IMG/VR virus record: IMGVR_UViG_3300025769_000714
Coordinates: 1 to 26,253 of that record
Origin: a virus
Reading direction: 5' to 3' (one strand)
Length of the DNA stretch: 26,253 nt
Positions within the stretch are counted from its first letter, which is position 1, and every line of letters starts with the position of its first letter. Shown here piece after piece: positions 1 to 26,253 of the stretch. Both the position numbers and the translations under genes were made by a program. The notes beneath the pieces were generated by a model. It was not told where the DNA came from and did no database searches. It saw nothing but the letters and a program-made list of their open reading frames with translations.

Positions 1-1
1 G

Positions 2-133
2 AATACTACTGATGGAGTATTGATTTATAGAGATAAGATATTTTCAACAGATCAAACATTAAGCACTTTTAATATAAGTAATAATGTTTATGTTGAACAG
101 AGTACTGGTGATAACCAATATATATTTGCATAA
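2..133 (+). CDS. 3' end of an unidentified gene (partial)
   Basis: The second frame is open from the window edge to TAA at 131-133 and encodes the last 43 residues of a protein, ending in QYIFA. The stop shares its last A with the ATG of the portal gene (TAATG), the same coupling seen at many junctions here, so this is probably the preceding late gene. The fragment is too short and lacks any motif that would allow a family call. Confidence 0.6.
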   Translation, partial: NTTDGVLIYRDKIFSTDQTLSTFNISNNVYVEQSTGDNQYIFA

Positions 134-1953
134 TGGATAATTTACATTTAATACAGCTCTCAGGTTATGATAGGCCCATCATTACTGAAGAAAGAAACCA
201 AGATTGGATTGGCATTGGTGAGAATAATGATTATTATGAATGCCTTATTCAGGCTTATATGGATTCAACAACCAACAATGCAGTTATTAATGGAGTTGTT
301 AACCAAATTTATGGCAAAGGTTTAGATGCTACTGACAGCAACAGAAAGCCTGAGCAATACGCACAAATGCGAAGCTTGCTAAAAGCTAAAGATTTAAGAA
401 GAGTGTGTCAAGATTTAAAGTTATTAGGTGAAGGAAGCTTTCAAGTTACTTACAAAGGCAATCAAATAGCAAGCATTACACACTTCCCAAGAGAAACATT
501 AAGAGCTGAAAAAGTAGGAGAAGATGGTGAAGTTAAAAATTACTTATATTCTGCTGATTGGTCAAAGGTTACAAAGAATTCTACATTAAAGAAATTTCCA
601 GTTTTTGGTAGTGGTGCTAAGAATGAGATTTTTATAGTTAGAAGATATGTTACTGGCTATTATTATTATTCTCCAGCAGATTATCAAACAAGCTATGCAG
701 TGTTAGAAAAAGAAATAGCAGATTATCTCATAAATGATTGCATAAGTGGTTTTTCAGGCACAAAAATTGTGAATTTTTCTAATGGAGTGCCTTCACCAGA
801 AAAACAAGAAATTATAAAAAACCAAGTTTTAAACAAGCTTACTGGATCAATGGGCGAAAAGGTTATTATTAGTTTTAACGATAATGCCGAAAGTAAAGCT
901 ACTGTTGATGATGTACCTTTAAATGATGCACCTCAACATTATTCTTATTTATCAGAAGAATGCAAGAAAATGATTATGTTAACACACCGAGTAACATCTC
1001 CATTATTACTGGGCTTAAGTTCTGCTAATGGATTCTCCTCAAATGCGGATGAAATCATTAATGCAAGTAACTTATTTAACAACATAGTTATAAAGCCTTA
1101 TCAGCATCTAATTATAGATGCATTAGATGAAATGTTTGCTGTAAATGGTATTTCTTTAAACTTGTATTTTAAAACTATTGAACCTCTTGAATTTATTGAT
1201 GTTGATGAAACATTAGATGCTGAAACAATAGAAGAAGAAACTGGTGTTAAAGTAGAAGATGAAGAAACTGTAATAGATGAATATAGAAGCCAGCTAAACT
1301 TAAAGAATGAAGAATTAACTGATGAACATTATAATTTAGTTTTAGAAAATCTTGAAGGTGAAGTAATTAGTGATGAATGGGAAGTAGCAGCAGAAAGAGA
1401 ATATACAGAAGATTTATCTGATGCTAATGAATGGGCTGAAAATTTAGTTAAAGTAGATTTTGCAGAAACAATAGATAGCAACCCAAGTAAGTTTTCTATT
1501 TTAGATAAAAGTTACTACAAAATCAGATTTAAATACGTTAGAGGCTCTAATAAAGCCCAAAAATACGAATCAAGGCCCTTCTGTAAAGCTATGATGCAAA
1601 GAACATCTGAAAAAGTAGTTTATAGAATTGAAGATATTGATAAAGCAAGCAGAAGCTTAACTTTTCAAAAAGCTGCTAAATTGCCTATGCACCGCACTGG
1701 TGGAAGCCAACAAGCATACGATTTATTCAAGTTTAAAGGTGGTGTTTATTGCCGCCATAAATGGGTACAAGTATTATATAAATTAAAAGTATCAGCTTTA
1801 AACAAAGGCAAAGAAGGTTCAGAAGATATTAAAGATTATAAAGTAACAAGAGAAATTCCTAAGAGTGCGAGAAGATCGCCAGCTGGAAGTAAGAAAGCAA
1901 AAATAGCACCAGTAAATATGCCTAACAATGGGCACTATCCTGGTGTAAAATAA
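133..1953 (+). CDS. Phage portal protein with C-terminal Cys/His domain
   Basis: 606 residues. The first ~350 residues look like a portal protein, the dodecameric ring at the capsid vertex through which DNA is packaged: an N-terminal stretch with NNAVINGVVNQIYGKG (about 48-63), LLGEGSF (about 97-103), and LTHRVTSPLLLG (about 283-294) followed by a helix that would fit the portal stem/wing region. An acidic linker (about 355-445) leads to a separate domain (about 455-555) with SRPFC (C484) and GGVYCRHKW (C540, H542). That Cys...CRH pattern is typical of the end of minor head/MuF-like proteins in Bacteroidota phages. The gene is coupled to its predecessor by TAATG and followed after 8 nt by a connector-like gene. 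Portal identity is by overall pattern and context; the function of the tail domain is unknown. Confidence 0.8.
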   Translation: MDNLHLIQLSGYDRPIITEERNQDWIGIGENNDYYECLIQAYMDSTTNNAVINGVVNQIYGKGLDATDSNRKPEQYAQMRSLLKAKDLRRVCQDLKLLGEGSFQVTYKGNQIASITHFPRETLRAEKVGEDGEVKNYLYSADWSKVTKNSTLKKFPVFGSGAKNEIFIVRRYVTGYYYYSPADYQTSYAVLEKEIADYLINDCISGFSGTKIVNFSNGVPSPEKQEIIKNQVLNKLTGSMGEKVIISFNDNAESKATVDDVPLNDAPQHYSYLSEECKKMIMLTHRVTSPLLLGLSSANGFSSNADEIINASNLFNNIVIKPYQHLIIDALDEMFAVNGISLNLYFKTIEPLEFIDVDETLDAETIEEETGVKVEDEETVIDEYRSQLNLKNEELTDEHYNLVLENLEGEVISDEWEVAAEREYTEDLSDANEWAENLVKVDFAETIDSNPSKFSILDKSYYKIRFKYVRGSNKAQKYESRPFCKAMMQRTSEKVVYRIEDIDKASRSLTFQKAAKLPMHRTGGSQQAYDLFKFKGGVYCRHKWVQVLYKLKVSALNKGKEGSEDIKDYKVTREIPKSARRSPAGSKKAKIAPVNMPNNGHYPGVK

Positions 1954-1961
1954 ATTAAGAT

Positions 1962-2474
1962 ATGGCTAAAGCATTATTCATAACTCGGCAAGATTTAGTA
2001 ACTTTTACAAGTGCTAATGGAAATCTCGATCCTGATAAGTTTTTACCTTATGTTAGGCTCGCTTCCGATATATACTTACAAACCTATTTAGGAACTGAGC
2101 TATATAAAAAAATTGAATCTTTAATTGAAGCTGGTACACTTAATTTAGTTGATAATCCTAATTACTATAATTTAGTAAATGATTATTGCAAAGATATGTT
2201 GATTTATTACAGCATGGTAGAATTCTTGCCCTATGCTGGTATTAACATTACTAACAGCGGAATCTTTTCTACTCAACCTGAAAATAGCACTGTTTTAGAT
2301 AAAGATAGAGTTGATAGCTTAATAGAAAAGTCAAGAGATACAGCACAACATTATACAAGAAGAATGATAGATTATTTATGTTATAATAATAATTTATTTC
2401 CTGAGTATAATAATAATACTAATGAAGATATGAATCCAGATACAAGAGCTGATTTTGGCGGTTGGGTTTTATAA
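1962..2474 (+). CDS. Head-tail connector-like protein
   Basis: 170 residues, mainly helical. The order FITRQDLVTFTSANGNLDPDKFLPYVRLASDIYLQTYLG followed by a Tyr-rich helical segment (about 70-100) resembles the gp6/DUF6712-type connectors that sit under the portal in Bacteroidota phages. It begins 8 nt after the portal stop, a usual place for an adaptor. Size is normal for this group. I recognise the type rather than exact motif residues, so a different small head completion protein is possible. Confidence 0.55.
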   Translation: MAKALFITRQDLVTFTSANGNLDPDKFLPYVRLASDIYLQTYLGTELYKKIESLIEAGTLNLVDNPNYYNLVNDYCKDMLIYYSMVEFLPYAGINITNSGIFSTQPENSTVLDKDRVDSLIEKSRDTAQHYTRRMIDYLCYNNNLFPEYNNNTNEDMNPDTRADFGGWVL

Positions 2475-2493
2475 ATTTTAAATAATTTAGAGT

Positions 2494-3297
2494 ATGGCAA
2501 ATTTCGGTAAAATATATGAAAGTTCTTGGTGGGGTGAAGGTGTATGTGCAAATACTATTGACTGGGGAAGCTCTTATAAATCAATAGCTAATTGTACTCC
2601 ATCTTTTTCTAACACCAAATCTTGTGAATTTGATGGAGTTGACGATTTTGTAAACTGTGGCAATGTAACAGGATTAAATAATGCTGCAAATGCAAGTTGG
2701 TCGTTTTGGATGAAACCAACAGCAGGTAGCTTTAGATATTTGTTTTCTGCTTATCAAGGAAGTGGCTCAAATCAGCAAATATACTTTGGAAAAAAGGGAA
2801 CAGGTGTTTCTATAAGGTTAAGAGGTCAAGGTTTTGTTGGTGGTACACCTGTAATGTTTAATGAAAGTTCACAGAGCTGGACTTTAGGAAGTTGGTATCA
2901 TATAGCTGTAACTTTTGATGGTGCTGAAAGCGATAACGCATTAAAATTAAAGGTTTATGTAAATGGTAGTGCTTTAAGTAACACTTCAGCTGGTGCAGCA
3001 TTTACAAATTTAAACACTACAACTTCAGATTTTCACATAGCTTCTTTTAATAGTTCTAATGAGTTTGCTGGTAACATTGATGAGTTTGCAATATTTAACA
3101 CTACGCTAAGTGCAAGCGATGTAACAACAATTTACAACTCAGGAGTACCAGCAGATTTATCTTCACTTTCCCCTATACATTGGTGGCGAATGGGAGATGG
3201 TGATACATTCCCAACTTTAACAGATAACTCAGGAAGTAATAACGGAACAATGACAAATATGACTTCAGGAGATATTGTAGAGGATGTACCATCGTAA
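2494..3297 (+). CDS. LamG/concanavalin-A-like domain structural protein
   Basis: 267 residues. Residues about 45-215 carry a LamG-type jelly-roll: CEFDGVDDFVNCGN, then ASWSFWMKP, SWTLGSWYHIAVTFDG, KVYVNGS and NIDEFAIFNTTLSASDVTTIYNSG, the usual strand order of this fold. Residues about 220-260 (SPIHWWRMGDG...DNSGSNNGT) resemble the repeat that often follows it. Such domains bind glycans; in phages they occur on capsid decorations, tail fibres and tail tips. No signal peptide is present. It lies between the connector and the lysis genes, so a virion protein that contacts host polysaccharide is the likely role, but this is inference. Confidence 0.75.
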   Translation: MANFGKIYESSWWGEGVCANTIDWGSSYKSIANCTPSFSNTKSCEFDGVDDFVNCGNVTGLNNAANASWSFWMKPTAGSFRYLFSAYQGSGSNQQIYFGKKGTGVSIRLRGQGFVGGTPVMFNESSQSWTLGSWYHIAVTFDGAESDNALKLKVYVNGSALSNTSAGAAFTNLNTTTSDFHIASFNSSNEFAGNIDEFAIFNTTLSASDVTTIYNSGVPADLSSLSPIHWWRMGDGDTFPTLTDNSGSNNGTMTNMTSGDIVEDVPS

Positions 3298-3309
3298 AAA
3301 ATTAATAAA

Positions 3310-3570
3310 ATGAAAAGAGCAAACGCTAAAACATATTGTATAGTTAACATTGAAGATTTATCTTTAATAGATTTTAACGAAGTTTTTCAAACATCAGCAC
3401 AAACTATTAGAACATCTTTAAATGGTAGTTATTTTGTTATAAAATACGATATAGAACCAACTTTTATAAAAGATGGAACTGTAATACCAAATGAATTTTT
3501 AAACCATTCAGAGTGTTTAGAATTAATGACAACTGCTGATTGGTCGCCGATACAAGAAGAAGTAAAATGA
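3310..3570 (+). CDS. Hypothetical protein, 86 aa
   Basis: A short acidic protein starting MKRANAKTYCIVNIEDL and ending in IQEEVK. It has no membrane segment, and I do not recognise its family. It begins 12 nt after the LamG gene and overlaps the next gene by ATGA, which argues it is translated. Its position next to the LamG gene suggests an accessory structural or assembly role, without direct proof. Confidence 0.6.
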   Translation: MKRANAKTYCIVNIEDLSLIDFNEVFQTSAQTIRTSLNGSYFVIKYDIEPTFIKDGTVIPNEFLNHSECLELMTTADWSPIQEEVK

Positions 3571-3959
3571 TATTTTTAGAAGTTACCCCAACAACACCTG
3601 ATGATATACACATTAATATAAAGGATGTTGTGTATTTTCTTGGTTTTGTTGTAACTTTATTAACAGCTTGGTTTAAATTAAAGCACGATAACGATAAGCA
3701 AACTGATCAAATTATAAACTTGAAAGAGATAGCAGCAACATATAAAAAAGATTGTGATATAGCTTTAATGAACGCTAAACACAGTAGAACTGCTATTAGA
3801 AAAGATTACGATGATAAAATTGAAAAGGTTAGAGGTGAAAATAAAGAAACAAGAGATTCTTTAAATACTGAAATAGCTAATTTAAACACAAGCTTAACTG
3901 CTGTTAAAACAGATACAGCAGAAATAAAAGGAATGATAAGCACATTATTAAATAAATAG
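3567..3959 (+). CDS. Membrane-anchored coiled-coil protein upstream of lysis genes
   Basis: 130 residues from ATG 3567, chosen because it overlaps the previous stop as ATGA; an in-frame start further upstream would add only residues lying inside the previous gene. Near residues 20-40 is one hydrophobic helix (VVYFLGFVVTLLTAWFKL), followed by a charged region with strong coiled-coil character to the C-terminus (DDKIEKVRGENKETRDSLN). One TM plus a cytoplasmic or periplasmic coiled coil resembles XhlA/holin-accessory proteins. It directly precedes the amidase, so a part in lysis is reasonable but not shown. Confidence 0.65.
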   Translation: MIFLEVTPTTPDDIHINIKDVVYFLGFVVTLLTAWFKLKHDNDKQTDQIINLKEIAATYKKDCDIALMNAKHSRTAIRKDYDDKIEKVRGENKETRDSLNTEIANLNTSLTAVKTDTAEIKGMISTLLNK

Positions 3960-3961
3960 TT

Positions 3962-4468
3962 ATGCGAAAAATTACAGATATTATTATTCATTGTTCAGCT
4001 ACTGTTGAAGGTGTTAATGTTTCAGCAAGTACCATAGATGCATGGCATAGAAGAAGGGGTTTTAATTCAATTGGTTACCATTATGTTATAGGCATTGATG
4101 GAGTAATAGAATCAGGAAGGCCAGTATCAGTTTCTGGGGCTCATTGTGTGCCAAATTCTAATTCTATTGGAATCGTATATATTGGCGGTTTAGATGCTAA
4201 TAAAAAAGCTAAAGATACAAGAACCGAAAAGCAGAAAGCAGCATTAATTAAGATTCTTAAAACTCTAAAAAATATATTTCCTAAAGCTGCTATTAGGGGC
4301 CATAGAGATATGAGTAAAGATAAAGATGGAGATGGAGTAGAGAAGCACGAATATATGAAGATGTGCCCTTGCTTCGATGCTGAAGTAGAATACTTAGATT
4401 TACAGCCTAAAGGTTTTAAAGCAAAATCAAAGGTGGCAAAAGATAAAATGAAAAAAGATGAAAAATAG
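3962..4468 (+). CDS. N-acetylmuramoyl-L-alanine amidase (endolysin, Amidase_2/T7 lysozyme type)
   Basis: 168 residues; cleaves the bond between MurNAc and L-Ala of peptidoglycan at the end of infection. Zinc ligands match T7 lysozyme: H10 (IIHCSAT), H114 (GHRDMS) and C135 (MKMCPCFD); the catalytic Tyr is Y39 in IGYHYVI and K133 sits two residues before the cysteine as in T7. A DKDGDG loop (about 120-125), common in this family, precedes the last ligand. There is no signal peptide, so release needs a holin. A Lys-rich tail (about 150-168) follows the catalytic domain. The gene starts 2 nt after the preceding stop and its end overlaps the next gene. Confidence 0.93.
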   Translation: MRKITDIIIHCSATVEGVNVSASTIDAWHRRRGFNSIGYHYVIGIDGVIESGRPVSVSGAHCVPNSNSIGIVYIGGLDANKKAKDTRTEKQKAALIKILKTLKNIFPKAAIRGHRDMSKDKDGDGVEKHEYMKMCPCFDAEVEYLDLQPKGFKAKSKVAKDKMKKDEK

Positions 4469-4637
4469 AATATTCTCAAATTATGTAACTACAATTTTAG
4501 GAGTGCTAATAATTATATTTTGTGCTGTTATGATGTTTTTAGAAAAAGCTAACTCAACAGAATTAAGCGGTTGGTTGGCATTAGGTATAATGTTTCTAAG
4601 ATCAAAAGATTCTTTAATTGCGCTTCCTAAAGAGTAG
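4458..4637 (+). CDS. Small membrane protein, holin candidate (59 aa)
   Basis: An ATG at 4458 opens 59 codons to TAG at 4635-4637, overlapping the amidase end by 11 nt. A hydrophobic helix covers about residues 11-28 (TILGVLIIIFCAVMMFL) and a weaker one about 39-47 (GWLALGIMFL). Size, membrane character and position between amidase and spanin candidate fit a holin, the protein that opens the inner membrane for the endolysin. Holins have no diagnostic residues, and the coiled-coil protein upstream is an alternative, so the function is inferred from context. Confidence 0.6.
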   Translation: MKNRIFSNYVTTILGVLIIIFCAVMMFLEKANSTELSGWLALGIMFLRSKDSLIALPKE

Positions 4638-5037
4638 TATATTAATTCTTTTTCTGGTTAGCTGTTCACCTCAAAAAAGGATGAATAAGTTAATTAAAAA
4701 ATTCCCTCATTTAACTCAATTAGATACTTTAATAGTTAAAGATACTATTGTAATTGAAAGTTATAATTATGATACTATAACTTCATTTAAGTATTCAGAT
4801 ACAACTATTATAGTAAATACTGAAAAAGTATTAGCAAGGTATTTTTATGATACTTTAAGGCAAGAGATATGGCACGAAATAGAGTGCAAAGAAGATACTG
4901 TTTATTATGAAAAATTAATTCCAATTGAAAAAGTCATATATAAGGAACTATCGTTTTGGGAAAAATACCAAACTCTAATTTACATACTAATAGCTCTGTT
5001 TGTTCTATTGGTTCTTTACAAGAAACTTACTAAGTAA
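4618..5037 (+). CDS. Unimolecular spanin (u-spanin) candidate lipoprotein
   Basis: 139 residues from TTG 4618, a start chosen because it supplies a complete lipoprotein signal: basic N-terminus, hydrophobic core ILILF, lipobox L13-V14-S15-C16. The middle is a beta-rich periplasmic segment with repeated DT/YDT motifs. The C-terminus has one membrane helix (about 118-134) and a basic end KKLTK. A lipobox at one end and a TM at the other is the architecture of T1 gp11, the u-spanin that spans the periplasm and fuses outer and inner membranes in the last lysis step; T1 gp11 is of similar length. It overlaps the holin candidate by 20 nt and is the last gene before a terminator. Sequence similarity to known spanins is not claimed. 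Confidence 0.65.
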   Translation: MRFLKSSILILFLVSCSPQKRMNKLIKKFPHLTQLDTLIVKDTIVIESYNYDTITSFKYSDTTIIVNTEKVLARYFYDTLRQEIWHEIECKEDTVYYEKLIPIEKVIYKELSFWEKYQTLIYILIALFVLLVLYKKLTK

Positions 5038-5043
5038 TTCTCT

Positions 5044-5073
5044 ATTAACATTTCTTTGTTAATTATTTTTTTT
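5044..5073 (+). terminator. Rho-independent terminator of the late/lysis operon
   Basis: ATTAACA (5044-5050) and TGTTAAT (5057-5063) form a 7-bp stem with a 6-nt loop, followed after TA by T8 at 5066-5073. It lies 7 nt after the spanin stop and before the early promoter candidate. The stem is AU-rich and so weak, but the U tract and position support the call. Confidence 0.7.
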
Positions 5074-5079
5074 ATGTGT

Positions 5080-5113
5080 TTTGTAATTCGTATTGTATTT
5101 ATATATATATTTA
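5080..5113 (+). promoter_or_regulatory. Candidate early promoter (Bacteroidota type)
   Basis: TTTG at 5080-5083 and TATATTTA at 5106-5113, 22 nt apart, approximate the Bacteroidota pattern TTTG-N19/21-TAnnTTTG; the last base deviates and the spacing is at the long end. It stands between a terminator and the first early gene (ATG 5145). In such AT-rich DNA single matches occur by chance, so the location carries much of the weight. Confidence 0.45.
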
Positions 5114-5144
5114 CATAAACATTTAAAAATTAAAAAATACAACT

Positions 5145-5390
5145 ATGACTAACACAAACACGATTAATAATTTTTCTGCTTATATTTTAACAGTAAAATA
5201 CAATAAAGATTATTTTAAAAAATCTAATGAACCTTTAACTAAAAAATTAAAATATGTTTCAAGTGATGATAGAACATTACAACAAATTCAAAGAAACTAT
5301 CCTAATTGTAAGGTTTTAAATTCAGAAAAAATACAAACTTCAAAAAATACAACTATTTTAGATTTTATGAAGAACTATAAAATATCTTAA
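5145..5390 (+). CDS. Early hypothetical protein, 81 aa
   Basis: First gene after the terminator and promoter candidate. It is a small basic protein (MTNTNTINNFSAYILTVKY...) rich in Lys and Asn, with no membrane segment or recognised domain. The start sits in the context TACAACTATG, repeated exactly at the next gene. A hairpin terminator follows its stop within 6 nt, so it seems to form a monocistronic unit that may be expressed strongly and early. Phage early genes of this size often act on host proteins, but nothing in the sequence shows that here. Confidence 0.6.
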   Translation: MTNTNTINNFSAYILTVKYNKDYFKKSNEPLTKKLKYVSSDDRTLQQIQRNYPNCKVLNSEKIQTSKNTTILDFMKNYKIS

Positions 5391-5395
5391 TTAAC

Positions 5396-5422
5396 AAGGG
5401 TGTATAATAGCACCCTTTTTTT
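5396..5422 (+). terminator. Rho-independent terminator or attenuator
   Basis: AAGGGTG (5396-5402) pairs with CACCCTT (5411-5417) around an 8-nt loop, and the T run 5416-5422 follows. This is the most GC-rich hairpin in the window. It ends the first early gene; since the next ATG is only 10 nt further, it may let part of the transcription through and thus set a steep expression step. Confidence 0.75.
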
Positions 5423-5431
5423 ATTACAACT

Positions 5432-5656
5432 ATGAAAGAAATACAAAACATTATAGAGCAAGTAGAGCAAAGTAAAATTAGTGATAATGCAATTCTTTTA
5501 TCTAAATCTATAAACAAGGAAATAATTAATATAGATGAATCATTGTCATATAAAGATTTAGCAATTGCAGTAAGTATAATTTTAAAAGATTCATACGGCA
5601 AACATAATTTTAACCCATTTATAAAAGAACTTAAAAATCATTTAAATATCGTATAA
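5432..5656 (+). CDS. Early hypothetical protein, 74 aa
   Basis: Helical acidic protein starting MKEIQNIIEQVEQSK; no recognised family. It starts in the same TACAACTATG context as the previous gene and 10 nt after the T run of the hairpin terminator. The second half (LSYKDLAIAVSIILKDSYGKHNFNPFIKEL) is predicted helical. No function can be assigned. Confidence 0.55.
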   Translation: MKEIQNIIEQVEQSKISDNAILLSKSINKEIINIDESLSYKDLAIAVSIILKDSYGKHNFNPFIKELKNHLNIV

Positions 5657-5659
5657 CTT

Positions 5660-5749
5660 ATGAAAAAAGAAATTTATAAAACCATATTGTTAGTAGCTGC
5701 AATTTACACAAGTTACAGAATCGTAATTTATTTAATAATTAATATTTAA
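5660..5749 (+). CDS. Single-span membrane microprotein, 29 aa
   Basis: ATG 5660 opens 29 codons to TAA 5747-5749. After a basic start (MKKEIYK) almost all remaining residues are hydrophobic (TILLVAAIYTSY...IVIYLIINI). It follows the previous stop by 3 nt and precedes the next ATG by 3 nt, which supports translation. Four such microproteins of 28-31 residues occur in this window. Function unknown. Confidence 0.4.
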   Translation: MKKEIYKTILLVAAIYTSYRIVIYLIINI

Positions 5750-5752
5750 AAC

Positions 5753-5968
5753 ATGGCATTTAAAGAAAATATAGAATTTAATTCATTAACTCCTGAAGAT
5801 GTTTTTATTGTATCCATAGAAGTTAAAAATTTATTAAACAAGATTTTAAATGGTGGTTTATCTTCTGTTGCTTTTGTTAGAGAGAATGAAGAAGGTAATA
5901 TAGAAATTAAACCAGCAACGCACAGAGATAAAAAATTATTATTAGAAATATTTAATTCAAACAAATAA
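5753..5968 (+). CDS. Early hypothetical protein, 71 aa
   Basis: Starts MAFKENIEFNSLTPEDVFIVSIEVKNLL and ends IFNSNK. Mixed alpha/beta pattern, soluble, with no recognised motif. It lies in a tight run of small early genes with 3-11 nt gaps. No function assigned. Confidence 0.55.
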   Translation: MAFKENIEFNSLTPEDVFIVSIEVKNLLNKILNGGLSSVAFVRENEEGNIEIKPATHRDKKLLLEIFNSNK

Positions 5969-5979
5969 AAAATATAAAC

Positions 5980-6177
5980 ATGGCACAAAATAAACCAATA
6001 GGAGTTAAAACATTTTATGTTAAAAATGAAGATAGAGAATTAGTACAAGAATTTGTTGATATACATTTAGCAAAACAGAAACAAGCAAAAGAAGAGGGAA
6101 GAGAGTGGAGAAAATACAGCTATTCTTCTACTTTAGTTGAATTTATGAAAGCATATGTTAAACGCAATAAATCTTAG
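5980..6177 (+). CDS. Small early protein, possible ribbon-helix-helix type (65 aa)
   Basis: The protein opens with a probable strand (GVKTFYVKNED), then a helix (LVQEFVDIHLAKQKQAKEEG), then YSYSSTLVEFMKAYVKRNKS. A strand followed by two helices could fit a ribbon-helix-helix DNA-binding fold, but the insert between helices is long and no consensus residues are clear. It is flanked by small early genes with gaps of 11 and 2 nt. Confidence 0.55.
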   Translation: MAQNKPIGVKTFYVKNEDRELVQEFVDIHLAKQKQAKEEGREWRKYSYSSTLVEFMKAYVKRNKS

Positions 6178-6179
6178 TT

Positions 6180-6518
6180 ATGTATAGGCACACAAAAGAA
6201 GAGTTAAACACAATTCATCATTATAAACTCCAGGATCAAATGGAGCAATGGCAAGTTGAAGATGAAACATTAAGAATTAATGAAGCTGTTAATGGTGTTA
6301 AAGTTAGTGTAGATTGGCATAAAAACATTTTACACACTATGAACACCACATTAAGCAAAGATTCTCTTAAAATGCTTTTAAATGCCTTTATGAAACATAC
6401 AGAACAACTAAACAAAATAAAAGCAGATTTCAACATAACTAATTTACTATGTGATAAACTACTTTTAGAAACTAAACACTTAACCAAAGTAACACTAAAC
6501 AAAATTCAAAATGGCTAA
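6180..6518 (+). CDS. Early hypothetical helical protein, 112 aa
   Basis: Strongly helical protein (MYRHTKEELNTIHHYKLQDQ...), with repeated hydrophobic spacing from about residue 55 on that suggests a coiled coil. No family recognised. Its stop overlaps the start of the annealing-protein candidate by 8 nt, so both are probably translated together and it might assist recombination, though this is only context. Confidence 0.55.
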   Translation: MYRHTKEELNTIHHYKLQDQMEQWQVEDETLRINEAVNGVKVSVDWHKNILHTMNTTLSKDSLKMLLNAFMKHTEQLNKIKADFNITNLLCDKLLLETKHLTKVTLNKIQNG

Positions 6519-6888
6519 CAAAGATCAATTAAACACACTATTTAAAAAGTATGAACTTGAAAAAGAAGATACATTTAAACACAAGCACTATAATATAATA
6601 ACAAGAAGCGGAATAGATAAAATAATGGCTAAAGCTGGTATTCATATAGAATATAACTTAGAACATTATAACCCTGAGTTAAAAACTTGTATTATTAAAG
6701 CTACTGGTTATAAACAAGATGTTACCATAGAAACTTATGGAGAATGTTCACCAGAAAACAACAGAAATGCTTATGTAGTAGCTCTTGCCGAAAAGAGAGC
6801 AATGAGCAGAGCTGTTTTAAAGCTATGTGGTTTTTACGAACTTGGCGGTGTATTTGGTGAAGATGAAGCAGATTCATTTAAAAAATAA
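6511..6888 (+). CDS. Candidate single-strand annealing protein (Rad52/ERF-like) or related recombination factor
   Basis: 125 residues. ITRSGIDKIMAKAGIHIEY (about 30-48), a beta stretch with TCIIKATGY, then ETYGECSPENNRN and a helix AEKRAMSRAVLKLCGFYELG (about 93-112) ending with acidic GEDEADSF. The K-R-A-x-x-R-A-x-L helix after a beta sheet recalls phage annealing proteins of the Rad52/Sak group and similar Bacteroidota phage proteins near SSB genes. The nearby SSB-like, Gp157-like and nuclease genes fit a recombination module. I cannot confirm the family without a profile search; it is shorter than typical ERF proteins. Confidence 0.45.
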   Translation: MANKDQLNTLFKKYELEKEDTFKHKHYNIITRSGIDKIMAKAGIHIEYNLEHYNPELKTCIIKATGYKQDVTIETYGECSPENNRNAYVVALAEKRAMSRAVLKLCGFYELGGVFGEDEADSFKK

Positions 6889-6893
6889 ATAAG

Positions 6894-7067
6894 ATGGGAA
6901 AAAGCATATATAAGAACTACCTAAACAAAGCTTTATCTAATTTAGATAACACTTTAGAAGAAATAGAAGAAACTGTTCATAAGGGAAAATATGAGCACAT
7001 GGAAAAAGCAGTAAAATATAAAGTAATTTTAGAAGTATTAAGTGAATATTATAAAAAGTCAAAATAA
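6894..7067 (+). CDS. Small helical protein, 57 aa
   Basis: ATG 6894 to TAA 7065-7067, whose last A begins the next gene's ATG (TAATG). The protein is charged and helical (MGKSIYKNYLNKALSNLDN...EYYKKSK), with no recognised motif. It is wedged between the annealing-protein candidate and the Gp157-like gene. Confidence 0.5.
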   Translation: MGKSIYKNYLNKALSNLDNTLEEIEETVHKGKYEHMEKAVKYKVILEVLSEYYKKSK

Positions 7068-7558
7068 TGAAAAAAGAAACACTATATAACATAACAGAAA
7101 ACTACATTGATCTATTAAATAAAATAGAATTAGCTGAAGGTGAAATAACTGAAGAGGTTAGCCAAGAGTTAGAAATCAATGAACAACAACTTCAATCTAA
7201 ATCAATAGCTTACTTATCAGTAATTAAAAACAAAGAAGCTTTAACAATGCAAATAGATGAAGAAATAAAACGCTTACAAGCACTTAAAAAGCATCATAAT
7301 AACATTACAAAGAATTTAAAAGATAGGCTGTTAAATGCAGTTAATTTGTTTGGGCCTTTTGAGGTTGGCTTTACAAAGTTTAGCACCAGAAAAAGCGAAT
7401 CTGTAATAGTTGAAGATGTTAACAGCTTACCTAAAGATTTTAAGGTTATTAAAGTTACTGAGCAAGCAGATAAAAAAGCAATTAAAGAAAGTTTAAAAGC
7501 TGGTAATAAAATAGAAGGTTGTTCAATTCAGGAAAACAAAAACCTTAAAATTAATTAA
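7067..7558 (+). CDS. Siphovirus Gp157-like protein
   Basis: 163 residues with the layout of the Gp157 family (PF05565): an N-terminal helix (LYNITENYIDLLNKIE) and acidic segment, a long helix with IKNKEALTMQIDEEIKRLQALKKHHNN, then a C-terminal beta part GPFEVGFTKFSTRKSESVIVEDVNSLPKDFKVIKVTEQADKKAIKESLKAG. The last part, ending in GCSIQENKNLKI, is the most family-typical. The family lies with recombination and SSB genes in many phages; in streptococcal phage Sfi21 it was linked to phage resistance. Its molecular role is unsettled. Start and stop are both coupled to neighbours by TAATG. Confidence 0.75.
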   Translation: MKKETLYNITENYIDLLNKIELAEGEITEEVSQELEINEQQLQSKSIAYLSVIKNKEALTMQIDEEIKRLQALKKHHNNITKNLKDRLLNAVNLFGPFEVGFTKFSTRKSESVIVEDVNSLPKDFKVIKVTEQADKKAIKESLKAGNKIEGCSIQENKNLKIN

Positions 7559-7653
7559 TGGTTAATCCAAAACAAGAATTTAAAATTAAAATAGTTTCAA
7601 TATGTTTGTTGTTGTTCTTAATAACAATATTATTTGGAATCCTAACAAGTTAA
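7558..7653 (+). CDS. Single-span membrane microprotein, 31 aa
   Basis: ATG 7558 overlaps the previous stop as TAATG and runs to TAA 7651-7653. A short polar start (MVNPKQEFKIK) leads into one hydrophobic helix (IVSICLLLFLITILFGIL). Coupling supports translation. Function unknown. Confidence 0.45.
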   Translation: MVNPKQEFKIKIVSICLLLFLITILFGILTS

Positions 7654-7677
7654 ATTATAAATCAAAAAACAAATAAA

Positions 7678-8088
7678 ATGAGTGAAGAATTAAAAGTAAC
7701 AGGGCACATTATTAAAGTGCAAGATGTAGAAAGTGGAATTTCTAAAAATGGTAAAGAATGGCAAAAGCTGAGTTTTATTGTAAATACCAAAACAGAATAT
7801 AATAATATTTATTGTTTTGAAATTTTCGGATCTGATAAAGTGGAGAAGTTTAATAAGTGGAATAAAGAAGGCAGCAAAGTAACTGTAAGCTTTAATGTAA
7901 ATTGTAGAGAATACAACGGTAAATTTTATACTTCTTTAATGGCTTGGAATATCTTTAATGAATTTTCAGATGCACCAACAGAAGCGGAAAAAGAAAGAAA
8001 AAGTAAAAATCTTTTAGATAATGGAGTAGGTAAAGCACCAGCTTTAGAACAAGATGCTACTTATTCTGAAGATGATTTACCTTTTTGA
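7678..8088 (+). CDS. ssb: Single-stranded DNA-binding protein, DUF3127-type OB fold with acidic tip
   Basis: 136 residues. Residues 1-95 show an OB-fold pattern like DUF3127 of Bacteroidota: VTGHIIKVQDVESGISKNGK, EWQKLSFIVNT, IYCFEIFGSDKVEKF, KVTVSFNVNCREYNGKFYTSLMAW. A flexible linker follows and the protein ends with SEDDLPF, the acidic Phe-terminal tip through which SSBs recruit replication and repair partners (DDDIPF in E. coli). It would coat ssDNA during phage replication. Its neighbours are the recombination and nuclease genes. Function is inferred from fold and tip. Confidence 0.8.
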   Translation: MSEELKVTGHIIKVQDVESGISKNGKEWQKLSFIVNTKTEYNNIYCFEIFGSDKVEKFNKWNKEGSKVTVSFNVNCREYNGKFYTSLMAWNIFNEFSDAPTEAEKERKSKNLLDNGVGKAPALEQDATYSEDDLPF

Positions 8089-8104
8089 ACAAAACACTTT
8101 GTAA

Positions 8105-8395
8105 GTGAAGGCTGGAGAATTGTTAACTGATGAGTTTATAACCGAGCAATTAACGCTTGGTTATACCCTCCCAGAACTGGCGAAAATGTGGGGTATAAAT
8201 TATACAAGGTTATGCCACAATTTAACCATTGATAAAAAGAATTTTAATTACTTCGATGATAAACTTGAAATAACTGGAAAACGTGAACCATACTATTATA
8301 ATGAAATGGAATATGGCAAAACAAGAACCTATAAATTTAGTGAACTTAGCGAAAATGAAAAAGAATTTTATAAAGAATCATTAAAATACAAATAA
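8105..8395 (+). CDS. Small protein with helix-turn-helix-like N-terminus, 96 aa
   Basis: Begins with GTG 8105; no in-frame ATG lies near. Residues about 18-40 (LGYTLPELAKMWGINYTRLCHNL) have the spacing of a helix-turn-helix recognition unit. The rest is polar and Tyr-rich (YYYNEMEYGKTRTYKFSELSENEKEF). It might bind DNA, but nothing tells whether as repressor, activator or replication accessory. Confidence 0.5.
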   Translation: MKAGELLTDEFITEQLTLGYTLPELAKMWGINYTRLCHNLTIDKKNFNYFDDKLEITGKREPYYYNEMEYGKTRTYKFSELSENEKEFYKESLKYK

Positions 8396-8399
8396 AAAT

Positions 8400-8867
8400 A
8401 TGGCTTGGAGTGATAAGATAGAAGTTAAAAAAGGAGATATAGGAGAAAAGATAATTCAAGAATATCTTGAACAAAAAGGCTGGGTAATTTATAAACCAGT
8501 AACAAAGAAAGCTCATTGGTTTGATAACATGGCAACAAGAAACAAAAAAAATATTATTGCTTTTGATGTTAAAACTAAGGCAAGATTAAATAAAATAGCT
8601 GCTACTGGAATTGAAAAAAAACACTACTTAGATTATAAAAGATTTGCTTCTAATACTCAAATACCTTTTTACTTATATTTTGTAGATGATAAAGAAGGTA
8701 AGGTATATTGTAGGTTATTAAAAGATTTACCTGAACCATTTGAGCTTAACAGCACAACTGTTTGTTGGTATCTTGAAGATTTAAAATATATCTTTTCATT
8801 AACTGAAGATCAAAAAAATAATCTTTCTAAATTTGATAATAGAAGTTATAAATTTAATCCAGTATAA
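8400..8867 (+). CDS. PD-(D/E)XK-fold nuclease-like protein
   Basis: 155 residues. KGDIGEKIIQEYLEQKGW (about 11-28, with E16) is the usual first helix; FDN (D42) and the strand IIAFDVKTKAR (D56, K58) match the metal-binding D...(D/E)xK core. The tail IYKPV...HYLDYKRFASNTQIPFYLYFVDDKEGKVYCRLL resembles phage resolvase/endonuclease-like proteins that check nucleic acid joints or ends. The second acidic residue is Asp instead of the commoner Glu, which is allowed. Next to the SSB gene it probably works in recombination or host DNA breakdown. Confidence 0.65.
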   Translation: MAWSDKIEVKKGDIGEKIIQEYLEQKGWVIYKPVTKKAHWFDNMATRNKKNIIAFDVKTKARLNKIAATGIEKKHYLDYKRFASNTQIPFYLYFVDDKEGKVYCRLLKDLPEPFELNSTTVCWYLEDLKYIFSLTEDQKNNLSKFDNRSYKFNPV

Positions 8868-8872
8868 ATTAT

Positions 8873-8880
8873 TATATTTG
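8873..8880 (+). promoter_or_regulatory. TATATTTG -7 element in front of the structured RNA
   Basis: TATATTTG is a full match to the Bacteroidota -7 consensus TAnnTTTG. A start site about 4 nt downstream would fall at base 8884, exactly the first base of the RNA structure below. No clear TTTG lies at -33; the nearest is TTTA at 8853-8856 with a short 16-nt spacer. Chance of such an octamer in a 100-nt AT-rich gap is several percent. Confidence 0.45.
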
Positions 8881-8883
8881 TAC

Positions 8884-8954
8884 TGAGGTTGTGCCGATCA
8901 TCACGTAAAAGGTTTTTTGACTTCCTTTTCCTCATTCTTTTTTTTAAGTCAAAA
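8884..8954 (+). ncRNA. Candidate small structured RNA or leader with terminator-like U8
   Basis: In this intergenic stretch three helices nest into a three-way junction: P1 TGAGG 8884-8888 with CCTCA 8930-8934, P2 TGTG 8890-8893 with CACG 8902-8905 (one wobble), and P3 AAAAGG 8907-8912 with CCTTTT 8924-8929. Only single bases (8889, 8906) separate the helices. TTC and T8 (8938-8945) follow. In addition, the P3 loop TTTTGACTT 8915-8923 is perfectly complementary to AAGTCAAAA 8946-8954 just past the T run, giving an H-type pseudoknot or a competing 9-bp hairpin. It could be a ~62-nt sRNA, or a leader attenuator for the replication genes starting at 8972. No known RNA family was recognised. Confidence 0.45.
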
Positions 8955-8971
8955 CATAAAAAAGTTAAATT

Positions 8972-9601
8972 ATGCAACAAGGTTGGATAAAAATCCATAG
9001 GCAATTATTAGAGTGGGAATGGTATGATGATTTAAACGTTAAGGTTTTATTTTTTCATCTACTGCTAAAAGCAAATCATAAGCCTAAAAAATACAAAGGT
9101 AAATTAATTGAAATAGGTCAGCTTATTACTGGCTTAGAAGTTCTTTCTAATGAAACTGGTTTAAGTATTCAAAAAATAAGAACTGCAATTTCTAAGTTAA
9201 AATCAACAAACGAAATAACAATTAAAACAAGCTCTAAAGGTACTGTTATTCAGATAGTTAACTATACTAAATATCAAATAGCAACAAACGAACTAACAAA
9301 CCATCAACAAACGAGCAACAAACCATCAACAACTAACAAGAATGTAAAGAATGTAAAGAATGATATTAAGCAGCGTAAAGCAGAGTTTAAGAAACTCTTA
9401 GCAAAGCATAAAGATGTTTATGTTTTAGAAATGATTAAAGATTTTTATGAATACTGGACTGAGCATAGCCCAAACGATAAAAAACTTAGATTTGAAAAGC
9501 AAACAAGTTTTGATGTAAACAGAAGATTAAAAACATGGTTAAAGAATTCTAAACAAACTTACACTTCTAAAAACTATAAACCACCTACTTATGGCAACTA
9601 A
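8972..9601 (+). CDS. Phage replication initiator/replisome organiser, winged-helix (DnaD-like)
   Basis: 209 residues. The N-terminus MQQGWIKIHRQLLEWEWYDD and the segment LIEIGQLITGLEVLSNETGLSIQKIRTAISKLKSTNEI (about 50-88) are typical of phage replisome organisers with a winged helix. A Thr/Asn/Gln-rich linker (about 104-130) is coded by DNA repeats described separately. The C-terminal part KDFYEYWTEHSP...LRFEKQTSFDVNRRLKTWL (about 160-192) is DnaD-like. Such proteins bind the origin and load the helicase. The following gene, overlapping by 11 nt, encodes a helicase-type ATPase, which supports this role. Confidence 0.75.
   Translation: MQQGWIKIHRQLLEWEWYDDLNVKVLFFHLLLKANHKPKKYKGKLIEIGQLITGLEVLSNETGLSIQKIRTAISKLKSTNEITIKTSSKGTVIQIVNYTKYQIATNELTNHQQTSNKPSTTNKNVKNVKNDIKQRKAEFKKLLAKHKDVYVLEMIKDFYEYWTEHSPNDKKLRFEKQTSFDVNRRLKTWLKNSKQTYTSKNYKPPTYGN
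9280..9362 (+). repeat. Iteron-like direct repeats inside the initiator gene: candidate replication origin
   Basis: Direct repeats cluster in the linker-coding part of the initiator: AGCAACAAAC at 9280-9289 and 9314-9323; AACAAACCATCAACAA at 9295-9310 and 9317-9332 (16 identical bases, period 22); AACTAACAA at 9291-9299 and 9331-9339; and tandem AATGTAAAG at 9341-9349 and 9350-9358. Period 22 is not a multiple of three, so the two 16-bp copies are read in different frames (TNHQQ against NKPSTT); protein selection does not explain them. Lambda places its origin iterons in the same spot, the linker of gene O. Confidence 0.5.
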
Positions 9602-10595
9602 AAAATGGTATAAAGCAAATGAAAAGATAACTGAGCTAAACAAGCTTAGAGATATAGGCCATACTAAAGGATATTCTGTTGGCTGGGGTTTTGATAGTTT
9701 ACCAATAACAATAAAATCAGGTTGTACAACTTATGTAGCTGGTGCTCCTCACGATGGTAAAACAGAATTTTGGTTAGAGATATTAATAAATTTATCAGTA
9801 GAGCATAATTTACGTCATGCAATCTTTACACCTGAAACAGGAAGCATAGAAGATATAATTTCTGAATTATGTTTTAAATACATTGGTAAGCCATACATTA
9901 AAACTCAAGATAATGCTATGACTGAATCAGAAAGAATAGCTGCAGAAATGTTTATAGATGAATTCTTTTATATTATTGATCCGTTAGATGATAGTATGAC
10001 TGCTAATGATTTTTATAAATTAGTTGATGAAATTGAGATTCAGGAAAATAAAAGAATACACACAACATTAATTGACCCATTCAATGAATTATCCCATGAC
10101 TTTAGCAAAGATGAAGGAAGGCAAGATTTATACATTGAAAGAATATTAGGAGATGTAAGAAAGAATGCAAGAAAAACCAATAGGCACAATTGCGTAATAA
10201 CACACGTTAGAGATCAAGCTCCAGTAACTTCTAATAATGTAACTTTTTTTCCAATGGCAACAGCAAGAGAAATTGCTGGTGGTCAAGCTTGGTTTAGAAA
10301 AGGTTTATTAATGATAATTGTTTGGCGGCCACCATACGGTTTGAATGATGAATTTGGCATAGCATACCAAAAAAACGAAGTTAAAATAAGGGTTGTAAAG
10401 AGTAAGCCTAAAGGAGTAAGTATTAATGGAACTTATACAATGTTTTATGATGTTATAAAAAATGCGTATTATATGAGAGGTAACCAATATAGTAAAAGGC
10501 ATAAAAACTTAGTTAGAGAAGAACAAGCAGAAATAAAAATTAATGTACCTCAACCAGTTAATTGGTTTGATACTGAAAAAGAAGAGGATTTTTAA
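9591..10595 (+). CDS. RecA-fold replicative helicase/ATPase (DnaB/RepA-like)
   Basis: 334 residues. A short N-terminal part precedes the RecA-type core: CTTYVAGAPHDGKTEF with Walker A GAPHDGKT (51-58), a strand with HAIFTPETG (about 76-84), HTTLIDPFNEL with Walker B Asp162, and NCVITHVRDQ (about 198-207) placed like the last core strand with its sensor His. It lacks the N-terminal primase-interaction domain of full DnaB, so it is the short RepA/AAA_25 type often used by phages. It likely unwinds DNA at the fork after loading by the upstream initiator, whose gene it overlaps. A non-helicase role of this ATPase group cannot be excluded. Confidence 0.8.
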   Translation: MATKKWYKANEKITELNKLRDIGHTKGYSVGWGFDSLPITIKSGCTTYVAGAPHDGKTEFWLEILINLSVEHNLRHAIFTPETGSIEDIISELCFKYIGKPYIKTQDNAMTESERIAAEMFIDEFFYIIDPLDDSMTANDFYKLVDEIEIQENKRIHTTLIDPFNELSHDFSKDEGRQDLYIERILGDVRKNARKTNRHNCVITHVRDQAPVTSNNVTFFPMATAREIAGGQAWFRKGLLMIIVWRPPYGLNDEFGIAYQKNEVKIRVVKSKPKGVSINGTYTMFYDVIKNAYYMRGNQYSKRHKNLVREEQAEIKINVPQPVNWFDTEKEEDF

Positions 10596-10596
10596 A

Positions 10597-10989
10597 ATGG
10601 ATTTATTAGATACAATAACAATTAAAAATAAATTAGAAATATTAATCGAACAAACCGAAAATAAATATTTTAAAAAATATAAAAACGATTTAGCAAAGGT
10701 TAATATTGATAAACTAAGTAAAAAAGAAGTGAACGATTTAAAAGCCTCTATTTTAAAAGATAATAATGTTTTGAATGGTAGTTATAAGAAAAATTACGAA
10801 ACTCTCTTAGAGGTTCTTAAAACGTTAAATAACGCTATGCTACACTTTGAAAACTTAAATAAAGAATTGAAACAGCAAAGAAATGCTAATAATTCCATGT
10901 TTTTAGAAAATGGAAGATTAAAAAACAAGATCAATTATTTAACTAAAGAAATTGAAGATTTAAGAAACGAATTAAAAGAACAATTTTGA
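10597..10989 (+). CDS. Coiled-coil hypothetical protein, 130 aa
   Basis: ATG 10597 was chosen, one base after the helicase stop; a longer reading from 10543 would lie inside the helicase gene. The protein (MDLLDTITIKNKLEILIEQ...) is almost all helical, with strong coiled-coil heptads from about residue 75 (NNAMLHFENLNKELKQQ, LKNKINYLTKEIEDLRNELKEQF). No catalytic motif. The stop overlaps the next ATG as TGATG. Function unknown. Confidence 0.6.
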   Translation: MDLLDTITIKNKLEILIEQTENKYFKKYKNDLAKVNIDKLSKKEVNDLKASILKDNNVLNGSYKKNYETLLEVLKTLNNAMLHFENLNKELKQQRNANNSMFLENGRLKNKINYLTKEIEDLRNELKEQF

Positions 10990-11828
10990 TGAAAACAGTA
11001 AACAGTTTAAGCGGTGGTAAAACAAGTTCTTATGTAGCTAAACACTACCCAGCAGATTATAATATTTTTGCTTTGGTTAGAACAGATGATAAGAATTGTA
11101 TTTATCCTGATGCTAAAGTTAGGCAAATAGTAAGTGATAAAATAGGCAAGGAGTTTATAGGCACTTTAGAAGATGATGTTATAATAAACACAATGTTAGA
11201 TTTAGAACAGTTTATAGGTCAGAAAATAAATTGGGTTAGTGGTAAAACATTTGATAAAACTATTGACTTTAAAGGTGGTTATTTGCCTAACAAAATTGCA
11301 AGATATTGTACTACTGAAATGAAAACAATGCCTATACTATATTGGATATATGAAGTTATAAAAGAACCAGTTATTATGAGGTTTGGTTATAGAGCAAATG
11401 AAACAAACAGAGCTAAAAATATGTTAGCTAAATTAGATGAAGAAGGTTTTACAAAAGTAAAAGCAACATTTAGCAAATTAAAAGATGGTAGAAATAGTTG
11501 GCAAGATGTTAGATATTGTAAACCAGAATTTCCATTAATAAAAGATAATATATTTAAGGATAATATAGAGAAGTATTGGATAAACAAACCCGTTAGATTT
11601 GCCTATATGAATAATTGTGTTGGGTGTTGGTGGAGAAGTGAATTATTATTAAAAAAAATGTTTGAAAAACACCCTAATAAAATGAATTGGTTTGCAGAAC
11701 AAGAAAGCAAAAGAAAAGGAACTTTTAAAACTGGTATAACTTATGATAAAATTAAAAACCATAAAACACAAATAGAATTATTTGATGATGATTTTAATGA
11801 GTGTGATAGCGGTTACTGTGGATTATGA
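10989..11828 (+). CDS. PP-loop ATP pyrophosphatase (PAPS reductase/adenylyl-hydrolase-like)
   Basis: 279 residues from ATG 10989 (the TTG just before it is an alternative). VNSLSGGKTSSYVA holds the PP-loop SGGKTSS (8-14), which binds ATP and activates a substrate as adenylate. RYCTTEMKTMPI (about 105-116) is the conserved Cys-containing segment of this superfamily. Two further Cys pairs, NNCVGCWW (about 208-215) and CDSGYCGL at the C-terminus, suggest an iron-sulfur or zinc site, as in DndC and other thiolation enzymes. Possible jobs are sulfur assimilation, tRNA thiolation or DNA modification; the adjoining nuclease and methyltransferase favour a nucleic-acid role but do not prove it. Confidence 0.75.
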   Translation: MKTVNSLSGGKTSSYVAKHYPADYNIFALVRTDDKNCIYPDAKVRQIVSDKIGKEFIGTLEDDVIINTMLDLEQFIGQKINWVSGKTFDKTIDFKGGYLPNKIARYCTTEMKTMPILYWIYEVIKEPVIMRFGYRANETNRAKNMLAKLDEEGFTKVKATFSKLKDGRNSWQDVRYCKPEFPLIKDNIFKDNIEKYWINKPVRFAYMNNCVGCWWRSELLLKKMFEKHPNKMNWFAEQESKRKGTFKTGITYDKIKNHKTQIELFDDDFNECDSGYCGL

Positions 11829-11911
11829 TAGGATATTTTATAATAATAACAATAGCTTTTATAGCTGTATTAATAGTAGGGATATTAATAGGAAAAGAAA
11901 TGTATCAATAA
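11825..11911 (+). CDS. Single-span membrane microprotein, 28 aa
   Basis: ATG 11825 overlaps the previous stop (ATGA) and runs to TAA 11909-11911. Nearly the whole peptide is one hydrophobic helix (IIITIAFIAVLIVGILIG) with a short charged end KEMYQ. Translation is supported by the overlap only. Function unknown. Confidence 0.45.
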   Translation: MIGYFIIITIAFIAVLIVGILIGKEMYQ

Positions 11912-11921
11912 AAAAATAACT

Positions 11922-12284
11922 ATGGGATTAAACAGTCAAAAAAAAGGAAAACGTTTTGAGCTACAAGTAGCAAAGTATTTAAGTAATATGTTCAATAGTA
12001 AAATTTTAAGAACACCAAATTCAGGCGGTTTGAGTTTAAAAGGTGATATTATGGCAACTCAAGGAATACTAAGTGAATTTAACTGGGAGTGTAAGAACCA
12101 AGAGAAGCTAAATATTTGGAAGGCATTAGAACAGTCAGCTAATGATTGCATTGGCTCACACACCAAAAAACCGCTGGTAGTATTTACGAAGAACTTTGAA
12201 AAAGATTATTTAGCCTGTGAATTGGAAATTTTTGTACAATTATTATTAGAATTAGAACAGTTGAGAAATGATAAAAACGGGTAG
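11922..12284 (+). CDS. Holliday-junction-resolvase-like PD-(D/E)XK nuclease, 120 aa
   Basis: GLNSQKKGKRFELQVAKYLS supplies the first helix with E13, RTPNSGGLSLKGDI the metal Asp D42, and NWECKNQ the E56-x-K58 pair, the complete catalytic set of archaeal-type resolvase/VRR-like nucleases. TPNSGG before the Asp is characteristic of phage members. It would cut branched DNA during recombination or before packaging. Its end overlaps the methyltransferase start by 17 nt; a restriction role paired with that enzyme is a less likely alternative, since the protein has no DNA-recognition domain. Confidence 0.75.
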   Translation: MGLNSQKKGKRFELQVAKYLSNMFNSKILRTPNSGGLSLKGDIMATQGILSEFNWECKNQEKLNIWKALEQSANDCIGSHTKKPLVVFTKNFEKDYLACELEIFVQLLLELEQLRNDKNG

Positions 12285-13398
12285 TGATTTTTCGGGAGTT
12301 GGTGCATTTGACCAAGCACTAATAAGATTAGGTATAAACTATAAAACAGTTTTTGCTTGTGATATGGATAAATATGCAAGGCAAACATATATAGAAAATT
12401 ATGGCGAACCTAGTTACTTTCCTAAAGATGTTTACGATCGAGATATACCTAAAGAACCTTTAGATTTATATATGACCTCACCACCTTGCCAAGCTTTTAG
12501 TTTAGCTGGAAAGCGTAAAGGTGAAGATGATAAAAGAGGAATTTTATTTTATAATTCTTATGAGTTTATAATGAAGAACAAACCGAGATATTTTATTTTC
12601 GAGAATGTAAAAGGTTTGCTAAGTGATGATAGCGGTAAAACATTTAAAAGGTGGTTAGATTATTTAGGCAAATCAATAAATGGCAATCCTGTTATATTTC
12701 CGTTAGAGCAATCCGCTAACTATCATATTTATTATAAGGTTTTAAATAGTAAAAATTTTGGTGTGCCACAAAATAGAGAAAGGGTTTTTATTGTAGGCAT
12801 TAGAGATGATGAAGATAATTATTTTAGATTCCCAAAAGAAGAACCGTTAAAGTTAAAGCTTAAAGATGTTTTAGAAGATGAAGTTGATAATAAATATTAT
12901 TTAAGTGAAAGTGCTATAAATTCAATAATTAACAATAAAGATAATATACAAAAATCTAAAATTAATCCCTCCATAGCTAACGCTTTGCAAAGTCCAGGAA
13001 ATGCTTGTGGAGTATATAAGGGTGCTAACTATATTAAAACGCATTCTTTATATCCACGATCAAGCAAAACAGGTAAGGGTGGAACTGGTCATTTATCTAA
13101 AGAAGATGGAACAAGTTATTGTGTAGATACAGGAAACAGTCAAGCAATTGAAGTTCATGGTGCTATAACTGGAGCCATTGGCAAGGCTGGAAGTTCTATG
13201 GAATATTTAAAAAGCTGTAAAGCTGTAATATCTAATACTAATAAAATTAGAAGATTAACACCAAGAGAATGTTTTAGATTGCAAGATTTTCCTGAAACTT
13301 TTAATTGGCCTTGCTCGGATAGTCAAGCATACAAACAAGCTGGGAACTCTATAACTGTTGGAGTGTTAGCTAAAATAATTGAAAAACTAAATCTATGA
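12268..13398 (+). CDS. DNA (cytosine-5)-methyltransferase
   Basis: 376 residues with all key motifs of the Dcm family: motif I DFSGVGAFDQAL (7-18, SAM binding), motif IV SPPCQAFSLAG with catalytic C74, motif VI FENVKG (E112), motif VIII QNRERVFIVG (168-177), then a target-recognition region (about 185-320), motif IX RRLTPRECFRLQDFP and motif X QAGNSITVGVL. It transfers methyl groups from SAM to C5 of cytosine in DNA. As an orphan phage enzyme it most likely protects phage DNA from host restriction. The target sequence cannot be read from the protein. Confidence 0.95.
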   Translation: MIKTGSDFSGVGAFDQALIRLGINYKTVFACDMDKYARQTYIENYGEPSYFPKDVYDRDIPKEPLDLYMTSPPCQAFSLAGKRKGEDDKRGILFYNSYEFIMKNKPRYFIFENVKGLLSDDSGKTFKRWLDYLGKSINGNPVIFPLEQSANYHIYYKVLNSKNFGVPQNRERVFIVGIRDDEDNYFRFPKEEPLKLKLKDVLEDEVDNKYYLSESAINSIINNKDNIQKSKINPSIANALQSPGNACGVYKGANYIKTHSLYPRSSKTGKGGTGHLSKEDGTSYCVDTGNSQAIEVHGAITGAIGKAGSSMEYLKSCKAVISNTNKIRRLTPRECFRLQDFPETFNWPCSDSQAYKQAGNSITVGVLAKIIEKLNL

Positions 13399-13742
13399 AT
13401 GAAGTGTTAAATAAAATAGCTGATATTATAGAGGATTATAATAACACCAGTATTAATGATGGGGTTAAGCTAAACGAACAGCTAAAGAACTTAACAAGCT
13501 ATCTATACTACATTGAAGGTATTAAGTCAAAGTACCATGAAGATTATGAAGCTATTATCTACGACAAAGTAAACAATGAAAAACTAAGTGTGGCAAGAGC
13601 AACTAATGAAGCTAATGTTTTAGTACCTGAAGTTTATAAACTTAGAAAATTAACAAGCTCAGGGTATAGAGTAGCAGATGCAATAAGAAGTAATATAAGT
13701 TTTTTAAAATTAGAGTTTAACAATGTAACTAAAAATTATTAA
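13395..13742 (+). CDS. Hypothetical helical protein, 115 aa
   Basis: Overlaps the methyltransferase stop by ATGA. Predicted all-helical: MNEVLNKIADIIEDYN, SYLYYIEGIKSKYHEDYEAIIYD, LSVARATNEANVLVPEVYKLRKL and VADAIRSNISFLKLEF. The pattern SVARA..EA....PE.Y.LR occurs in small proteins of flavobacterial phages that I know only as uncharacterised. Its TAA lies inside the promoter-like element of the next gene. Confidence 0.6.
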   Translation: MNEVLNKIADIIEDYNNTSINDGVKLNEQLKNLTSYLYYIEGIKSKYHEDYEAIIYDKVNNEKLSVARATNEANVLVPEVYKLRKLTSSGYRVADAIRSNISFLKLEFNNVTKNY

Positions 13743-13747
13743 ATTTG
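13716..13747 (+). promoter_or_regulatory. Candidate promoter for the sigma-like gene
   Basis: TTTA 13716-13719, a 20-nt spacer and TAAATTTG 13740-13747 (full TAnnTTTG match) resemble a Bacteroidota promoter, with one deviation in the -33 part. The expected start site near 13751 would leave a leader of about 17 nt before the TTG start of the sigma-like gene. Confidence 0.4.
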
Positions 13748-13767
13748 TTAAACCTTTAAGTTTCATT

Positions 13768-14277
13768 TTGTCAAATAATGATGTACTTTTAATCTTATCG
13801 AACCACCAAAAGGAATGGGAAATAATAACAGAAAAATTATTGTTTTCTACTTCTAAGTTAAAAGCTGGTGATATAGTACAAGATATGTACATAAAAGTAT
13901 TTGATGATCTAACTAAAGATAAAATTAAGCCTGATGAAATAATAAGAGATAATAAGCCTCATTTTGGAATTGTTAAAAACATACTTAAAAGAACAATACA
14001 AGTTAAAAGTAAATTAGAAAAACGTCATTTAAGTATTGATCAATTACATAAAGAAATAGAACATAAAGATATAGATGAAATAGATGTTAATATAGAAGAT
14101 AAGGTTGATGCAGTATTAAATGAAATGTATTGGTTTGATAGAAAACTATTTAATTTATATAGAAAAGAGTTTCACAGTATTAGGTCATTAAGTAAGGCTA
14201 CAAAGATTAGCCATGTAACAGTTTATAAAACAATAGCTAAATGCAAAAAACTAATAGCAAGAAAAGTAAAACTATAA
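13768..14277 (+). CDS. Sigma-factor-like transcription regulator (ECF/gp55-size)
   Basis: 169 residues from TTG 13768; the next in-frame Met is residue 40, inside the conserved part. Residues about 33-48 (AGDIVQDMYIKVFDDL) match the sigma region 2 helix that contacts core polymerase and the -10 element (compare DLVQEVFLRVW in ECF sigmas). Residues about 135-165 (HSIRSLSKATKISHVTVYKTIAKCKKLI) form a region-4-like HTH. The length matches the T4 late sigma gp55 class. Its place before the terminase and tail genes fits a switch to late transcription. It could instead be a polymerase-binding regulator without promoter recognition. Confidence 0.65.
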   Translation: MSNNDVLLILSNHQKEWEIITEKLLFSTSKLKAGDIVQDMYIKVFDDLTKDKIKPDEIIRDNKPHFGIVKNILKRTIQVKSKLEKRHLSIDQLHKEIEHKDIDEIDVNIEDKVDAVLNEMYWFDRKLFNLYRKEFHSIRSLSKATKISHVTVYKTIAKCKKLIARKVKL

Positions 14278-14636
14278 AAAAGAAATCTAAAGGTTTAGGG
14301 GATACAGTAGCTAAAGTAACTAAAGCCACAGGAATAGATAAAGCAGTTAAGTTTATTGCTGGTGAAGAATGTGGATGTGAAGAAAGAAAAGAAAAGCTTA
14401 ATAAACTATTTCCCTATAACCAACCTGAATGTTTAAATGAAAGTGAATACAACTTTTTAAAAGATTTTTATAGTATTGCAAGAAATACTGTAACCTATCC
14501 ACAACAATTAGAGTTAATAGCAATCAGCAACAGAGTTTTAAAAACTAAGCTACAACCAAGTTCTTGCTCCAGCTGTATAAAGTCATTAATGGATAAGCTC
14601 AAAAAATTATATGATAACTATGAAATCAAACCATAA
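14241..14636 (+). CDS. Conserved phage protein with Cys clusters, 131 aa
   Basis: Overlaps the sigma-like gene by 37 nt. A very basic N-terminus (KKSKTIKKKSKGLGD) leads to TVAKVTKATGIDKAVKFIAGEECGCEERKEKLNKLFPY, a segment I know from uncharacterised proteins near terminase in flavobacterial phages. CGCEER (about 53-58) and CSSC (about 108-111) might bind zinc. Location suggests a DNA-packaging accessory, but there is no proof. Confidence 0.6.
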   Translation: MQKTNSKKSKTIKKKSKGLGDTVAKVTKATGIDKAVKFIAGEECGCEERKEKLNKLFPYNQPECLNESEYNFLKDFYSIARNTVTYPQQLELIAISNRVLKTKLQPSSCSSCIKSLMDKLKKLYDNYEIKP

Positions 14637-14790
14637 AACAAAATCAGAAAAAGAACAACGATTATTAACATACCTAAGTAAGAAAGATAAATCAGAATTT
14701 GAAAAACTATTAGAAGAAGCAGAAAAAAAGAAAGTACCAGTACGACAATGTAATATTGAAGATACTGCTTGTGAATCTTGCTCTGGATAA
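14620..14790 (+). CDS. Small charged protein with Cys tail, 56 aa
   Basis: ATG 14620 overlaps the previous gene by 17 nt and runs to TAA 14788-14790. Lys/Glu-rich and helical (YLSKKDKSEFEKLLEEAEKK), it ends RQCNIEDTACESCSG with three cysteines. No family recognised. Tight packing with neighbours supports translation. Confidence 0.5.
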   Translation: MKSNHKTKSEKEQRLLTYLSKKDKSEFEKLLEEAEKKKVPVRQCNIEDTACESCSG

Positions 14791-14801
14791 AAAACAACAT
14801 T

Positions 14802-14936
14802 ATGCCTACACCAAAAAAATACGAAAAGAAAAAAGATTTTATGAATAGATGTATTCCTGAAGTAGTAAGGGAAGGCAAGAAAACAGATCAAGCAATAGCT
14901 CAATGTTCAAGTATGTTTGAGAATAGAAAGAAATGA
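14802..14936 (+). CDS. Small protein with phage RC...QAxAxC motif, 44 aa
   Basis: ATG 14802 to TGA 14934-14936. The peptide KDFMNRCIPEVVREGKK followed by TDQAIAQCSSMFEN resembles the short helix pair F..RC...V..EG...QAvA.C that recurs in phage head proteases and portals, here alone. Its cysteines may bind metal. It lies in the run of small genes before the terminase. Function unknown. Confidence 0.5.
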   Translation: MPTPKKYEKKKDFMNRCIPEVVREGKKTDQAIAQCSSMFENRKK

Positions 14937-15028
14937 GAGGTTATATAATAGCAATATTATTTTTAATTGTTGAGGTTTATAAATACAGAACAGATACAGA
15001 ACAAAATAAATGTCAAAAGAAGATTTAA
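14933..15028 (+). CDS. Single-span membrane microprotein, 31 aa
   Basis: ATG 14933 overlaps the previous stop (ATGA); the reading frame ends at TAA 15026-15028, 19 nt into the small terminase gene. One hydrophobic segment (GYIIAILFLIVEVY) is followed by a polar tail. The overlap with the terminase gene makes this the least certain of the microproteins. Confidence 0.35.
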   Translation: MRGYIIAILFLIVEVYKYRTDTEQNKCQKKI

Positions 15029-15345
15029 TACCATTTAAAAAAGGGCAGTCAGGAAATCCAAAAGGAAGGCCTAAAGGTAGTTTAAATAGGTCAACTATTG
15101 CAAGGAAATGGTTAGAAGTATTTAGCCAAGAAGAGTTAGAAGATGGTGAGGTTAAATGGCTATCTAATGAAGAAGCAATAACATTAGCATTAATTAGAAA
15201 AGCAAGGAATGGAGATGTAAACGCTTACAAGGCTTTAATGGATTCTGCTTATGGTACTGCTAAAGATACAGTAGATATAAACAGCACAGAAACAAAAAGC
15301 ATAGATTTTAAACAGCTTATAAGTGGAATTAAAGCTAAACGATAA
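15010..15345 (+). CDS. terS: Terminase small subunit-like protein (DUF5681-type N-terminus)
   Basis: 111 residues. The N-terminal FKKGQSGNPKGRPKGS (about 9-24) is the DUF5681 signature found in phage proteins directly in front of large terminases. A helical part (TIARKWLEVFSQEEL..., EEAITLALIRKARNGDVNAYKALMDSAYG) would give the oligomerising core. The small subunit recognises viral DNA and guides the large subunit. The large terminase gene overlaps it by 23 nt. Assignment rests on the signature and the gene order. Confidence 0.75.
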   Translation: MSKEDLIPFKKGQSGNPKGRPKGSLNRSTIARKWLEVFSQEELEDGEVKWLSNEEAITLALIRKARNGDVNAYKALMDSAYGTAKDTVDINSTETKSIDFKQLISGIKAKR

Positions 15346-16531
15346 ATACTTAGTATTAGATAACCCAACAAGATACTTTATAATTACTGGTGGAAGAGGT
15401 TCAAGTAAATCTTATAGCATAAATACCTTATTAACTCTACTAACATTTGAAGCTGGCCATAAGATACTTTTTACAAGGTACACACTAAGAGCTGCAAGCA
15501 TTTCTATTATTCCTGAATTTATTGAAAAGTTAGAGGTTCAAAACATAGAGCATAATTTCCATATTACTAAAGATGAAATAATCAATAAGCAAACTGGTAG
15601 TAAGATTCTATTTAGAGGAATTAAAACAAGTTCAGGAGATCAAACAGCAAATCTAAAATCTATTCAAGGAGTTACAACATTTGTATTAGATGAAGCAGAA
15701 GAACTAACTGACGAATCTATATTTGATAAAATAGATTTAAGTGTTAGGCAAAAGGATAAAGATAATAGGGTAATATTAATTTTAAATCCAACAACAAAAG
15801 AAAACTTCATTTACAAAAGATGGTTTGAAGATAGAGGTGTTAAAGCTGGAAGCAATTTAATGAAAGGTGATACAACTTATGTTCATACTACTTATTTAGA
15901 TAATATAGAAAACTTATCTAAAAGCTATATAGAGCAAATAGAGCAGATGAAGGTTAGAAGGCCCAATAGATACAAGCATACTATCATGGGCAGTTGGTTA
16001 GATAAAGCTGAAGGTGTAATTTATAATAATTGGTCAATAGGAGAATTTAAACAAGTAGGTAAAATTGTATTTGGTCAAGATTACGGTTTTAGTAATGACC
16101 CAAGCACGTTAATTAAAACAAGCATAGATAAAGATAATAAGGTTATTTATGTTCAGCAATGTGTATATCAAACTAAGCTTACAACAAGTGAGTTAACAAT
16201 ACTTAATAAAAAGTACGCTGGTAAAAATCTAATAGTTGGAGATTCAGCAGAACCGAGATTAATATCTGAAATTAAATCTTCAGGTTGTAATATAGTAGCA
16301 GCTATAAAAGGGCAAGGTTCTATTACTTATGGAATTAGCTTATTACAAGATTACGATTTAGTTATTGATCCTGAAAGCATTGAATTAATTAAAGAGCTTA
16401 ACAACTACTGTTGGTTAGAAAAGAAAAGCCAAACTCCACAAGATTCTTTTAACCATTGCCTTGACGCATTGCGTTATTCTGTTAGCTATCAGCTACAAAA
16501 TCCAAATAGTGGAGAATACTTTTTATACTAA
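15323..16531 (+). CDS. terL: Terminase large subunit (PBSX-like ATPase-nuclease)
   Basis: 402 residues from GTG 15323, the only plausible start near the overlap. It pumps DNA into the capsid and cuts it. ATPase part: Walker A GGRGSSKS (23-30), KSIQGVTTFVLDEAEELTD with Walker B VLDEAE (121-126), and the coupling motif ILNPT (about 153-157). Nuclease part, RNase H fold: D253 in VFGQDYGFSND, D307 in LIVGDSAEP and D381 in HCLDALRYS, the three metal-binding aspartates. Length is normal. The portal does not follow directly, as in most phages, but lies far away at the other end of the late region. Confidence 0.95.
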   Translation: MELKLNDKYLVLDNPTRYFIITGGRGSSKSYSINTLLTLLTFEAGHKILFTRYTLRAASISIIPEFIEKLEVQNIEHNFHITKDEIINKQTGSKILFRGIKTSSGDQTANLKSIQGVTTFVLDEAEELTDESIFDKIDLSVRQKDKDNRVILILNPTTKENFIYKRWFEDRGVKAGSNLMKGDTTYVHTTYLDNIENLSKSYIEQIEQMKVRRPNRYKHTIMGSWLDKAEGVIYNNWSIGEFKQVGKIVFGQDYGFSNDPSTLIKTSIDKDNKVIYVQQCVYQTKLTTSELTILNKKYAGKNLIVGDSAEPRLISEIKSSGCNIVAAIKGQGSITYGISLLQDYDLVIDPESIELIKELNNYCWLEKKSQTPQDSFNHCLDALRYSVSYQLQNPNSGEYFLY

Positions 16532-16548
16532 CTTTTTTTAAATTTGTA

Positions 16549-16585
16549 TATAACACTAACACTATAAAACTACATTACTATTATG
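16549..16585 (+). promoter_or_regulatory. Late leader motif copy A (TATAACAC-N14-TACATTACTATTATG)
   Basis: In the 51-nt gap after terL, TATAACAC 16549-16556 and TACATTACTATTATG 16571-16585 (ending with the chaperone ATG) stand with the same spacing as two other copies (24905 and 25369). A TAAATTTG element (16539-16546) lies just before. Candidate late promoter plus conserved initiation region. Confidence 0.55.
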
Positions 16586-17218
16586 AAGATTGAATTATCA
16601 ATACCAGAATCTTTAAAAGAAATTACATTAGCTCAATATCAAAAGTGGGTTAAGATTATAGAGAATGAAGAAGTATCTACTTTCTTTCAGCAGAAGATGA
16701 TAGAGATTTTCTGCAATGCTAAACTTGAAACAGTTCTACAAATGAAGGTTAAAGATGTTGATGAAGTAACACAACATATAGATAACCTATTTAATGAAAA
16801 GCCTGATTTTATACCTACATTTATTTTAAACGATATTGAGTATGGTTTTATTCCTCAGCTTGATGAAATGACTTTTGGAGAATATATTGATTTAGATTCA
16901 TATTTAGCAGATTGGCAAACAATGAGTAAAGCAATGACTGTATTATTCAGGCCCATTAAATACAAGCGAAAAGATAAGTACTTAATTGAAGATTATGAAA
17001 GTGCTGATAAATATAATTTATCTGGAATGCCTTTAAACGTAGTAATGGGTGCTTTAGTTTTTTTTTGCAATTTAAAAAGCGAGTTACAAAAACATATCCT
17101 GAGCTATTTGAAAACTCAGGATTCAGTGGTAATTCCACAAGAGCTGAAGGATTCGCTAGCAAGTGGAATTGGTATCAATCTGTTTACTCCTTATCAAAGG
17201 GAAATATTAGAGAATTAG
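16583..17218 (+). CDS. Tail assembly chaperone, zero-frame product (G-like)
   Basis: 211 residues. It resembles the short chaperone made from tail-chaperone genes in Bacteroidota siphoviruses: MKIELSIPESLKEITLAQYQKW at the start, IEYGFIPQLDEMTFGEYIDLDSY (about 93-115), then YNLSGMPLNVVMGALVFFCNL (about 148-168). Codons 160 and 161 are TTT TTT in a T9 run, from which a -1 slip leads to the next entry. The last 50 residues lie in DNA that codes in both frames. Such proteins coat the tape measure during tail assembly and leave before completion. The start is in late leader copy A. Confidence 0.7.
   Translation: MKIELSIPESLKEITLAQYQKWVKIIENEEVSTFFQQKMIEIFCNAKLETVLQMKVKDVDEVTQHIDNLFNEKPDFIPTFILNDIEYGFIPQLDEMTFGEYIDLDSYLADWQTMSKAMTVLFRPIKYKRKDKYLIEDYESADKYNLSGMPLNVVMGALVFFCNLKSELQKHILSYLKTQDSVVIPQELKDSLASGIGINLFTPYQREILEN
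17058..17066 (+). other. -1 ribosomal frameshift site (T9, heptamer T_TTT_TTT)
   Basis: Nine T's at 17058-17066. The zero frame reads GTT TTT TTT TGC, so T_TTT_TTT at 17059-17065 is a canonical X_XXY_YYZ slippery heptamer. After a -1 slip the next codon is 17065-17067. An 8-bp hairpin ATCCTGAG 17096-17103 / CTCAGGAT 17115-17122 starts about 30 nt downstream, farther than usual for a stimulator. RNA polymerase slippage on T9 would give the same frame. Confidence 0.65.
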
Positions 17219-17322
17219 ATAAAGTAACAAGAATAAACGTGCATAAGTGTTTAACCATGTTAGCATTTGAAAAAGATAAAATGCAGTTAGAAAATGATAT
17301 AATGAAAAGAGCAAGAAGATGA
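17065..17322 (+). CDS. Tail assembly chaperone, -1 frame extension (GT-like)
   Basis: Open in the -1 frame and read as an 85-residue extension of the first 161 residues of the chaperone, giving about 246 residues. The segment FASKWNWYQSVYSLSKGNIRELDKVTRINVHKCLTMLAFEKDK has the pattern of the T part of G/GT chaperones (kW.Wy..iy.L..gd....d.v......L..l...kdk). There is no ATG near its 5' end; only a TTG at 17065. In lambda the GT form recruits the tail tube protein to the tape measure. The 3' end overlaps the next gene by ATGA. Confidence 0.65.
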   Translation: MQFKKRVTKTYPELFENSGFSGNSTRAEGFASKWNWYQSVYSLSKGNIRELDKVTRINVHKCLTMLAFEKDKMQLENDIMKRARR

Positions 17323-17774
17323 ATAGTTTTTTTAGAGTAATAGATAAAATCAAAGATGCTGTAAGTGCTGAACCTTTTAACAATGAAGTAACTTTTGGTA
17401 ATATAGGAGATATAGATTTAAGCAAACAGAGTTTATTTCCTTTAGCTCATATAACTGTTAACAATGCTACCATAACAGAAAATTTAGTTCAGCATAATAT
17501 GACTGTATTTTTTATGGATTTAGTAGATATTAATAATGCTGAAGATATTAACGCATTTTTAGGTAATGACAACACACAAGAAATTTTAAATACTCAATTA
17601 GCACTTGCAACAAGAGTATTAAGAGTATTACAAAAAGGTGATGCTTTTAGAGATCAATTTGAAATTGAAGGTGCTGCTGGTTGTGAACCTTTTGAAGATA
17701 GATTCCAAAACCATCTTGCTGGTTGGGCTGTTACTTTTACTATTAACACTTATGATAATATGACTTATTGCTAA
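17319..17774 (+). CDS. Tail completion/terminator-like protein
   Basis: 151 residues. FFRVIDKIKDAVSAEPFNNEVTFGNIGDIDLSKQSLFPLAHITVNNATI followed by FFMDLVDI and ILNTQLALATRVLRVLQKGD resembles the alpha/beta tail-terminator or completion proteins of Bacteroidota siphoviruses. The ending WAVTFTINTYDNMTYC is also typical. It lies between the chaperone gene and the gp10-like gene. Which end of the tail it caps cannot be told. Confidence 0.55.
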   Translation: MNSFFRVIDKIKDAVSAEPFNNEVTFGNIGDIDLSKQSLFPLAHITVNNATITENLVQHNMTVFFMDLVDINNAEDINAFLGNDNTQEILNTQLALATRVLRVLQKGDAFRDQFEIEGAAGCEPFEDRFQNHLAGWAVTFTINTYDNMTYC

Positions 17775-18313
17775 TGGGAGAATTTGAAAAGGCATTAGAT
17801 AAATACGCTAAGTATGTTATTCAGCAAGCACGAACTAATCTTACTAAAGGTTATCCACCTTACGGTACTAAAAATGCTTCAACGAATTTATATAATAGTT
17901 TGAGCTATTATGTAGATGATGGAACTGTTTTTTTTGAAATGCTTGATTATGCACCTTTTGTAGATGAAGGTGTTAGAGGTAAAAATCCAAAAGGTTTACC
18001 AAAAAGCTCAAAGTGGTATGGAAAACAGAAAGCTCCTTTTTCTGATTATAAGTTTGGAACTAAAAGTGGTGCTAAAGGTGGGTTAACAAGAGGTTTAGAT
18101 AAATGGATAATTAGAAAAGGAATAGCACCAAGAGATAAAGAAGGTAAATTTATGAGCAGAAAAACATTAAAATATTTAATGGCTCGAAGTATATATTTAT
18201 CAGGTATTAGGCCAACCTATTTTTTCTCTAAACCTTTTGAAAGAGGCTGGATTAAATATAGTGATGAAATGGTTTTAGGTTTTATGGATGATAATTTAAA
18301 TATAGAAGAATGA
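17774..18313 (+). CDS. HK97 gp10-like head-tail/tail completion protein
   Basis: 179 residues from ATG 17774, which overlaps the previous stop as TAATG (a TTG two codons earlier is possible). EKALDKYAKYVIQQARTNLTKG is the N-terminal helix of gp10-like proteins; LYNSLSYYVDDGTVFFEMLDYAPFVDEGVRGKNP is the beta core with the characteristic YAPFVDEG. A Gly/Lys-rich insert (about 70-105) and a C-terminal segment with RPTYFFSKPFERGW follow. It helps to join or finish the tail. Confidence 0.7.
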   Translation: MGEFEKALDKYAKYVIQQARTNLTKGYPPYGTKNASTNLYNSLSYYVDDGTVFFEMLDYAPFVDEGVRGKNPKGLPKSSKWYGKQKAPFSDYKFGTKSGAKGGLTRGLDKWIIRKGIAPRDKEGKFMSRKTLKYLMARSIYLSGIRPTYFFSKPFERGWIKYSDEMVLGFMDDNLNIEE

Positions 18314-19359
18314 GTACATTGAGTTTAACAAGAAGCCCAAGATATATAAGAACAGCAAGTTTTACTAATGCTACTTATTTTAAATTAGAGCTTTATATTT
18401 TTACTGGTGTTATAGGTGATAAGCCAGCAACAGCAACTTATACATTAAATAAAGATGTTATTAATAATGAAACTTCAGTAACATTTGAAATAAATGAGCT
18501 GGTAAGAGATTATTATGAAGTTAATTTTAATGGTACTTATACTTCAAGTGCTGGCCAAGTGTTATGGATTATTGCAGATGTTACACCTTTTTCTGCTACT
18601 GCTGTTGGTACATTAGTTTCAACAACTTTTTTAGCTTTTGATGGTTATACTAATTTTAAAGATAATGCTAATTTTAATTATATAGAACCAGCATTAGTAA
18701 CAGCTTCAGCAATTCAAGTTTTAGATACTGATTATGCTATTATACCAGTAAATGCAGAAATAGCAGAAACGGTAAACTTTAAGTTAAATGGTGTTACTGT
18801 TAGTACTCATTCTATTACTGATAATGGCAACACTAACCAAAAAATACAATACATAACAAGCACAGTTTTAAATGTTGATCAAGTAGATGTTGTTTATGAT
18901 TCAGGTACAAGAACTCAAACCTTCACAATAGAACTTATTGATGAATGTAAATATCCAGTTAATAAAGTAGTATTCTTAAATAAATTAGGTGCTTTACAAA
19001 ACTTATATTTCTTTAAAAAATCTGCTGAAAATTTAGATGTTAAAAGAGATGTATTTCAAAGAAACTTATTAAATGAAGTAGCTTTAACTTATGATGTTTT
19101 TGACCACCAAAGTAAGAATTTTAATATAATGGGTAATGAAAGCATTGTTCTAAATACTGGTTATGTATTAGAAGCCATGAATGACAGCTTCAAAGAATTG
19201 TTACTAAGTCAATATGTTTGGATGCTTAGAGGTGCTGTTACTTATCCAATGAATGTAAAAGATAGCAATATAGCTTACAAAACTGCTTTAAATGATAGGT
19301 TAATAAATTACACTATTAACTTTTCTTATTCTTTTGATACTATTAATAATGTTCATTAA
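18310..19359 (+). CDS. Tail structural protein, beta-rich (349 aa)
   Basis: Overlaps the preceding gene by ATGA. SLTRSPRYIRTASFTNATYFKLELYIFTG and FEINELVRDYYEVNF (about 59-73) are typical for a group of beta-rich tail/baseplate proteins in Bacteroidota phages. The central part (about 110-210) has Ig-like strands; the C-terminal half contains NKVVFLNKLGALQNLYFFKKSAE. It could be a tail-tip or tube component; the major tail tube protein has not otherwise been found in this window. Confidence 0.5.
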   Translation: MSTLSLTRSPRYIRTASFTNATYFKLELYIFTGVIGDKPATATYTLNKDVINNETSVTFEINELVRDYYEVNFNGTYTSSAGQVLWIIADVTPFSATAVGTLVSTTFLAFDGYTNFKDNANFNYIEPALVTASAIQVLDTDYAIIPVNAEIAETVNFKLNGVTVSTHSITDNGNTNQKIQYITSTVLNVDQVDVVYDSGTRTQTFTIELIDECKYPVNKVVFLNKLGALQNLYFFKKSAENLDVKRDVFQRNLLNEVALTYDVFDHQSKNFNIMGNESIVLNTGYVLEAMNDSFKELLLSQYVWMLRGAVTYPMNVKDSNIAYKTALNDRLINYTINFSYSFDTINNVH

Positions 19360-21584
19360 TGCAAGAATTAATAATATATATACAACCTCAGCAAAGAGAT
19401 AGAGTAGAGCAAGATTACGTTAAAGTAGATTTGTTAAATGATGAAAATGTTAGCTTAACTCAAGTCATTCAAGATATTAGAGATATAGATAAGGTGTTTA
19501 CTGATTATAGCAGAACCTTTAATTTGCCAGCAAGCTCTAAGAACAACAAACTATTTCAACATTGGTATAATCCTGATATTGATGGTTTTGATGCTAACAT
19601 ACAAAGTAATGCTAAGATTGAATTAAACTACCAACCATTTAGAGAGGGTAAAGTTAAACTTCAAGAGGTTACAATGAAAGATAATAAACCTCATACTTAC
19701 AAGATTACTTTCTTCGGCAAAACTGTTAGCCTTAACAATTTATTTGGAGAAGATAAGCTTAACAACTTAGTTTGGATGGATAATTTCAGTTATCAGGCTT
19801 TAAGTTCTAATGTGTTAGCTGGTTTATCTCTTGGCTTAGATTTTACTGTTAGTAGTGTAAGTTATACAGATGCTATTATACATCCTTTAATTTCACATAG
19901 TGAAAGATATATTTATGATAGTGCTGGTAATTTAACTGATTCAGGAAATATTTCAACAGCATCTACAAACAATACTCAAAGAGGTGTTTTACCTGAAGAT
20001 TTAAAACCAGCAATAAAAGCAAGCTTAATAGTTAAGGCAATAGAACAGCAGTATAATATTAACTTTAAATCAAGTGAATTTTTTGATAGTACAGAGTTTA
20101 GTAATGTTTATTTATGGTTGCATAGAGATAAGGGAAAAATAGAAAGTAAGAATTCTATTATTTTAGATTCAACAGCTTTTACTTGTGGTGGAAATCCTTC
20201 TACTGGAAGTGATGGCCCAAGTGCAATAGTGCCTTCTTCTAATTTATGTGCTTTATATACTGCTGCACCTACTCAATTTATAAATGGAGTTTATAAGATA
20301 ACTAAAACTACAAATTTTGCTACTGATAACTATGATTTTTTCTTTGATGTTTCTATAAATGCTGCAACTGGTTTTACTTCTGTGCCTTATGATATTATTA
20401 TTTATGATTCATTAACTGGAGATCAATTAGCTTTTAAAGGGAATAATACGGGTAATAGTAGTAAGCAAATTTTATTAGATACAGCTTCAAATCCTATGGC
20501 AATAGGAGAAAGTAAAAATATTACTTGTAGAATAGAAACCATAGCAGCTTTTGAGTTTTTAGCAACAATTACAGTAGGTCAAACAGTAACAATAACAGTA
20601 GGCACACCATTAACTGATAGATGTTTTTTTGTTTCTAACTCTTCTAATGTGCCAGTAGCAATAGATTATATAAGGCCAACTGAGCAAGTGCCTGATATTA
20701 AAGTTCTTGATTTTCTTAAAGGTTTGTTTAAGATGTTTAACTTAACTGCTTTTTTAAATTCAGATAATGAAATAGTAGTTAAAACTTTAAATGATTTTTA
20801 TGGAGATAGCACAACAACACACAATTTAACAGAATATGTAGAAAAAAACCAACATACTGTTGGCGAAGCTTTACCATTTAGCAGCATTAGTTTTAATTTT
20901 CCTGAACCTAAAACAAAACTTGCACAAGCATTTTTAAACCTAAATAATTTAGAATATGGGAGTTTAGATTTTATAGCAGATGCAAGTCAAAGTAATAAAT
21001 ACGAAATAATTTCTCCTTTTGGTCATATGCTTTACGAAAGATTACCTGATTTAACAACTGGTACTAATACAGAAATACAATATGGATTAAGTGTTGATAG
21101 TGATGGTAATTCTGTTGTTGGTTCACCTTTGCTGTTTTATGGTATTTATAATACAAGCATTAGCACAGCTATAAACTATGTAGATAGTACAAGGCCTACT
21201 GCTGGTGGTTTAGTACCAGTAGGCACAAGAACTACAATTACTAATTATTGGATGCCACATAATGCAAATGAGTTAGGAAGTGTTTCAACAGCTCCAGCTT
21301 ATAATCTTAATTTTGGTAGTGAGATAAACAGCTATACTTTAACAGATTATGGGGGGAATAATAATAGCCTATTTCAGAAGTTTTATCAATCTTATATTCA
21401 AAGAGTATTTAACACTAAAACAAGAATATTTAAATTTAAAGCAGTATTGCCGTTGAAATTCTTATTAACTTATAGTTTAGCTGATAAAGTATTTATTTCA
21501 GGTAAAGCATATACTATTAATAAAATAACTACTGATTTACAAACTGGTAGAAGTACATTAGAACTATTAAACGAACCAAGCTAA
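19359..21584 (+). CDS. Large tail/baseplate protein (741 aa)
   Basis: N-terminus IYIQPQQRDRVEQDYVKVDLLNDENVSLTQVIQDIRDIDKVFTDYSRTFNLPASSKNNKLF marks a conserved group of distal tail proteins in Bacteroidota phages. DYSRTFNLPAS followed by a transport through beta domains (about 80-180, 240-420) and KVLDFLKGLFKMFNLTAF (about 450-467) recalls tail-hub proteins. The C-terminus ends with ADKVFISGKAYTINKITTDLQTGRSTLELLN, a domain found at the end of several hub proteins. The first base overlaps its predecessor. Role at the tail tip is inferred. Confidence 0.6.
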   Translation: MQELIIYIQPQQRDRVEQDYVKVDLLNDENVSLTQVIQDIRDIDKVFTDYSRTFNLPASSKNNKLFQHWYNPDIDGFDANIQSNAKIELNYQPFREGKVKLQEVTMKDNKPHTYKITFFGKTVSLNNLFGEDKLNNLVWMDNFSYQALSSNVLAGLSLGLDFTVSSVSYTDAIIHPLISHSERYIYDSAGNLTDSGNISTASTNNTQRGVLPEDLKPAIKASLIVKAIEQQYNINFKSSEFFDSTEFSNVYLWLHRDKGKIESKNSIILDSTAFTCGGNPSTGSDGPSAIVPSSNLCALYTAAPTQFINGVYKITKTTNFATDNYDFFFDVSINAATGFTSVPYDIIIYDSLTGDQLAFKGNNTGNSSKQILLDTASNPMAIGESKNITCRIETIAAFEFLATITVGQTVTITVGTPLTDRCFFVSNSSNVPVAIDYIRPTEQVPDIKVLDFLKGLFKMFNLTAFLNSDNEIVVKTLNDFYGDSTTTHNLTEYVEKNQHTVGEALPFSSISFNFPEPKTKLAQAFLNLNNLEYGSLDFIADASQSNKYEIISPFGHMLYERLPDLTTGTNTEIQYGLSVDSDGNSVVGSPLLFYGIYNTSISTAINYVDSTRPTAGGLVPVGTRTTITNYWMPHNANELGSVSTAPAYNLNFGSEINSYTLTDYGGNNNSLFQKFYQSYIQRVFNTKTRIFKFKAVLPLKFLLTYSLADKVFISGKAYTINKITTDLQTGRSTLELLNEPS

Positions 21585-21737
21585 ATGAAAACAATAATAG
21601 AAGCATTAGAGTTTATAAAAGAGATTAAAGCATACGATAAAAATATTATTATTGCTTTAGGAGTTAACAAAGTAGCACTAACATTTAAAGAAGGTTTTTA
21701 CATTAAAAAATTAGAAAATAAACTCAAGGAATTATGA
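21585..21737 (+). CDS. Small protein before the tape measure, 50 aa
   Basis: ATG 21585 directly follows the preceding TAA; TGA 21735-21737 overlaps the tape-measure ATG (ATGA). The protein is helical and charged (MKTIIEALEFIKEIKAYDK...KKLENKLKEL). No family recognised; coupling at both ends shows it is very probably translated. Confidence 0.6.
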   Translation: MKTIIEALEFIKEIKAYDKNIIIALGVNKVALTFKEGFYIKKLENKLKEL

Positions 21738-23650
21738 TTAAAAAGGAGTTAAATGCTAAAATGAATATTGAAACAGCTAAAGCATTGAAAGATGTTAAAA
21801 AGCTGGATAAGAGTATTCAAGGTGTGCCTAATAGTATAAAGGATGCTGAACAGCAAACAGGTAAATTAAACAAAGGGTTAAAGGCAACTGATAAAACTGC
21901 TGGTGGTGTTAGAGGTGCAATTAATAAAATAGGGTTAGCTTTTAAAGCTGCTGGTATTGGTTTAATTATTACTGCCTTTGCTAAGTTAACAGAATTGTTT
22001 CAAACTAACCAAAGGGTTATGGATGCCTTTAATGTTATAGGTGAAACGACAACAATAATATTTAATGATTTATTCAATGCTATTTTTAATACTGCTGATG
22101 AATTAGGAAAAGCAAATGATGGTTTTAATGCTATGGGTAAAATCGTAGATTCAGTTATTACAATTGCACTAACACCATTGAAGCTAACTTTTAACGCAAT
22201 TAAAGCAGCGGTTCTAGGTGCACAATTAGCATGGGAATCTTCTTTTCTTGGTGATGGCGATCCTGAAACTATAAAGGAATTAAAAGCATCATTAGCAGAA
22301 ACTGGTGAAGATGTGCTTCAAGTTGGTAAAGATTTAGGCGGTGCTTATGTAGATATTTTTAATAATGTACGTGAAGCAGCAGGAGAAATAACAGAATTTA
22401 CAACAACAGCAATAGGTAAAATATCTGAAATAGATATTAAATCAAGTATTGCTAGAGCAAAGGCAAATGTAGAGCTTGCAAAAGCAGCAGAGATAGCAAG
22501 AGTACAACAACAAGGTTTAGTTGAGCAATACGATAGAGAAGCAGAAAAACTAAGGCAAGTTAGAGATGAAGAAAGAAATACTATTGCTGAAAGAATACAA
22601 GCTAATGATGATTTAAAAGCTGTTCTTGATGAACAAGAGGAAGCTATGCTAAAGCAAGTTGATTTACAAATTAGGCAAGCACAAGCACAACACGACTTAA
22701 ATGGAACGCAAGAAAGTTTAATAGCATTATTAGAAGCACAAAATGAAAAAACAGCAGTATTAGCACAAATAGAAGGTTTTAGAAGTGAGCAGAAAGCAAA
22801 CGATTTAGCATTAAGTAAAGAGCAACTTGAACTTGAACAAACTATAAAAGATGCAACAGCAGAAAGAACAATTAACGAATTAAACGCAAACGCTGAATTA
22901 ATTAAAGGTGATGAAGAACGAATTTTAAAACAACTTGAAAACCTTGAGATTGAAAGAGGCATAGAAGAACAAAGGTTAACCCTAAAAAGAGATTCTTATA
23001 AACAAGATACTCAAGCTTATGTAGATTCTCAAATTGAGTTAGAAAATTTCATATCAGAATCTAATATTAGAAAAGCTACTTTAGATAATGAACTAACACA
23101 AGCAAGGTTAGAAAATAAGAAAAAAGAAGATGAAATAGAACAGCAAAAAATAGATGGAGTAAAAAACACTTTAACTACAATAGCTAATTTAGCTCAACTC
23201 TTTGCTGGTGAAAGTGAAAAAGAACAAAAGAAAGCTTTTAAAATTCAGAAGGCTGCCAACATAGCACAAGCATTAATTGATACTTATGCAAGTGCAACAG
23301 CAGCTTATAAATCTTTAGTAGGTGTACCAGTAGTAGGCCCAGCATTAGGTATAGCAGCAGCAGCTGCAGCGGTTACTGGTGGTTTGTTAAATGTAAAACA
23401 GATTCAGGCAACAGAATTTCAAGGATCAAGTTCAAGTGGTGGTGGTGGTGGTACTTCACCTTCTTATTCTTCAACTGGTGCAACACAACAAGCACCTGAT
23501 TTTAATATAGTAGGGCAAAGTGGATTTAATCAAATTGCAACTGCTTTAGGCCAAAACAACAATACACCAGTTAAAGCTTATGTAGTTAGTGGTGATGTAA
23601 CAACAGCACAAGCATTAGAAAACAATATAATAGATACAGCAACATTTTAA
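21734..23650 (+). CDS. Tape measure protein
   Basis: 638 residues. The N-terminus KDVKKLDKSIQGVPNSIKDAEQQTGKLNKGL is typical, then a hydrophobic part GLAFKAAGIGLIITAFAKLTELF (about 67-90), a very long Ala/Glu/Gln coiled coil (about 225-510), a second hydrophobic segment VPVVGPALGIAAAAAAVTGGLL (about 528-549) and a Ser/Gly-rich stretch (about 563-580). The protein sets tail length; at about 1.5 A per residue this would be roughly 95 nm, an inference. An antisense frame in the coiled-coil part is a composition shadow. Confidence 0.85.
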   Translation: MIKKELNAKMNIETAKALKDVKKLDKSIQGVPNSIKDAEQQTGKLNKGLKATDKTAGGVRGAINKIGLAFKAAGIGLIITAFAKLTELFQTNQRVMDAFNVIGETTTIIFNDLFNAIFNTADELGKANDGFNAMGKIVDSVITIALTPLKLTFNAIKAAVLGAQLAWESSFLGDGDPETIKELKASLAETGEDVLQVGKDLGGAYVDIFNNVREAAGEITEFTTTAIGKISEIDIKSSIARAKANVELAKAAEIARVQQQGLVEQYDREAEKLRQVRDEERNTIAERIQANDDLKAVLDEQEEAMLKQVDLQIRQAQAQHDLNGTQESLIALLEAQNEKTAVLAQIEGFRSEQKANDLALSKEQLELEQTIKDATAERTINELNANAELIKGDEERILKQLENLEIERGIEEQRLTLKRDSYKQDTQAYVDSQIELENFISESNIRKATLDNELTQARLENKKKEDEIEQQKIDGVKNTLTTIANLAQLFAGESEKEQKKAFKIQKAANIAQALIDTYASATAAYKSLVGVPVVGPALGIAAAAAAVTGGLLNVKQIQATEFQGSSSSGGGGGTSPSYSSTGATQQAPDFNIVGQSGFNQIATALGQNNNTPVKAYVVSGDVTTAQALENNIIDTATF

Positions 23651-23662
23651 AAAATAGAAACA

Positions 23663-24268
23663 ATGAAAATAATAGAACTTTTAATAGATGAAGAAAACGA
23701 AGTAAATGGAATCGAAGCGGTGAGTTTAGTATCTGCTGGAGCAATAGAATCAGATTTCATAAGTTTAAATTCTCAGGAAATTAAGTTAGCTAAAGTAAAT
23801 GATGAAAAACAAATACTTATGGGAGCTGCTTTAATTCCTAATAAACCAATTTTTAGAAAAGGTGATGATGAAGATTACTATGTTTATTTTAGTAATGAAA
23901 CAGTTAGAAAAGCTTCTGAATTATTCTTTAAAAATGGCAATCAAAACAACGCAACCTTAGAACATAATTTAGATATTAATAATTTAACAGTAGTTGAAAG
24001 TTGGATAGTAGAAAATACTGAAAAAGATAAATCAGCTATTTACGGTTTAGATGTACCTGTTGGTACTTGGATGATATCAATGAAAGTTAACAATTCTGAA
24101 ATATGGAATGATTTTGTAAAAACAGGAAAAGTAAAAGGATTTTCTATTGAAGGTTACTTTGCAGATAAAGCAACTATTCAAGCAAGTAAAGATGAAAGCG
24201 AAATAGAAGCACTTAAAAAAATAGAAGAAATTAAAAATCTATTTACTAAAAAAAAAAGATTAGTTTAG
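23663..24268 (+). CDS. XkdF-like prohead serine protease, zero-frame product
   Basis: 201 residues. The order KQILMGAALIPNKPIFRKG (49-67), TVRKASELFFKNGNQNNATLEHN (80-102, H101) and VKGFSIEGYF (157-166, S161) matches the XkdF/S78-type maturation proteases, with His and Ser as catalytic residues. It would cut scaffold and capsid precursors during head maturation, and two head genes downstream suit this. Near its end is an A10 run from which a -1 slip would extend the protein (next entries); the zero-frame product has a basic end TKKKRLV. Confidence 0.75.
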   Translation: MKIIELLIDEENEVNGIEAVSLVSAGAIESDFISLNSQEIKLAKVNDEKQILMGAALIPNKPIFRKGDDEDYYVYFSNETVRKASELFFKNGNQNNATLEHNLDINNLTVVESWIVENTEKDKSAIYGLDVPVGTWMISMKVNNSEIWNDFVKTGKVKGFSIEGYFADKATIQASKDESEIEALKKIEEIKNLFTKKKRLV

Positions 24269-24279
24269 AAAGCTTTTCT
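24248..24279 (+). other. Candidate -1 frameshift site (A10, heptamer A_AAA_AAA) with small hairpin
   Basis: Ten A's at 24248-24257. The protease frame reads AAA AAA AAA AGA, so A_AAA_AAA at 24250-24256 is a slippery heptamer. A 5-bp hairpin AGAAA 24267-24271 / TTTCT 24275-24279 begins 10 nt after it. A -1 slip, or one extra A made by polymerase slippage, opens the downstream frame. A sequencing indel in A10 is the main alternative. Confidence 0.5.
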
Positions 24280-24741
24280 GATTATCCTGATTCAGTAAGC
24301 AACAATGCTAAAAGAGGTATTGAACTTAACGAAAAAGTTAATAATAAATGTGCTACTCAAGTTGGAAAAGTAAGGGCACAACAATTAGCAAAAGGTGAAG
24401 CAGTTAGTGTAGATACGATTAAAAGAATGTATAGCTATTTATCAAGAGCAGAAGAATACTATAATGAAGGAGATACTAAAGCGTGTGGAACTATTTCTTA
24501 TTTATTGTGGGGTGGTAAATCTGCTTTAGGTTGGAGTAAAAGCAAACTTAAAGAACTTGGTGAAATAGATTTAGCTTCTATGGTTATAGATGATGATTTT
24601 GCTGTTATAGATGATCGGTTAGCTTATAGCACACAAGAGAAAGCAGAAGAGATAGCTAAGAACATAGGTTGTAAAGGTTATCATACTCACGAATTTGAAA
24701 ATAAAACTTGGTATATGCCATGTGAAAAACATATAAATTAA
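24256..24741 (+). CDS. C-terminal extension of the protease, reached by -1 frameshift (or separate broken ORF)
   Basis: In the -1 frame the DNA is open from 24250 to TAA 24739-24741. From 24256 it gives 161 residues: YPDSVSNNAKRGIELNEKVN, KCATQVGKVRAQQLAKGE, IKRMYSYLSRAEEYYNEGDTKACGTISYLLWGG, and a final GCKGYHTHEFENKTWYMPC. These domains usually stand fused to XkdF-type proteases or related head proteins in Bacteroidota phages. The first ATG (24427) would delete half of the first domain, and only an ATT (24259) offers an upstream start. A fused product would have about 359 residues (198 + 161). C and H residues at the end may bind metal. Confidence 0.6.
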   Translation, partial: KISLESFSDYPDSVSNNAKRGIELNEKVNNKCATQVGKVRAQQLAKGEAVSVDTIKRMYSYLSRAEEYYNEGDTKACGTISYLLWGGKSALGWSKSKLKELGEIDLASMVIDDDFAVIDDRLAYSTQEKAEEIAKNIGCKGYHTHEFENKTWYMPCEKHIN

Positions 24742-24746
24742 TAATT

Positions 24747-24896
24747 ATGAGAAATAAAATTAAAAGAGGTGAAAAAAGCAGAACCTCACCAAGAGCTGGA
24801 AGCAGAAAAGGTTGTTTATGTGATGATGGTACTTATAAAACTAAATGCTGTAATGGTACACTAAGGGCTCAAGGTGTAGGAAAAACACAAGCATAA
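24747..24896 (+). CDS. Cys-rich small head-region protein, 49 aa
   Basis: ATG 24747 to TAA 24894-24896. Basic N-terminus and GCLCDDGTYKTKCCNGTLRAQGVG, a C-x-C...CC motif that I know from small proteins between head genes in flavobacterial phages. The four cysteines could bind zinc. It is too short to appear in routine gene calls but the motif makes it convincing. Function unknown. Confidence 0.65.
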   Translation: MRNKIKRGEKSRTSPRAGSRKGCLCDDGTYKTKCCNGTLRAQGVGKTQA

Positions 24897-24904
24897 AAAA
24901 AAGG

Positions 24905-24941
24905 TATAACAATAATTAATAAATAATACATTACTATTATG
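24905..24941 (+). promoter_or_regulatory. Late leader motif copy B
   Basis: TATAACAA 24905-24912, 14 nt, then TACATTACTATTATG 24927-24941, ending with the ATG of the coiled-coil gene. It is preceded by A8GG (24895-24904), as in copy C. Same spacing as copies A and C. Confidence 0.55.
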
Positions 24942-25355
24942 AAAACATTAGAAACGATTTACAAAAAACTTAATTCAGTAGAGAAAACTGAGTTAGAAAC
25001 TCATAAAGTAGAATTATCAGATATAGAAGATTTAAAAAAAATATTAAATAAATCAAAACAAATTATAAAAGAAATTAAAAGTTTTGAAAATAAAATAAAA
25101 AGTGAACAAAAAACACTTAGAAAAGCAGTAGGTGATTATAACTCTTTGTCAAACAAACTTGATGAAATGGAAAAAGAAAAATCGCCATTATATTCGCAAA
25201 TGGTTAAACTTATGGATAAAATTAAAATAACCGCCAAAGAATTAGGGGTTAATGCTAATTCAATAGATGGTATGCAAGATGCAATAAAGCTGCAAGATGA
25301 AATGAGTAAAAGAAGTGCATTTGGTGGTGAAGCAGATTTAATGTTTATGAGTTAA
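24939..25355 (+). CDS. Coiled-coil protein of the head module, 138 aa
   Basis: Starts within late leader copy B. Helical and highly charged (LETIYKKLNSVEKTELETHKVELSDIEDLKKIL, long coiled coil about 40-100), ending GGEADLMFMS. Similar proteins stand before scaffold and capsid genes in related phages, where their function is not known. It may be a scaffold partner or head-assembly chaperone; no membrane or catalytic motif. Confidence 0.6.
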   Translation: MKTLETIYKKLNSVEKTELETHKVELSDIEDLKKILNKSKQIIKEIKSFENKIKSEQKTLRKAVGDYNSLSNKLDEMEKEKSPLYSQMVKLMDKIKITAKELGVNANSIDGMQDAIKLQDEMSKRSAFGGEADLMFMS

Positions 25356-25368
25356 TTAAAAAAAAAGG

Positions 25369-25405
25369 TATAACACTTTAATAATAAAATTACATTACTA
25401 TTATG
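25369..25405 (+). promoter_or_regulatory. Late leader motif copy C
   Basis: TATAACAC 25369-25376, 14 nt, then TACATTACTATTATG 25391-25405, ending with the ATG of the scaffold-like gene, and preceded by A9GG. The TATAACAC octamer and spacing equal copy A. Confidence 0.55.
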
Positions 25406-26011
25406 AAAGCAAACGAAGTATTAAACAAAATCAAATCCATAGTAGGTGTAGAACTAACTGAAGAAGTTAATCTTGCCGAAATGAAATTACAGAACGGTAC
25501 TGTTGTAGAAGCTGAAAAATTCGAAAAAGGCGAAGCAGTATTTATTAAATCAGATGATGAAAAAATAGCACTTCCAGTAGGAGAATATATCCTTGAAGAT
25601 GGAAGGTTATTAGTAGTTGAAGAAGAGGGTTTAATAGCAGATATGAGAGATGTATCTGATGATGTACCAGCTAAAGAAGAAGAAATGGCAGAAGAGAAGA
25701 AAGAGGAGAAAGAAGATATGATGCCAGATGATGAAGCAGCAGTTTATGACTGGGCTGGAATGGAAAAAAGAATTAAAAATTTAGAAATAGCTGTTGCTAA
25801 ACTTAAAGAAGCCAAAGAAGGTGGAGATACAGAAGTTGAAGCAGCTAAAGAAGAAGTTAAAGAAGAATTGTCAACTGAAGTTGAGCTTTCTACTGAAACA
25901 CCTGAACCAATTAAACATTCTCCAGAGATCAAAGAAGAAGGATTTAAAATAAATAAATCAAATTATCCTAAAACTTTACAACAGAGAATTTACCAAAAAT
26001 TAAATAATTAA
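25403..26011 (+). CDS. Scaffold-like head assembly protein, 202 aa
   Basis: Residues 1-75 form a beta-rich part (ANEVLNKIKSIVGVELTEE, ALPVGEYILEDGRLLVVEEEGLIADM). An extremely acidic, Lys/Glu-rich middle (about 88-160) with coiled-coil character follows, and a basic C-terminus (INKSNYPKTLQQRIYQKLNN). The acidic coiled-coil design and place directly before the capsid gene fit a scaffolding protein that is cut by the upstream protease. The beginning is within late leader copy C. Confidence 0.6.
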   Translation: MKANEVLNKIKSIVGVELTEEVNLAEMKLQNGTVVEAEKFEKGEAVFIKSDDEKIALPVGEYILEDGRLLVVEEEGLIADMRDVSDDVPAKEEEMAEEKKEEKEDMMPDDEAAVYDWAGMEKRIKNLEIAVAKLKEAKEGGDTEVEAAKEEVKEELSTEVELSTETPEPIKHSPEIKEEGFKINKSNYPKTLQQRIYQKLNN

Positions 26012-26017
26012 AAAAAA

Positions 26018-26253
26018 ATGGCAACAACAATTACAACAACATATGCCGGTGAATTTAAAAATAGATACATCGCAGCAGCCCTTCTAAGTGGGAAAACCTT
26101 AGATAATGGTGGAATGACTGTTCTACCAAACATAGCTTTTAAAGAAGTAATTCAAAAAGTAGCTATGGGTGATGATTTTATAGTTAATGCAACTTGTGAT
26201 TATGCAGATGCAGGAACTTTAACTGTTACTGAAAGAGTGCTTGAAGTAGAAGA
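26018..26253 (+). CDS. Major capsid protein (partial, N-terminal 78 codons)
   Basis: ATG 26018 opens a frame that runs off the window. MATTITTTYAGEFKNRYIAAALLSGKTLDNGGMTV, then LPNIAFKEVIQKVAMGD and NATCDYADAGTLTVTERVLEVE match the N-terminus of a large group of Bacteroidota phage major capsid proteins (TYAGE...YL.AALL....; C.F......T.TER.L.P). Position behind protease and scaffold agrees. HK97 fold is assumed from family knowledge. Confidence 0.75.
   Translation, partial: MATTITTTYAGEFKNRYIAAALLSGKTLDNGGMTVLPNIAFKEVIQKVAMGDDFIVNATCDYADAGTLTVTERVLEVE

Follow-up and report, generated by a model that had tools for sequence, protein, structure and literature searches.

The window, by which we mean the whole stretch of DNA that was analyzed (26,253 bases), is a virus contig whose portal, terminase, and tail genes identify it as a tailed phage. 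The region studied here is a gap between two genes, in which no open reading frame of at least 60 aa is found on either strand. The product of the upstream gene has no Pfam or PHROG match; a protein resembling it is carried at the equivalent position by L011, one of the homologous contigs described below. The downstream gene is followed by a primase/helicase-like gene (phrog_239), and a Gam-like protein, a DUF3127 or single-stranded-DNA-binding-type protein, a resolvase, and a DNA methylase are also encoded near the gap. The host of the phage is probably a member of the Bacteroidota, given the type of the promoter −7 box, a Cellulophaga phage protein that is a relative of the helicase loader, and the DUF3127 protein. 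Positions 5001 to 6000 of the window have a G+C content of 21%, compared with 26 to 33% elsewhere in the window, and contain small open reading frames. The features of the gap and its flanks are as follows.

8400-8867: orphan gene, 155 aa, directly 5′ of the gap
8868-8971: the studied gap, 104 nt, between the orphan gene and the 209-aa gene
8873-8880, plus strand: promoter −7 box TATATTTG, of the Bacteroidota type TAnnTTTG (read from the sequence; consensus and placement from PMC6847099)
8884-8888, plus strand: P1 5′ strand TGAGG
8890-8893, plus strand: P2 5′ strand UGUG, with core GUG at 8891-8893 and a U-G outer pair
8894-8901, plus strand: P2 loop CCGAUCAU, with the strongly conserved consensus CYGNNCAA; candidate recognition element
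8902-8905, plus strand: P2 3′ strand CACG, pairing with 8890-8893
8907-8912, plus strand: P3 5′ strand AAAAGG; GUAAAAGG is invariant
8915-8923, plus strand: pseudoknot 5′ strand TTTTGACTT, in the P3 loop and adjoining the P3 3′ strand
8924-8929, plus strand: P3 3′ strand CCTTTT, pairing with AAAAGG
8930-8934, plus strand: P1 3′ strand CCTCA, pairing with TGAGG
8938-8945, plus strand: U8 tract, within a U-rich linker of 9 to 14 nt; the long U run is not conserved
8946-8954, plus strand: pseudoknot 3′ strand, copy 1, AAGTCAAAA; a perfect 9-bp complement of TTTTGACTT
8962-8969, plus strand: copy 2, AAGTTAAA; a second partner of the P3 loop, with one G-U pair, ending 2 nt before the start codon
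8972-9601, plus strand: downstream gene, 209 aa, DnaD-like helicase loader or replication initiator (phrog_2514, E 5e-28); the inferred regulated gene

Helices P1, P2, and P3, the run of eight T residues, and the 9-bp loop complement had been described in an earlier note on this DNA, and all are in place. When positions 8881 to 8945 were folded alone, RNAfold returned exactly the P1/P2/P3 three-way junction that the note had proposed, at −8.2 kcal/mol. This energy is no better than that of shuffled sequences (z, −0.23), so a single sequence would not prove the fold; the homologues do.

Homologues were gathered in two ways. Eighty viral loci were collected via the loader protein, and several of their upstream regions bore the same element with altered sequence; the remaining homologues were recovered by scanning the viral collection with DNA patterns, blind to genes. 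In total, 14 distinct sequences were obtained (the window, L003, L004, L011, L032, L070, L083, L084, L087, L090, L095, L099, L101, and L103). The family numbers about 15 members in nine independent pseudoknot-sequence groups, all on metagenomic contigs, several of them short.

The paired segments of the 14 sequences were aligned by hand. In this alignment, in which the choice of segments by best match favors structure, 96.3% of pair cells formed standard pairs, compared with 76.0% after shuffling. Cells changed on both sides numbered 66, compared with 18.4 in shuffles, and the covariation score was 0.594 against 0.165, with none of 500 shuffles scoring as high. Sliding the partners by 1 to 3 columns as a control lowered the paired cells to 45 to 57%. 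The pairing between the loop and copy 1 had double changes in all seven aligned pairs and 94.9% of cells paired, which confirms the loop complement that had been noted at 8915-8923 and 8946-8954. The loop strand lies directly against P3, with a 0-nt gap, in 13 of the 14 members. Double changes were found in four of the six aligned P1 pairs and in one of the three P2 pairs, where GUG/CAC in the window corresponds to GAG/CUC elsewhere, a single compensatory change. The other homologues could also form GUUG/CAAC as P2; this alternative was rejected because the helix is disrupted in the window, where the changes are instead compensatory for GUG/CAC. P3 is nearly invariant, and its support is therefore conservation rather than covariation. 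To remove the bias of best-match selection, the same search was run on swapped loops in permutation tests, one of them restricted to nine independent representatives. Among these, copy 1 paired with its own loop at −9.4 kcal/mol, compared with −1.8 kcal/mol for other loops, and none of 20,000 permutations did as well. The element is an H-type pseudoknot RNA with a three-way junction. The covariation comparison that had been suggested as a check thus came out in favor of the earlier note, in that homologous regions do show compensatory changes.

Nine other members were used to build a covariance model, which gave the left-out window 53.8 bits (E 3e-14) and the other left-out members 51 to 68 bits, with one strong match per phage record. 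Among the first 100 loci no score fell between 18 and 51 bits, and among a further 100 loci none exceeded 12.2 bits. Neither relaxed descriptors nor two additional relaxed scans of the viral collection yielded a new member, indicating that the family is sharply bounded. BLAST of the window or the consensus against phage records gave only short chance matches. A genome-contig scan with one pattern and a covariance search of 395 genomes from one phylum turned up no cellular or prophage copy; the matches in cellular genomes were chance hits of 21 to 28 bits in unrelated sequence. No Rfam 15 family reached its gathering score on the window, the best chance hit having an E value of 0.18. In line with the earlier remark that no known family has this arrangement, the RNA family is absent from Rfam and uncatalogued.

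We next consider the position of the element. In 13 of the 14 homologues, exactly 4 nt separate the −7 box from the GAGG of P1. In Flavobacterium johnsoniae the −7 element spans −12 to −5 (PMC6847099); placing the G of the box at −5, as in that organism, predicts +1 at 8885, the foot of P1. The true start may lie one or two bases earlier, as suggested by the covariation of the outer P1 bases. The phasing supports the claim that TATATTTG at 8873-8880 sets a start at P1, with +1 predicted at about 8885. Furthermore, every member recovered by the gene-blind scans, in viral contigs that are diverse, lies 5′ of a replication initiator- or helicase loader-like gene, so that the position before replication genes, previously noted for the window, holds for all homologues. 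The element lies 81 to 94 nt before the ATG across members. With this spacing, replication-type genes downstream, and fixed promoter phasing, the element is a cis-regulatory leader of one gene class. The initiators themselves are mosaic: under an unchanged leader RNA, the phages combine N- and C-terminal domains differently (L032, L070, L083, L084, L090, L095, L099, L101, and L103), and L084 and L090, for example, have a common C-terminus and different N-termini.

Similar initiator genes are also preceded by other leaders. A second, unrelated family (L147, L154, L171, L178, L195, L200, L209, L216, L229, L262, L265, and L282) has a small hairpin at its 5′ end. The 8-mer in the loop of this hairpin (GGTCTCAC, CATCCTAC, CCTTCGAC, AGTCTCAA, CGTCTGAC, GGGTTCAA, and others) has a perfect pairing partner about 53 nt further on, in the loop of a terminator-like hairpin that carries T6-8. 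The family's AAAGGAATTATT-like linker is conserved and covariation is strong by eye; a gathering-level Rfam scan of L147, L216, L229, and L262 gave no match. A third family, with the pattern GTTGGTAGGACAATC...TCCTACC...GAAAGCGTTACACTTTTTTTT, was seen in L244, L251, L257, L277, and L284, and L244 and L251 had no match in an Rfam scan.

The earlier note missed a second complement of the same loop, at 8962-8969, just 5′ of the ATG at 8972. This copy 2 reads AAGTTAAA in the window, AATCGT in L070, AGTAAC in L084 and L087, TGTGAATAA in L083, and AAATACAG in L099. Its cells were paired in 90.8% of cases, compared with 53.4% after shuffling, and its summed pairing score of 206 exceeded the maximum of 192 among 20,000 permutations. 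For the nine representatives, copy 2 paired with its own loop at −6.4 kcal/mol and with other loops at −1.5 kcal/mol (0 of 20,000 permutations). Copy 2 usually lies 6 to 7 nt 3′ of copy 1, and its pairing ends no more than about 4 nt from the ATG. Like the copy 1 pairing, it adjoins P3 (in 13 of the 14 members). Copy 1 is usually the stronger partner (−7.7 versus −5.3 kcal/mol in the window), and the copy 2 pairing is weakest in L101 and L032, at 4 to 6 bp. G-U pairs occur in the copy 2 pairing of the window and its close relatives; RNA would tolerate these, and a DNA site would not.

The loop strand at 8915-8923 shares no base with P1 to P3, and neither pairing excludes the junction. The competition once proposed, between a terminator and a read-through form, is therefore not borne out: loop pairing is compatible with P1 to P3 and completes the pseudoknot. 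What the sequences point to instead is that the two downstream partners, copies 1 and 2, compete for a single loop. AAGTCAAAA also occurs 5′ of the gene at 7067, inside the end of a coding frame; action of the loop on other phage genes was rejected as an explanation, as this site is coding and other contigs have no general pattern. In the leaders of L143 (CCGACCAA) and L224 (ACACCAC), the sequence before the ATG duplicates a stretch with which the leader starts, and the complement lies between the two, so that the logic of one strand with two partners recurs in another RNA.

On balance, we lean toward reading the element, which belongs to phages that probably infect Bacteroidota, as a cis-acting 5′ leader RNA in which the loop would alternate between copy 1 and copy 2 and so switch translation. 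The leader RNA would begin at the transcription start. It folds into the P1/P2/P3 three-way junction, and, as covariation shows, the P3 loop forms the H-type pseudoknot by pairing with copy 1, after P1 and the U-rich linker, and can pair with copy 2 instead. In the copy 1 state, the start region would be single stranded and the initiator would be made; with copy 1 displaced, the loop could take copy 2 and initiation would be blocked. That copy 1 is the on-state partner and copy 2 the off-state partner is our guess. In Flavobacterium, initiation proceeds without Shine-Dalgarno pairing and is tuned by structure in the start region (PMC6847099), so pairing of copy 2 would be expected to have an effect. 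A ligand or protein that tips the balance would probably dock on the conserved junction bases, GGUUGNGCYGNNCANCNYGUAAAAGG. Because the RNA core is constant while the initiator domains change, the signal is probably a host factor or a small molecule and probably not the initiator itself. Counting against the switch, neither pairing excludes P1 to P3, and hence the sequence by itself names no driver of the exchange.

Other explanations differ in what the loop and its partners would do. A chance structure in an AT-rich gap would fit the shuffle-level folding energy, but it is refuted by the homologues, through covariation and the covariance-model results, and we give it practically no weight. Almost as little credence attaches to a DNA-level reading, in which the loop and its two complements would be an operator or origin iterons for the initiator. 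Two direct copies and one inverted copy of a 6- to 9-bp word do lie beside the initiator gene; however, the word does not track the protein, as the window and L070 are alike in the N-terminus and differ in the word, whereas L070 and L090 have the same word and different N-termini. Elsewhere in the contigs the words give scattered matches only and are not iterated. The inverted copy is always in the P3 loop, P1 and P2 covary as RNA, and copy 2 forms G-U pairs; the iteron reading was therefore rejected. In an attenuator, the P1/P3 stack and the U tract would stop most transcripts near 8945, and the freed P3 loop of the resulting short RNA would pair in trans with copy 1 or copy 2 of read-through mRNA, damping the initiator by self-antisense feedback. 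Both copies do lie 3′ of the U tract, and other leaders of the same gene type have clear terminators. The longest U run is 8 in the window, L003, L087, and L099; 7 in L084 and L101; 6 in L070 and L090; 5 in L004 and L095; 4 in L083; and 3 in L011, L032, and L103. It thus reaches at least 5 in 10 of the 14 members and is at most 4 in the other 4, so that a U-rich linker is conserved and a terminator-grade run is not. What P1 encloses is a junction and not a simple hairpin, the eight U residues of the window follow a junction helix with 3 nt between stem and tract, and the distance to copy 1 is short and varies fairly little, as pairing in cis would predict. The stable hairpin with a U run directly after it, as in an intrinsic (Rho-independent) terminator, is not conserved across the 14 members, and we regard the attenuator as unlikely. 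Since several homologues have an interrupted U tract, the self-terminating RNA of about 62 nt that had been proposed is unsupported as a conserved form.

Two further explanations concern what would bind the RNA. A phage or host RNA-binding protein, such as a ribosomal protein or a phage replication protein, might bind the pseudoknot and repress. T4 gp32 represses by binding its own mRNA pseudoknot, and this precedent, together with the strongly conserved unpaired core, is consistent with a protein-responsive leader. The N- and C-terminal domains of the downstream protein vary while the core is constant, which makes binding by the initiator itself unlikely; we hold the protein-responsive reading as a whole to be rather improbable. 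More tentatively still than the translational switch as such, the element may be a ligand-sensing phage riboswitch, a possible if doubtful reading in which a compact aptamer would read a host metabolite or state and move the loop between the tandem copies, gating the initiator. In that case, phages of these hosts would have evolved several leader-RNA families at this one location, unrelated to each other, with this element among them.

Phages that probably infect Bacteroidota are abundant, but little work has addressed how they control their genes, and the hosts initiate translation without Shine-Dalgarno pairing. A two-partner leader that always stands before the initiator suggests an RNA-level gate on commitment to phage DNA replication. 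The alternating-partner pseudoknot yields a sharp, testable prediction, and the conserved core invites a search for a ligand or protein.

Among known structured RNAs, the uncharacterized Rfam candidate motifs of Bacteroidota (such as Bacteroidales-1 and Flavo-1) and of phages (manA and wcaG) come from the same hosts or from phages (PMC2864571), and none matches the window. The SAM-II riboswitch is likewise a leader with a small H-type pseudoknot that acts on the start region, and its metZ form releases a terminated sRNA (PMC9373788). SAM-II, however, is not known to have the P1/P2 junction and has another consensus, and in this comparison the window had no Rfam match even at an E value of 10. 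The autoregulatory pseudoknot of T4 gene 32 is also a 5′ pseudoknot leader of a phage replication gene; there the gene's own product binds, whereas in the window element the product domains vary and the RNA core is constant. A further likeness in layout is to the pseudoknot control of repZ of plasmid ColIb-P9 (IncI-alpha) and repA of IncL/M and IncB plasmids, the subject of titles cited in PMC10724649. These genes also have a leader RNA before a replication initiator. An upstream stem-loop there pairs just before the start region in a translation switch, the pseudoknot activates, and the switch is set by an antisense RNA and a leader peptide. Compared with these plasmid leaders, as so described, the window element has two tandem partner copies and a conserved three-way junction and belongs to a phage.

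Follow-up and report, generated by a model that had tools for sequence, protein, structure and literature searches.

The late promoters of phage T4 (TATAAATA) consist of a -10 box only, and gp55, the sigma-like protein that reads them, lacks a sigma4 domain. A closer precedent is Salmonella phage 7-11, whose late promoters, GTAAtg-16-aCTA, have been proven to be read by the phage's own sigma factor, SaPh711_gp47, with transcription beginning 6 to 9 bp after the -10 box (PMC8948821). In Bacteroidota, translation initiation favours A at positions -3, -6 and -12/-13 (PMC6847099); in Flavobacterium, a CGT -10 box marks ECF promoters, such as the SM6 class of F. psychrophilum, a species in which leaderless mRNAs amount to 5.5% (PMC9723704). 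We have analysed a 26,253-nucleotide stretch of viral DNA (IMG/VR record IMGVR_UViG_3300025769_000714, positions 1 to 26,253), referred to here as the window, together with its relatives. A virus family of marine flavobacteria appears to turn on its structural genes via a two-part signal that is read by its own small sigma factor.

A bipartite motif in the window

A first-pass annotation of this DNA had described three exact copies of a bipartite motif, and this description was borne out: TATAACA(C/A)-N14-TACATTACTATTATG occurs without mismatch at 16549-16585, 24905-24941 and 25369-25405, and 100 shuffles of the sequence yielded no match. No further copies were found in the window, on either strand, when up to three mismatches were allowed, and the 15-mer next to the ATG has exact matches at these three places only; TATAAC by itself is unspecific, with 36 occurrences in the window. 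The fixed unit could be refined to TATAAC-N16-TACATTA. The ORF table gives leaders of 51, 42 and 47 nt for the three genes, in agreement with the 42 to 51 nt originally claimed. The motif copies and the genes behind them are as follows.

16549..16554, + strand: putative -35 element TATAAC, tail-module promoter (motif search, clade patterns)
16571..16577, + strand: putative -10 element TACATTA, tail-module promoter (motif search, clade patterns)
about 16583, + strand: predicted transcription start, tail-module promoter (from the geometry of phage 7-11, PMC8948821)
16583..17218, + strand: first tail-module gene, PHROG 32199, function unknown in PHROG (ORF table, PHROG match)
24905..24910, + strand: putative -35 element TATAAC, coiled-coil gene promoter (motif search, clade patterns)
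24927..24933, + strand: putative -10 element TACATTA, coiled-coil gene promoter (motif search, clade patterns)
about 24939, + strand: predicted transcription start, coiled-coil gene promoter
24939..25355, + strand: coiled-coil protein gene (coiled-coil call, weak virion-protein match)
25369..25374, + strand: putative -35 element TATAAC, scaffold promoter (motif search, clade patterns)
25391..25397, + strand: putative -10 element TACATTA, scaffold promoter (motif search, clade patterns)
about 25403, + strand: predicted transcription start, scaffold promoter
25403..26011, + strand: scaffold-like gene (C-terminal half of PHROG 24921)

The gene labels in the annotation fared unevenly: "scaffold-like" stood, through PHROG 24921, as did "coiled-coil", now joined by the weak virion-protein match, whereas "tail chaperone" found no support, the gene at 16583 matching a PHROG of unknown function. 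The C-terminal half of PHROG 24921 matches the gene at 25403 and its N-terminal half matches the gene at 23663, which resembles a prohead protease; this arrangement is consistent with a scaffold role for the gene at 25403, directly downstream of which lies a probable major capsid gene (26018 onward).

Several other features of this record were observed. PHROG 24921 unites protease and scaffold in one protein, and the window has them as separate genes (23663-24265 and 25403-26008) with a putative promoter between. The protease ORF (23663-24268) is interrupted where the reading frame shifts within ten consecutive A residues (24248-24257); because relatives mostly have a single ORF of about 290 to 400 aa across this region, the frameshift is either an assembly error or a mutation. 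A contig that is 99.7% identical to the window, L004, connects its end to its start and supplies roughly 1.6 kb that the window lacks between capsid and portal genes, which implies a circular or permuted genome of about 28 kb. In a scan of a genome collection, one short contig of a Winogradskyella assembly was matched, which at most hints at the host.

The motif across relatives

In the relatives, motif places were listed by the first box (TATAAC) alone and the second box was then checked. Recurrence of the motif in related phages had been proposed as a check on the late promoter idea, and clade-specific versions were indeed found in 27 relatives, including the cultured Nonlabens phages P12024L and P12024S. 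These versions lie on the coding strand and, with few exceptions, ahead of structural-module genes.

Clade A: TATAAC-N16-TACATTA
Clade B: CATTTATA
Clade C: CGTTTATA
Clade D: TATATC-N16-CG[AG]NTTA
Clade E: (A/G)TAACAA..TATTGTA
Clade F: GTATAA..CGTTATA
P12024L and P12024S: AAAACA-N16/17-CGTTAAT

These patterns share their geometry, and matches on the reverse strand are almost nonexistent. The first box differs again in genome G028, and the C of the -10 box sits 2 nt further down in clade A than in clades B to D. There are one to three sites per genome in clades A to D, F and G, four to six in clade E, and six or seven in each of P12024L and P12024S; they are located ahead of the tail module, the scaffold or capsid module, the protease gene, tail genes and packaging genes. 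An additional site that would serve packaging genes is present in clades C and E and in the P12024 phages; in clades A, B and D, the search turned up no motif ahead of the terminase genes. In genome scans with clade matrices, the sites scored 17 to 34 bits and the next best match, further true sites aside, at most 14.7 bits, a gap that is somewhat flattering since the matrices were trained on the same sites. Of 57 distinct tail-gene leaders, 23 have an intrinsic-terminator-like hairpin directly upstream of the first box, an arrangement to be expected at points where transcription begins anew. In six relatives (G007, G008, G017 and G021 to G023), the large subunit of the terminase aligns over just part of the protein, at about 30% identity, while its neighbours are well conserved, which suggests gene exchange.

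In the window, the second box touches the ATG, so that the window alone cannot separate a promoter from a translation signal. The distinction comes from ten scaffold leaders in two clades, where the ATG is found at offset 46 to 54 from the start of the first box, not at 34; the second box stays at offset 22 (N16 after TATAAC) in all ten, despite an ATG that has moved by 12 to 20 nt. Together with a further copy inside the sigma gene of clade C, this constancy ties the two boxes to each other as one unit at the DNA level. The distance from box start to box start, 22 nt (6 + 16), is that of the -35 and -10 elements of a promoter, and a bipartite -35/-10 promoter, TATAAC-N16-TACATTA, is the most fitting interpretation of the motif, in preference to a T4-like box plus a translation signal. 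The suggestion that the ATG-proximal 15-mer acts separately in translation is not upheld, as it keeps its 16-nt distance to the first box even where the ATG is displaced and, in one clade, also occurs inside a coding sequence.

The copy within the clade C sigma gene reads TAT AAC GAT TCT TTA AAT AAA GCG TTT ATA TAT and is located as follows.

G011, 9841: putative embedded late promoter in the sigma gene
G012, 18451: the same
G013, 27384: the same
G014, 10662: the same
G018, 4362: the same
G020, 4518: the same

All 13 distinct clade C sigma genes keep TAT AAC and NCG TTT ATA TAT, including every box base at a wobble position. Mean synonymous diversity across these 13 genes is 0.30 outside the embedded site, and among 59 stretches of the same shape only one has synonymous diversity as low as the site, namely the site itself. 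An NCG codon occurs once per gene, at this site only; GCG accounts for just 6% of Ala codons and TCG for 2% of Ser codons. Where Ser has replaced Ala at the site, the CG is retained. The motif is under selection at the nucleotide level. An in-frame ATG that follows the putative embedded promoter would give a 97-residue C-terminal fragment with sigma4.

The best-surviving alternative, which we nevertheless consider improbable, is that TATAAC is a single T4-like late -10 box, with a start about 13 nt downstream, and that the second box, next to the start codon, belongs to the leader or serves translation. The first box does contain TATA, the second touches the ATG in most copies, and the window copies have A at -3 and -6, as favoured in Bacteroidota initiation; however, this explanation is at odds with the ten leaders with a displaced ATG, in which the second box holds its offset of 22, and with the second box that lies within sigma coding sequence in clade C, as well as with a first box that is AAAACA in P12024L and P12024S and different again in G028. 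The window's candidate reader also has a sigma4 domain, which gp55 does not. The T4 analogy of the first-pass annotation (a single -10 box and a sigma factor without region 4) is not supported, on two of the same counts, the sigma4 domain and a second box that keeps its distance to the first.

The candidate sigma factor

The predicted reader of the bipartite promoter is encoded upstream of the tail module.

13768..14277, + strand: phage-encoded ECF-like sigma factor gene, TTG start (AF2 model, structure matches, PHROG 1740)

In the AF2 model, two well-predicted helical domains, corresponding to sigma2 (about residues 1 to 86) and sigma4 (about residues 106 to 169), are separated by a low-confidence linker (87 to 105). 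ECF sigma factors were the top structure matches over the whole length, with Escherichia coli sigmaE first and AlgU also present, at Z-scores near 10, which are modest for helical proteins. The modelled sigma4 aligns with region 4 of sigmaE in its complex with -35 DNA at an rmsd of 2.1 over 63, and the modelled sigma2 with SigR at an rmsd of 2.4 over 72. The protein is thus predicted to fold like an ECF sigma factor, and the order and length of its domains in the model fit the ECF layout of sigma2, linker and sigma4 with neither sigma1.1 nor sigma3. A sequence profile of the protein compared with solved structures gave no clear sigma match, whereas the fold comparison did give one. Of 43 homologues, 41 match PHROG 1740 ("RNA polymerase sigma factor") and 6 weakly match Pfam Sigma70_r2 (best E value, 0.004), a profile that is above the cut-off for P12024L gp35; matches to NUMOD1/HTH are as common as these weak sigma-70 matches.

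A homologue is present in all long relatives examined (26 of 26 genomes in the distance comparison and 9 of 9 in another set) and lies upstream of the terminase in close relatives. A near-identity search of phage records with the window's late region gave no match. A tblastn search of phage records with the sigma protein gave none either, and the link to P12024 gp35 is therefore made through its identical gene position, its annotation in P12024L as sigma-70 region 2 and a profile match (E value, 8e-6). As to whether the motif follows the sigma gene across genomes, the gene is there in every long relative examined; four genomes (G024 to G026 and G031) have it with no motif recognised, and an ATG-anchored comparison of these yielded no convincing promoter.

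Box distance correlates with sigma distance (r = 0.78; partial correlation given the tail protein, 0.36; 0 of 5,000 permutations; 26 genomes), a joint divergence that stems from a few clades that are not independent, so that it constitutes support, not proof. Clade D, which has TATATC for TATAAC, has ISYK instead of ISHV in the sigma4 recognition helix, and region 2.4 differs between the clades with CA and those with CG at -10. From these comparisons, the box and sigma sequences appear to diverge together between lineages.

Such divergence bears on the proposal that the host reads the motif, either by sigmaA (-33 TTTG and -7 TAnnTTTG) or by a host ECF sigma factor. One feature is relevant here.

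16539..16546, + strand: TAAATTTG, match to the host sigmaA -7 box TAnnTTTG (consensus from PMC6847099)

This match lies directly upstream of the tail-module -35 element and is conserved across clade A and in much of clade C, and Flavobacterium does have ECF promoters with a CGT -10 box (PMC9723704). The -7 box is absent at the other two copies, however, no -33 TTTG was seen at about 19 to 21 nt from the -7 box at the motif copies, which do not show the combined sigmaA pattern of Bacteroidota, and the box sequences vary by phage clade and follow the phage sigma, whose gene is always present. Host reading of the motif is thus very unlikely, and TAAATTTG is possibly a second, host-read promoter at the tail module. 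Least credible of all is a conserved element of another role, such as a site for a phage repressor or packaging protein or a single-subunit RNA polymerase promoter: few, highly conserved copies are also seen with the latter (Xp10, PMC4331800), but the strict orientation and position before structural-module genes, the -35/-10 spacing, the terminators directly upstream and the lack of an RNA polymerase match among the larger window proteins, which were scanned, all weigh against it.

Computation has shown the motif with its constant spacing, the fold of the sigma factor, the co-occurrence and co-divergence of the two, and nucleotide-level selection on the motif, and we regard it as highly probable that the three copies are ECF-type late promoters read by the phage sigma factor (13768-14277). 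The central proposal of the first-pass annotation, late promoters served by a sigma factor of the phage's own, is supported by the position of the motif before structural-module genes in relatives and by the sigma gene in all long relatives examined. The factor would be made at the end of the early/middle gene block and would join the host core RNA polymerase; sigma4 would read the -35 box TATAAC, and sigma2 the -10 box TACATTA 16 bp on. Transcription would start about 6 nt past the -10 box, at the ATG or within about 2 nt of it, from the promoter at 16549 into the tail module and from those at 24905 and 25369 into the coiled-coil, scaffold and capsid genes, presumably late in infection. The start spacing of phage 7-11 (PMC8948821), applied here, predicts a start at offset 33 to 37 from the first box, and the ATG lies at offset 32 to 37 in 70 of 82 sites (in 6 of the 70, this ATG is an internal Met codon at the embedded site). 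With such starts, most late mRNAs would have no leader or one of at most 2 to 3 nt, and in most relatives the layout would give nearly leaderless late mRNAs, probably translated as such. If the starts do fall on the ATG, these phages would have a leaderless regulon in a bacterial group whose own mRNAs are rarely leaderless. We see equal reason to accept and to doubt the broader reading, in which the whole phage group expresses its structural genes from mRNAs with little or no leader, their start dictated by a phage ECF-like sigma factor, and the clade C packaging-gene late promoter lies inside the sigma gene, the codons of which are then constrained by the very site that the factor recognises.

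Comparison with known systems

The analysis provides exact predicted promoters, a reader and start sites for a cultured phage (P12024L or P12024S); in P12024L, the predicted late starts fall within about 2 nt of the ATGs at 179, 3031, 5412, 22090, 24771, 26011 and 27612. The clades represent natural, jointly diverged sigma/promoter pairs, useful for studying how small sigma factors read DNA. They could also supply Bacteroidota, in which E. coli promoters fail, with separate promoter systems. In our literature searches, in which subscription journals were little covered, no description of this system was found among work on phage-encoded sigma factors in Bacteroidetes phages, and no paper was found on late-gene timing in tailed phages of marine flavobacteria.

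As in T4, a phage sigma-like protein would switch on the late genes, and the box is TATA-like in some clades; unlike T4, with its single -10 box and a reader that lacks sigma4, the present system has two boxes and a sigma4 domain. Cellular ECF promoters likewise use a two-domain sigma factor, and clades C, D, F and P12024 have a CGT- or CG-type -10 box. SigmaW has an AAC-type -35 element, which the -35 of the motif resembles. In contrast to cellular ECF systems, the factor here is a phage gene, beside which no anti-sigma gene was noticed, and its predicted targets are late structural genes instead of a stress regulon. The phiEco32 factor gp36, which acts at middle/late promoters, directs host polymerase to late genes, as we propose here, but it uses a single element, tAATGTAtA, and has no homology to region 4 (PMC8948821, PMC4331800).

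Phage 7-11 shares with these phages a phage sigma factor with region 4 and a few bipartite late promoters that have a fixed 16-bp spacer and lie before late genes, and in our set the motif and the sigma gene are found in the same genomes. The phage lineage, host phylum and box sequences are different, and neither an embedded site in the sigma gene nor a leaderless layout is mentioned in the parts consulted (PMC8948821). By analogy, the system would work like that of phage 7-11, as a variant in a different phage group; the kind is already known, and the novelty appears to lie in these members, in what they recognise, in the leaderless layout and in the site inside the sigma gene.
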